64,000 nucleotides of DNA from Limnanthes douglasii subsp. nivea (Eukaryota > Streptophyta > Magnoliopsida > Brassicales > Limnanthaceae). Below, in pieces: positions 1 to 64,000 of this stretch. The DNA is taken from NCBI GenBank assembly GCA_036936605.1, contig JAUPFV010000004.1, forward strand, positions 185,460,807 to 185,524,806, in the 5' to 3' direction. The translations under genes and the position numbers were made by a program. How positions within the stretch are numbered: the stretch's first letter is position 1; the number at the start of each line of letters is the position of its first letter. The notes under the pieces were generated by a model. The model made no database searches and was not told where the DNA came from. It was given only the letters and a program-made list of their open reading frames with translations.

Positions 1-626
1 ATTTTATATTATATTTTTTAAGTTCACTATCGTTTGCATGTATTTCAACCAGTTATTTAGCTCACTACCATTGTAACTGATAATTTATAATAGATAAGTC
101 TCAATCATATGTTTCGCCATCATAAATGGAAAATTTAAAATATAGCATATAGATAAATCTTTAAAGCAGAAGAAATATTACACACAAGAAGGATTCAAAA
201 TATGAGATATGAGGTACCATGCGCCTTCAAATGGGGTAACAAAACCATATCACAAGAAAAACTAAAAAAAGACCACACATGCAAACATACATCCTTAATA
301 ACCACATAAAACAAATAATCCAAAAAATAATAACATGCACGAAGATTAACTATGTAATCGAGTGTTAGTCTTCAAGTTGTGATCACCATCGCGCTCCTTG
401 ATCAGGGCCACAAGTGTACTGAAAGGCCTTACACATTATCTTTTATTGAAGACTCGGGATGAGAGAAGACTAGGTGAATATCTGTATGTGATAAAGTTCT
501 CGGGCTGGAAGATGTCTATAAAGTGACGTCATTGCTCAGCAATTTCAAAGTTACAATCGTTAGGTCTGTGAAGACGGTTGAGAGAATATCGCAAGTACAA
601 TGTCAACTCCCATTGAGCCTTAAAAC
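1..626. other. Unassigned left flank with exon-like minus-strand frames
   Basis: AT-rich DNA into which CRM-A inserted. On the minus strand one frame is open from about 624 down to a TAA at 436-438, with a single internal TGA at 529-531. It contains motifs such as WELTLYLRYSLNRLHRP and FQPENFITYRYSPSLL. A second short frame ends at 346-348 with KERDGDHNLKTNTRLHS and is preceded by a possible TTTCAG acceptor near 428. I do not recognise the protein. It may be a decayed host gene or an old transposon exon. Nothing else is visible in this stretch. Confidence 0.2.
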
Positions 627-631
627 ATTTG

Positions 632-1502
632 TGATGTGATCCTAGATGACACAAGGAGCTTAGAACATGGAAATGTGTAAGAACCAGATGAACAACTTGA
701 AAAAGAAGATGAGCTTGAAGTTGAAGATATTCTTATTTTACCGGGTGGTCCAACAACTCGATCAAGAGAAAAATAATTTAAGAAAGCTGTTGGAGGATTG
801 TTTAATCAACTAGAGAATCCACGTGATCAAAACAGCAAGTATGGTGGAAAAGCTTGTCAAACCACTTTGGTCTTGATTCAAGCTAATTGATTTCAACAAA
901 TGAGAAAGTGTCTCGATTGTACTCTTTTTCCCTTGTTCAAGTTTTGTCCCAATGGGTTTTCTTGGCAAGGTTTTTAATGAGGCAATTGTTTCACTTCAGC
1001 ATTGCCCATTTGTTGAAATAAAAGCCCAAGGCCCATCTACACCAAAAGCCACGTCCTTGGAGGAGGGAAGGGTCTGATTTCCAGCTTATATCATTAATAC
1101 TTTGTAATTTCAATATTAAAGCATTTTGTTTCCAAGAAAAGCCTTAATTGTTTTAGAGGCATGCATTATGTTTCCAAGAACAGCCTTAATTGTGTTCAAG
1201 ACTAGTTCTTTCTCCTATAAAAACTATGGACTCAGAATTCTAATGGTTAGAGTATCTTTGATTTTGAAAAAACTTCTGAAGTTTTACTCTTCTCTTGTTG
1301 GTGTGTAATATCCACAAGAAAACCTGTTCTTCATTTGGTGCGTCATATCCAAAGGAAGATCAGTTGGAATATCAAAGGCCTTTCCACAACCTTTGTGTGA
1401 CCTATCAATCCACATCCTTTGATCCTTGAATCCTTTTGGGTTCCTGGTTGCAAAGTTATCCCTATCCCATTTCAGAGTGCCGATTCTAGGAGGAGTTTAT
1501 CA
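632..1502 (+). repeat. 5' LTR of CRM-A
   Basis: 871 bp, TG...CA termini, matched by 6228-7098. The first ~260 bp duplicate the integrase C-terminal coding sequence that lies in the 3' LTR, here out of context and carrying a TAA where the 3' copy reads on. An internal near-duplicate of about 43 bp (TTTCCAAGAAAAGCC type) occurs twice around 1129-1200. A TATA box and several pyrimidine runs follow. Confidence 0.93.
1216..1222 (+). promoter_or_regulatory. Putative LTR TATA box (TATAAAA)
   Basis: TATAAAA preceded by a pyrimidine-rich stretch in the 5' LTR. The same CTCCTATAAAAACTATG context is kept in all CRM LTR copies in this window, including the minus-strand copy. Its position in the second half of the LTR fits a Pol II core promoter defining the start of R. 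Confidence 0.5.
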
Positions 1503-1504
1503 AG

Positions 1505-1516
1505 TGGTATCAGAGC
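1505..1516 (+). other. Primer binding site, initiator tRNA-Met type
   Basis: TGGTATCAGAGC begins two bases after the LTR end. This matches the complement of the 3' end of plant initiator tRNA-Met, the usual minus-strand primer of many plant Ty3/gypsy and copia elements. The same sequence follows the LTR in CRM-B (41163) and, on the minus strand, CRM-C (54333-54344). Confidence 0.85.
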
Positions 1517-1833
1517 AACATTCTGAAAGTTGAGTATTCTCTTTCTCATTAATTTTTCTTCATCTATTTTATATTATCAGTTTGTTTGTGAAGATTTGAG
1601 TGTTAGTGTGATGATTTCATTTTGAATCACGAAATTATGATCTATTTCACCCCAGTTATAGTTGTTTGAGATTTAAAATCGTAGAAAATCGTTTTTAGGT
1701 TCTGTCGTGAAACTTATCTCTTAATATTCTTAGGAAAACAGATTTGGATATGTTTTATGGTTTTAAATAAAATTAAGAACTTTCCAAGGACTTGTTGCTG
1801 GTGATTTGTTTTTGTTTTGTTTTGTAGAATAGG

Positions 1834-2895
1834 ATGTCTAATTCAAATGATGCAGAAAACAGTAATTTCAATAACAACAAGCTTCTAATTGAAGCTATGA
1901 CAAAGTTGATAGACACCAAGATAGATACCTTTCGCGAAGAGCTTCAATCAAACACTGACCACGAGCGGAACCGTTCACGACAAACTAGTCTAAGAAGAAA
2001 CCATGAACTACCTGAACAAATTAGAAATGAAGCCGCTGATGAATATTATGAACGCATGAGCAATTCGTCTCGAAACAGCCATAGAAGGCACCATAGACGT
2101 ACAAGAGAGGGCAACGAACGTATGCGTGACAATCTTGGAGGTCTCAAGATTAAGATTCCACCATTCCATGGAAAAAATGATCCAGATGCCTATTTGGAAT
2201 GGGAAAAGAAGATTGAACTCGTTTTCAACGTTCAACACTACACAGAGATCAATCGAGTAAGAATTGCTGCTACTGAATTTTATGATTATGCTCTTAGTTG
2301 GTGGGATCAACTAGTTACCTCAAGAAGGCGTAATGGGGAACATCCTATAGAATCATGGGCAGAAATGAAAGCCATTATGCGGAAGAGGTTTGTTCCTAGT
2401 CATTACCGCCGTGAGCTGCATCTAAAGCTGAGGAGATTAACACAAGGAAGCCGATCTGTTGAAGAGTACTATCAAGAAATGGAGACCTTAATGTTGCGAG
2501 CTGATATTTCAGAAGATAGAGAGGCAACAATGTCAAGGTTTCTTGGGAGTTTAAATAGAGAAATTCAAGACAGATTGGAAACTCAGTATTATGTTGAACT
2601 AGAAGAGATGCTACACAAAGCTTTGCTATATGAACAACAAGTTAAAAGAAAGAACTCCTCAAGATCAAGTTATGGTTCAGGGGCAGTAACAATTAAGCCA
2701 AGTTATTCAAAAGATGAGAAGACCAATTATCAGAAAGGAAGCTATGTAGAGGTGAACCAAAAATCTGGAACACCATGTCTATTGATAACAAGGGAAAACC
2801 TAAAGAGGTTGCAATCAGAACTCGTGATGTTAAGTGTTTCAAGTGCAAAGGGATGGGACATTATGCTAATGAGTGTTCTAATAAGAAGATTATGA
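1834..2895 (+). pseudogene. gag: CRM-A gag (capsid), frameshifted at its 3' end
   Basis: Structural protein that would form the virus-like particle. It starts at an ATG read as MSNSNDAEN, the same start in CRM-B and CRM-C. A basic, Arg/His-rich stretch (about residues 55-95) precedes the Retrotrans_gag region with KIKIPPFHGKNDPDAYLEWE and WWDQLVTSRRRNGE, then RFVPSHY and SRSVEEYYQEME. A 1-base deletion near 2774 (CCATGTCT where CRM-C reads CCATTGTCT) throws the frame off. The true reading moves to the frame starting at 2775, so the last ~40 residues of this frame are spurious. In CRM-C gag and protease share one frame, so no programmed shift is implied. Confidence 0.88.
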
Positions 2896-4823
2896 CAATT
2901 CTAGATAATGGAGAAATAATTTCAGAGGAAGAAGAAATTGTCTCTGATTCTTCCGAAGAACACTTAGAGCGACCTGCTAAAGGAGATTTATTGGTAGTTA
3001 GAAGGTCTTTAAGCGTTCAAACAAAAGAAGAAGAACAAGAGCAAAGGGAGAATCTGTTTCACACTAGGTGTCTTGTTCAAGGGAAAGTTTGTACCCTTAT
3101 TATCGATGGAGGCAGTTGTACCAATGTGGCAAGTGAATCTATGGTAAAGAAGCTTGGTTTAAAAACGAAAAAGCATCAAGCACCTTACAAGCTTCAATGG
3201 CTTAACGACAATGGAGAAATGAAAGTTAGCCACGAAGTAGAATTTCCCTTAGCCATTGGTAAGTACGAAGATGAAGTTTTATGTGATGTTCTACCAATGG
3301 AGGCTAGTCACATACTGTTAGGAAGGCCATGGCAATATGATCGAAAGGTTATCCATGATGGATTCACTAATCGCCATACATTTGAGTTTCAAGAAAGGAA
3401 AACCACTCTAGTTCCCATGACTTCACGAGAAGTTTACCAAGATCAAAAGCATATGCAGAACAAGGAAAGTCGGGTAACTAAACATTCGAATTTCTATACA
3501 AAATCTGGCGAGGTTAAGAAAGCATTATTCTCTAAGCAACCTATGTTACTTTTTGTGTTTAAGGAAACTCTTATGAGTTTAACTAACTTGACACCAGTGT
3601 TGCCAAGTGAGATGACTTCTCTCTTGCAGGAATTTGAAGATGTATTCCCTGAAGACAATCCAAAGGGGCTTCCACCAATTAGAGGCATCGAACACCAAAT
3701 AGATTTTGTACCTGGAGCCTCCCTTCCTAACAGACCTGCTTATAGAACTAATCTAGTGGAGACAGAAGAATTGCAAAGGCAAATCAGTAAACTGATGGAA
3801 AAAGGACATATCCATGAAAGCATGAGTCCTTGTGCGGTACCAGTTCTACTTGTGCCCAAGAAAGATGGAAGCTGGAGAATGTGTGTTGATTGCAGAGCCA
3901 TCAACAACATAACAATAAAGTATCGCCATCCTATACCTAGATTAGATGATATGTTAGATGAATTGCATGGTTCTAGCATTTTTTCTAAGATTGATCTTAA
4001 AAGTGGTTATCACCAAATTAGGATGAAAGAAGGGGATGAGTGGAAAACTGCATTTAAAACTAAGCATGGACTATATGAATGGTTAGTAATGCCATTTGGG
4101 CTGACTAATGCACCTAGTACATTCATGTGGTTAATGAATCATGCTCTAAGGGCTTATATAGGAGTTTTTGTTATAGTATATTTCGATGAAATTTTAATTT
4201 ACAGCAAGTGCTTAGAAGAACATGTTCACCATCTGAAATTGATTTTAAGTGTACTTAGGAAGGAAAAAATCTATGCTAATCTTAAGAAATACACTTTTTG
4301 TACCGATAATCTTGTCTTTTTAGGTTTGGTTATAAGTGCAGATGGTATTAAGGTGGATGAGGAAAAGGTTAAGGCAATCCGCGAATGGCCAAGTCCAAAA
4401 ACAGTTGGAGAAGTGAGAAGATCCCACGGCCTTGCAGGATTTTATAGGCATTTTGTCAAAGATTTCAGCACCTTAGCTGCACTACTCACTGAAATAATAA
4501 AGAAGGACGTTGGTTTCAAGTGGGAACAAGCTCAAGAAGAAGCATTTCAATCCTTAAAAGAGAAGCTTACTCATGCTCCTGTCTTGACATTACCTGATTT
4601 TATTAAAACTTTTGAGATTGAATGTGATGCTTCTGGAATTGGGATTAGAGCTGTTTTGATGCAGGATAAAAAGCCCATAGCTTATTTCAATGAAAAGCTT
4701 GGAGGAGCTACTCAAAACTATCCTACTTATGACAAGGAGTTCGAGCTTTGCAAACATGGCAGCATTACTTGTGGCCAAAGGAGTTTGTCATACACACTGA
4801 CCATGAATCTCTCCAACACCTAA
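2775..4823 (+). pseudogene. pol: CRM-A zinc knuckle, protease, reverse transcriptase and RNase H start
   Basis: Residues 21-34 form a CCHC zinc knuckle (CFKCKGMGHYANEC). Protease follows with the catalytic Asp in IIDGGSCTNVAS (residue 111) and the late motif HILLGRPW. RT spans about residues 352-530: [39 protein letters not shown]. The catalytic box reads YFDE (469-472, bases 4179-4190) where CRM-C has YFDD, so the second catalytic aspartate is lost. RNase H begins near residue 616 with [10 protein letters not shown] ~13-base deletion between two GTT triplets at about 4741 shifts the frame, so the last ~25 residues are wrong. Enzymatically dead copy. Confidence 0.9.
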
Positions 4824-6486
4824 AAGGTCAGCAAAAACTTAACAAAAGACATGCAAGGTGGATAGAATTTATTGAGACATTTCCATATGTCATCAAATAC
4901 AAACAAGGTAAAGAAAATATTGTTGCTGATGCATTGTCCCGAAGGTATGCCTTAATCACTACTCTTGAAGCTAAGATTTTAGGATTTGATCATCTTAAGA
5001 GTTTATATGAAAATGATTCTGATTTTGGAAAGATGTATCAAGCATGTGAAAAGTTTGCTTCAGGTTGGTTCTATAGGCATGAAGGATTCTTATTCTTTGA
5101 TAAACGTTTATGTGTGCCTAATTGTTCCATGAGAGATTTATTTGTTAGAGAAGCCAATGAAGGAGGCTTAATGGGACATTTTGGAATAGCTAAAACTCTC
5201 AAGGAAATGCTGGATCACTTCCATTGGCCACATATGAGGAGGGATGTTGAAAGAATCTGTGACAGATGTGCTACTTGCAAATAAGCCAAATCTAAGGTTC
5301 AATCCCACGGTTTGTATACTCCTTTACCTATTCCTACGCATCATTGGAATGATATATCTATGGACTTTGTAGTTGGATTGCCTAGGACTAGAACTGGTAA
5401 GGATTCCATTTTTGTGGTTGTTGATCGATTCTTTAAAATGGCACACTTTTTTGCTTGTCACAAAACTGATGATGCGTTGCACATTGCTAATCTGTTCTTT
5501 AAAGAGATAGTTCGTTTGCATGGCATGCCTAGGACGATAGTTTCAGATAGGGACACTAAGTTTCTAAGTTACTTTTGAAAAACTTTGTGGTCTAAGTTAG
5601 GGACTAAGCTTTTATTTTCTACTACCTGTCACCCACAAACTGATGGATAAACAGAAGTAGAAAATAGGACTTTGTCCACTCTTCTACGTGCATTAATTAA
5701 AAAGAACTTGAAAACTTGGGAAGAATGTTTGCCGCATGTTGAATTTGCATACAATCATTCTATGCATTCTGCTTCTAAGTACTCTCCTTTTCAAATTGTT
5801 TATGGATTTAACCCAATATCTCCTTTGGATCTACTTCCTTTGCGTTTGAGTGAAAGAACTAGCATAGATGGGAAAAAGAAAGCTGAACTTGTAAAACAGA
5901 TCCATGATGATTCAAGGAAAAACATAGAAAAGAAAACTGAGCAATATGTCAAACAAGCAAACAAGGAAAGACGTGACAAAGTTTTTGAGGTTGGAGATCA
6001 AGTATGGGTGCACTTAAGAAAGGAAAGATTTCTAGAAGAGAGGAAGTCAAAATTGATGTCTAGAATTGATGGACAATTTAAAGTAACAAAAAGATCAACA
6101 ATAATGTGTATCAACTTGACCTACGAGGTAAGTATAAAGTGAGTCCTACCTTTAATGTTTCGGATTTGGTTCCTTTTATCGCAGATGAAATGGATTTGAG
6201 GTCAAATCCTTTTCAAGTGGGAGAGGATGATGTGATCCTAGATGACACAAGGAGCTTAGAACATGGAAATGTGCAAGAACCAGATGAACAACTTGAAAAA
6301 GAAGATGAGCTTGAAGTTGAAGATATTCTTATTTTACCGGCTGGTCCAACAACTCGATCAAGAGTAAAACAATTTAACAAAGCTGTTGGAGGATTGCTTA
6401 ATCAACTAGAGAATCCACGTGATCAAAACAGCAAGTATGGTGTAAAAGCTTGTCAAACCACTTTGGTCTTGATTCAAGCTAATTGA
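4748..6486 (+). pseudogene. pol: CRM-A RNase H end and integrase, running into the 3' LTR
   Basis: 4748-5284 holds the RNase H tail ([16 protein letters not shown]) and the integrase zinc-binding region (H..H, then CDRCATC). A TAA at 5282-5284 replaces the Gln codon seen in CRM-C. The DDE core continues at 5312-5578 ([21 protein letters not shown]), is stopped by TGA at 5576-5578 (Trp in CRM-C) and again by TAA at 5648-5650, and resumes 5672-6142. A one-base loss in an A-run near 6090 moves the C-terminal part to 6106-6486. That last part lies largely in the 3' LTR (from 6228) and ends LVLIQAN. At least three stops or frameshifts make it non-functional. Confidence 0.88.
6219..6227 (+). other. 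Polypurine tract of CRM-A
   Basis: GGGAGAGGA ends directly at the first base of the 3' LTR (6228). It is the plus-strand primer site. It also lies inside the integrase coding frame, where it encodes part of QVGEDD, so it serves as both codons and primer. Confidence 0.75.
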
Positions 6487-7098
6487 TTTCAACAAATGAG
6501 AAAGTGTCTCGATTGTACTCTTTTTCCCTTGTTCAAGTTTTGTCCCAATGGGTTTTCTTGACAAGGTTTTTAATGAGGCAATTGTTTCACTTCACCATTT
6601 CCCATTTGTTGAAATAAAAGCTCAAGGCGCATCTACACCAAAAGCCACATCCTTGGAGGAGGGAAGGGTCTGATTTCCAGCTTATATCATTAATACTTTG
6701 TATTTTCAATATTAAAGCATTTTGTTTCCAAGAAAAGCCTTAATTGTTTTAGAGGCATGCATTATGTTTCCAAGAACAGCCTTAATTGTGTTCAAGGCTA
6801 GTTCTTTCTCCTATAAAAACTATGTACTCAGAATTCTAATGGTTAGACTATCTTTGATTCTGAAAAAACTTCTTAAGTTTTACTCTTCTCTTGTTGGTGT
6901 GTAATATCCACAAGAAAACCTGTTCTTGATTTGGTGCGTCATATCCAAAGGAAGATCAGTTGGAATATCAAAGGCCTTTCCACAACCTTTGTGTGACCTA
7001 TCGATCCACATCCTTTGATCCTTGAATCCTTTTGGGTTCCTGGTTGCAAAGTTATCCCTATCTCATTTCCGAGTGCCGATTCTAGGAGGAGTTTATCA
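6228..7098 (+). repeat. 3' LTR of CRM-A
   Basis: 871 bp, same length as the 5' LTR, TG...CA ends, followed by the target duplication ATTTG (7099-7103). It carries the last ~85 codons of the integrase frame (to 6486). Confidence 0.93.
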
Positions 7099-7103
7099 AT
7101 TTG

Positions 7104-7709
7104 TTTTCACATGAGAAAAACAATATTAGAGGATAAAAGATAAAAATAAAATTTATGTTCAATGCTTCTATCGAAGCATATTGAGTTAACTAAAATCACG
7201 GGAACACGAACACGTGATGGATCATAAATGAAAGAGCACAACCCGCTCACGAAGAAGTATTTTGTTTGAGGTAAACCCTTACCCTTTAGAGAACTTTAAA
7301 TCATATAGTATAATGTTGTTCGAGTGGTGTGTTTGAGACTACAAAATACGGTTTCCTAGAGGATCCTTGGATGGATCTCTTTAAGTCCTTATAACACTCC
7401 AAAGATAATAAGAATGCACCATCTATTGGGAGAACCTTGACCTTGTGGAATGTTAGACGAAGCTAGATAGTCCGTTAAATGGATCCAATAGAAGCCAAAA
7501 GACGAAGTCGAAAGATTAATGGTAGAAGAGGGTCTCGTTGGTGCCAAAGTCAAGCGGAGTCTCGTTCGCTAATGACAATGTGTCTCTATCTTGGTAGATA
7601 TGTCATTCTCAATAGATTTCAATAGAATACCTTCATTAATGGGAACGAGGTTTTTGGGAGGATCCTTATTATCGCTAAGGAAAGTCACTCCATATTCAAA
7701 GCTAGAACT
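7104..7709. other. Unassigned spacer between CRM-A and Tat-B
   Basis: About 600 bp with no recognisable gene. Removing CRM-A joins it to 1-626, and removing Tat-B joins it to DNA from 17732. A short + frame (7591-7710) continues as SKLELK up to the insertion point. Possibly part of the same decayed locus as 1-626. No domain recognised. Confidence 0.3.
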
Positions 7710-7714
7710 GAAGG

Positions 7715-8081
7715 TGATGAGTCCGGAAATATTTGCCACTCACTGTAGAAACCGGACAGGGGCAACTTGGACAAAATCCACCCAGTGAATCATCCAAATT
7801 GGACAATAGTACTAAAAACTAATCACCTTTTGACTAAGCTAATTTCTAATCTGCTTAATAAACTAATGGGTTTTTGAACTCGATCCGATTTCATAAGTTT
7901 GACCCGAAAGCCCATGTGGCCCATAATTAAAGGTATAAATACACAGACACTTTCATTAATGAGGGTATTGAAACATTTAATAGAACCAGACAGCTTAAAT
8001 CTCTCACTACAAAACACTTAAATATTTATTACTCCTAAAACATCTGACAAAACTACCCTCAGACGAAAACAATCCACACCA
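7715..8081 (+). repeat. 5' LTR of Tat-B
   Basis: 367 bp beginning TGATGAGTCCGG and ending CCACACCA, matched by 17362-17726. It contains a TATA-like TATAAAT at 7934-7940. The left edge was chosen because it gives a TG start and leaves an exact 5-bp target duplication. Confidence 0.85.
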
Positions 8082-8084
8082 AAT

Positions 8085-8097
8085 TGGCGACCACAAT
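8085..8097 (+). other. Putative primer binding site of Tat-B
   Basis: TTGGCGACCACAA starts a few bases inside the LTR end. A TGG start pairs with the CCA tail of a tRNA. I cannot name the tRNA with certainty. The related element Tat-C has a similar sequence at the same place (AATTGTCGACCAC on its sense strand). Confidence 0.5.
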
Positions 8098-8108
8098 GGG
8101 AGAAGAAG

Positions 8109-10030
8109 GTGCCTGAATCTAGCATTCAAAACCATCAAGAAAAACTAGTTCAGATGAATCCGGACGAGCAGGCAGTACCACCAACTTTGGCAGAAGTGGT
8201 GGGAGAAAACAATGAATATACGATCGAAGAGCGAGACAGATTGAAAGCTGAGATAGAAGCCTTGAGGGCTGCTAAAAGGGTAGAGATGGGCTTGAAAGAA
8301 AAATCAAAAGTGTCAGTCGTTTACCACACTGACAATCCAAGGGAGCATGACATATCAACAAAGACCCATGTAAGCACTTAAAAGACTCATGCTAGCTCAA
8401 AGAAGTCTCACCGGTCTAAACCGGTGGAGAGCTCAGATTCAGACTCAGAATCTTCTAGTAGCTCTTCGAATGAAGATGGAGTTGAGGAGTCCCTGTCATC
8501 CAATAGTGATGAAGGCCGTTCTGAAAAGAAGCAAAAGTTGGTAAAAAAGTATTCAAGAAAGAGGGACATGAATGGAAGGTTGGAAAGGCATTTAGGGAAA
8601 GGGTCATCTCATGGCAATGGCCATGGCCATAGCCATGGCCGGAGACATGTAGACCGACTGTTGATGGATCCTTTCGCTTTTCATGATGAGCCATGTATTT
8701 TTGCAACACCTAATGAAGACACAATATTTAGTCGAGGTCGAAATTGGAGGCAATCGCCATTGTCTTCGAAAATACTGTCCGGAAACCTTCATAAGAGGTT
8801 TGAAAATACGATGGGAGTAAAGATCCAAATAATCATCTGGAGCAATTTAAAAACTTTATGATGAATTTTGACGATGATGATAAGTTGTTTTGTAGAGCAT
8901 TCTCCCAATCCTTTACGGGGAGTGCTCTGAAGTGGTATAATAGCCTGCCACAAGGCTGCATCTGAAATTTTGATACTTTTTGGGTTGCCTTCCGGAGGCA
9001 GTTCGTTGGAAGTAAGGAGGTGAAGGGCAATGGAGACACTATTATCCATTGTGCCCAAGAACCAAATGAATCCTTGAAAGAATATATTAGTCACTTTGTG
9101 AACACCAAGAATGGATTAGCTGATTGCTTTGAACAAGTAGCAATAGCTTCTCTAAGGCAGGGTTTGAACCCCAACAATTTGGCTGATTCAGTAACCAAGA
9201 AGAAGGCCATGACGTGGGGCGGTCTACTGGATCAGGTGGGAAAGCAAGTCAATATGGATGAAACAAAGAAGACCAGGGTGCATAGGCAAGTGAAGTCGGC
9301 TCCAGCTACACCAAATCAAAACTAGAATCAGCCCGGGTACAAGGCTAAGGAAGCCAGACAGGGTCCCAAAAGGGCCAAAGCTCAATCCCACCCAGCACCA
9401 GCTTATAGCCAACAATCCAGAAATAAACGAGAGCCTTGGGTTCAACCAGAGTAGTTTGCTGAATTGAAAGAAAATGTGTCAACCATTTATGACAAAACAA
9501 AAGATGAAGTACATTTCAGGAAGCTAGATGCGCTTCAATCTCCTAGGGAAAGTCGTAATAGTTGTTTCTGTCAATATCATCATGATATTCGCCATAACAA
9601 AGAAGATTGCATTGCTTTGAAACAAGAGGTGCAAAATTTGATTGAAAGAGGAAAATTGGATGCTTATGTTAAAAGGAGTGAGAATAGGCCTGATAGTGCT
9701 CATCGGACCGGCCCAACAAATAATGCAGGTACATCGGCTCCAGATGGGGCTATGGTGATAATTGAAAGGTTCGATGTGGAGTCAGAGTATTTGGATCCTC
9801 ATCCAACCCGGAATAAGGTGGGCGTTATCACAGAACACACCAAGTCGGTGTCCGGGCTCATCAGCTTTTTTGAGTCACTTACCATATTTGGAGGGGGCAC
9901 CATGACTGCACCAACTACTTCTTCAAGGAAGAGCCATGTTCATACCCTGGCTACTCAATTGGAAGGAGACATAACTTCCTCTCAATCGCAAATTTTTTTC
10001 CCTTCATTGTTTTTGATGAAGATGATTTGA
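8109..10030 (+). pseudogene. gag: Tat-B gag region, several broken frames
   Basis: 8109-8381 holds an acidic/charged N-terminal part with EERDRLKAEIEALRAAKR (coiled-coil-like). 8424-8861 has a Ser/Asp/Glu run and a His/Gly-rich stretch (HGNGHGHSHGRRH), then DPFAFHDEPCIFATPNED. The Retrotrans_gag core is split across frames near 8840-9325 (FCRAFSQSFTGSALKWY, then NESLKEYISHFV). 9464-10030 carries a CxxH-H-C zinc motif, CQYHHDIRHNKEDC, and LIERGKLDAYV. Stops and frameshifts separate the pieces. The same architecture, equally broken, is found in Tat-C at 35450-37300 minus. Confidence 0.8.
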
Positions 10031-10500
10031 AGGACATAACTGGTCCCCATGAAGAGGCTGTGCTGAAAAGAGCATCCATTGGGGGCAATGACATTAGACG
10101 AATTTTGGTGGACACCAGTAGTTCAGCCAATATCCTCTTTTTAACTTCCTATAAACAAATGAAGAATCCAGCAGTGATTCAGCGTTCGAACAGGTCAATT
10201 GTGGGTTTCACTGGAAGCTCAGCGGACGTAATTGGGGAGTTTGAGGAGGAGGTTCTGTTGGGCAAGGGCCCTTTTAAGAAGATGATCAGAGTACTTTTCA
10301 TTATGGTGGATTGTCACACGTGCAACAATTCCATTTTGGGAAGGTCTTGGCTCTCCAAGATGCATGTTGTGGCTTCAACGGTCCACCAATGTTTAAAATA
10401 CGCAGTGCAAGGACAAGTGGGAGTTGTCCGGAATAGTCAGAAGATAGCAGTTGAAGGGGCCCCTAGAACTTTGGGGGCAGTTCGGATCAATGAAGATTAG
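10027..10500 (+). pseudogene. pol: Tat-B retropepsin-like protease
   Basis: Aspartic protease domain of the polyprotein. ILVDTSSSANILF carries the catalytic Asp, with the Gly of the usual DTG/DSG box replaced (DTSS). NNSILGRSWLSKM is the conserved late Gly-Arg motif, followed by STVHQCLKYAVQGQVGVVR, typical of the Tat lineage. It overlaps the end of gag by 4 bases in another frame. It ends at a TAG just before the RT region; Tat-C continues differently here. Confidence 0.8.
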
Positions 10501-10641
10501 CAGTTGATGACCCAAGAGCTTTTTCTAAGGAGAAAGCTAATGTCATAGTTCAAGCGGTTGACCGACTTACTAAGATGGGGCACTTAAAGGAATCTCAGTA
10601 CCCTTTATAGACTGCCAACCCGGTGTTAGTAAAAAAGAAAA

Positions 10642-11988
10642 TTGGGAAGTAGCGTATGTGCATCGATTTTACTGACCTTAATAGGGCTTGTCCAAAAGCC
10701 TATATCAAGTCCCCCGGATCGATCAGCTCGTGGACTCCACATCTGGGAAGAAGTTGTTGTCCTTCTGGATGTCTTCTCCAGTTATAATCAGATTCAAGTG
10801 TATCCGAAGGACCAAGAACACACCACTTTCGTTACTGGTAGGGTTCTTCATTGTTATAAGGTGATGCCTTTTGGACTAAAGAATGATGGGGGTACTTATC
10901 AGAGGCTGGTGAACAAAGCTTTCGCTGATCAGATTGGAAGAAACATGGAAGTCTACATTGATGACATGATGGTAAAAAGTGTGGAAGAAGAGTTACACTT
11001 GGCAGATCTGCAAGAGACTTTTGCCAACTTGGTAAAAGTTAATTTAAAGTTGAATCTAGAGAAGTGTATTTTCAGGGTGCAGTCCGGAAAGTTTTTGGGG
11101 TATGTGATAAGTGAGAAAGGGATACAGCCTGATCCAGACCAGCTCAATGCTTTACTGCAGATGGATCATCCTCGGAATATTAAAGAAGTACACAGATTGA
11201 CAATGAGGTTAGCTGCTTTAAACCATTTTATCTCATGGTCTTCGAATATGTGTGCCCCATTTTATCAAACTTTAAACGGTGCCAAAGAATTCAACTGGTC
11301 TCCACAGTGCGACCAGGCTTTTGATGAAATAAAAAAGCATTTATCCTCCCCCAAAACTCTGTTTAAACCTACTAATGGAGAAACATTGTACATATATTTA
11401 GTAGTCTCCGAATGTACGATAAGTGCAGTGCTAGTAAGAGAGGTGAATAATTATCCTCGTCCGGTGTACTACATCAGCAAAAGCCTGATGGATGCTGAAA
11501 AGAGATACTTAAAACTTGAAAAACTAGCAGTGACTTTAGTAATTGCTGCAAGGAAAATGAGACCCTACTTTCAGTCTCATTCTATTATTGTCCGAACGTC
11601 TTTTCCCTTGAAAAACGTTCTTCAAAAGGCAAACGTATCAAGCAGAATGACCAAATGGTCAGTGGAGTTTGGGGACTATGATATTGATTTTGCCCCTCAA
11701 ACTGCAGTCAAGGCTCAGTCTGTTGCTGATTTCCGAGTTGAATTCCATTCGGACAGAGACACTAAGCAAGCAATAGGTGAAAAGACTAAGAAAGTATGGG
11801 TTATCCGGACTGATGGTGGATCAAGTACCATGGGTTTTGGTGCTGGGATATGTTTAACCTCTCTGTATGGCGACAAGCTGTACCAGGCTATATGTTTTGC
11901 TTTCACGGCTTCTAATAACGAGTCTGAATATGAAGCTGCTATAGCTGATTTGAAGTTAGCCCTAATTTGTGGAGCAAAAAAGGAGTAG
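10642..11988 (+). pseudogene. pol: Tat-B reverse transcriptase and RNase H
   Basis: RT starts before this frame (RMCIDFTDLNRACPK, near 10650-10695) and is frameshifted between about 10690 and 10760. From there QIQVYPKDQEHTTFV, VMPFGLKNDGGTYQRLV and the catalytic YIDDMMVKS (near 10957) are intact. The thumb/connection and first RNase H-like region follow (FNWSPQCDQAF, YYISKSLMDAE), then a second RNase H with RTDGGSSTMGFGAG and NNESEYEAAI. A TAG at 11986-11988 interrupts it. Having two RNase H-like regions agrees with the dual RNase H known in Tat/Athila-type elements. Confidence 0.85.
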
Positions 11989-13445
11989 TTGATTAAATAT
12001 TTAGTCATTCTTAAAGAGGTGATACTTAACTTCAAAGACATCACCTATGAGCACATACCCAGAACAGAGAACACATTAGCAGACTCCTTGGAAACCATAG
12101 CATATTCTGAGTCCTACCCATGGATTCATGTGCAAGAATGGCTATCCATTCAATTCAATCAGATCAAGGAAGAGGAGGAAAGTTTGAATATTCAAGTAAG
12201 TCAACCTCAAGATTGGAGGTATCCTCTTTTTCAATACATTTCAGATGACATCTTGCCTCCGAAAAAAGCGGTAGCAAGAAAAATGAAGTATAAGGCTCGT
12301 GGATTTTTTATCCTAAGAGACGTCCTTTACAAGAAGTCTTTTAGTAGACCTCTCTTGTGATGTTTGGGGATTGAAGAATCCCAAATAGTGTTGTCTGAAC
12401 TGCGTGATGGAGAAGGGTCATCACACTATGGTTATAGAGCTTTAACCCAAAGAGTCTTGTTGGCCGGATACTATTGGCCCTCCATAATGAAAGATGCCAA
12501 GGAATTGGTGAAGAAGTGTGATTCATGCCAAAGATATGGTAATGAAATTCATATCCCAACTGTCCCTTTGGAGTCGATTTCTGAGCCAATACCTTTTGCT
12601 CGTTGGGGGTTGGATCTGGTGGGACCACTACCTATGACGTCCGGAGGGTGCATAATTATCATTGTTGCCATTGATTCTCGAAGTGGATAGAAGCAGCCCC
12701 ACTGGCAGGAACTACTTGAAAAGCGGTTATAAAATTTATCTTATCTAATATTTGCTGCAGCTTTAGGGTTCCACAGAAGATAACCACAGACAATGGACCA
12801 TAATTCGATAACAAGGATATAGAGAATTTATGTGCCTCTAGAGGCATTCAACATTGCTTCTCTTCTCCTTTCCACCCACAGGCGAATGGTCAGGTAGAAG
12901 TAGCAAACAGGACCATCATGTCCGGTCTTAAAAAGAATCTAGAAGGGCCTGCTGGAAAGTGGCCAAGATATCTACAAGAAGTACTATGGGCCTACCAGAC
13001 TATTCGTGGGGCTGCTACACAGGAATCCCCATTTTCCTTGGTATATGGTATGGATGCAATAGCTTCTATAGAGGCAACTCTTCCTTCATTCAGAGTCCAC
13101 AATTTTTTCGAATAGACTAATGAAGTGGCAATCAGAAGTCAACTCGACTTGATAGAAGAAAAAAGAGTTAAGGCTCATCTTACAACCACCCACTATCTGG
13201 GATTGATGAGAAGCAGGTTTGCTTCCAAAGTCAAAAGAAGGGATTTCCAACCAGGGAATAAAGTGTTGAGAAAAGTCTTCATACATACTAAAGAGAAGCA
13301 GTTCGGCAAGTTAGTAACAAATTGGGAAGGACCCTATGTGGTCATTAAAAATCTTAAACCTTGGACATACCGGCTTCAAGATAAAGATGGAAGAATCTTA
13401 AGTCACCCATGGAACATTGAACACCTTCGGTTCTATCTAGAATGA
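11989..13445 (+). pseudogene. pol: Tat-B RNase H end and integrase
   Basis: 11989-12360 holds the RNase H tail (YEHIPRTENTLADSL) and a linker. 12364-12690 has the integrase zinc-binding CDSCQRYG and the first DDE region (FARWGLDLVGPLPM). TAG at 12688-12690 and TGA or TAG codons further on break it. The core continues with TTDNGP, SPFHPQANGQVEVANR and, in 12918-13115, KWPRYLQEVLWAYQT. 13125-13445 is the C-terminal region with GPYVVIKNLKPWTYRL (GPY/F-type motif), ending HLRFYLE. No chromodomain. Clearly inactive. Confidence 0.85.
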
Positions 13446-13935
13446 AAGATATGTAAATATTTACTTGTTTAAAGTCCATGTAAATATTAGGGGGCATACT
13501 CTTTCCTACCCTGGTGGCGCGGGGAGTTTTTAATGAGGTGTTCGGGCTTTTTAATAAAATTTGATGCCTTCTTGAAACATTTAGAGTGGTTTGATTGACA
13601 GCTTCTTTAAAGCCTTCTAAGTATCATTGAAAGTCCGGATTAATCTGGTGGTGTGATGACCATTTAAACATTTGTCATCGGAGAATTTAAACACTCTCAC
13701 CTTAAAATACTTGTAAAATAACTAAGGGCTATTTAAACATTAGCCATCAAAATTGGGCAAACATAAAACAAGGCAATAATAGTGTAAAGTAAAACTGCCC
13801 GGCTAGCATCGGGGAATGATATTAAAATATGTAAGAATGCTTTGGCCATCCAAGGAATTTGAAGTTTAAAAAGAAAAGGTTTGTCCGAACAAGAGTCGAA
13901 CACGGTTACAAAAATGCCTTGGCCATCCAAGGACT

Positions 13936-16928
13936 TTAGTCTGACATAAGAAAAAAAGGAAAATAAAAGATAGTTAAGACTTTAAGACTGCGCTCCCTTA
14001 GATGTTCCAGCCTCATCTGGTTTCTTTTTGGGGTCTTTCGGTTCTTCATTAGGACTCTCTCCAGTCCCCTCTTCCTCATCGGAGGTATCAACATAATTAC
14101 TAGAATAGTTATGCTTGTCACCATCAGCCATAGTGTGGAATGGGAGGTCTTCGTATTCCACATACTACCATAGATCTCCGAGCGTCCTCTTCGGAAATGT
14201 TCGATGAAAGAGCAAGACCATGTCAGATATGACTTCAACATACCTCTCTTCTTGAGAATCCATCACCTTGTTGGTATATGCATCGATCTTGGCCTGGATT
14301 GTCTTCTCCTACTCCTTTATCAAATCATCTTTCTCGTGGTTGACTCTAGACACATCATCTTCAAGTGAAATTTTGTCACTAGTTAGGGTTTGGATGACAT
14401 TGTCCATGGCCTTCACCTCCTCCTTCGAAGTGGAGAGATCCTTCTCCAAGCCAGAACACTTAGTTTAGAGTTCTTTGTTAACCCCCTCCGAAGTGGCCAG
14501 CCTGGTGGCCAAGTTCTCTTTTCCTTTCTTCAGCTCCTCGATCTCTCTCCTTAATGCCTCAACACTCTAATTGGCGTTAAGAAGATCATTAGATAAGCTT
14601 TCTTTATCGGCGTTGAGTGTGTTGATAAGGGCAGATTGGCTTCGAACTTGCCTCTCTAAGTTGAGCACCGGTTGAATGTTGCTCAACTAGGAGTTGGTCA
14701 CCATGTCATTCTCCCCTGAAACAGAACAAAACTTACCATTGAAAGTAACCATGTTTGAGGAGCTTGGAGGGAGGTAAGGGCCATCAAAGTCGTCTTTCTC
14801 GAGGTCTCCAGAGTAAAGGCCAATGTTTTGAAGACCAGTAATGTCTACTCCATCAATGTTGATATTCCCTCTGGTACCCTCTCCGGTATGTAAATCACTT
14901 GGGATTTGCTCTGCCAGTGTGGGGTCTGTTGGGTCAGCCGGAGGAAGAGACTCCGGCCCCCGGAGAGCTACTCATCCCCCTTGGAGATTTTCTTCTTCTT
15001 GGCTTCCCTATCTCCACAACCAGCTCCCGGTTTTCGATCATTCTTGGGAGCCTTTGAGGGGTTTGGAGGTCCACCTGCCTCTTTGGTACTCTCATCTTCA
15101 ACCACTTGTAGAAGAGCGACATCAATTCCCCTTTGGTCCTGCACTTCCTCGTTTGCTGGGATGATCTCCTCAACACCACCTTGAGCGACCTCAGTTTCAT
15201 GTTGCTTCTTCTTGCCTTTCTTGCCCTTCATCTTAGGCAAGGCGAGCTTCCCATCATTCTCCTCTGTCCTCTGCAGGATGACACCTGGAGGAGGTAGTGT
15301 GGTCAATTCTTCCCAACTCAGGTCTCTCCAGCCGGTTGTGTTCCAGAGGTGGGACCTCACCAAGTTACCAGCAGTAAAGCAATTGTGGAAACGATTTCCC
15401 CATTTGTCAGCAGTCCAAGCATTCAGCTTGGCACAAGTTGTCTGCCTCTCCTCCAAGTAGTCGGAGAACTCCTTCGGCAGCATTACCCAAAGAAAAAGAA
15501 GAGCAATTAAGTAACAGATTTTTTATAAGGAAAAAAAAACAAACATGATGAAATTGTTACCTGTGCTTTCCCATCTGCTGGTGAGCATGCGTGGGTTGAC
15601 ACCAACTTTAATCTTCCTCCCGTTTTCCCAAGCTCCACTTATGAACAAGAATTAGGTCTTCCAATTCTTCTCCGATTCGAGCAAATCATCCACCACCTTA
15701 AAATTGTCACCCATGTTGTAGTGGTAGAAGGATGTGGTTCTTGTAGAGGCTGGCCACAGCAGCAAATTGCTCCATCAGAAGTGGTATTCCGGAGATCCTA
15801 GAGGCCATAATGCAGGCCATGAGGGTGTACCAAGCGTTGGGACTCAGTTGGCTGGGACATAGCTTTATCAGACGAGAGTATCTGACAATCTCTGGGTCTA
15901 GGGGAAATCTGAGCCCCCACTTGAACAGCTCCATGTACATAACTACTTCACTCAACTTGCAGTCTATTGGTGTGTCCGGAGCGACCGGTATCCTCACCTT
16001 GACAGAATCAGGGATCCCCCACTTCGTCCGGATCCGGCCTAACTCAACTGTGTGAGTGTAGACATAGTTAATGTTATGCATAACCAGCAGATACTTTACA
16101 CTCACCTTATGGAAGTAGGGTCCCACTTTGTCTTCCAGGGACTCCGGAAGGTCCAGATGTTTCAAACACAGCTTCTCTTTATCCTTGCCTTTTTTGTCAG
16201 CAGCAGTTTCTCCTATCTGACCGGAGACGTAAGTGAGGTTTCCTCTATGCTGTCTTCTATCACCTCTTCCATCACCGTGGAAGGTTTGTCAGTTGTTGCT
16301 GGTGGGGGAGTGCTGGAGGCAGGCTCTGTAAGTCGTCCGGACTGTTGAGTATCACCCTCACCTAAGGGTATGGTGTCCGACTGGGGCTCGAGTCCGGAGG
16401 GCTCATTTCGAGAGCTAGTTCCAGTACCCTCCGGACCAGAGGATTTATCCTTGGGTACTCTGATAGATGCCCCTGATTTTGTAACTTTGTCCTTGGACCT
16501 AGACTTAGAATGCCCTGATTTCGGAGATTTAGTTTGTGAAACAACAGCTTGGCCCTTCACTAAGCGGCCTGTTCGGCGAAGGGTAACTTTTTCTGGGGAC
16601 TTTTCAGTATCTGACCCCATGGCTATAAATGGAGAAGGTCTCATTGTGCTTGAAACGGCTTTTTCCAGTTCAACAATGGGCTGTGACTCCTGAACCGAGG
16701 AGCCTGATACAATGGGTGAGAGACTTGGTTGAAATAACCTCTTAGGTTTGGAACTTCTAGCAAAAGATGAACCTCGATCACCCTCTGGAGATGGTGTTTC
16801 AGGTTTTTCGTTTGGAGAAACTGGAAGGCCCGTAGCAATGCGCTTTTCTCGCTCAACTCTTTGTGCTTTTTCTAATTCCGAAAGGTTAAGCCACCTGCCT
16901 TTTACAGTGCGTTTCTTGCCGTGAACAT
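13936..16928 (-). pseudogene. Tat-B antisense gene: low-complexity N-terminus, Transposase_28-like region, coiled coil
   Basis: Runs opposite to gag-pol. An ATG at 16928 reads MFTARNAL, the same start as in Tat-C (28338). A basic Ser/Pro/Lys-rich part follows (16213-16644), then 15707-16165 with FKWGLRFPLDPEIVRY and LSPNAWYTLMACI, resembling the Pfam 'putative gypsy type transposon' (Transposase_28) family. After an intron with donor at 15560 (GTAACA; acceptor apparently mutated) 14968-15483 has WGNRFHNCFTAG and a Lys-rich tail. The last part (about 14700-13985) reads as a long heptad-rich coiled coil ending with VEYEDLPFHTMADGD. Many stops. Known Tat-lineage elements carry antisense ORFs, but the function is unknown. 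Confidence 0.65.
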
Positions 16929-17361
16929 AAACTTACACCAAAATAATTTTGAAAAGAGAAGTGAAAACTTTGAGATGAAGAAATGAGAGAGTAATGAAAA
17001 TGGTAAAACAGTGAAAGTAAAGTAATTTATACTGATAAGACAAAACTGTTGCCAAAAACCTAGGAGAATACGAAAAAAAGAGTAATGATTGAAGGCAGCG
17101 CTGACGTCATGGGTATTAAATGAAGAGGTTGCTTATTGGATTAGTGGGAGCGCTGTTCTAGGAGAAAAACGGCTGGTGAGGCAAATCAAAAGATGACACG
17201 TGTCCCACGATTCATAGCAGAACTTTTCAACTTCTGAGAAGTTTTCAGTCCGGATAAATCCTGAGCAGAGTAGTTAAACAGCCCGGAGAATGTTACTAGT
17301 GCCTAAGAAATATTTTTAGGTCTTACCAAAGGCCTTCGACAAAACCTAAAAAAGGGGCTAC

Positions 17362-17726
17362 TAATGAGTCCGGAAATATTTGCCACTCACTGTAGAAACC
17401 GGACAGAGGCAATTAGGACAAAAACCATTCACTGAATCATCCGAACTGGACAAAAGTACTAAAAACTAATCACCTTTTGACTAAGCTAATGCTAATCTGC
17501 TTAATAAACTAATGGGTTTTTGAACTCGACCTGATTTCATAAGTTTGACCCGAAAGCCCATGTGGCCCATAATTAAGGGTATAAATACCCAACCACTCTC
17601 ATTAATGAGGGTATTAAAACATTTAATAGAACCATGCAGCTTAAACTCTCACTACAAAACACTTAATCATTTATTACTCCTAAAACATTTGACAAAACTA
17701 CCCTCAGACGAAAATAATCCACACCA
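17362..17726 (+). repeat. 3' LTR of Tat-B with polypurine tract just upstream
   Basis: 365 bp matching 7715-8081. Its first two bases are TA, not TG. A purine tract, AAAAAAGGGG (about 17349-17358), precedes it by three bases. Followed by the target duplicate GAAGG (17727-17731). Confidence 0.85.
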
Positions 17727-17731
17727 GAAGG

Positions 17732-18319
17732 TATGTGGTTCACCTAAAACAACTTCGATCGTAGCACCACAAGGATGATGCCCATATTCCCCGGCCTCGT
17801 CCATCATAAATAGCATAAACTAACGATTAAGATATGGAACACTTCCCATAAAAGGATGAAGGGCGCAAACAAATTCTCCAAAGAGGGATTCATCTTGCAA
17901 AAGAGATAGAGTAAAATATAGAGATGGAAAATGCATTTTTAGTTACACAAGCTCTAAATACAAATGCAAGTCAAATAAAAAAAAATGAAGAGTAATATAT
18001 AGAAAGTTAAATATAACCTATAAGCCAATCTCCAGCTGACACGTGTTAAAAAAAGTGAAAAAATTGGAACTTGTTGAGTAAAAAAAATCAAGTTGGAAAA
18101 ATAAAAGCCACATTAGAAGTCGTGTCAAATTAAAGCGAAATGCAGGAAGCCAAAGCTAGAAATAATGAAGACTATATTAACTCACCATCAAGTAACAAAA
18201 CGTGAGGAGTTACTGATATAGTACAAATGAGTTATAGCAACAAATTAAACAAATGAGATATTATAACACGGGATCATCCTCCCACAATTATCTCATATTT
18301 GACCAAATGAAAATGTTCA
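17732..18319. other. Unassigned spacer
   Basis: AT-rich. The first ~170 bp are the right flank of the Tat-B insertion and may continue the decayed locus of 7104-7709. No domain, TIR or tandem structure recognised. Confidence 0.3.
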
Positions 18320-19070
18320 TTTTTATAAATGGTCGTGCTAACGCGCGACTCTTGATTTGATCGGACATCAAGTCCAATTTAATACTAGATCATACTCTTT
18401 TACGACTCTTTTACGCGACTCCTGACTTGTCCAACCAGCCAAATCCAAATTAACACAGAATAAAAAAAATCGCGCGACTTATACCTTAGCCAAATGACCA
18501 ACTTCAATTTAATATGGGGTCGTGCTAATACGCACAACCACTTACTTGGTAAAATATCCAACACTTTTTTAAAAAAAATATGGTAATGCGAGGGACTATT
18601 GACTGGGTCAAACCACCCATTCGAGTTTAATAATAGGTTGTGTAACCGCGCGCGGTTACCCGATCTTTGATTTGAACATTTACTCAAGTCCGTTTTACCC
18701 AAAAATCACGAACGCACTAATGCACACATCCGACCAAATGGCCAAGTACAACTCAACAAGAGGGTGATCTATGATTTGGCCAAGTGGTCAAACCTTTACA
18801 CACATAATCCCATGCTCGATCAAAGGACCAATTCCCATGTAAAATGGGTGGCGTTCTCTATGCAACTTCTGACTAAACCAAATAGTTAAGTTCTACTTTA
18901 TATGGATTCCCTCGAAAATGCGACTTTTGACTTCTCCAAACGGTCAAGTTAAACTTAACTTGAGAACATGCTCCCGCGATCCTTTACTTGGCCAAACACA
19001 TCCAACTTAGCTGAGATGCATTGGAGGACACGATTTTTTACTTTGACAATTTAGCCAAGACCGTTTTTAC
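18320..19070. repeat. Decayed tandem array, unit about 60-80 bp
   Basis: The consensus-like block GGTCGTGCTAA-N-CGCGCGACTC-TTGA, then CCAAATGGTCAAGTTCAATTTAATATG-type sequence, recurs about ten times with heavy divergence, e.g. near 18331, 18413, 18470, 18511, 18590, 18645, 18775 and 18920. Units vary in length. No open frame. It looks like an ancient satellite or subterminal array. Confidence 0.5.
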
Positions 19071-19594
19071 ATGAGATTATGTACATGAACAAGATCCCTC
19101 CTCAAACACCGCAAATTGTCTTCATACTATCACCATTTAGAGCATACATGCTAAAAAACCTTCGAACCTAAAATTGATTAATGTTTTCAGCGACGTTTTT
19201 CTCTTTTCACTGACGAACCGAAACCAACCGTTCGCACAGTTCGCGAAGATCACTTTTGATACGGTACAAACAATTGACGCGGTATAAACATTCAATCAAA
19301 AATATACATCCGGTTCTAATAATAAAAAAAAAAAAAAAAAAAAAAAAACCTAATCTAATAAAAATACATTACATCCAAATATTCCAAATAGACACTATCA
19401 TATAAAATAACAAAATAATTTTATAATTAGATGAAAGTTAAAATCAACCGTACAAACAAAAAACCATATTTACTGTAATTATATTCATTAAATAAATATA
19501 AAGGCCAATTCTGAGAGTTGGACTCTTGTTCTCTCCTCTAAGTATAATGAGTTTAATCTCACCTATATATAAAAGTAAACCCTCTCGTTTCAAA

Positions 19595-19637
<43 letters not shown>

Positions 19638-19760
19638 AAGTAAACCCTCTCGTTTTAGAATTTAACTTAAATTAATTACGCCACGCGAGAGCTAGGATCT
19701 GAAATTTTTATAAAAATTTATCGAACTCCAAATGATATCGAGAGAGTTGTTCCGTCTTCA
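19071..19760. repeat. Low-complexity spacer with A25 and (TA)n tracts
   Basis: An uninterrupted run of 25 A occurs at about 19324-19348 and a (TA)n microsatellite at about 19599-19630. The short block AAGTAAACCCTCTCGTTT is present on both sides of the TA tract (near 19572 and 19648), suggesting slippage or a small insertion. No gene seen. Confidence 0.6.
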
Positions 19761-19769
19761 ATATTATAT

Positions 19770-19850
19770 GAGCAAAGCTAAATAGAGATCCCATTTTGCT
19801 ATAATGAGATCTTTTTAAAATGAGACCTATTTTGGCTATAATAAGATCCC
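19770..19850 (+). repeat. MULE-D left terminal region with subterminal motifs
   Basis: Starts GAGCAAAGCTAAAT, matching GGGCAAGGCTAAAT at the left end of MULE-E. It contains GCTATAATGAGATC (19798-19811) and GGCTATAATAAGATCCC (19834-19850), copies of a motif repeated near all ends of this family. Plausible transposase-binding sites, by analogy with the subterminal sites of other MULEs. Confidence 0.7.
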
Positions 19851-20444
19851 AAAATGACCAATTTATCCTTGATATAAAAGTTTCATTTCAGCCTAATTCT
19901 TCTTTTTTCTCTCTTCTCTACCAAAAAAACTCTCAAAATCGGCCCCAAAAAAATTCAACATTTCTCAAATCCGAACTCACAAACACGTCAAGGTATGAAT
20001 CCTATACTTATTGATGTAATTTTTATACATTTTAGTTATGTATGTATTTGTAGTGATATTTAGAATTCTAGTTTTTTTAGAAAAATCGAATTTTCATCTA
20101 AATGTTGTTATTTTTTTTAAAACAAATTGTAGATATGTGTTAGCCTAGTGCTTATCGACCTTTTTGTACCGATTTTGTTGAATTTGGTTGGGTTTTTTTG
20201 GAATTTGGGTTCGATTTGAATCTTAGGGTTCGAGTTACTGTTTGTGCAAGGTCGCGAGCAAGACACACGCGATCCTGCACGATTTTGCACAAACAGCGTT
20301 GGTGAAATTGCGAGATGTCCGTTCTCAATTTCACAAAAATTGACCTCTCTCCATGCACAATTTTATCTGATTTGCCACCTTCTCTTATTTTATTCCCCAA
20401 AATTACTTGCATATTCACGGTGATTTTATTTCTTGTATTTCAGC

Positions 20445-22234
20445 ATGCCTTGCACACAGCATACCCCTGTTCGTATTCAGGACCGGATAGTGATAGCCAG
20501 AATGAAGAGGTTGTTTCACGTTCACGGTCACGGTCACGGTCTGTAAGACGTAGGCCTACAGCTCCCACTCCAGCACCTATTGTATCCCATACGATGGGGA
20601 CGCTAGATCGGTTTATTCGGAAGGTCAATCCGCATGTGCCTGCTATTTACCCAGACTACACAGTGGCGAGGCATATAGCGTCTTTAGAGCAGAGGTAAGT
20701 AATGATTGGTTTAAAGTACGACCTATGGTTTTTATATTATGTATGAGTTATTGATGTTTTCTGTAGGCTCGTCGACTGTCGCGGTGCTACGCGATGTACG
20801 GTACCCATTGTGTATGGGATCTTGCTGGGCAGGACAGGGTAAGATGTCAGGTTATGATGTATTGCTTTGGTCCCCTCACCGATGTCTTGGAGCGTTATAG
20901 TACCAACGTACACCTGGTAGATTCGTTTCTTGAGAGGTGGCATTCGGAGACCAACAACTTTCACTTCTCTTTTGGTGAGATGACGGTGACGTTAGACGAC
21001 GTCCACGCTATTACTGGTCTGCCGGTCACAGGTGATGATTTTGTGATTCAGACATTTCCTAGAATGGACAGCGTTTGGCATGGTATTCTAGGTCATTAGG
21101 TATACCCGAGAATGCACTTAGGACGGAGTTAGCACGTATAGGGGGTAATGCTAGATCTGTTCCTTTATAGTTTTTACGTGAGCAGTACATGCAGCCCCAT
21201 TTTATGGATGATACCATGTCTGATGGTACCGTAGAGTGTGTCACTAGGGGTTATCTGCTCCACATTTTGGGTTGTTGTATTCTGACGAACAAGATGGGGA
21301 ACAATATATCGTTAGATTACTTGCGGTTTGTAGAACATTATAGGACATCCGTTAGATATAACTGGGGCCAGCATATACTAGCTCATCTATATCACCATCT
21401 AGGGAAGTCGTCCATGCACTCCACTTTAGGGATTGCAGGTTTTATTGCCATGTTGGAGACGTGGATATACGATCACTTTCAGCCCTTCTTGAGTACGGTC
21501 TCTCTACGAGCCTTCTATGCCTACTATTTGCCGATATGTACCTTCACCATTTCGTCAGGATGATGAGACTCGTATCAACATCCGGCAGCTACTGGCTTCG
21601 TTGAGGGAGCACCATGTGAGATACGATGATTTTTTACATTTGTTTATTAGTCGTTATTTTATTATTACTTAAAGTTGGTCAAACATTATTAACTTACGGT
21701 GTAGGTTTGGTTCATGCCTTACTACACAATACGCGATCATTTCCCTTTCTGTGATGTGTCTTGGATTTACCACACGCTGAAGGCGTTTGACATATTTGAG
21801 GCGTACTATCCACTTCGGGTTGCTCGGCAGCTTGGGCACATTCAGGATATACCACCGGTTTTGCGGCCTATTTTACCAGTAGATAGGAGGAAGTGTGTCA
21901 ACACACGCTTTCTGTGGGATGAGGCTACATGGAACGCATGGCGGTCGCACGTTGTTGATCGGGGATTCATGGTGACACATATGTTATAGGCGGCCCTAGT
22001 ACGACCTCTTTGTACGACGTATAAATCTGTGACCACATATGGTACACCGTGTTTGATCCTAGTCTGGTTGATCCATCTGGTGCACATGTTGCAAAGACCC
22101 TGAGTGCGATGTCATATCAGACACGACTGTATGACATATGTGATCCTGTGATTGATGGATATTCGAGAGCGGATGAGATGACTTTGGACGAGATGTGTCA
22201 TGAGATGCACGATTGTTTGCTTTTGGCGCACTAG
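20445..22234 (+). pseudogene. MULE-D plant mobile domain (PMD) gene
   Basis: A PMD protein (MAIN/MAIL1-related domain, also common in plant transposons). A 5' leader intron (about 19993-20443, GTATGA...TTTCAG) precedes an ATG at 20445. Exon 1 ends 20694, intron 20695-20766, exon 2 to 21615, intron 21616-21704, exon 3 to the TAG at 22232-22234. Motifs: RSRSRSVRRRPT, VDSFLERWHSETNNFHFSFG, TLDDVHAITGLPVTGDDF, LLHILGCCIL, YNWGQHILAHLYHHLG, EAYYPLRVARQLGH. Defects: lost base near 20474, lost base near 21060, TAG at 21168-21170, and a +1 frame offset near 21500 that MULE-E shares. Inactive. Confidence 0.85.
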
Positions 22235-22404
22235 TACCGCGTGAGTGATTGACTGGATTTGTATTATATGACTACTATGACGATTGTTTGTTACCATCTT
22301 TTGTTTTACTTCGGTTGTTGCTTTCGTTGATTTTTTTTATTTGGAGGATTATTATATGTTTTTATGTTTTTATGTTGTTATGCATAACAACATCAAAGTG
22401 CACA

Positions 22405-22625
22405 AACGGCAACATAAACTTTCAAACATAAGCTGAAACGCAAACTCAAACATTTTTAGAAACACAAACTCTAATAGAAACTCAAACATAAACTCAAATA
22501 TAAAACGAATAAAAAACTCAAACATAAACTCAAACATAAACCGAATCAAAAACTCAAGCATAAACTAAAACATAAACCGAATAAAAAACTCAACCATAAA
22601 ATAAAACACAGGCTAAAACATAGTC
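22405..22625. repeat. Degenerate short tandem repeat downstream of the PMD gene
   Basis: About nine imperfect copies of a ~24-bp unit of the type AACTCAAACATAAACCGAA lie between the convergent PMD and SANT-like genes. MULE-E has a different tandem repeat in the equivalent place (58817-59085). Confidence 0.65.
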
Positions 22626-22673
22626 TGAAACATGAACTTTAACAGAATGATTCACTCGTACCAACATCAGAGT

Positions 22674-23085
22674 TTATCTATCAGGGCAGTTCCATTTCAT
22701 CAACTTCCTTTCTCCGTTCGCATCATGGTAGTCATGTATTTCCTCTAGCCGGATGTCAATAATGTCAGAACGGATCGAATCCAACTGGTCCTCTATTATA
22801 GAATCCGTGACTTGACAGTTGAAGCGGTTACACGCAACACGACGTTCCAATTCGGTGAGGCTAGAAACTGGATGTACACGGAATGTGACTATGACTGACC
22901 ACCTAGCTTTCACCTCATCAATACGCCTTGAAATTCTAGGCGATTGTACACCATCCCTTTCGTATAGGAAATACATCTGGCACAGCAATGCCTCGAAGTA
23001 CCTTTTACCCCCCCTCTACCATGTTCGTGTTACCAACTTCAACTGATGCCCTCATCAGATATTGATCTTCCAACTCAGTCCATGG
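22674..23085 (-). pseudogene. MULE-D small Myb/SANT (trihelix)-like gene
   Basis: Encodes PWTELEDQYLMRASVEV, then YFEALLCQMYFLYERDG, then RRIDEVKARWSVI. The spacing of Trp, Glu-Asp, aromatic and Arg-Trp residues resembles Myb/SANT-like or trihelix DNA-binding proteins such as the accessory proteins of PIF/Harbinger elements (my inference). It shares LC-x-M-Y/F-x2-Y/H with three genes in MULE-E. A run of seven C on the + strand (23008-23014) shifts the frame by one; six would keep it open. Upstream the frame merges with the transposase MULE motif ESAHSSLKWAIAK, so its own start was probably lost in a deletion. Confidence 0.6.
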
Positions 23086-23089
23086 ACAT

Positions 23090-24401
23090 ATTTTTGCAAT
23101 TGCCCACTTGAGGCTCGAGTGAGCACTCTCCGCCATATAACGTAAGATGAAATAATTAGATTTCTAACACTTGATATTAAAAAGTATTGTGTGAAGATGG
23201 AAATATAACTCACCGATTGCTAGTTCGGTTCCCCAAATTTTTAAATTTGTTCGTGTGAATATTGAGAAATTTGTGTCCATAATCGTTAATTCAATGCGTA
23301 CTCGAGAACCATTGGACAAAATGCGTACGTGTGGTGCAATTCGGCAAGGTTTTTGTTATAATGTTCGAGCGTGGCCGAATAGGCAACCCTTTGGTAATAT
23401 TTGACGAACTCATCGGTCATGTCCGAATTCGGTAAAACTTTCTGAGCGTAAGATTTGATTTTCCTACCAATATGCCAATTGCATCGCATATGAGTTGCAT
23501 CCGAAAATATATCATCGATACCATTCATTAAAGCCAACTCCCTATCGGTGACCATAATGTTAGGTAATGAACGCTTGTTATTCGTTAACACCTTCTTTAG
23601 AACGCTCAATCCTCAAATGTAGCTCTCTTGTTTTTCGGAGCTCAAAAAAACAAACGCAACACAATCGTCGAGGTTTGGAGAACTATTTATAGTAAAGGCA
23701 TCTTATACCTTGTAGTCTTATAGCTGCTATCCATTATAAAAACTTGAGGAAAAGTGCACATGAAATCGATGCTTTTAGGATATGCAAAAAACAACTTGAG
23801 GATCTCGTTCGTTGCTTCACAAGTTCGCTCCCAAACATAGCACTCATGTTCTTTTAACTTAGAAAACAAGTATTGCATTTGGATCTTGCCCGCTTTATCA
23901 ACCAAATCATGTTTTTGCCGCATGTTGTATATCGTGCGCATGCTTGATACATTTTTCGGGTCTTTAATCTTTAAACCGCAGTATATCTCTCTTGGTCGAC
24001 AACCGACTTCTGTTTGACTACGAACGAACAACTGTACTTCGACTTTGAGTCTAGCGGCTCATGAGTGACCATCCAAGTGCAAAAATGGTACGTGGTTGTG
24101 TTTCCCGTTTAGCACTATCAATTTCCAATAACCGGGTAGCTCTAAGACCGGACACCCACATTTTTTCGATGAACATTCTCGGCGCTTTTTAACATATCCC
24201 GGTTTGGAGGTTAGGTTTGTAAACCTCGTGCCTCTCGCATCTAAAATATATCCTAGAAGTTTTCATACTTTTGCTACCGTCGTCGTTTTTACTAAGTAGC
24301 ACAATGAATCCTAGTTTTATGCTTTCGGACTCGACCCAATCGATCAAATCGGCTTTGGTGTATAAGGTATCTGTACTAAACACTTGCGTGTAATCGGCCA
24401 T
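23090..24401 (-). pseudogene. MULE-D FAR1/MuDR-type transposase, truncated
   Basis: The ATG at 24401 starts MADYTQVFSTDTLYTKADLIDW, an N-terminal FAR1-like zinc domain (RCERHE; CGCPVLEL). Then VGCRPREIY, SSMRTIYNMRQKHDLV, and the MULE catalytic region FIMDSSYKTTRYKMPLL (first Asp) and IMVTDRELALMNGID (second Asp) with MRCNWHIGRKI. LGNRTSNR ... ESAHSSLKWAI is split by a probable intron from 23213 (GTGAGT). It then ends abruptly into the SANT-like gene, without a SWIM finger or OTU domain. Defects: TAA at 24189-24191 with a frameshift, TGA at 24059-24061, a stop after KMPLL near 23687, and more beyond. Inactive. Confidence 0.82.
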
Positions 24402-24539
24402 CGAACATGGCGGTTGATCCGGTCCCTACAAATGTGATTGATGCAATTATATGAAAACATACTTAATTGTAACCGATCATTTCATTTGCATTCATTAAAA
24501 AATAGCATAATAGGTCAAATTCACGAACAACAAGTCGAC

Positions 24540-24740
24540 TTTTTGGCTAAATTGCGAATACCGAATACGAGTATTTGGCCAAATTTCGCACACCAAGCGC
24601 GTGTATTCGGCCAAATCGCGTACTGGTTGTTCGTCCATTCGGCATATGTACGAACGGACGGTGCCCATGTTTGGCCAAATCGCGAACAAAATGTTCGTCC
24701 ATTTGGTATATTCGCGAACAACCTACTCGCAATTTGGTAT
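24540..24740. repeat. GCGAA/TTCGC palindromic cluster in the transposase leader
   Basis: Repeated blocks such as GGCCAAATCGCGAAC, ATTCGCGAAC, GGCCAAATTTCGC and TTCGTCCATTTGG occur in both orientations upstream of the transposase start (minus, 24401). The same core occurs in the PMD leader introns and at 62500-62640. Confidence 0.6.
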
Positions 24741-25082
24741 ATTTTTTTTCCATCTGCGCGCCCTGGGTTCGCAGTTCGTCCTATTTGTAGCGTTACCAGC
24801 GCTATATTCACACTGAAACTAAAAAAATACGAAAATCACCTCCTCTTGGATTTCCAGACGGTCCGTCAACGGCTCCTCCTCCTCCGACGCAAAATCATCG
24901 ATATTGCTGCTGAAATCTTCATTCCAATCACTCAAATCCATGGTTTTTTTGTGTTTTTAGAATTTTTAGAAAGAAAAAGCTTAAGGAAAAAATAAAAAAA
25001 ATTGATTTTTTGTTACAAATTTGGTCTTTATAAATGAAGGGTAAAATAGAAATTTCACATCGATATTTTTTTCTATAATTTT

Positions 25083-25126
25083 AGAATCTAATTATAACCA
25101 AATAAGATGCCAATATACTCTATCCG
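25083..25126 (-). repeat. MULE-D right terminal inverted repeat
   Basis: Reading inward on the minus strand: CATCTTATTTGGTTATAATT, aligning with the left end at about 15 of 19 positions over the core, directly inside the 9-bp target duplicate 25127-25135. Confidence 0.6.
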
Positions 25127-25428
25127 ATATTATATAGTCTTTCCTGAGATCTAATAGGCTTCTTATTCAAAAGAAACCCTGTTGATAAAATATAACACGT
25201 TTTGCACACACGTTCACATTTGAAGAAGTACACACAAACTCGATGCACAACATTGCACATGTCTTTCAGTCCACAAACCAAAATAACTCAATTCTAAGAA
25301 GCCTACTTTGATTTTGATTCTTAACAACCTTTTTTGTTTTTTATTCTACCCGTCTTTCTATAGTTCATAGATTGGACCGTAAATCCGAACAAATTTATAT
25401 GCTCGGTTGAAGTTGGTATTGAATTGTG

Positions 25429-25854
25429 GGCTTTGAACAGTACATCGTCCCTCGACTATCACGTTTGGTGGCAAATAGTCCCTTGATTTTCAAATGTCCG
25501 TTGACAGTCCCTAGACTATCGCGTTTGGATAAAGTTAGTCCACCAGATCCTCTGATCCATGAGAGGCTGCCACGTGTCACCATAGTCCCCAGATTTTTGT
25601 ATCACCACTAGTCCCTTGAGTTTAGTTTTCTGTAATTTTCTACATTTTGGGTTTGACCTAAACTCAAGGGACCAGTGGTGATACAAAAATCTGGGGACTA
25701 TGGTGACAGGTGGCAGCCTCTCATGGATTAGAGGATCTGGTGGACTAACTTTATCCAAACGCGATAGTCCAGGGACTGTCAACGGACATTTGAAAGTCAA
25801 GGGACTATCTGCCACCAAACGCGATAATCGAGGGACGATTTACTGTTCAATGCC
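25429..25854. mobile_element. Foldback MITE with ~190-bp inverted arms, probably Mutator superfamily
   Basis: A 426-bp hairpin element. The left arm (about 25429-25620) and right arm (about 25662-25854) are nearly perfect inverse copies around a ~40-bp centre. Ends begin GGCTTTGAACAGTA and GGCATTGAACAGTA. A 10-bp direct repeat TTGAATTGTG flanks it exactly (25419-25428, 25855-25864). Long inverted arms and a 9-11 bp duplication suit a non-autonomous MULE. No gene inside. Confidence 0.85.
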
Positions 25855-25864
25855 TTGAATTGTG

Positions 25865-26329
25865 TTTGAACACCGTCTATGGAAGTTAAATTTGATACAT
25901 AAATTTGCACTTCTTATATATAATAATGTGACGTGTGTTAGAACTTTTGGTTTTCAAATGGAATTAAACCAAATTTATATTAAATTGATTATCTATTTAT
26001 ATATATTGGTCGATTCAGACGTCAAAGCAAAGGGGGCTGAATCCTATATCTGACGTGATGACTATTCTTTTTGTGCTATGAGTACCACCAAAATTGAACA
26101 CCTCCAAAAAATCTGTATCACTCTTGCGAGTACAACAAATGTATTTATTGATTCTATTCCATAATAAACAACTTTGTCAAAACACAAAACTTCTTATTGG
26201 TGCACCAATAGATCTTTCGAATACAAGTTATCACAATAGGTGCCCATAGATTCATTATAAGATCCGTATGCATGAGCAATGACACAATAATGAGATCTTA
26301 AATACGCAAACAATGACTCAATTATAAAA
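25865..26329. other. Unassigned AT-rich spacer
   Basis: No domain, repeat or gene recognised. It may include the decayed 5' end of the LINE that becomes recognisable downstream. Confidence 0.3.
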
Positions 26330-27524
26330 TCATATTGGATTGGATACCTATATTAATAGTGTATAGCCCATATGACATTCACCCATGCTTTTCACTCTAC
26401 ATCGCCAACTCTGGCAATACTGAGGATTTTTTATGTTGCTCCTTCACACTCCATAATTCCATCTATAAAAAAAAGATTATTATTCTAAGTGATAGTTTAA
26501 GGATCAACACCTTTTTTATATAGTTAAAGTGTCTAAAAAAGATATTAACATTTCTCATCTCCAATTTGATTTGATAAAAACACTAAAATCATTTTTCGAA
26601 AGATATCTCAAAACATATGCATTTAGATTGAGATTGACATATCTAAAAAGCTCCACCATCAAATTTGAGCTGGATTCGACAGCAATGATGGATGTCAGAT
26701 TCATGTCAGTTACAAAGATCTACCCAGCTACTGTACACATTGTTTTCATGTTAGACATGCTAAAGATTCTTACAAGAAACAACATAAAAAAACTCATATG
26801 AATTTTAGCACTGAGCCACATAACATAATACAAGAACATAACTCCTCTCAAAGTGATATCCCTCAAATTCAGAAAAAAGACAAAACGGAACAAAACAACA
26901 TATTAAAGTCTATCATTATACATCTTAGCAATGCAAGGTCAAGTATCCAAACCAATCAAGAGTCGTCCCATTATGGAATTATACCTTTAGCAACTTCAGA
27001 ATCCAAAGATGACCTCATAAATGCAATCAAGAATCTATAAGAAGATTACACACCACCATACAAAAATGAATCACATAACCTTACACCTAAATAGAAGATA
27101 AAGTATTTCTTCATCCCCGCTTCTAAAGCAAAAATAGGTCGATCTAGATTTTCAAGCTTTACTGAACCAAAGATTAAGAGAATCCAACAATAGGAAAATG
27201 AAAGGCAGCGTCATCATCAAATCCCTCTTTGGACAAATGAATCTTCAAATACTAATCCTAAACATTATTAAGTTCTTATGTTGGAGCATACGGGGCATTA
27301 AAAACAATATTTCCATTAGGAGACTCAAGTCCATCATCGACAAAGAAAACCTCACCATATGGCCATCCTTGAACCTTTCATCATAGACGAAAACATCACT
27401 ACTATTGCAGCAAAGCTTGGCTTCCCTCATTGTTGCTATAATATTAGCAATAAAATATAGCTCTTTTAGTCTGAATATTACATTATCAACACAATTGTTG
27501 GCCATTCATTGTGTGGGTTATTTC
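26330..27524 (+). mobile_element. LINE-1 element, 5' piece: possible ORF1 and endonuclease start
   Basis: Short + frames around 26529-27040 are charged and unassigned, perhaps ORF1 remains. The clear part starts near 27268: FLCWSIRGIKNNISIRRLK is the N-terminus of the apurinic-type endonuclease of plant L1-like LINEs, followed by EPFIIDENITTIAAKLGF in shifted frames. The endonuclease is cut at 27524 by Tat-C and resumes at 37667. Confidence 0.65.
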
Positions 27525-27862
27525 TGATCGAGGGTAATTTTGTAAAGTATTTTGGGAATTTAATGTTTAAGGTAATATGTAGAGAGATAATAAGGTGTGT
27601 ACTAGCAGTAAATTTTGACTACACTCATTCATGAAATTAGTTGGGGTATTTATACTTAATTAATGACCCATGGGCCTTTTCGGTCGGATTATGGGCTTGG
27701 GTTAAGTTTAAGAACCTATTAGCCCAAGAGATCAAATGATGAGCAATCAGTTGAGTCACGTTAAACTAATTTATTCTGCTTGGTTGGACATGGTACTGGT
27801 TTTATCCGAACTGCCCTTCGAATATATGTAAGGGGTAGTGTCAAATAAATCTGACCTTATCA
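27525..27862 (-). repeat. 3' LTR of Tat-C (left end on the + strand)
   Basis: 338 bp matching 37326-37666. On the minus strand it is preceded by a purine tract (CTAAAGGGGATAC, about 27863-27875), fixing the orientation. Confidence 0.85.
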
Positions 27863-28337
27863 GTATCCCCTTTAGGTCTTGCAAAGAATCTTTGGAAGAG
27901 CTAACTCGAAAAAAATAAAACTTATTATATATTCAAGGTAATCCTCTGATCTGTCATTTGTATCCGAACTGTAGAGATTAACTTTATCGTTAATAATTCC
28001 AAGAGTCAGCCTAATCGGATTTTGAAGAGTAACGTTACCGTCAAGAATTCCAAAAACCCTTTTTTGACGTGGGACGCGTGTCGAGTTTTGATTAGACCTC
28101 TCAGCCATTTTTTCTCCAAGATTCTTGTACCTACTTGGCTAAAACGTTACTTAGGATGTAAACCCCATACTTTATAGCCCCTAATCATTACTTTGATCAG
28201 TTTGTCTTCCCTTAGGTAAACTCCCACATCTTCATCTTTATATAAATTGGTTCCACTATTCTATTATCTCTGAGAACACAAAAATTTCTAGAGAGAGAAA
28301 GCTTGATAATATTCTTAAATTGTGTCTCGGTAGATAT

Positions 28338-31015
28338 ATGTTCACAGCCAGAAACGCATTGGTGAAAGGAGGTTAGCTGAATTTTTCTGATTTGGAGAAA
28401 TCAAGAAAAGATGCAAGAGACGCAAGAGTTGCAGCTGGTCTCCCTGCCTCTCATGGTGGAGAAATCAATCGACCAAAAACAAACATAGACCAAGGCTCAT
28501 CATCATCAAAGACATCAAAGGTTAGAAAATTACCTTTTGTCCCAACTCTATCTCCCAAAACCCCCTACCTAAAGAAAAGGCCGTTTCCAATGTTAGGAAA
28601 CCTTCACCTTTCCTAGCAATGGGTTCGGATGCTGAGAAATCCATTGAGGAATCCAAGTCTTGCAGAATAACTCGTCAGTCTAAAGCTAAAATTAATCCTA
28701 CTTCTTCAAAAACTGCTAGTTCATAGATAATAAAGCCCCTAGCAGATACTATACCATCCGAACAGCAGTCACACGTAATAGAGGAGACTATGGAGGACAA
28801 TATAGAAGAACTCATTTTGAGACGTCCTGACAGACAGAGAACATTGCAGCAGATCATAAAAGAAAAGTTGAAGTGGGACTGCCCAACACTGAGACACTTT
28901 CGGAGTGCCTGAAAGGGAGACTAGGGCCAAAAGTTTAGAAAGTCAGTGTGAAGTACTTAATTTCCCTCCAAAACATTGTTTATGTGTATACCCATACTAC
29001 TGAGTTGGTTCAGATCCGAACAAAGTGGGGCTTCCCTGAATCTGTTAAACTGAGAATCCCAGTCACTCCAGAGACCCCTATGGACTGCAAGTCCCATTAG
29101 CTAGTAGTATACACTGAAGTGCTGATTTGGGGGCTCCAATTCCTTTTGGATCCAGAGATAGTCAGGTACTTTCACCTGATAAAATTATGTCAGAGCCAGA
29201 TGAGCCCAAATGCATGGTATACTTTTTTAGCCGGTATAATTGCATCAAGATTGTCAAAAATCCCACTACCCATGGAGCAATTTGTTGTTGTGGCGAGTCT
29301 GTGCAAGAACCACCACATCCTCTTTTACAACTATAATATCGGGATCGATTATAAGGTGGTAAATGACTTGTTGGAGTCTGAAAAGCCATGGAGGACCCAA
29401 TTTCTTTTATCAGTTGAGCATGGGAGAACAGGAAGAAGATAAGATCATCTACTAATCCAGGTCAACTAACCAGTCGCTGGAAGAGTTCAAGTAATCTTTA
29501 TTCATGTTTTTCTTAGTTTCTAAATATTGTGTTGTTATTCTGAAACGATGGTTGTGTTTCCTTGTAGTTTTTCAAAGAAGTTTCCGGAGCATTTAAAGGC
29601 AGGCCAAGCCACCTGTGTCAGGCTAAATAAATCGGCATCAGAGAAATGGGGGAATGGTTTCCACAATTGCTTTACTTCTGGAAAATTCTTAAGGTCTCAC
29701 TTATGGAACATTACAGGAAATAGAGACCTTACTTGGGAATAGCTGACCACTCGTCCCTCTGCATATGTCATCTTAAAGAGAACCGAGGCTTAGGATGGCG
29801 AACTTTATTTGCCTTCCCGGGTCAAAGCCCCTAGCCACCTGGATAAGATTAAGAACAACAAGAAGAAGAAAACTAGAGTTAATCCATCTCGACAAGTCAC
29901 AGATGGGGTCAGTTCGAAAAACCAAGGGGGAATCAACGATGCTTTGCTAGAGGTAGTTGAGGTTACAGTCAAAGAATCCGGCAGATTGGGTGATCCACCT
30001 CAAATCATAAGGAAGGATCACAACAGACGCAAGAAGAGCAGCGATGAAAAACTGCAAAGAAAAAGAAAGTTAGCTTGGGGACAGAGATAATCATGCATCC
30101 TTTTGAAGTACATACTCCTATTCCTACTGATCCTACTCTGCAAGAAGAAATCTCACCTAATATTCCTTCTCAAACACTCCTTCCTGCCGAACAGGCAACT
30201 ACTGAAGGAGATGTCAATCTGGATACATTTCAGAGTATGTATTTTAGTTATCTGGACAATGATAACTTCACGAAGCCTTATTCTCATGGCAATACGGCCA
30301 ATGTTGTATCCCATAACAGTGAGACATACATTATATAAAGTGAGAAACATACTCTAGGCTATGCCCTTTTGAATTTATCCATCCGGTAGTTGACTTAGAA
30401 AGGCAAGTGAGGGAACAAACAACGAGCATAACCTCCTTAACCACATAAAATCAAGGATTAAAGAATGATGTCTCCACTACGCAGCAAGGTATAAACTTTG
30501 AAGAAGGAAAAAGAGGACATGGATACCGAACTGCACATTCCGAACTGGAAACCTTTGCCTGTAATGAGATTAAAACTTTAAAGGAGCAACTGGTTGCCAA
30601 TGCTGGTACTGTCACAACTCTATCCGAAGAAAAATCTAATTTGCGAAGGCTTCTTAAGGAGAAGACATATGAGAATATTTGTTTAATAAACAAGCAAGCT
30701 CAGGAGATAGCTGCTGGAATAGAGATGTATGCTACTGGAATAGTGGATTCCTTGGAGAAAAGAGACGATGGGATTAAGTCTGACATGGTTTTGCTATTCC
30801 GTGAGAATTTTCTGAAGAGGACCTTTGGTCCTTTGTGGAAATATGTAGAGTACGAGGATATCCATTTCCATACACTAGCAGATGGTGAGAAGCGTAACTA
30901 CGCAAGCGTAGAAGAATCTGAAGATAATAAAGGAACTGGTGAGAGTTCGAGTGCTGAACTCAAAAGTCCTAAGAAGGGTAAAAGCGATGAAGAAGGCGAA
31001 GGGAAAAGACCCTAA
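28338..31015 (+). pseudogene. Tat-C antisense gene: Transposase_28-like region and coiled coil
   Basis: Counterpart of 13936-16928 in Tat-B, opposite to gag-pol. Starts MFTARNAL at 28338, then a basic Ser/Lys-rich part (to about 28880). The middle (about 28960-29442) reads VKLRIPVTPETPMDC, IWGLQFLLDPEIVRYF and MSPNAWYTFLAGI. An intron at 29491-29567 (GTAATC...TTGTAG) leads to FSKKFPEHL and WGNGFHNCFTSG. A Lys-rich linker and coiled-coil tail follow, ending SDMVLLFRENFLKRTFG and VEYEDIHFHTLADGE. Several stops and frameshifts. Preservation of start, intron and C-terminal block in two diverged elements says the gene was once under selection. Role unknown. Confidence 0.65.
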
Positions 31016-31356
31016 GGTTTTGTTTTTATTTTGTGTTTGAAACTAAAGTCCTTGGACAACCAATGCATTTGTTGCATTTTCTGAATTTCTGTCTTATGAA
31101 CAAAATTCCTTGAATGGTTAATGCATTTTGTGAACTGTGGATCATGTCTATTCCGATGAAGTTTTAATATCTTATATTTCTTTGTATGAATCTCGTTTAT
31201 ATCTTCACAACCAATGTTTAAATAGCTTTCAATATTTATGATTTGTTAAATAAGTGTTTAATAACCATTAAATGATTCCAATCACAAATGTTTAATGAAT
31301 GTGATAAAGTGTTTAACAAATCCGATCAACTCAAAGATACTTTATTTGAGAGTCGG

Positions 31357-31570
31357 GGTGATTATTGAGTATTTAATATCTGATCACCTCATACTATGGT
31401 TAAGTCAAGAAGAATTTTTCACCACACTTTTAAAGAAGGTATAAGTTATTATTAAAAAAGCCTGGTGATTATTGAGTATTTAATATCTGATCACCTCATA
31501 CTATGGTTAAGTCAAGAAGAATTTTTCACCACACTTTTAAAGAAGGTATAAGTTATTATTAAAAAAGCCT
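31357..31570. repeat. 107-bp perfect tandem duplication
   Basis: Units 31357-31463 and 31464-31570 look identical base for base. They lie between the antisense gene and integrase end of Tat-C. Surrounding sequence is old and mutated, so the duplication is recent, or an assembly artefact. Confidence 0.9.
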
Positions 31571-31669
31571 GACACGTCGTTCAAACCTCCCCGCCACCAG
31601 GGTAGGAAAGAGTATGCCCCCCCAATATTTACATTGACTTATAAAAAAGTAAATATTTACAAGAGAGTT

Positions 31670-32640
31670 TTATTCTAAGTATAACCCGAGATGTTTAACG
31701 TTCCATAGGTGCTTTAGTGTTCTACCCTCTTGTCTTGAAGTCTGTATGTCCCTCTTTTGACTTTTTCACATACCACATAAGGACCTTCCCAGTTCGGAGC
31801 CAGCTTGCCAAACTACCTCTCTTTAGTGTGCAAAAAGACTTTTCTTAAGACTTTATCTCCTAATTGAAAATCTCTTCTTTTTACTTTGGAGGCAAATATG
31901 CTCCTTATCAGACCCTGATAGTGTGTTGATCTTAAATGCACTTTAACTCTTCTCTCTTTAGTCAAGTCCAACTGATTCCTAACTGCCATACCATTTGCAT
32001 GTTTGAAACAGTTTTGGATCCTGTAAGATGGTAAAGTAGCTTTTATGGGTATGATTGCATCCATCATGTAAACCAACAAAATGGGATTCTTGTGTAGAAA
32101 TCTGAGGAGTAGTTCGGTATCCCCACAGTACTTCTTGCAGATAATTTGACCATTTTCCTGCAGCTCCCCCCAGATTTTTCTTCAACCCAGATAAGATTGT
32201 TCGGTTAACAAGTTCATTTTGCCCATTAGCTTGAGAGGGGAATGGAGAAGAGAAACAATCTTGAATTTCTCTAGATGTGCAAAACATTTCCATGTCTTTA
32301 TTATCAAATTATGGCCCGTTATCTGTGGTGATCTTATGGGGAACTCAAATCTGCAACATATTTTAGATACAATTATTTTATAACTGCCGTTTAAGTGGTT
32401 CCAGCTAAGGGAGCTGCCTCTATCCATTTAGAGAAATAGTGCAACTATGATCGTTCGACATCCACCGTATTCCATGGGAAGAGGCCCAACCAGATCCAAC
32501 CTCCATCAATCAAAAGGTATTGCTTCAGCTATGGAGTCCATAGGTACTGCTAGCACATGGATTTCATCCCCATATTTTTGGCAATGATCACACTTCTTGA
32601 CCATATATTTGGCATCTGCCATTATTGTTAGCCAAATAGT
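31670..32640 (-). pseudogene. pol: Tat-C integrase
   Basis: Minus-strand fragments: zinc-binding region near 32560-32630, core motifs SSPFPSQANGQNELVNR and KWSNYLQEVLWGYRT (31979-32293), and the C-terminal part TKERRVKVHLRSTHYQG, VKRRDFQLGDKVLRKVF (31813-32079). The frames are shifted several times and the middle Asp motif is degraded. Homologous to 12364-13445 of Tat-B. Confidence 0.75.
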
Positions 32641-32734
32641 ACCATGCTAATAAGACTCTTCTGGTTAAGGTCTTGTAGCCACATTGTGTAGAATCTTCTC
32701 CATCGTGTAGTTTGGATAAAACATTTTGGGACTC

Positions 32735-33936
32735 TTAAAATCCCAAAAAACGCAAGAGAGGTCTGCTAAATGATTTCTTATATAGAACTTCTTTCAATAC
32801 CAGGAAACCATGAGCCTTATATTTAATTTTCTTAGCCAAAGCTTTATTCGGAGGTAGAATCCCATCAGAAATAAACTGAAAAATACTATACCTCCAGTCT
32901 TTGGGTTGAATGATACATATGCTCATACTACCTTCATTATCTTTACCAATTTCTTGGCTTGTTTGTATTGATGGACACTCTAGCATCAGAATCCATGGGT
33001 AAGACTCAGAATAGGCTATGGTGGCTAAAGAGTCTGCCTCTGATCTAGGGATATGTTCATACTCGATATTTTTGAAATTTGCAACCATTTCTCTTAAGAT
33101 GATAAGTATTTCACCAATTGTTCCTTCTTTGCTTCAAATTGCCCCTGAGCATGGTGAATAAGTAGTTGAGAGTCACTTATTAATCAAATACTTTTAGCCC
33201 CATGTATAAGAGCTAGCTTGAGACCGTGTATAGCTTCTTCATATTCAGATTCATCATTGGAGGCTCTAAAACAAAAAAAGATAGCTTGGTACATAGTATC
33301 ACCATATGTAGATTTAAACAAATTACACCCCCACGCCCATAGTACTACACCCACCATTAGTTCGAACTACCCATTCTTTTTTCTTGCATTTGTCCGGAAG
33401 GTTTGTCAGCATGTAATTCTACCAGGAAATCAACCATTGATTGGGCTTTAACAACTGTTTGGGTGCAAAATCAATATCATAATCACCCAGCTTAACTAAC
33501 TACTTGATACATCAGCCTTTTAGAGGACATTCTTCATAGGAAAAGATGTTCAGACGATAATGGAATGAGCTTGGAAATATGGTCTCATTTTTCTTGGTGC
33601 AATTACTAATGCCAATGTCAACTTTTCTAACTTAAAATATCTTCTTTCAGCATCCAACAGACTTTTGCTAATATAATAAACCGGACGGGGGTAATTATCC
33701 ACTTCTCTTACTAGCACAACACTTACTGCATACTCCGGTACAGCTAAGTATATGTAGAGCTTCTCCCCTTGAATAGGTTTAAAGAGTGTCTTTGGTGAAG
33801 ACAAATACCTTTTGATTTCAATGAATGCTTGATCACATTGTGGAGACCAATTAAAGTCTTTGGCATTCCTGAACATCTGGAAAAATAGAGCACACTTGTC
33901 TGATGATTTTGAAATAACCATGTTCAACGCAGCCAA
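32735..33936 (-). pseudogene. pol: Tat-C RT connection and RNase H
   Basis: 33550-33936 reads FNWSPQCDQAFIEIK, YIYLAVPEYAVSVVLVREV and YYISKSLLDAERRYFK, the first RNase H-like region after RT. The second RNase H is decayed between 33100 and 33450, with its tail YEHIPRSEADSLATIAYSE in 32735-33088. Equivalent to 11250-12360 in Tat-B. Confidence 0.75.
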
Positions 33937-34640
33937 GTGTTCGGTTAATCTTTAAACTTCTTTAGTGCTCCGATGAGGGTCCATAACTAATAGAGCGTCG
34001 AGTTGATCCAGATCGGGTTGAATCCATTTTTCATTTATAACATATCATAAGAACTTTCCAGATCAGACCCCAAAAACACATTTCTCATGGTTTAATTTTA
34101 AGTTGACAGCATCTAGACTAGAAAATGTTTCTTGAAGATCATAAATATACGCATCTTCTTCAAGGATTTTCACCATCATGTCATCTATGTAAACTTTCAT
34201 ATTTCGGCCAATCTGACTAGCAAAATATTTTTTACCAAACTTTGATAGGTAGCCCCTGTATTTTTCAATCTGAATGACATCGCTTTATAACAATGAACAC
34301 CTACGTCCGTAATAAAAGTGGTATGATCTTGATCCTTCTAATCTACTTGTATCTCGTTATACCCTGTAAAAGCATCCATGAAGGACAACAACTTGTTCCT
34401 TGAGGTGGAGTCCACCAATTAATCTATCCGAGTAACAAGATAAAGATCTTTGAGACATGTCCTATTACGATCAATGAAGTCAATCCACATGCATCACTTG
34501 CCATTATTTTTCTTGACCAAGAAAGGGTTTGTAGTCCATAATGGGTACTGAGATTCTTTGATGTGGCCTATTTTGGTCAAGCGATCGACTTCTTGAACAA
34601 TTATATTTGCTTTTTGTTTAGAGATAACCTTCTTCTTTAT
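33937..34640 (-). pseudogene. pol: Tat-C reverse transcriptase, degraded
   Basis: Across shifted minus-strand frames the blocks FMDAFTGYNEIQVD, DQDHTTFITDVGVHCYKA, LKNTGATYQSLV and YIDDMMVK can be read at about 34500-34160. Multiple stops. No long frame is left. Confidence 0.65.
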
Positions 34641-34712
34641 ACAACTGGTCCAACATCAGTTTGTACGCATAGCTTATGACAAATTATATCAGTTGGCAAT
34701 TCGCTGACATCA

Positions 34713-35400
34713 TTATTGCACCATGAAAATACATGTAGAATATTGAATAGAAAAGATAATAGCCTTTGTTTCAAAGCTGGTGCCAAACTTGGGACCAATC
34801 CTAACATTGACTTCTTCAATAGGTATTATGACACTAGGAGCCTGCGTGGAATCATATATTTCATTCTCATCGGAAGAAGGCTCCAATAACTTGTAATCTT
34901 TGTTAACATTGACTGCCTCCACAGACTTGGAGGCAAGGGTTGTTGTATAGCATTCCTTGGTTATTTTCTTACTGCTCCGGACAACATCTACTTGTCCCTG
35001 CACAACATATTTTAAGCACTGGTGGACAGTAGAGGCCACAACAGGTATCCTGGAGAGCCAAAATCTTCCAAATATTGCATTATAAGATGTGGGGCACTCC
35101 ACCGCAACAAATAATACTCTCACCATTTTCTTGAAAGGCCCTTTTCCCTCTTCTTCGAATTCTCCTATCACATCAGCCAAATTTTCTATGAAGCCGACAA
35201 TAGTTATGTTCAAACGTTGAATAACCAAGGGGTTTCTCATCTGTTTGTAGGAGCTTAAGAACAATATTTTTGCCGAACTACATGTGTCAATCAGAATTCA
35301 ACGTATATCATTTCCTCATGTTAATGCCCCTATTACCACAACGTCTTCATAAGGTCGTGCGATGTCCCTCAGGTCATCTTCATTTAAAACTATGAAAAGA
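34713..35400 (-). pseudogene. pol: Tat-C retropepsin-like protease
   Basis: FLSSYKQMRNPLVIQR, YNAIFGRFWLSRIPVVAST and VHQCLKYVVQGQVDVV match the Tat-B protease. The active-site Asp region lies just upstream (about 35270-35310, LIDTCSSAKILF type) in the neighbouring frame. A linker with SSDENEIYDSTQAPSV follows. Confidence 0.7.
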
Positions 35401-35449
35401 GATGGAGTTTGGTACAGATGTGTAGACATCTCTCCATCCAACTAGGTGG

Positions 35450-37300
35450 TCAGACTGCTGACGTACCTCTTCTTGATGAATTAGAGGGTGCAGTCACAGT
35501 GTCCCTCCCCCCCCCCCCAAAAAAAATGGTTAAAGACTCAAAATACTTAATCAAACCAGAGACACTAGTAGTCTTCTTCGTTATCACCCCCACTTGATTC
35601 TGACTTGGATTCGGGTCAAGGTACTCATAATCCACATCAAATCTCTTAGTAATCACCACAGCGTCCTCCTGCCTAGACGTTCCAAGAAGGATTGAAGGAG
35701 TAGGTTGGGGAGTATTGGCATTGGATTGTGTATTATCCCGCCTACTCCCTCCTTGTTTTTTAACATAGGCCTCCAACTTGACCTTTCAATGTGATTATGC
35801 ACTTCTTGCTTCAAAACTATATAATCATAGGTATCATGGCCAATATCATTATGGTACTTACAGAAACGAGTACTCCGGTTTTCACTAGATACTGTAACGC
35901 CGTTGGCTTTCTAAAGTGTACTTCATTTCTAGTTTGGTCATATATTGTAGCCATGTTTTCTCCCAATTCAGCTAACCACTCGGGATGAACCCAAGGTCCC
36001 CTTTTATTTCTAACTTGCATGTTTTGGTTATGGTTGGAATTATTCTGCCTTGACCGATTAGATCCCTATATAGTTTCCTTCAATCTATAACCGGACTGAT
36101 TAGTTGCTAATTATGTTGATGCTGTAGTAGTGGACTTAATCTGGTGAGGCACTCTGGATTTATTTGTTTCCTCAATATTAATATCTTTTGTCACTTGATT
36201 TAACAACCCCCCCCCCCAGGTCATAGCTTCTTCCGAGTCACTAATCAGCTAAGTAGTTGCCCGGATTCAAACCATGTCTGAATGAAGCAATTGCTACTTG
36301 TTCAAAGTAATTTGCTAACCCATTCTTTGTATTAAAAAACCGGTTGATATACTCTTTTAGAGACTAATTTGACTCTTGAGCACAATGGATGATGGTATCC
36401 CCATTACCCTTAAGCTCATTGCTTCTAACGAACTGCCTCCGGAAAGCAACCCAAAATATGTCAAAAACAATTATAGATCATTGAGGGAGACTATTATACC
36501 ACTTGAGGGCACTTCCCGTGAAGGTTTGGAAGAAATCCCTACACAACAGTCTGTCGTCATCGTAAAAGTTCATCATAAAGTTCTTAAACTACTCAAGATG
36601 GTTGTCTAGATCTTTGCTCCCGTCATACTTTTCCATTTTAGAGCTGTCAAACCTTTTAGGATGGTGTTCGTAGAGTATTTTTGAAGATAAAGGTGACTGT
36701 CTCCAGTTTTTGCTACGGCTAAATACAGTATCCTCATTTGGAGTAGCAAATATACCTGGTTCGGATTGGAAAGTAAAGGGATCAATCAGTAAACAGTCAA
36801 TATGTTGATCAGCTGAACCCTTTATCTTCACATGATGTTTCTTGAGCCTACTATGCCTATCCTTTTTTCTTGAATGCCTTTTGGTAAGCCTCATATTCTT
36901 TCTCGACCTTCCTTCATCACTGCTGGTGAGACTGACTCTTCAAGCTTTGCATCATTAGAGGAACTGCTGGAGGATTCCAAAGTGGAGCTCCACATATGTT
37001 TATATCGATGTGTTTTCTTGGAGCTAAGATGAAACTGACTATTCAGGGACAACTCATTCTCACCAGGATTGTCAGTATGGTGAAGTGCTGATGCACTAGA
37101 TTTTTCTTTAACTCATTTCTCTACTTGTTTCAGTACCCTCAAAGCTTCAATCTCGACCCTCAACTGATCGCGTTCCTCCACATTGTACTCATTGTTTTCT
37201 TTTGTTACTTCCACCTCATGAGGTGGAGCATTCTGTGTATTCGGGTATATCCGAACCGATTGTTACCGATGCTTTTGAATCTGCAATTCAGACACCGTCA
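35450..37300 (-). pseudogene. gag: Tat-C gag region
   Basis: 36589-36894 holds a basic part (KRHSRKKDRHSRLKKHH), DPFTFQSEPGIFATPNEDT and the start of the Retrotrans_gag core (YDGSKDLDNHLE). 36100-36560 contains broken core sequence. 35817-36020 has WVHPEWLAELGENMATIYD, and 35450-35776 has YVKKQGGSRRD and FDVDYEYLDPNPSQNQVGVI, all parallel to Tat-B. C-rich homopolymers (about 35507-35518 and 36210-36219 on the + strand) coincide with frame breaks. Confidence 0.7.
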
Positions 37301-37325
37301 CCTCCCACTGTGGTCGACAATTTGG

Positions 37326-37666
37326 TGATCGAGGGTAATTTTGTAAAGTGTTTTGGGAATTTAATGTTTAAGGTAAGATATAGAGAGATAATTAAGGTGT
37401 GTGCTAGCAGTAAATTATGATTACCCTCAGTAATGAAAGTAGTTGGGGTATTTATACTTAATCAACGACCCATGGGCCTTTTGGGGGTCAGATTATGGGC
37501 TTGGGTTTAGTTTAAGAACCCATTAGCCCATGATATCAAATGACCAACAACTAGCTGAGTCACGTTCCATTAATTTATTCTGTTCGGTTGGACATGGTAC
37601 TGGTTATGTCCGAACTACCCTTCAGATATATGAAAGGGGCAGTGTCAAATACATCTGACCTTATCA
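37326..37666 (-). repeat. 5' LTR of Tat-C (right end on the + strand)
   Basis: 341 bp matching 27525-27862. On the minus strand it is followed by CCAAATTGTCGACCAC (about 37310-37325), the likely primer site region, similar to that of Tat-B. Confidence 0.85.
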
Positions 37667-40608
37667 ATTCACAGCTTTTACACTCTTCTATTTCTCACAA
37701 ATATCTTAAACAAAAGTTTTGATCTTACAATAGTTTATGCAAAATGCCAAAGATTCAACAGATTGGGTCTTTGGAACTGCTTTAAATCGATATCTTATTA
37801 TGTCAAAGAATGGATGGTAATTAGTAATTTTAACTTCATCTGATCTCCTAATGAACGATTTGGATGTAACACCTATAACAATAAGAGTGCATATGACTTC
37901 AATGAGACACTAAGAGAATGTTGTTTAGAACATACTGGATACGTAGGGACAAGATTCAACTAGACTAAAAATCTAAATGGAGAATCCTGGACAAGGCGAT
38001 ATGCAGAGTGGGCAAAATATTTCAGCAACACAACGATCACACATATGGCTAGAATGTTTTCTCACCATACACCTCTATTAGTCTCCATATCAAATATTAA
38101 CATCACCCATAAATCTAGCTTTAGATTCCTAAACATATGGACACTTAATGATAAATTTCTCCATATGGTAGAAGCTAACTATAACCTTAACATGCAGTGA
38201 TTTACTTTATTCATCTTCTAGAACAAAATCAAGCGATTAAAGAATGTCTTAAACAAATGGAACAAGTTTAAGTTTGGAAATATATTTGATAAAGTTACTG
38301 AACATAAAATAAAGTCACTATTATGGAGGAAGCATTACAGCACACCAACAACATTGAAAACAACAATAATTTAACAAAAGCAAATGCTCTTCTCCTTCAG
38401 GCTTTAAAGATTGCGGAGTCTTTTTTCATAAAAAATCTTACTCTAACTAGCTTCAAGACAGTGATACGAACACAAAAGTATATTAATCTTATGTTAAGAA
38501 GAAAATATGAAAATCAAAGATCTACTGCATAAAAGAGAACTCAACTTGGATAATAGAATATCATTTGATTGGTAAATCTAATACATTTTCTCAAAGATAT
38601 AATAACTGACAATTTTATTCTTTTTTTTAGGAAAAACAAAAATATTATTAGCAATCATCTACTAAAAAACATTCCTAAGTTGGTCTCAACTGAAGATAAC
38701 TCTATGCTAATGAAACTTTCTACCGAATAGGAAATTTTGAACACCATTAAAAGCCTAAATCCTAACAGTGTAGTAGACATGGATGGCTACAATCAATGTT
38801 TTTACATTACCTGCTGGAAGATCATCAAACAAGACTTTTGTGCTGCTGTAAACTCTTTTTTATGGGACAAGTCATCCATGAAGGCATTCTCTCCACTGGA
38901 ATTTGCCTCATCCCCAAGAATAACAAGCCTACATCTTGGGAATTAATACAGATCCATACGTCTATGCACTTTTACCAACAAAATCATCTTCAAACTTATC
39001 AATATCATACTCTCCTCCTTTTTACCAAAACTTATTTCACATGCACAAGGAGCCTATGTACCAGATAAGGCAATCCATGAGAATATCATAATTCCTAAAG
39101 AAATGATCTATGATTTTAATCGAAATGGTTAAAGCTGTGAACATTATTATCAAAGTGGACATGCTAAAGCCTTTGGTAGAATGTTCCACATCTTTGTTAT
39201 TAAAGTTATTTTATTACTTGGAATTGATTCAAAATTGTATATCTCATTGAAAGAATGATTAGAAATATTCATGTTTACATACTAATTAATGGTGAGGTGA
39301 ATGACTACTTTAAAAATAAAAAGGGCTTAAGACAAGGGGATCATTTATCCCCAAGTCTTTTTATCATTGTAGATGAAGTAATCTTTAGAGGTCATACTAA
39401 TCTATTTGAAGAAAACAAAAAATCTTAAATATACTACAAGGAGTTATCATCCCATGTTTAGCATTTACAAACAGTCTCTCTACATCTATTGCTTTGTTAA
39501 GTAAATTTTTACATGATTATCAAGACATTTATGGTCAAGCAATCAATAAAATCAAGACCATGATCATCTGTTCAAAGCATACTCCTCCTATTTGGATTTC
39601 CTACATATCAAATACCACTTTCCTACATATCAAATACCACTGGGTCTTACACAGACACTATACCAACTTCATACTCAGGCATAACCATCAGAAACAGCAA
39701 TAATACTTCTAAGTATGAGCATTTGATAAGTAAAATCAGACAGAGTATCACTAACTAGGATGGGAAAAACATTTCCTATGGGGGTAGATCAACCCAAATC
39801 TCTTCTATTCTTATGGTTATCCTCTTTTATTGGCTTCAATTCTACTCAATACCTAAATGCATTATAAAAAAAATTGAGATTCTTCTCAATAAGTTTCTTT
39901 ACGGCTCAAATATTGAATCAACCAAAATCTCTTGGTCTAAGTGGTCCAAAGCTTGTATAGCATTTAAAGAAGGAGGTTTGAATGTCAATTTTTTTAAAGA
40001 TATCCATGATACCTACTTCTACAAGCTATGGGTCAATTTTAGAAGAAATGAATCTCTATGGGCTAAATTTACTCATAGTATATACTATAAAAAAAGTACA
40101 TGCTTTACAAGCTAATTTTTCGGTTAAGACATGATCTCACACTTAGAGAAGACTCTCAGCTATCAAAACTATTGTTGAACCCTTTGCAAAGTGGGTTGTG
40201 GAAACATAGATCTTTGGGTCGACAATTGGTTTAGAAAGTCACCTCTTACCATCTGAAACAACACATGGGACAATAGTTGGTACATATGGGATAAAGTATC
40301 TAACTGTTGGGAGATGATTCACGAATTCAAAGCAAAATCTAAAATTTTGTTTTTTCTAATGACCTGGATGTTATTGCTAAGATAAAAATAGATGTTCAAA
40401 TACCTAACTCTATCAAATGGACAATATCTAAAGATAGTAAATACAACTCTTTTGACCGCTTAAATATGATTAGGAAGCATCAAAGCTCTTCCAATCTTTA
40501 CGTCAAACTATGAAACCATATCCCCCTAAGAAAATCTCATTTTTTACGTGGAGAATAAAAAAAAATTCTTCCATATAGATACTATCCTACAGAAGAGACA
40601 CATACACA
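37667..40608 (+). mobile_element. LINE-1 element, middle piece: endonuclease end and reverse transcriptase
   Basis: Continues the LINE cut at 27524. Endonuclease blocks in shifted frames: VYAKCQRFNRLGLWN near 37730, GTRFNWTKNLNGESWTRR near 37950. RT: MDGYNQCFYITCWKIIKQDF (38780-38840), TGICLIPKNNKPTSWE, GLRQGDHLSPSLFIIVDE (about 39330-39370) and FLHDYQDIYGQAINKIK (39500-39560). The catalytic FADD box has decayed. The zinc-knuckle-like zf-RVT part starts near 40100 and is interrupted at 40608 by CRM-B. No intact frame. Confidence 0.75.
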
Positions 40609-41160
40609 ATGGTTTTTCTTGACAAGGTTTTTAATGATGCAATTGTTTCACTTCACCATTTCCCATTTGTTGAAATAAAAGCCCAAGGCCCATCTACACC
40701 AAAAGCCACGTCCTTGGAGGAGGGAAGGGTCTGATTTCCAGCTTATATCATTAATACTTTGTATTTTTAATATTAAAGCATTTTGTTTCCAAGAAAAGCC
40801 TTAATTGTTTTAGAGGCATGCATTATGTTTCCAAGAACAGCCTTAATTGTGTTCAAGGCTAGTTCTTTCTCCTATAAAAACTATGTACTCAGAATTCTAA
40901 TGGCTAGACTATCTTTGATTCTAAAAAAAACTTCTTAAGTTTTACTCTTCTCTTGTTGGTGTGTAATATCCACAAGAAAACCTGTTCTTTATTTGGTGCG
41001 TCATATCCAAAGGAAGATCAGTTGGAATATCAAAGGCCTTTCCACAACCTTTGTGTGACCTATCGATCCACATCCTTTGATCCTTGAATCCTTTTGGGTT
41101 CCTGGTTGCAAAGTTATCCCTATCCCATTTCAGAGTGCCGATTCTAGGAGGAGTTTATCA
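40609..41160 (+). repeat. Truncated 5' LTR of CRM-B
   Basis: Begins within the LTR at the equivalent of about position 950 of CRM-A (AATGGTTTTTCTTGACAAGG) and ends TTTATCA at 41160, so about 320 bp of the LTR start are missing. Confidence 0.88.
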
Positions 41161-41491
41161 AGTGGTATCAGAGCAACATTCTGAAAGTTGGGTATTCTCT
41201 TTCTCATTAAGTTTTCTTCATCTATTTTATATTATCAATTTGTTTGTGAAGATTTGAGTGTTAGTGTGATGATTTCATTTTGAATCACGAAATTCTGATC
41301 TGTTTCACCCTAGTTATAGTTGTTTGAGATTTAAAATCGTAGAAAATCGTTTTTAGGTGCTTTTGTGAAACTTATCTCTTATTATTCTTAGGAAAACAGA
41401 TTTTGATATGTTTTATAGTTTTAAATAAATTGAAGAACTTTCCAAGGACTTGTTGCTGGTGATTTGTTTTTGTTTTGTTTTGTCGAAAAGG

Positions 41492-42200
41492 ATGTCTAAT
41501 TCAAATGATGCAGAAAACAGTAATTTCAATAACAACAAGCTTCTAATTGAAGCTATGACAAAGTTGATAGACACCAAGATAGATGCCTTTCGCGAAGAGC
41601 TTCAATCAAACACTGACCACGAGCGGAACCGTTCAAGACAAACCAGTCCAAGAAGAAACCATGAACTACCTGAACAATTCAGAAATGAAGCCGCTGATGA
41701 ATATTATGCACGCATGAGCAATTCGTCTCGAAACAGCCATAGAAGGCACCATAGACGTACAAGAGAGGGCAACGAACGTATGCGTGACAATCTTGGAGGT
41801 CTCAAGATTAAGATTCCACCATTCCATGGAAAAAACGATCCAGATGCCTATTTGGAATGGGAAAAGAAGATTGAACTCGTTTTCAACGTTCAACACTACA
41901 CGGAGACCAATCGAGTAAGAATTGCTGCTACTGAATTTTATGATTATGCTCTTAGTTGGTGGGATCAACTAGTTACCTCAAGAAGGCGTAATGGGGAACA
42001 TCCTATAGAATCATGGGCGGAAATGAAAGCCATTATGCGAAAGAGGTTTGTTCCTAGTCATTACCACCGTGAGCTGCATCTAAAGCTGAGGAGATTAACA
42101 CAAGGAAGCCGATCTGTTGAAGAGTATTATCAAGAAATGGAGACCTTAATGTTGCGAGCTGATATTTTCAGAAGATAGAGAGACAACAATGTCAAGGTTT
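41492..42200 (+). pseudogene. gag: CRM-B gag N-terminal two thirds
   Basis: ATG at 41492 (MSNSNDAEN). The gag frame is clean to about residue 225 (ETLMLRADI), more intact than in CRM-A over this part. One extra T near 42165 then gives RR and a TAG at 42176-42178. The homologous sequence ends at 42200 (TGTCAAGGTTTC), where it joins integrase C-terminal sequence. Confidence 0.85.
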
Positions 42201-42412
42201 CATATTTGGTTCCTTTTATCGCAGATGAAATGGATGTGAGGTCAAATCCTTTTCAAGTGGGAGAGGATGATGCGATCCTAGATGACACAAGGAGCTTAGA
42301 ACATGGAAATGTGCAAGAACCAGATGAACAACTTGAAAAAGAAGATGAGCTTGAAGTTGAAGATATTCTTATTTTACCGGCTGGTCCAACAACTCGATCA
42401 AGAGCAAAATAA
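42201..42412 (+). pseudogene. pol: CRM-B integrase C-terminal remnant
   Basis: Resumes with [20 protein letters not shown], the integrase C-terminus, then passes through the purine tract into the 3' LTR at 42268 and ends at TAA 42410-42412 (RSRAK). Joined to gag by deletion. Confidence 0.8.
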
Positions 42413-43118
42413 TTTAACAAAGCTGTTGGAGGATTGCTTAATCAACTAGAGAATCCACGTGATCAAAACAGCAAGTATGGTGGAAAAGCTGGTGAAACCA
42501 CTTTGGTCTTGATTCAAGCTAATTGATTTCAACAAATGAGAAAGTGTCTCGATTGTACTCTTTTTCCCTTGTTCAAGTTTTGTCCCAATGGGTTTTCTTG
42601 ACAAGGTTTTTAATGAGGCAATTGTTTCACTTCACCATTGCCCATTTGTTGAAATAAAAGCCCAAGGCCCATCTACACCAAAAGTCACGTCCTTGGAGGA
42701 GCGAAGGGTCTGATTTCCAGCTTATATCATTAATACTTTGTATTTTCAATATTAAAGCAATTTGTTTCCAAGAAAAGCCTTAATTGTTTTAGAGGCATGC
42801 ATTATGTTTCCAAGAACAACCTTAATTGTGTTCAAGGCTAGTTCTTTCTCCTATAAAAACTATGTACTCAGAATTCTAATGGCTAGACTATCTTTGATTC
42901 TGAAAAAAACTTCTTAAGTTTTACTCTTCTCTTGTTGGTGTGTAATATCCGCAAGAAAACCTGTTCTTCATTTGGTGCGTCATATCCAAAGGAAGATCAG
43001 TTGGAATATCAAAGGCCTTTCCACAACCTTTGTGTGACCTATCGATCCACATCCTTTGATCCTTGAATCCTTTTGGGTTCCTGGTTGCAAAGTTATCCCT
43101 ATCCTATTTCAGAGTGCC
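42268..43118 (+). repeat. 3' LTR of CRM-B, last ~20 bp missing
   Basis: Starts TGATGCGATCC after the purine tract and matches CRM-A 6228-7078. It stops after AGAGTGCC at 43118 and passes directly into LINE sequence. Confidence 0.88.
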
Positions 43119-44150
43119 AAACACATGGGATAATAGTTGGATGCTCATTTTTTTACGTGGAGAATAATAAAAAAAAAATCTTCCATATAGATACTATCCT
43201 ACAGAAGAGACACATACACCTAGCATTAAAGTGTCAATTATGTCCTAATATTGAAACTATAAACCACCTCTTTGTGGATTTCGCCTTTTCTTGATCCATT
43301 TAGTCTCACTTTTCTCATATTTTCAAGATTACTATCGACAGGCACATGACAATTGTACATATGCTTAAAAACTGGTTATGGAAATTAGGAAAATACAACC
43401 ACATCAATTTTATTCTACCTCTAATTGTCTGATGGGCTATTTGGTAAGGAAAGAATAAATCAAAAGTCAAGGGTATGTATGTCTCTCCTATAAATACCAT
43501 AAATTACATAAACAAAATGCTACAGTTCCTATACACTACTTCTCAACTCAATAAAAAAACATTGGTATGACACTTCTAATGCCGCGTATGAGATGGTAAC
43601 CTTATTTATAGACTTGGAAATGTATATGGAAAACTCTCACCAACTTTGGCTGAAGCATACGCTCTGCTTGATGGCCTAATTGTCTGAAAAAAACAATGGT
43701 TAAGTCAACGTCAATATTGAAATGAACTCTCAAATACTGGTAAATCTTATTTTGTAAGCAAAGTACCCACCATCTCTTTACCCTATTATAACTAATTGTA
43801 GAAATCTCATTTGCTCTTATATGGTCATCTACCACATAAATAGAGTCCAAAATAGAGCTACAGATTGGCTAGCCAAATGGACATCTAAATATAAAATGAA
43901 GACTATAATTAATGTTGAAAATGCTCTTAATTATTTGAAAGCCATTATCATTCTCAAAACATCTGGAACTGGCTACATCAGAAATAGCATTGCCCATAAA
44001 TCTGTCAAACAATTTCCCATAAATCCTTCTTCTTGTCTTCATATTGCAGGTTCTTCCTATATCAACAACCAGTCTTCTATCTACCAACCACGAAATCACC
44101 ATAATACAATGCTTTTGAAAGCTCACTTAGATGATTTACTTTAGTATTTA
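43119..44150 (+). mobile_element. LINE-1 element, 3' piece: zf-RVT end and RNase H remnants
   Basis: ACACATGGGATAATAGTTGG and FHIDTILQKRHIH repeat what is present at 40255-40608, then continue with LALKCQLCPNIETINHLF (zf-RVT). RNase H fragments follow: GNVYGKLSPTLAEAYALLDG near 43615-43680 and VIYHINRVQNRATDWLAKW near 43821. The end of the element near 44150 is approximate; no poly-A tail is clear. Confidence 0.65.
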
Positions 44151-44741
44151 AGCATCAATTGGTCTTATGAGATTTCTTCTCTTCTAACAAGAATAATTCA
44201 TGCTAGATTTGCGGAAAAATCTCATTTGTTTTTCCCCAAGTTTTACAAATTAGACCTAAATATCTTGTGAAGATTCTTATCTTCGTTGCTCATTTCTCAC
44301 TCAGATTTTTTAGAAATATTTGGAATCACTGAATACTGATTTTATTGAAGATTAATAGGCAAGAAACACTGCAATATCTCCGGAGGACTTTCAAGGATGA
44401 TATCTCTCAACTCAGATCGAATCATTCCCAAATGGATGGGGTTTTTTTTCTCAAAGCTTCCTTTTTGCATGGAAAACCTCCAAAGGATGTTCTATGATTA
44501 CTCCTAAAATCAGCCCAGCTTATTTAAGTTGACTATAAATACTTGGTTTTGCCATGAATTCGCGCAAGAAGAAAAAAAAATTCGAGTCCGCATGAATTTT
44601 AATTTTTCTCTAATCGTTTCTGAATTTGAATTGTAGAGCAGTAAGAATATTGGGCCTAATCTTTTACCCATACTAATGGGCTTGTACTTGGCTTAAATTC
44701 GTAATAAAATCGGGTTTAACTTTTAAAAAAATTAATTTTTC
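44151..44741. other. Unassigned AT-rich spacer
   Basis: No convincing domain or repeat. It may contain the LINE-1 3' untranslated region. Confidence 0.3.
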
Positions 44742-46380
44742 ACTTTATTGATAAAGAAACGCATAAACCACACTATAACTCACCCTATTAAAACTAGTTG
44801 TAAGACCAATGACTCTATTGTTTGGAAGAGACTATTTGCTGTTAAAGATAAGGCTGAGAAGTATATTAAGTGGTCTCTTGGTAATGGTTTTGTGGATTTT
44901 TGGCTTGATGAGTGGCATGAAATGCCTCCATTAATCACCAGCCATAGCACCAATAACTGGTATTTACATGCTAATGTCAAGTCCTTTTGGAAAGAAAACT
45001 GCTGGGATATTCAAACTCTTTTGGGCTTCCTGTATTAGGATAGAGTTAACCATATAAATGGTTTCAAACTCAAACCTGATCAGGAAGACAAGATAGTTTG
45101 GAAACTATCTAGTGACAGCAATTTTAATACTATGCTAACTTGGGACAAAATTAGAAACAAAAGTAACAAATCAAACTTTTTCAAAAAAAGTTGGAGCCAT
45201 TTTATTCCAAAAAGTTCTCTTTTCTTTGCTGGAAAATCATTAAAAACTTTGTTCCCATTGACAGTATCCTTTCCAAAAGACACATTATTACAGTCTCTAA
45301 ATGTCAATTTCGTTGCAGTTATGAAGAGAAAAACCATGTCTTCGTCAACTGCAACTTTTCTTGGGCCATCTGGAACTACTTTGGGTGCCTTTTTAAAATA
45401 CCAATCAGTAGATTTATGACTCTTAATCACTTGCTTCAGACCTGGTTTTTTTTCACTAACTGTAACTTTCATATTACTCATCTGGTCCCCCAAATAATCT
45501 GTTGGACCATCTCGTACAATAGAAATTGTTAAAATTCAACAACACTCGAGACGATTTCAAGAGTGTTGTTGATAGAATCTCTAGAACCATATTGGGCATT
45601 GACTCTGAGAACAAGCTTCATTCTAAACACTGGTCTTTGGTAATTAACGCAAGTTCAGCGTTAGGATGCATGACTATAAACAAAAGAAAGAAGAAAGTAA
45701 CGTACCTGAAATGGCTTGCTCCAAATCCTGGAAGATTAAAGATTAATGTTGATGGAGCTTGCTATTCTTCAGGGGAGTCGAGTGGAGGCATCATTGTCAG
45801 GAACGAAAATGGAGATATATTACTAGGTAGAGGTTGCTTATTTGGGAAATTGAATCCGTTTCATGCTGAATGTAAAGCTCTTATTGAAGGCCTAATCACT
45901 TGCAAGCGTAACAGATGGGAAAATGTTGATATAGAGTCAGATTTTCTGGCTCTAATCAACATGCTTGCAAGTGGTATCTCTGCCCCAATTCACGAGCCGG
46001 TGAGAACCATTTGTAGAAGCCTGATCCATCCTCGAATGACTCTCTGTCACATATCCAGAATCCAGAACCAGGCGGCTGACTGGATAGCGAAGAGAGCCAT
46101 ATATGTTCGTCAAAACCTTTCTTTTGAGGGTTTAAATGCCCCGATTCCTCTTCTAGCCATCACAACGCTAGAAAGTTTGGGAATCGGGTACCTTGACTCA
46201 GGCTAGCTCTGAAGCCATGGAAGGAAAGCTTCGACGACGTAAAGAAAAATTTAGGGTTTCTTTCAATTTGGGAATTTCTGAAATATGTAGCTTTGTTCTC
46301 TTAAGTCGAAAGTTTGACCTTGTTTTCAATTTAGTCCTCTAAATTTGTAAAACTATCAATTTGATCTTTTGCTAAAAAAA
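44742..46380 (+). mobile_element. LINE-2: 3' part of a second plant LINE (zf-RVT and RNase H)
   Basis: 5'-truncated element. 44748-45100 reads KYIKWSLGNGFVDFWLDEW and DKIVWKLSSDSNF. 45100-45520 is the zf-RVT region in two shifted frames (WSHFIPKSSLFFAGK; HIITVSKCQFRCSYEEKNHV). It is followed by an intact RNase H domain (45526-46206) and a 3' tail of about 170 bp ending in a short A-run at about 46372-46380. 5' truncation is normal for LINE insertions. No target duplication identified. Confidence 0.75.
45526..46206 (+). CDS. LINE-2 RNase H domain (RVT_3 type), open
   Basis: A 226-residue open frame at the C-terminus of LINE-2. RNase H of plant L1-like LINEs removes RNA from the cDNA hybrid. 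Catalytic residues are all present: Asp76 (INVDGACYSSG), Glu115 (HAECKALIEG), Asp139 (IESDFLAL) and Asp185 (NQAADWIAKRA). It is the only LINE domain here without a break, although it is separated by frameshifts from the zf-RVT part and so cannot be part of a working ORF2. Confidence 0.8.
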   Translation: MLKFNNTRDDFKSVVDRISRTILGIDSENKLHSKHWSLVINASSALGCMTINKRKKKVTYLKWLAPNPGRLKINVDGACYSSGESSGGIIVRNENGDILLGRGCLFGKLNPFHAECKALIEGLITCKRNRWENVDIESDFLALINMLASGISAPIHEPVRTICRSLIHPRMTLCHISRIQNQAADWIAKRAIYVRQNLSFEGLNAPIPLLAITTLESLGIGYLDSG

Positions 46381-46530
46381 AGAATAGCTGAAATGTTAGA
46401 AGACGGATTGTTCCCACTGTCCATCAGGAAACAATGTAAATTGATGTTCCTACTATCACGTCTATCACTTTTATATGTTAGATTGGAAGGTCCAAAGCTT
46501 ATGGATTTACACACAACTTTGAGACAATCA

Positions 46531-46533
<3 letters not shown>

Positions 46534-46562
<29 letters not shown>
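46534..46562. repeat. (TA)n microsatellite
   Basis: About 14 TA units between LINE-2 and the copia remnant. Nothing else seen in the adjacent ~200 bp apart from short AT-rich frames. Confidence 0.85.
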
Positions 46563-46567
<5 letters not shown>

Positions 46568-46589
46568 TATTAAACTCATAAATATCATT

Positions 46590-48618
46590 TCAAGTTATAT
46601 CAACTAGTACATTTTTTTTATAATCTAGTCTATTCCAATACGTGAGCTCTAAGTGAGGTGGTGGAAGAAGAACCAAACTCAAACGCATAATAGTTCCATG
46701 GTCTTTTTGGATTGGTTGTTTTTTTACTATACAACACCATGAATTCTGAATGAGCAGTTCAACTGATGAACGAAGATACATCGAAAGGCCTTTGGGATGC
46801 TGCCACAAGGTTAACTGGCTCACAAACTAAGGTTAAGATTACTTATTACAAAGCTTAGTTCAAGAGGACTATAAAAAAGAGCTCTATCATGGAAGAATAC
46901 CTAAACAATATGCAAAGCAGTCCTGATATCCTAGTTTCGGATGGATGTTCTGTCTATATTGGTGATTTGGTTACTCAACTTATAGTTGGACTTAACTCAA
47001 AATACAAAACCTATAGTGTTTAGCCTAGTATATAAGGAGGTTCTAAACTGGTTTAATTTACAAACTGCATTGCTAATCTTTATGAGCAAACTAATACAGA
47101 TGACCAGCCTACAAAACTCAGTTGCTAACTTAAATGTAGCTTCTGCAAATTTCACTACTGAAACAGGTAAGAACTGGTCACAAAGAAACAATAACCATAG
47201 GAACCAAAACAACTATTTTGCATCACAAGGAAGAGGTTTAGGGGTCGAAACAACTACCCTAATAGCTACTTTAACAGTTTCAGAGACATGAACAATTACT
47301 TCAGAGACATAGGAGGTAGATTGTCATCCAATATCTACAGGAAGTATGGTCACTCTGCCTTGGGTTTTAGTCCTAGCCTTATGATGCAAAAAACAAAGTA
47401 TTCGTGTACTATCAATATCACACATAGGACATTCAAAATTATCTATTTTTTCATAAACCAATTAATATCAAACATATCCTACATGTACCTAAAATAAACA
47501 AAAAAATATTCTCTCTTTATACATCTGTACAAAATAACGAAGCTGAAAGAAAACATAAAGATGTAATTCATGACATGTCTAAGTCTACTTGCATAATTTA
47601 CCCTACCTTATAAGTACTGGATATAAGCTTTTTTTACTGTTACTTACTTTATTAACAGATTTCCTACACCTACTTCAAATAACCTATCCTTCTAAGAAAA
47701 AATCTACAATAAAAAACCAAATTACTTGGCACGTAAAACATTTGGATGCACTTATTTTCCATGCTTAAGAACATATTAGTCATACAAATTTAAATTTCAC
47801 TCCTTTAAATGTGTTTTGCTAAGGTATAACGAGTCACACAAAAGGTATATGTGTCTTAGTTTTACATGAATATTCTACATTTCGGGGAACGTTATTTTTA
47901 ATAAAATAGATATTCCATTTTCAGAAGGTACTACCCTCCTACTCGGCCTATTATTCAAATACAAATGCGTACAGTTACCATAAACTTGACTTTCTCTAAT
48001 CCAAACACTATCTCACATATACGAACACAAAGCAATACACATTCCATGACAATAAGAGCCAAAAGTGGAATTACAAAACCTAAGACTTTCTATGTTGGGT
48101 CTACTATCACTGCTAAGCATCTACTACATAGCCTACTAAGTACTCAAAAACTATGGGGGATCCTAGATGGGCTCAGGAAATAGAAACTGAATACAATGTT
48201 TTAATAAAGAACATGACATGGTCTTTTGTCCTTTGGTCTTCTAATCAAAACATGGTTTTGGTTGTAAGTGAGTGCATAAGGTCAAATACAACATAGATGG
48301 ATCAGTTTAATTAATTTTATAAAGCCAAGTTGGTTGCCAATAGTTCTATCAAACCCTAGCATAAAATTTCTTGATACGTTTGGTCCGGTATTCAAGAGCT
48401 ATACTGCAAGACTAGTCTTAGCTCTACATGTTTCTAGAAATTTGGATGTCAGACAATTAAACATCAATAATACATTCATAAATAGAGTGCTCACTGAGAC
48501 TGTCTACATAACTCAACTCGAAGGCTCAATATTCCTGTAAATCCTTCACATGTGTGTAAACTTCACAAGGAAGGCTTGACTTCATAAAAACATTATTATC
48601 AGCAACAATGTCAACACC
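46590..48618 (+). mobile_element. Decayed Ty1/copia element (gag, integrase, RT fragments)
   Basis: In three shifted frames. Gag (UBN2-type): DTSKGLWDAATRLTGSQTK near 46770, MEEYLNNMQSSPDILVSDG near 46890, DLVTQLIVGLNSKYKTYS, SLQNSVANLNVASANF (about 47100). Integrase: SVQNNEAERKH near 47530, with IFLGYS-like remnants near 47820. RT start: HSMTIRAKSGITKPK near 48020, IKFLDTFGPVFKSYTARLVL (48360-48420), LDVRQLNINNTFIN. The order matches copia (integrase before RT). The sequence is then cut by CRM-C at 48624. No LTRs identified. Confidence 0.75.
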
Positions 48619-48623
48619 CTAAG

Positions 48624-49508
48624 TGATAAACTCCTTCTAGAATCGGCACTCTGAAATGGGATAGGGATAACTTTGCAACCTGGAACCCAAAAGGATTCAA
48701 GGATCAAAGGATGTGGATCAAAGGATGTGGATCGATAGGTCACACAAAGGTTGTGGAAAGGCCTTTGATATTCCAACTCATCTTCCTTTGGATATGACGC
48801 ACCAAATGAAGAACGGGTTTTCTTGTGGATATTACACACCAACAAGAGAAGAGTAAAACTTAAGAAGTTTTTTTAGAATCAAAGATAGTCTAACCATTAG
48901 AATTCTGAATACATAGTTTTTATAGGAGAAAGAACTAGCCTTGAACACAATTAAGGCTGTTCTTGGAAACATAATGCATGCCTCTAAAACAATTAAGGCT
49001 TTTCTTGGAAACAAAATGCTTTAATATTGAAAATACAAAGTATTAATGACATAAACTGGAAATCAGACCCTTCCCTCCTCCAAGGACGTGGCTTTTGGTG
49101 TAGATGGGCCTTGGGATTTTATTTCAACAAATGGGCAATGGTGAAGTGAAACAATTGCCTCATTAAAAACCTTGTCAAGAAAACCCATTGGGACAAAACT
49201 TGAACAATGGAAAAAGAGTACAATCGAGAAACTTTCTCATTTGTTGAAATCAATTAGCTTGAATCAAGACCAAAGTGGTTTGACGAGTTTTTCCACCATA
49301 CTTGTTGTTTTGATCACGTGGATTCTCTAGTTGATTAAGAAATCCTCCAACAACTTTGTTAAATTGTTTTGCTCTTGATCGATCTGTTGGACCAGCCGAT
49401 AAAATAAGAATATCTTCAACTTCAAGCTCATCTTCTTTTTCAAGTTGTTCATCTGGTTCTTGCACATTTCCATGTTCTAAGCTCCTTGTGTCATCTAGGA
49501 TCACATCA
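48624..49508 (-). repeat. 3' LTR of CRM-C
   Basis: 885 bp. Longer than the 871-bp LTRs because ATCAAAGGATGTGG occurs twice in tandem near 48702-48731. It carries the integrase C-terminal codons (stop at 49250-49252). Confidence 0.9.
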
Positions 49509-50680
49509 TCCTCTCCCACTTGAAAAGGATTTGACCTCAAATCCATTTCATCTGGGATAAAAGGAACTAAATCAGAAACATTAAAGGTAGGACTCACTTT
49601 ATACTTACCTTGTAGGTCAAGTTGATACGCATTATTGTTGATCTTTTTTGTTACTTCAAATGGTCCATCAATTCTAGGCATCAATTTTGACTTCCTCTCT
49701 TTTGGAAATCTTTCCTTTCTTAAGTGCACCCATACTTGATCTCCAACCTCAAAAACTTTCTCATGTCTTCCCTTGTTTGCTTGTTTGACATATTGCTCAG
49801 TTTTCTTTTCTATGTTTTTCCTTGCATTATCATGGATCTGTTTTACAAGTTCAGCTTTATTTTTCCCATCTATGCTAGTTCTTTCACTCAAAGGCAAATG
49901 AATTAGATCCAAAGGAGATATTGGGTTAAATCTATAAACAATTTGAAAAGGAGAGTACTTAGAAGCAGAATGCATAGAATGATTGTATGCAAATTCAACA
50001 TGCGGCAAACATTCTTCCCAAGTTTTCAAGTTCTTTTTAATTAATGCACGTAGAAGAGTGGACAAAGTCCTATTTACTACTTCTGTTTGTCCATCAGTTT
50101 GTGGGTGACAGGTAGTAGAAAATAAAAGCTTAGTCCCTAACTTAGACCACAAAGTTTTCCAAAAGTAACTTAGAAACTTAGTGTCCCTATCTGAAACTAT
50201 CGTCCTAGGCATGCCATGCAAACGAAATATCTCTTTAAAGAACAGATTAGCAATGTGCAACGCATCATCAGTTTTGTGACAAGCAACAAAGTGTGCCATT
50301 TTAGAGAATCGATCAACAACCACAAAAATGGAATCCTTACCAGTTCTAGTCCTAGGCAATCCAACTACAAAGTCCATAGATATATCATTCCAAGGATGCG
50401 TAGGAATAGGTAAAGGAGTATACAAACCGTGGGATTGAACCTTAGATTTGGCTTGTTTGCAAGTAGCACATCTGTCACAGATTCTTTCAACATCCCTCCT
50501 CATTTGTGGCCAATGGAAGTGATCCAGCATTACCTTGAGAGTTTTAGCTATTCCAAAATGTCCCGATAAGCCTCCTCCATGGGCTTCTCTAACAAGTAAA
50601 TCTATCATAGAACAATTAGGCACACATAAAAGTTTATCAAAGAATAAGAATCCTCCATGCCTATAGAACCACCTGCAGCA
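49250..50680 (-). pseudogene. pol: CRM-C integrase, open for ~457 codons
   Basis: From [16 protein letters not shown] onward the frame is open to LVLIQAN at 49250. The zinc-binding H-H-C-C region ends [16 protein letters not shown] core: [46 protein letters not shown]. The GPY/F-type block [11 protein letters not shown] and [14 protein letters not shown] follow. The last ~85 residues lie inside the LTR. A one-base deletion near 50669 (GGTGGTTC where CRM-A reads GGTTGGTTC) separates it from the RNase H frame, so the ancestral polyprotein is split. Confidence 0.88.
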
Positions 50681-52254
50681 AACTTTTCACATGCTTGATA
50701 TATCTTTCCAAAATCAGAATCATTTTCATATAAACTCTTAAGATGATCAAATCCTAAAATCTTAGCTTCAAGAGTAGTGATTAAGGCATACCTTCGGGAC
50801 AATGCATCAGCAACAATATTTTCTTTACCTTGTTTGTATTTGATGACATATGGAAATGTCTCAATAAATTCTATCCACCTTGCATGTCTTTTGTTAAGTT
50901 TTTGCTGACCTTTTAGGTGTTTGAGAGATTCATGGTCAGTGTGTATGACAAACTCCTTTGGCCACAAGTAATGCTGCCATGTTTGCAAAGCTCGAACTAA
51001 GGCATACAACTCCTTGTCATCAGTAGGATAGTTTTGAGTAGCTCCTCCAAGCTTTTCACTGAAATAAGCTATGGGCTTTTTATCCTGCATCAAAACAGCT
51101 CCAATCCCAATTCCAGAAGCATCACATTCAATCTCAAAAGTTTTAAGAAAATCAGGTAATGTCAAGACGGGAGCATGAGTAAGCTTCTCTTTTAAGGATT
51201 GAAATGCTTCTTCTTGAGCTTGTTCCCACTTGAAACCAACGTCCTTCTTTATTATTTCAGTGAATGGTGCAGCTAAGGTGCTGAAATCTTTGACAAAGCG
51301 CCTATAAAATCCTACAAGACCGTGGAAGCTTCTCACTTCTCCAACTATTTTTGGACTTGGCCATTCGCGGATTGCCTTAACCTTTTCCTCATCCACCTTA
51401 ATACCATCTGCACTTATAATAAAACCTAAAAAGATAAGATTATCGGTACAAAAAGTGCATTTCTTGAGATTAGCATTGAGATTTTCCTTCCTAAGTACAC
51501 TTAAAATCAATTTCAGATGGTGAGCATGTTCTTCTAAGCACTTGTTGTAAATTAAGATGTCATCGAAATATACTACAACAAAAAATCCTATATAAGCCCT
51601 TAGAACATGATTCATTAACTGCATGAATGTACTAGGTGCATTAGTCAGCCCAAATGGCATTACTAACCATTCATATAGTCCATGCTTAGTTTTAAATGCA
51701 GTTTTCCACTCATCCCCTTCTTTCATCCTAGTTTGGTGATAACCACTTTTAAGATCAATCTTAGAAAAAATTCTAGAACCATGCAATTCATCTAACATAT
51801 CATCTAATATAGGTATAAGATGGCGATACTTTAATGTTATGTTGTTGATGGCTCTACAATCAACACACATTCTCTAGCTTCCATCTTTCTTGGGCACAGG
51901 TAGAACTGGTACCGCACAAGGACTCATGCTTTCACGGTTATGTCCTTTTTCCATCAGTTCACTGATTTGCCTTTGCAATTCTTTTGTCTCCACTGGATTA
52001 GTTCTATAAGCATGTATGTTAGGAAGGGAGGCTCCAGGTACAAAATCTATTTGGTGTTCGATGCCTCTAATTGGTGGAAGCACCTTTGGATTGTCTTCAG
52101 GGAATACATCTTCAAATTCCTGCAAGAGAGAAGTCATCTCACTTGGCAACACCGGTGTCAAGTTAGTTAAACTCATAAGAGTTTCCTTAAATACAAAAAG
52201 TAACATAGGTTGCTTAGAGAATAATGCTTTCTTAACCTCGCCAGATTTTGCTTA
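50605..52254 (-). pseudogene. pol: CRM-C reverse transcriptase and RNase H
   Basis: 51874-52206 holds the protease-RT linker and RT start (SMSPCAVPVLPVPKKDGS). TAG at 51871-51873 replaces the Trp of GSWRMCVD. 50605-51870 continues [38 protein letters not shown] and an intact catalytic [10 protein letters not shown]. RNase [44 protein letters not shown]. The last ~20 residues of this frame are off because of the deletion near 50669. Confidence 0.88.
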
Positions 52255-53916
52255 GAAATTCGAATGTTTAGTTACCCGACTTTCCTTGTTCTGCATATGC
52301 TTTTGATCTTGGTAAACTTCTCGTGGAGTCATGGGAACTAGAGTGGTTTTGATTCCTTGAAACTCAAATGTATGGCGATTAGTGAATCCATCATGGATAA
52401 CCTTTCGATCAGATTGCCATGGCCTTCCTAACAGTATGTGACTAGCCTCCATTGGTAGAACATCACATAAAACTTCATCTTCGTACTTACCAATGGCTAA
52501 GGGAAATTCTACTTCGTAGCTAACTTTCATTTCTCCATTGTCGTTAAGCCATTGAAGCTTGTAAGGTTCTGGATGCTTTTTCGTTTTTAAACCAAACTTC
52601 TTTACCATAGATTCACTTGCCACATTGGTACAACTGCCTCCATCGATAATAAGGCTACAAACTTTCCCTTGATCAAGACACCTAGTGTGAAACAAATTCT
52701 TCCTTTGCTCTTGTTCTTCTTCTTTTGTTTGAACGCTTAAAGACCTTCTGGCTACCGATAAATCTCCTTTAGCAGGTCGCTCTAAGTGTTCTTCGGAAGA
52801 ATCAGAGACAATTTCTTCTTCCTCTGAAATTATTTCTCCATTATCTAGAATTGTCATAATCTTCTTATTAGAGCACTCATTAGCATAATCTCCCATCCCT
52901 TTGCACTTGAAACACTTAACATCACGAGTTCTGATTGCAACCTCTTTAGGTTTGCCATTGTTATCAATAGACAATGGTGTTCCAGATTTTTGGTTCACCT
53001 CTACATAGCTTCCTTTCTGATAATTGTTCTTCTCATCTTTTGAATAACTTTGCTTAATTGTTACTGCCCCTGAACCGTAACTTGATCTTGAGGAGTTCTT
53101 TCTTTTAACTTGTTGTTCAAATAGCAAAGCTTTGTGTAGCATCTCTTCTAGTTCAACATAATACTGAGTTTCCAATATGTCTTGAATTTCTCTATTTGAA
53201 CCCCCAAGAAACCTTGACATTGTTGCCTCTCTATTTTCTGAAATATCAGCTCGCAACATTAAGGTCTCCATTTCTTGATAATACTCTTCAATAGATCGGC
53301 TTCCCTGTGTTAATCTCCTCAACTTTAGATGCAGCTCACGGTGGTAATGACTAGGAACAAACCTCTTCCGCATAATGGATTTCATTTCCGCCCATGATTC
53401 TATAGGATGTTCCCCATTACGCCTTCTTAAGGTAACTAGTTGATCCCACCAACTAAGAGCATAATCATAATATTCAACAGCATCAATTCTTACTCGATTG
53501 GTCTCCGTGTAGTGTTGAACGTTGAAAACGAGTTCAATCTTCTCTTCCCATTCCAAATAGGCATCTGGATCGTTTTTTCCATGGAATGGTGGAATCTTAA
53601 TCTTGAGACCTCCAAGATTGTCACGCATACGTTCGTTGCCCTCTCTTATACGTCTATGGTGCCTTATATGGCTGTTCCGAGACGAATTGCTCATGCGTTC
53701 ATAATATTCATCAGCGGCTTCATTTCTGAATTGTTCAGGTAGTTCATGGTTTCTTCTTAGATTGGTTTGTCGTGAACGGTTCTGCTCTTGGTCAGTGTTT
53801 GATTGAAGCTCTTCGCGAAAGGCATCTATCTTGGTGTCTATCAACTTTGTCATAGCTTCAATTAGAAGCTTGTTGTTATTGAAATTTGTGTTTTCTGCAT
53901 CATTTGAATTAGACAT
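52252..53916 (-). pseudogene. gag-pol: CRM-C gag and protease in one open frame (554 aa)
   Basis: MSNSNDAEN start at 53916. Retrotrans_gag region (KIKIPPFHGKNDPDAYLEWE, WWDQLVTLRRRNGE), then a CCHC zinc knuckle CFKCKGMGDYANEC, an acidic linker, and protease IIDGGSCTNVAS and HILLGRPW. It stops at TAA (52252-52254) where CRM-A has a Tyr codon (NFYTKSGE). This copy shows that gag and pol in this family form a single frame, as known for many chromoviruses. Confidence 0.9.
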
Positions 53917-54332
53917 CTTTTTCTACAAAACAAAACAAAAACAAATCACCAGCAAAAAGTCCTTGGAAAGTTCTTCAATTTATTTAAAACCATAAATATA
54001 TCCAAATCTGTTTTCCTAAGAATATTAAGAGATAAGTTTCACAACAGCACCTAAAAACGATTTTCTACGATTTTAAATCTCAAACAACTATAACTAGGGT
54101 GAAACAGATCAGAATTTTGTGATTCAAAATGAAATCATCACACTAAACATTCAATCATCACAAATATAGTGAGAATACAAAACAGATGGTAAACAAATTA
54201 ATACCACAGATCAGAATTTCGTGATTCAAAATGAAATCATCACACTAACAATCAAATCTTCATAAAAACTGATAAAATAAAATATATGAACAAAAATTAA
54301 TTAGAAATAGAATACCCAACTTTCAGAATGTT

Positions 54333-54344
54333 GCTCTGATACCA
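54333..54344 (-). other. Primer binding site of CRM-C (tRNA-Met type)
   Basis: TGGTATCAGAGC on the minus strand, two bases inside the 5' LTR end, identical to CRM-A. Confidence 0.85.
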
Positions 54345-54346
54345 CT

Positions 54347-54870
54347 TGATAAACTCCTCATAGAATCAGAACTCTGAAATGGGATAGGGATAACTTTGCA
54401 ACCAGGAACCCAAAAGGATTCAAAGATCAAAGGATGTGGATCGATAGGTCACACAAAGGTTGTGGAAAGGTCTTTGATATTCCAACTGATCTTCCTTTGG
54501 ATATGAAGTGAAACAATTGCCTCATTAAAAACCTTGTCAAGAAAACCCATTGGGACAAAACTTGAACAAGGGAAAAAGAGTACAATCGAGACACTTTCTC
54601 ATTTGTTGAAATCAACTAGCTTGAATCAAGACCAAAGTGGTTTGACAAGCTTTTCCACCAAACTTGTTGTTTTGATCACGTGGATTCTCTAGTTGATTAA
54701 GCAATCCTCCAACAGTTTTGTTAAATTGTTTTGCTCTTGATCGAGTTGTTGGACTAACCGGTAAAATAAGAATATCTTCAACTTCAAGCTCATCTTCTTT
54801 TTCAAGTTGTTCATCTGGTTCTTTCACATTTCCATGTTCTAAGCTCCTTGTGTCATCTAGGATCACATCA
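54347..54870 (-). repeat. 5' LTR of CRM-C with internal ~350-bp deletion
   Basis: 524 bp. Both ends match the other LTRs but the central part is missing; the join is near 54510 (GGATATGAAGTGAAACAA). The lost part contains the TATA box, so this 5' LTR should have no promoter. Confidence 0.88.
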
Positions 54871-54875
54871 CTAAG

Positions 54876-56195
54876 GCTTTAACTCAATGGTTAGAGCTAG
54901 AAGAAAAAATATACTCAAAATTAGAACAAGTCAAATAAAAAAATCATAAAAGAATTCTTAAAATCCGGAATAAAATAACCTTTATATTGTGGTTGGCCTT
55001 CAACATGGTGCTGTAAAAATGAGAGTTGTTGTTAGGAAAATTTCATATCGGATCAAAAATTATAACATAATTATTATTAGCAGAAATAATATGTACTTCT
55101 TGATGCAGTTGAGCTTCAATACAAAGGTTAGAGCTACAAAAAGAAGGAAAGTCATTGTTACAACAGTACCATGGCTGACCAAAAACTATTAAATTAATAT
55201 TATTACAGCAACAACGTTAAATTCATCATGCAAAGTATCTTCAACACATAGATTGATGTTTGAAGGTTAAAATTCCAAATATCGACAGTATCACAGCTGA
55301 TAAAAACCATAACAACATAAGTATTAACATTAATATTAACTTTCTCTAATGTATGAGCTTCAAGAAAAAGGGTTGTTTTAAGAAAATTTGTAGTTTGGTT
55401 ATAATCATAGAGTAAAATAAGAAAAAGGGGATGGATGAGTATACATTATAAAAGAATAATGAATACTTAAAATTATGAGCCGTAGGTACAAGACCCTCTA
55501 CATGGAAGATCGATTGTTTATGCAATTTGGGATTCTCTTTCTGATCAACCAGTTGTAGAATTTTTTATTCCATTAGGATGTTATTAGCCCAATCAATATG
55601 GTGTTTAATAGTGGAAGTATATAATATTTTTACGTACTAATGATAATCTTTATAATGGACCTTTTTTAATTTTATTTCTTTAGAAGGTTGGTTACATATA
55701 TAACCAAAATGGAAACCGATAGTTTCATCGTACAAAATGTTAAAGCAGTAAGTTCGTTCGCTTGAACAAAGCAATTAGATGTCACTATTTTCGGATCTAG
55801 GGAATATGTTCAATGAAATAATTTCTAAGATGTATTATTACATCTCTAAGCGATAGGTCCATTTTTTACAAATCAGTGAAATATGTTTACTCAAAACCCT
55901 GATTAGTACCTCTCAAGGGTTAGATCTCGCTTTCTTGGAGAATTTTATCCACAAACACAAAATTTATGGCTCATGGATATTGATCATCATCATTTAGCAA
56001 TTGATTTTACTTTTCTTGTTGCAAGTAGTATGTATATAACCAACTCTAGGATTAAATACAATAAAAAAAATAGAATCATATATTTCTTCAGAAGGACAAT
56101 TATGGCATGTGCATTAGGGTCTTTATATCACAATAAATAAGTCGATTTATTTCCAATTAGGCTTTGTTCTAGCTTTTTTAGGGGTTATTAATTTA
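54876..56195. other. AT-rich spacer with faint ~125-bp tandem units
   Basis: Between about 54980 and 55400, blocks such as GAGCTTCAATACAAAGG, GAAAGTCATTGTTACAAC and CCATGGCTGACCAAAAAC recur with heavy divergence at about 120-130 bp spacing. No gene. The remaining part (55400-56195) shows no recognisable feature. Confidence 0.35.
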
Positions 56196-56221
56196 GGGCA
56201 AGGCTAAATTAAGACCCCATT

Positions 56222-56274
56222 GGCTATAATGAAACCCCTCTATAATGAGACCCCATTTGGCTATAATGAGACCC
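56222..56274 (+). repeat. Three tandem subterminal motifs (CTATAATGAGACCCC)
   Basis: GGCTATAATGAAACCCC (56222-56238), CTATAATGAGACCCC (56240-56254) and GGCTATAATGAGACCC (56259-56274). The same motif marks 19798, 19834, 60329, 60368, 61709 and 61759. Likely protein-binding sites near the element ends (inference). Confidence 0.75.
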
Positions 56275-56436
56275 GAAAAAGACACATTTGCCCCTGATAT
56301 AAAACCCTTATTTTCAGCCTTTTTTCTCTTTTTTCTCTCTTTTCTCTCTTTTCTCTCTTCTCTCTCTCAAACTCACTAAAAATCTCGAAATCAAAACAGC
56401 AAGTTTTCTCAAATCCAACATCACAAACAGCTTAAG

Positions 56437-56975
56437 GTACGAATCCTTTACATATCCATGTAATTTTTATGCATTTTAGTTTAGTATTTTTAGTGATTTT
56501 TAAATTTTAGGGTTCTTCATAAAAAGTCGGATTTTCATGTATATTTAGTTGTTGTTTTTGAAAAATAACTTCAGATTCGTGTTAGTCGATTCAGTAGGAT
56601 CGTTTTGGTACCATGCATGATGAATTTGGATTGGGTTTTGGAGATTTGGGTTCGATTTGGGGATCTAGGGTTGCAGTTTCTGGAAACGCAGATCTGCGAA
56701 CTGGGCCCCCGCAACCCGTGCAAAATTGCGAACTACCCGTTCGCAATTTTGCACGGGATGCGGGGGCCCAGTTCGCAATTTTGCAGTTCCAGCAAATTGC
56801 AAAATTGTGAAATTGCGAACTCCCTGTTCGCAATTTTGGTGAAATTGCAAACGCCCAGTTCGCAATTTCCCAATTTTTAGAATTTTTGATTTTTTTGTTT
56901 TTTTTTGTTTTATGAAATAGTTTGTATCCCCAAATTTATTAATAATTTATATGTTGTATTTCTGCATGCCTTGCA
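56437..56975 (+). promoter_or_regulatory. PMD leader intron containing a long hairpin
   Basis: A donor GTACGAATCC at 56437 lies in a context aligned with the MULE-D donor GTATGAATCC at 19993 (both preceded by TCTCAAATCC and AAG). The acceptor is near 56965-56975. Inside, 56696-56733 and 56739-56776 form a 38-bp inverted repeat with one mismatch and a 5-base loop. Further GCGAA/TTCGC blocks extend to about 56870. Confidence 0.6.
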
Positions 56976-58756
56976 GACAGCAGCAGACACCTGTTCGACA
57001 TTCAGGAGGCTCGAGCGATGATGGAGAGCACGAGGACCGTGTGTCACGGTCACAGTCCGTTAGGCGTAGGCCTAGCGCTTCCACTCCGGCCCCTGTTCTA
57101 TCCCATGGGTTTGGGACGCTCGACCAGTTATTTCGGAGGGTGAACCCTCATGTGCCTGGTCTATACCCAGAGTATACACAGCACGAGGCCTACCACGTCT
57201 TTGCAGGAGAGGTAAGTAATGACGTGTTTTAAAGTACGTTTATATGTTCTTTTGTATTATTTCTAAGTTGTTTATGTTTTATGTAGGCTCGTCGGCACTC
57301 GCGGACCTACTCTATGTACGGTACCCACCGTGCATGGGGTCTTGTTGGGCAGCACAGGGTAAGAGAGCAGGTTATGATGACTTGTTTCGGCCCACTGGTA
57401 GATGTGTTGGAGCGTTGGAGTACCAACGTTCATCTTGTAGATGCTTTTTTGGAGAGGTGGCATTCGGTGACGAACACCTTTCACTTCAGCTTCGGTGAGA
57501 TGACGGTTACGCTAGACGACGTCCACGTCATCACTGGTCTCCCAGTCACAGGTGATGATTTCGTAGTTCAGTCATTTCCTAGTAATGGACAGCGTGTAGC
57601 TTGGTATTCTAGTGCATTAGGGATAGATGTGGATGAGCTTAAGTATGAGTTAGGGCGTAACAGGGGGGTAATGGTAGATCTGTTTGTTTACAGTTTTTAC
57701 GCGAGCAGTACATGGTACCCTGTTATAAGGATGAAAACATGTCTGATAGTGATGTAAAGTGTGCCACTAGGGGTTATCTGCTGCACATGCTGGGTTGTTG
57801 TGTTCTGGTGAACAAGACGGGGAATAATATATCTTTAGATTACCTCCAGTTTGTAGTGCATTATACCTCATCCGTTAGATATAACTGGGGACAGCATATA
57901 CTAGCTCAGCTGTACCACCACCTAGGAAAGTCGTTGCTGCACGCGACTTTAGGGATTGCGGGTTGTACTGCCTTGTTGGAGACGTGGATATACGATCACT
58001 TCTCCACCTGTTTGCCTACGATTAACACGAACTACGACTGTTCTATGCCGATATGTACCGACGCCGTTTCGTGCGGATGATGAGACTCGGATTAACATCC
58101 GACAGGGACTGATTTCGTTGACGGAGAACCATGTGAGTTACAATGATTTGTTATATTTGTTTCCATAGCGTTAATTTATGATTACTTACATTTTTTTTAA
58201 GATTACTAACTAACATATGACACAGGTTTGGTTCATGCCTTACGAGACGCATCGTGCTAATTTCCCTCTCCAGCTTGTGGCTTGGATTGACCACACGCTG
58301 AAGGCGTTCGACGTAGTTGAGGCGTACTATCCGCTTCGGGTGGCTCGACAGCTAGGGCACGTTCTAGACATACCACCGGCGCTACAGACTGTTTTACCAA
58401 CACATAGGCGGAAGCGTATGAACACGCGCTTCTTGTGGGATGAGGGCACGTGGATATCATGGGGGTCACACGTTGTTGACCCGAGGATTCGCGGTGACAG
58501 ATACACTATAGGCGGTCCTGGCACGACCACTTTGTACGATGTATGGATCATTGACCACCTATGGTACGTTCTGCTTGATCCTAGTATTCTTGGTCCATCT
58601 GCTTTACATGTTCCAGAGCCCCCTAGTGCGATGACATATCAGGCACGACTGTATCAGCTTTCCGATCGTGTGACTGATGTTGATTCTAGAGCGGAGTCGA
58701 TGAGTGTGGAGGACTTGCGTCGGGAGGTACACGAGTGTCACCTTTTAGGGATCTAG
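56966..58756 (+). pseudogene. MULE-E plant mobile domain (PMD) gene
   Basis: ATG at 56966 (MPCRQQQTPVRHSGG), a Ser/Arg-rich segment (RVSRSQSVRRRPS), intron 57212-57286 (GTAAGT...TGTAG), intron 58133-58225 (GTGAGT...CACAG) and stop TAG 58754-58756. PMD motifs: VDAFLERWHSVTNTFHFSFG, TLDDVHVITGLPVTGDDF, LLHMLGCCVLVNK, YNWGQHILAQLYHHLG, WFMPYETHRANFPLQL, EAYYPLRVARQLGH, TRFLWDEGTW. A G-run of six (57663-57668; seven would keep the frame) causes a frameshift, and a +1 offset near 58000-58050 is shared with MULE-D. Exons 1 and 3 are open. PMD proteins MAIN and MAIL1 act in gene silencing in Arabidopsis; the transposon versions have no proven role. Confidence 0.85.
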
Positions 58757-58816
58757 GACCGCCAGTTCGATTGAGTTTGAGTGCATCTGTATTATATGAC
58801 TACCAGGACGGTTGTT

Positions 58817-59085
58817 TGATACTACCTTATTTTTTTGCTTTGCTTTAGTTGTTGCTTTAGTTGATATGGTTGTATGGAATTGATTTTGGTTCTTTATTTG
58901 TCGCTTTTGTTCGGATAAGTTGATACTACCTTATTTTTTTGCTTTAGTTTTGCTTAAGTTGTTGCTTTAGTTGATATGGTTGTATGGAATTGATTTTGGT
59001 TCTTTATTTGTCGCTTTTGTTCGGATAAGTTGATACTACCTTATTTTTTTGCTTTAGTTTTGCTTAAGTTGTTGCTTTCGCTTAT
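58817..59085. repeat. Tandem repeat, 104-110 bp unit, about 2.5 copies
   Basis: Units start TGATACTACC at 58817, 58921 and 59031. The second differs from the first mainly by a few inserted bases. Lies between the convergent PMD and SANT-like genes. Confidence 0.9.
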
Positions 59086-59311
59086 ATGATGTGTATCTTA
59101 AAAACAACAACACTTAGATTTCTCGCATAATTAGAAATACATAAGGAAATTACACACATGAATCAAAAGCATTGCGTAATTAAAAATACATAAGCAACTA
59201 AATTAAAGCAAACGGTAGATAAACTAACCCTCAGTCAGCATTGCACACTTAGTTCTATGGAGTCGGATAATTCATTCCATACCCATCTGAATCACTACTT
59301 CCTTCGGGAGT

Positions 59312-59698
59312 TTAATACGTTTCAACGGCGCTCGCTATTGCGTCTGCTATTTGTTGCTCTTCCGACTGTGTCGCATACGACACCATCTCCGGCGTGATTG
59401 TACTTTGCGATCCCATGTCGAATACCTTTCGGAGGTTGGTTCGGACTTCCCAAGGAAGTGACTCGATTTGTAAAGTCACTGTTTTAAGGTAAGCTAACCT
59501 TTCGAACACTTCTTTGCGTGTGCGTGGTCGGGGCATCATACATCCTGGGCAGGAAGCCTCCCTACCGTGGTTGAAGAACATTCTGCACAAGACCGCATCG
59601 ATGAAGCCAGGAACCTCCTCTTGCATCGTACCTCTCACGATGTCAAATGCGTTTAGGAGGCTTGCATCTTCGTCTACGTTCCAGCCCGAATCACACAT
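59312..59698 (-). CDS. SANT-like small gene 1 of MULE-E (128 aa)
   Basis: Intact frame from ATG at 59698. The N-terminus GWNVDEDASLLNAFDIV and AVLCRMFFNHGRE align with the other SANT-like genes here (W/F-x-x-D/E-ED, L-x-A, LC-x-M). It has an inserted CPGC-x-RPRTR segment and an acidic/polar C-terminus (SEEQQIADAIASAVETY). Convergent with the PMD gene, in the same place as the MULE-D copy (22674-23085). I call it Myb/SANT-like from residue spacing only. It could alternatively be an unrelated helical protein. Confidence 0.55.
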   Translation of the reverse strand: MCDSGWNVDEDASLLNAFDIVRGTMQEEVPGFIDAVLCRMFFNHGREASCPGCMMPRPRTRKEVFERLAYLKTVTLQIESLPWEVRTNLRKVFDMGSQSTITPEMVSYATQSEEQQIADAIASAVETY

Positions 59699-59699
59699 T

Positions 59700-60328
59700 G
59701 TTATACCTTAAATGTTTAGTTTCTTAGTCTAATTATAGTATTTATAAACTCGAACTGGGTGGTTCAGCTCAAAATTTGTTAGCGGGAAAGGTTGTCTTTG
59801 TTCCCGCTTAAATCTCTTTTAAGCGGGAAACCTTCACTTCATTCCCTCCATATGTTTCCATACAATATTATAATATTCAGATGAACTACTATTTGTTTAG
59901 ATTTTTTTATGTAGTCTTGTTATCCTGCAACCAATAAGTTTTTTTTTATCTATTCTCAAACATGAACTACTCTTTAAATGTAATCACATTGTAGTCCATC
60001 ATCATAATAAATTAACTAATATATGGATAACGAATCCATCATCATAGATTAACTTTTTATTTAATTTGTTTTTATATACTATTTTAAAACAAAAACGTCT
60101 TAGGTTAAAACCCATTAACAATTAAATTAATATTATATCATGCAACCAATAAATTAGGTTGAATCTATGTCTTTTTGTACCACTTTTATGGTTAAGATAA
60201 CGTTATCCAAGTTGACCTATCGATAAACAACACCTGTAAGAATAGGATACCGCAATCCAAACGGACGAATGAGTATGCGACACCTAATATTTAAAAAAGT
60301 ACAATAACTTTGCAGTGCAATAATAGTA
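59700..60328. other. Unassigned AT-rich spacer
   Basis: Contains the presumed promoter side of the SANT-like gene at 59698 and otherwise no recognisable structure up to the nested inverted element. Confidence 0.35.
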
Positions 60329-60492
60329 GGGGTCTCATTATAACAAAACTTCCATCACCAGGTTTTCCGCTATAACGAGACACCTAAAAAAGTTACCGCA
60401 AAAAACATCTGCTTTTAATGTAGTTCCCGCCCAAACAACCACGACCATATAAATAGACGCGAAGCACTATTCGAACAGTAACAATTTAACCA

Positions 60493-60869
60493 ATGGAGTT
60501 TACCCCTAATGAAGATTACCATTTGCTCGAGGCAGTGAAACTTGCCCACCAAGAGTTGGGAGAAGATAGTAGCGAAGCGTTTTTCGAGCTGGTCTTGTGT
60601 AATATGTACTACAACTACGGGCGTTTAGGAACTGAAGGTTTTGTCGTGCGTACCTGTGACCAAATCAAGGAGAGGTACATTTTTTGCAAACCAATGGATC
60701 GTTTGTTGTGTCTACCCTTTAAAATTAAGGAAAAGCAGCTACCGTCTGGAACATGACTGTGGTAGACTACATCACGAAGGATATGGTAGCGTATCTTGAG
60801 AATAGGATTACTGAGAGGGAAGAGGGGATTGAGTCTGACGACAACTTGGGATACGACTTCGACGATTGA
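60493..60869 (+). pseudogene. SANT-like small gene 2 of MULE-E, one frameshift
   Basis: ATG at 60493: EFTPNEDYHLLEAVKLAHQE, then FFELVLCNMYYNYGRLG and RTCDQIKERYIFCKP. A 1-base loss near 60733 (AAGGAAAAGC where gene 3 has AAGCGAGAAGC) ends the frame at 60756. In the shifted frame VVDYITKDMVAYLENRI and a tail ESDDNLGYDFDD end at TGA 60867-60869. About 124 residues if unbroken. Closest relative is gene 3 (61206-61580), its inverted partner. Confidence 0.6.
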
Positions 60870-60990
60870 GCATTGTGATATGTTTTTAATAGTTTCCATC
60901 TGGTAGTGTCTGTATTGTCTGTTTGTTTTACTTGATGCTATAACTTGTTAAAGTTTTCATTACCTTGTTTTGTACACATTATTTGGTACC

Positions 60991-61188
60991 CACAACTTCA
61001 AACAACAACTAATAAAAAAATCACACCTTAATAATAACAACCAGTAATACGAAAATCACAACTTCAAACAACAACTGATAAGAGAATTGACAACTTCAAA
61101 CAACAAACAGTAATACGAAAATCACAACTTCAAACGACAACTGATAAGAAAATTGACAACTTCAAACAACAACCAGTAATACGTAACA
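60991..61188. repeat. 66-bp tandem repeat, three copies
   Basis: Units start CACAACTTCA at 60991, 61057 and 61123, an exact 66-bp period. Within each unit CAACTTCAAACAACAAC also recurs at half-unit spacing, so the array probably grew from a ~33-bp unit. Lies between the 3' ends of the convergent SANT-like genes. Confidence 0.9.
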
Positions 61189-61205
61189 CTGCATAAGTGG
61201 AAGGC

Positions 61206-61580
61206 TTAGTCGTAGTCGTATCTAAGTTTGTATTCCACATCATCCACTCCACCCCTTGCAATTATTTTGTCCTCTAGAAATGCTACCATATCCGTGGTGA
61301 TGTAGTCTATCAAGGTTAGGTTCCAAACGGAGGCTGCTTCTCGCTTAATAAGCGATGGCAAGAAACACAAATGCTGTATTGGCTTGCAAAAATTGTATCT
61401 GCTTTTGATATGCTCACGAGTACGCACAACGACGCCTCTTGTACCTAAACGACCGTAGTTCATATACATCGTACATAGGACACGCTCGAAAAACTGATCG
61501 CTTGTATCTTCCCCCAGTATCTCGCGTGCAATCTTCACAGCTCGAAGCATGTGGTAATCTTCGTCCGCCGTAAACTCCAT
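61206..61580 (-). CDS. SANT-like small gene 3 of MULE-E (124 aa, intact)
   Basis: ATG at 61580: EFTADEDYHMLRAVKIAREI, FFERVLCTMYMNYGRLG, VVVRTREHIKSRYNFCKP, then TLIDYITTDMVAFLEDKI and an acidic/aromatic end. The pattern aromatic-T-x-x-ED-x-x-x-x-RA, followed by an Arg-rich helix with K-x-R, fits a Myb/SANT-like or trihelix fold. By analogy with the accessory Myb-like proteins of PIF/Harbinger elements it might bind element DNA, but this is inference. Best preserved member of the four. Starts about 130 bp from the terminal motif at 61709. Confidence 0.6.
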   Translation of the reverse strand: MEFTADEDYHMLRAVKIAREILGEDTSDQFFERVLCTMYMNYGRLGTRGVVVRTREHIKSRYNFCKPIQHLCFLPSLIKREAASVWNLTLIDYITTDMVAFLEDKIIARGGVDDVEYKLRYDYD

Positions 61581-61995
61581 ATGTAAACGTTAACGAGTTT
61601 TATATTTTCGTTCGTGCGGCAGGTTGCAAAAGTGTCGTATTATTTTAGATTTTATGTCCCATTTTATAGGAGGCGAGTCAATTTTGGTGGGCGTTTAATA
61701 TTTGGATAAGGTCTCATTATAGCTCAATTCGTACTATTTCGAACGCAATGTTGTCTTTCGCTATAATGAGACCCTGATTTAAACAACGTGGGTTGTAATA
61801 ATTATCTTCCATATGTGTGTATTTTTGTATATATTATGTGTCACCACATTAGTCGTCCATCCAGATTACGTTATCCTTACATGTCTGACAACGCTATCCT
61901 ACTTTTAAGTAATTTTTAGTCGGTTCATATATCTTATACTTCAAATCACAACTAATAATAATGGTTTAAAAAAATCAGATTAGAAAGAAAAAGAG

Positions 61996-62460
61996 TTTTG
62001 GAGTCGGGAAGGTCACAAAATGTGACCATTTTAGGCTACTTTGATGTAGTTTTTTTTAACTTTTTTGAGTTTTTTTTTCAACAAAATTCGAATCGTTAGG
62101 GCCACTTGACTAATGTTTGATATTGGTAAAAAGAAAAATCAGTTTTGGAGTCGAGAAGGTCACAAAATGTGACCATTTTAGGCTACTTTGATGTCGTTTT
62201 TTTTAACATTTTTGAGTTTTTTTTCCACAAAATTCGAATCATTAGGGCCGCTTGACTAATGTTTGATGTTGGTAAAAAGAAAAATCAGTTTTGGAATCGG
62301 GAAGGTCACCAAATGTGACCATTTTAGGCTACTTTGATGTAGTTTTTTTAACTTTTTTGAGTTTTTTTTCCGACAAAATTCAAATCATTAGGGCCACTTG
62401 ACTAATGTTTGATGTTGGTAAAAAGAAAAATCAGTTTCGGAATCGAGAAGGTCACAAAAT
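61996..62460. repeat. ~146-bp tandem repeat, three full and one partial unit, each with a palindrome
   Basis: Units start TTTTGGAGTCG at 61996, 62143 and 62289, and TTTCGGAATCG at about 62434 (periods 147, 146, 145). Each full unit holds the inverted repeat GGTCAC-AAAAT-GTGACC or a close variant, then a T-rich block with TTTTTGAGTTTTTTTT. Located downstream of the OTU gene. Confidence 0.92.
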
Positions 62461-62541
62461 GTTGAAAAAACAAAATTTACAGAGGGTTTCGCGAACACAG
62501 GTACTTGTAAAACGCCGGATTCGCGAATACAGGCCCATGTA

Positions 62542-62584
62542 ATTTGACAAAATCGCGAACACCACCTTCGCGATTTTGCCAAAT
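62542..62584. repeat. Hairpin with GCGAA core, 18-bp arms
   Basis: 62542-62559 and 62567-62584 are inverse with one mismatch and a 7-base loop (CACCACC). The arms end CAAAATCGCGAA / TTCGCGATTTTG. Flanked by further TTCGCGAA-type blocks from 62488 to 62640. Same core as at 56696-56776 and 24540-24740. Confidence 0.8.
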
Positions 62585-62867
62585 CATAGTGGTGGGAGTT
62601 CGCAATTTGTGCAAAATCAAGCGTTCACAGTTCGAAATTCCGCCACTGTGCCGAATTTTTAAATTTTTGCACACTTTTTTTGATAAAATTGTAATTTTTT
62701 GGGGAACTAGCAATGTTTTGTGCAACTTGTTTTTACAATAATTATATGAAATGGAATTTTAAAAATAAATAAAAACGTGGGAGTATCAATTACAAACCGG
62801 GGTGAAAGTAAAAAAAAAGTATTCGTAAACACAACGGGATAAAAACAAGTAATGCATAATCAAATTA

Positions 62868-64000
62868 TTAGTCTTCATTCAAATCGAAGACACGTGGTGG
62901 CTCTTCGTGTGCGGTCGATGGTTGCGCGGGCTTGATTTGGTTATGTTTGTTCAATCTCTTGTCGAGCGGTATTGCCCAACCGGTCACGTCATGATCCGTA
63001 CGAAACGGAAACCAAGTAGGATATATTTCCGGAAGTGGTCCATCCAACACAACCTACACAAATAAAAGGTAGATAAATATTTGGTCACAAAAATAATATA
63101 TAAAAATGAAACACACATTTGTAAACTTACTTTGACGAAATGGTTACCATGAACGAAACCTATACCAATTTCGAGGTTAGGACATGATCGAGGAGGCACA
63201 CCACGTAGAGGTAGATAAGTGTACGATTGGTGGAGTGAAATGTGGTATACGATACATTGGTATCTAGTGGCTATCACTAACCCTAAATCGGGTAACGTCA
63301 TCCAATGCCTAGTACCGGCACCATACAATTCGAAAACGTTCAACCTTCTCACAAGGTTATCTACACCTTGTGAACCATCAAACAGTCTCTCCCATAGCTC
63401 ACGTTCATTTTGCAATTCGCCGATCAAATCCCGTCTAACTTGGTCCCATGAATCGGATTTACCGTATACCGTCAAAGCAGCGGCTCGGAATCCGCAATTA
63501 CCGTCGGGAGAGACGTCTTCGACGCTAGAAATGTAGTCATGCAAATAGCTAGGAAACCAACTCTCGTACCCGCTAAAATCTTTGCCCTTTGATGATTTTT
63601 TCGGTCGAGGCACTTTATCTTTCTTCGGTTGAGCCTTGGTTTTCGTTTTTTCTTTCGTCTTGTTTTTTGGCGGTAGAAATGTTCTATTACCTATCGAGGC
63701 GGTCGTGCTACTAATCGTGCCGGGAGTGCTAGCGCCTAAACTACCATCGTATTCCCACTCGCTAGGGTCCCGCTGAGTTGATTTGTCCCGGGCGGCTTTT
63801 TTCCTACCCTTAGTAACAACCGGCTCCTTAGGTTCCAAAACATGACTTCTAGCGGGATCTAGGATTTGCATCATCCTATTTATAATGTGGTCTTGGATGT
63901 GTTACCCGTAACCGCGGATGGTGCTACCTATTAAGGAGATTTTTCTAGTGAGCTCGTCTTCGGTATCAAACTCCTCATTAGGTTTGATCCTTAACGTACT
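62868..64000 (-). pseudogene. OTU-domain cysteine protease, probable C-terminus of a MULE transposase (5' end outside window)
   Basis: Exon to 63131, intron 63054-63130 (GTAAGT...TGTAG, 77 bp, phase 0), last exon 63053 to TAA at 62868-62870. A Lys-rich linker precedes the OTU domain. The catalytic Cys lies in SPDGNCGFRAAAL (about 63500) and the His in VHGNHFVKV (about 63140), with WMTLPDLGLVIATRY between. The end is PPRVFDLNED. Upstream the same frame continues as NEEFDTEDELTRKISLIG to the window edge but has a TAA at 63902-63904. OTU enzymes remove ubiquitin. OTU domains fused to FAR1/MULE transposases are known in plants, which is why I assign it to MULE-E. Whether the stop kills it or marks an exon border cannot be seen. 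Confidence 0.75.

Follow-up and report, generated by a model that had tools for sequence, protein, structure and literature searches.

The window, that is, the whole stretch of 64,000 nucleotides analysed here, holds two members of one family of MULE DNA transposons with terminal inverted repeats, a family of high copy number in this plant genome. In our preferred reading, to which we give a probability of about 0.55, MULE-E is a complete and MULE-D a deleted member, and the SANT-like, PMD (plant mobile domain) and OTU products have the roles proposed below. Established directly are the element ends with their 9-bp duplications, the set of genes and its recurrence, selective constraint at the protein level for much of that set, and a 16-bp motif common to the ends and to the SANT2 and SANT3 promoters, whereas the function of the gene set is what we infer from sequence. 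MULE-D comprises the following features.

19761..19769, no strand: left 9-bp target-site duplication of MULE-D (ATATTATAT)
19770..19849, plus strand: left end of MULE-D with two GGCTATAATGAGACCC-like motif copies (19797-19812 and 19834-19849)
20445..22241, plus strand: PMD gene with frameshifts and stops (PF10536; comparison of MULE-D with MULE-E)
22674..23096, minus strand: SANT-like ORF, a SANT4 remnant, frame broken near 23015
23097..23102, no strand: deletion junction, where the flanks in the relative Df45 meet with a 6-bp overlap
23103..24941, minus strand: truncated transposase (PF10551) with broken frames; the deletion removed its C-terminal part together with the OTU tail
25067..25126, minus strand: right end, degenerate and inverted, with a motif-like site at 25084-25099 (4 mismatches)
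25127..25135, no strand: right 9-bp target-site duplication of MULE-D

The preliminary description had placed this element at 19770-25126, and these boundaries proved correct, as the direct repeats (19761-19769 and 25127-25135) are exact and enclose inverted ends. Read inward from the repeats, the ends are identical at 26 of 45 positions in ungapped register, a match equalled by 17 of 200,000 random local pairs. No other pair among the 5180 identical 9-mer pairs lying 2-10 kb apart in the window, single-letter runs omitted, has inner flanks that alike. Free local alignment of the two ends scored 37, with the best shuffle at 38 and thus no excess over shuffles; the evidence for the ends is therefore the register, together with the match of the left end to that of MULE-E (alignment score 100, best shuffle 31).

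The three genes of MULE-D were said to read from the left (PMD) and from the right (SANT-like gene and transposase). These orientations stand, with PF10536 matching on the plus strand and PF10551 (MULE) on the minus strand (4e-06, bits equal to the cut-off), but frameshifts or stop codons interrupt all three genes. The transposase shares 54-84% amino-acid identity, piece by piece, with that of MULE-E, and the SANT-like ORF is homologous to ORFs in MULE-E and closest in kind to SANT4 (80% amino-acid identity to the copy in Df45, 70% to that in c11). The idea that it is a gene of its own had to be given up: about 3.7 kb of Df45 is absent from MULE-D where the transposase jumps into the SANT sequence, and this deletion has fused the two. 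Df45 and the initial alignment blocks of a further 39 transposase copies locate the junction, and it rules out a separate gene starting from an ATG near 23138. Judged from these alignments, MULE-D is an internally deleted derivative within the MULE family.

MULE-E forms one complete element of 10,183 bp. Its right end and right 9-bp duplication lie 2.4 kb past the window's end, in L039, the 10 kb that directly follow the window.

56187..56195, no strand: left 9-bp duplication of MULE-E (ATTAATTTA; right copy at L039:2379-2387)
56196..56300, plus strand: left end of MULE-E, in which the motif occurs four times (at 56202, 56222, 56238 and 56259)
56966..58756, plus strand: PMD gene (PF10536)
59315..59698, minus strand: SANT1, a SANT-like gene
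60330..60383, no strand: promoter of SANT2, two motif copies in inverted orientation 110-163 nt upstream of the start codon
60493..60868, plus strand: SANT2, frame broken in MULE-E after 87 aa
61209..61580, minus strand: SANT3, an open ORF
61709..61774, no strand: promoter of SANT3, two motif copies in inverted orientation 129-194 nt upstream of the start codon
62871..64000, minus strand: OTU-like C-terminal part of the transposase; the gene continues beyond the window

The PMD, SANT and transposase combination had been reported to recur in MULE-E. The full set is indeed there, but the window ends inside the element and does not by itself reveal this; L039 supplies the transposase, with MULE and FAR1 matches at L039:463-1623, and the right end, which closes the element at L039:2378. 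The PF10551 match reaches 9.6e-28 in MULE-E and 2.3e-27 in copy c11, and the MULE-E transposase has its own FAR1-type region. In the resulting layout, PMD reads from the left, the FAR1/MULE transposase with its OTU-like tail reads from the right, and up to four SANT-like genes, related to one another, lie between them. Instead of the single SANT-like gene first proposed, MULE-E has three, and that of MULE-D belongs to SANT4, found in c11 and Df45. PMD and transposase are separate, convergent genes on opposite strands, in MULE-D, MULE-E and other copies, without fusion of the two.

Exact 9-bp duplications together with both ends were found in four copies, MULE-D, MULE-E, c12 and c18. The full set of PMD, SANT and transposase/OTU genes, whose consistent presence the preliminary description had proposed as a check, is present in three of them, the fourth being the deleted MULE-D; the duplication was not recovered for c10, Df45 and Df48. 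SANT1 adjoins PMD in 26 of 30 PMD loci, MULE-E included, loci that were chosen by PMD, which is thus present by construction. In the sample of 40 chosen by SANT1, PMD was found in all 20 copies resolved (17 from coordinate lists and 3 of 3 fetched). There are exceptions: L019 and L029 gave no SANT-like match within the 1.5 kb examined, L010/c10 and L027 have only a paralogous SANT-like match, and Df45 and Df48 are without SANT1. All 40 copies scored for PMD, and chosen for it, are 88-100% identical to the MULE-E PMD. The scored copies are the best 40 of 2386, 1771 and 5421 first-look candidates and, for SANT3, the best 150 of 10,178, and genome-wide proportions are not derivable from these samples.

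SANT1 is an open ORF in 19 of the 30 loci, with 147 aa in 12 of those, and SANT2 is open in L059, with 125 aa from the ATG. Among the best 150 of the SANT3 candidates, every match has at least 89% identity and 130 have no internal stop. Residues 1-70 of SANT3 are predicted by modelling to adopt a three-helix arrangement of the Myb/SANT type. Foldseek with SANT3 returned nothing below E 0.001, and none of SANT1-4 rose above the cut-off of the Myb/SANT Pfam profile (best PF00249, E 0.28, for SANT3). A protein database search found no match for SANT1, for four SANT-like sequences or for one PMD exon used as a control. Since PMD reportedly occurs throughout the angiosperms (PMC5418596), this database seems to be blind to plants, and the result for the SANT-like sequences says nothing on their novelty.

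Thirty-nine SANT3 copies share one identical score, and PMD or SANT1 matches lie near two of them; SANT-bearing copies without PMD may occur among the remaining 37. In L059, one of the 39, a Gypsy-like repeat stops right beside SANT1. A Gypsy element was considered as the carrier of these copies and rejected, as the Gypsy-MULE junction was found at one place only among 40 scored. The repeat part recurs 10 kb to the left, and L059 looks like a Gypsy insertion into that MULE copy.

When the two sub-families are compared, constraint on the first part of PMD and on SANT2, SANT3 and OTU equals or exceeds that on the transposase, whereas the last PMD exon falls short of it; the value for PMD3 within the family is 0.71. 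OTU deubiquitinases have the motif DGNC with a downstream His. In the OTU-like tail, the Cys is present in six of eight copies (DGNC in five, DDNC in c11) and lost in Df45 and Df48, and the His motif is kept in all eight. The OTU-like part has no Pfam match, its PDB match to OTUD5 has an E of 0.035, and the AlphaFold model of this part alone, with a pLDDT of 42, is too poor for use.

Beyond the element ends, the 16-bp motif GGCTATAATGAGACCC is found again in the promoters of SANT2 and SANT3, each time as an inverted pair. At SANT3, the pair forms a 64-bp arrangement with a 36-bp spacer in seven of seven copies examined. By eye, the promoter pairs lie upstream of TATA-like boxes. The gene set might work as follows. 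The transposase would cut and paste the element, and the small SANT-like proteins, as sequence-specific partners, would bind the motif both in the two element ends and in the promoters of their own genes, thereby feeding back on their own expression. They would either help the transposase onto the element or maintain its accessibility for transcription, a role that could be likened to that of VANC in VANDALs and of the Myb-like proteins in PIF/Harbinger. The target of the PMD protein would be the host silencing complex of the MAIN/MAIL1 type, whose action it would disturb, and the OTU part would deubiquitinate the transposase or chromatin. A multi-component transposition or anti-silencing system had been suggested for this gene combination; the multi-gene element is real (MULE-E, c12 and c18), but the joint working of its products we only infer.

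The SANT-like proteins might instead be co-factors of transposition alone, binding the ends and recruiting the transposase with no part in silencing, which we consider somewhat unlikely. The motif copies in MULE-E, c12, c18 and c10, which form tandem arrays in the left ends and number two in the right ends, would suit such co-factors, as would the predicted Myb/SANT-type fold of SANT3 and the two element-encoded proteins described as required for PIF/Harbinger mobilisation (PMC2836001). However, the FAR1-type region is already present in the MULE-E transposase, four paralogues exceed a loader's need, and the motif in the SANT2 and SANT3 promoters would be unneeded for transposition. These promoter copies could also mean that the motif serves only as a promoter element or as a binding site for the transposase, taken by the SANT2 and SANT3 promoters from the ends, while the SANT proteins bind elsewhere. 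MULE ends are said to hold the transposase promoter (PMC6446971), and the position of the motif pairs relative to the TATA-like boxes agrees with this. We nevertheless regard this explanation as unlikely, because only 13-28 nt are common to ends and promoters, with no whole end copied, and the inverted pairs with their fixed spacer at SANT3 suit a dimeric binding protein.

Capture of host gene pieces is described as common in MULEs (PMC6446971, PMC4583175), and PMD and SANT might be passengers of the Pack-MULE type, useless to the element, as the broken genes of MULE-D, the partly broken ones of MULE-E and the PMD3 value could suggest. This is very unlikely and already disfavoured: the genes are whole rather than fragments and are kept in two sub-families, most parts are about as constrained as the transposase, and SANT1 is open in most of the PMD loci. 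That MULE-E consists of several elements nested in one another instead of a single one, with SANT2-SANT3 flanked by end-like motifs of their own at the two promoter pairs, we find scarcely credible. One 9-bp duplication encloses all genes in MULE-E, c12 and c18, so they are not separate nested elements, the case that the preliminary description had named as a refutation. Moreover, the gene order is the same in other copies, and 60231-60345 and 61701-61900 share no exact 8-11 bp repeat except the motif itself. Beyond our preferred reading, of a MULE family with SANT, PMD and OTU roles as proposed, a bolder and quite improbable step would be that plant MULEs have evolved sequence-specific anti-silencing a second time, independently, in a system in which up to four SANT-like proteins would read the motif in ends and own promoters, the element-borne PMD would poison the MAIN/MAIL1 pathway and OTU would strip ubiquitin from chromatin or transposase. 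With its high copy number, SANT frames open in many copies and a short motif, the family offers a test case in which one could ask whether PMD and DNA-binding proteins encoded by a transposon relieve silencing sequence-specifically, like VANC, with a different set of proteins.

The second protein of PIF/Harbinger and Ping is Myb-like, and neither PMD nor OTU is known in PIF/Harbinger. A small second protein beside the transposase is common to PIF/Harbinger (PMC2836001) and the present family, whereas the transposase of the former is of another family and its duplication is 3 bp rather than 9 bp (PMC2213677). The MULE class features, PF10551, terminal inverted repeats and the 9-bp duplication (MULE-D, MULE-E, c12 and c18), are all present here, the last an exact 9 bp where 8-11 bp is used as a MULE criterion. 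PMD proteins help plants to silence transposons, and MULE-borne PMD has been proposed as an anti-silencing tool (PMC5418596, PMC8616336). Antisense PMD in MULEs (PMC6446971) and this anti-silencing idea (PMC5418596) are already published; SANT-like genes in a PMD MULE had no report in the literature searched, Repbase, supplements and subscription papers lying outside its scope. MUDR, MDR and MUDRAVI2 of Dupeyron 2019 have mostly a 9-bp duplication, inverted ends and PMD often on the opposite strand, as here, and MULE-Solanaceae_1 similarly has an antisense PMD with an "unknown ORF" but is listed without inverted ends (PMC6446971). In contrast to the present family, the available Table 1 rows of that source name no SANT/Myb-like gene, and they give OTU ("Ovarian Tumour Gene") only for a cnidarian element and plant FAR1 in the Jittery group and group 35 rather than in plant PMD groups (PMC6446971). 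The MULE-captured PMD-C of Ikeda 2017 likewise combines a MULE with PMD and a proposed anti-silencing use, but there PMD and transposase form a fusion, described from Amborella and a number of grasses, instead of separate convergent genes (PMC5418596).

VANDAL21 (VANA, VANB and VANC; Hosaka 2017) resembles our family in having several genes in a MULE and a family-specific short motif arrayed in noncoding parts (PMC5735166, PMC6446971), and half of the VANDAL group has PMD and/or DUF according to Table 1 (PMC6446971). The likeness is one of arrangement, not of the VANDAL motif itself. DUF1985 and DUF287 had no Pfam match in the scanned PMD, SANT and transposase pieces. VANC, with DUF1985 and DUF287, is associated with the motif YAGTATTAY (PMC5735166), in contrast to the small SANT-like proteins and the different motif found here. 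VANDALs are described with no inverted ends or short degenerate ones, whereas in the present family the motif lies within inverted ends.

The window (G000:C334:185460807-185524806 in the 1.78 Gb genome) carries many reverse-transcriptase and Gypsy-type remains and two related MULEs, with the following features:

19761-19769 and 25127-25135: exact 9-bp repeat ATATTATAT enclosing MULE-D (19770-25126)
22674-23096, minus strand: SANT-like ORF of MULE-D, SANT4 type
56196 to beyond the window end: MULE-E, with the gene order PMD (+), SANT1 (-), SANT2 (+), SANT3 (-), transposase (-)

The exact 9-bp repeat claimed for MULE-D in the preliminary description was borne out. The repeat is composed of A/T only and was therefore tested together with its flanking bases: among 5180 pairs of identical 9-mers lying 2-10 kb apart in the window (single-letter runs excluded), the MULE-D pair alone reached at least 26 matching positions between its inner 45-base flanks. 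When its two ends were aligned locally without constraint, the score was 37, not above shuffles (38). The left ends of MULE-D and MULE-E scored 100 versus 31 for shuffles, with the match beginning at the element's third base. The claimed gene directions also held, with PMD on the plus strand (PF10536, 7.1e-16 and 2.4e-18, and a further match of 4.7e-06 under the cut-off) and the MULE transposase on the minus strand; the reading frames of the MULE-D genes are broken. Gypsy-type extra ORFs lie close by at 15707-16932 (-) and 29101-29442 (+), with one weak Transposase_28 match.

The window ends inside MULE-E, and the right end was found in the next 10 kb, which contain ATTAATTTA, identical to the 9 bp at 56187-56195; the element is 10,183 bp long. 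Its transposase has a FAR1-type start (3.7e-6, 28.0 bits against a cut-off of 28.1) and a MULE domain (9.6e-28), and terminates in a tail that we take to be OTU-like from DGNC and a downstream His motif. Before this tail lies a presumably SWIM-like part, recognized by eye and assigned to no Pfam family. The tail matched OTUD5 weakly (E 0.035) and nothing in Pfam; its Cys is retained in six of eight copies (DGNC in five) and gone from both D-type copies. A stop separates the two parts in MULE-E and the D-type copy Df45. The frame is open between them in the other D-type copy, Df48, and in copies c10, c11, c12 and c18, continuing over 365 codons in c11.

The SANT ORF of MULE-D showed no Myb/SANT match in Pfam. 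In single-pair comparisons it is homologous to SANT3 (2.5e-7), SANT2 (8.4e-7) and, only at 0.010, SANT1 of MULE-E, whose paralogues match among themselves (SANT1 and SANT3, 2.8e-10; SANT2 and SANT3, 1.4e-36). Its nearest relatives are SANT4 genes elsewhere, with amino-acid identities of 80% (Df45) and 70% (c11). When the genome was searched with the right half of MULE-D, the first block of each of the 39 other copies scored began at 23097 or 23098, and no row among the matches listed covered the SANT stretch. MULE-D is an internal-deletion derivative because the two main blocks shared with Df45 (87% and 89% identical) meet in MULE-D with a 6-bp overlap, whereas about 3.7 kb lies between them in Df45. 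The adjacency of SANT and transposase in MULE-D is the scar of this deletion.

Apart from MULE-D, seven copies were examined in full or nearly so. A check for the gene set in copies with 9-bp duplications found the whole set, both ends and exact duplications in MULE-E, c12 and c18 (9.3-10.2 kb). The c11 copy, read without its right end, has the set plus SANT4, and c10 is without SANT1 and most of SANT2. Df45 carries PMD, SANT4, SANT3, OTU and transposase, and Df48 carries PMD, SANT2, SANT3, OTU and transposase; no 9-bp duplication was recovered for c10, Df45 or Df48.

With the PMD DNA of MULE-E as query, 40 of 2386 first-look candidates were scored (88-100% identical), and among the matches listed 38 covered 1836 or more of the 1920 query bases. 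Within the 1.5 kb after PMD in 30 fetched PMD-chosen loci, MULE-E included, 26 had a SANT1 match of at least 82%, two (L010, L027) a weak paralogous SANT match alone and two (L019, L029) no SANT match; the SANT1 ORF is open in 19 of the 30. Conversely, PMD lay beside SANT1 in 17 of 40 scored SANT1 copies (of 1771 candidates; 97-100% identical) by coordinates among the matches listed, and in all three fetched from the other 23. With the SANT3 protein, 150 of 10,178 candidates were scored (at least 89% identical), and 130 had no internal stop, stop-bearing rows being picked by eye. A SANT3 match lay within 8 kb of 23/40 PMD and 26/40 SANT1 copies among the matches listed. Thirty-nine of the 150 share one score and identity (95%; e.g. 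G000:C441:20361989-20362360), as would be expected if one sub-family had recently undergone a burst (PMD status settled for 2 of 39).

About 100 of 121 PMD rows are near-equal matches with at least one stop (e.g. G000:C223:22082381-22083478); three of these rows have a SANT1 or SANT3 match no more than 8 kb away and are probably MULE copies. Four full-length open PMD matches (L001-L004) look like host genes. In one MULE copy (L059), flanked by DNA related to the Gypsy-type extra ORFs near MULE-D, the end of a Gypsy-type repeat (L059:1-2986) adjoins SANT1; this looks like a Gypsy insertion, because the repeat is present again 10 kb to the left. The PMD frame of MULE-E shifts at 57653-57690 across a 26-nt GT...AG stretch, GTAATGGTAGATCTGTTTGTTTACAG, at a G run. 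The GTAAT...AG pattern with 26 nt occurs in 32/36 listed PMD copies, c10, Df45, Df48 and L031 have a near-identical stretch, and L014 has additional bases preceding it; it could be an intron of unusually small size or else a frame change shared by the copies. Every convergent 3'-3' gap holds a tandem array, with dissimilar units:

22401-22640: PMD/SANT gap of MULE-D, 12-bp unit
58816-59078: PMD/SANT1 gap of MULE-E, 110-bp unit
60991-61183: SANT2/SANT3 gap of MULE-E, ~32-66-bp unit

Within MULE-E, another array (61984-62462; 146-bp unit, 3.3 copies) separates SANT3 from the transposase-OTU gene.

Between MULE-D and MULE-E, dN/dS for PMD was 0.51 (bootstrap 0.40-0.67) against a mean of 0.91 in neutral simulations with the observed, context-dependent mutation spectrum, and for SANT2 versus SANT3 it was 0.26 against 0.83, with 0/300 simulations as low in either case. 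The PMD rate is uneven (piece 2a, 0.24; piece 3b, 1.22). Divergence at its non-synonymous sites (0.185) is similar to that in the leader and introns (15-19%), and constraint is therefore visible only against synonymous sites.

dN/dS, E-type versus D-type; within families (pairs non-independent)
PMD2a: 0.27; 0.37
PMD3: 0.62; 0.71
SANT1: within families 0.53
SANT2 (n=6): 0.31; 0.43
SANT3 (n=8): 0.27; 0.68
SANT4 (n=3): 0.54; 0.52
Transposase (n=8): 0.51; 0.55
OTU (n=8): 0.27; 0.35

By the E-type versus D-type ratios, the first part of PMD, SANT2, SANT3 and OTU were constrained over the longer span at least as strongly as the transposase; PMD exon 3 was less strictly conserved than it.

With up to three mismatches allowed, the 16-bp motif GGCTATAATGAGACCC occurs 10 times in the window, always within MULE-D or MULE-E, versus 0.33 expected (0/100 shuffles attained 10). 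The consensus was derived from the element ends, and the independent result is therefore the four inner sites only. They are arranged as inverted pairs, one 110-163 nt upstream of SANT2 and the other 129-194 nt upstream of SANT3. Both pairs recur in c11, c12 and Df48, and the SANT3 pair only in c18, c10 and Df45, the SANT2 pair having been lost from c18. In c11, the SANT2 pair lies within the divergent SANT4/SANT2 gap, ~210 nt from the SANT4 ATG. The SANT3 pair spans 64 bp including a 36-bp spacer in 7/7 copies; the remainder of this promoter is conserved as well, and conservation alone therefore fails to single out the motif. No motif site was found in front of SANT1 (MULE-E) or SANT4 (Df45).

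We read this MULE as an element that carries a regulatory kit of its own. Judging from the motif positions, the SANT proteins might bind the sequence common to the ends and the SANT promoters; the roles of PMD and OTU are likewise putative. In the parts of the literature that we consulted, we found no mention of the SANT-like gene family, of its promoter motif or of the PMD, SANT and transposase set within one 9-bp duplication. Antisense PMD in MULEs is already known, many being given in Table 1 of PMC6446971, and MULE-D and MULE-E likewise have PMD on the plus and transposase on the minus strand. In the parts of the sources consulted, PMD is described as occurring in angiosperms only (PMC8616336), which points to a plant as the source of the window, and an anti-silencing function has already been proposed for TE-borne PMD (PMC5418596, PMC8616336). 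The corresponding parts of two further sources report that in VANDAL21 silencing can be relieved by a MULE protein that recognizes a short motif (PMC5735166), and that in PIF/Harbinger transposition can depend on a second protein encoded by the element (PMC2836001).
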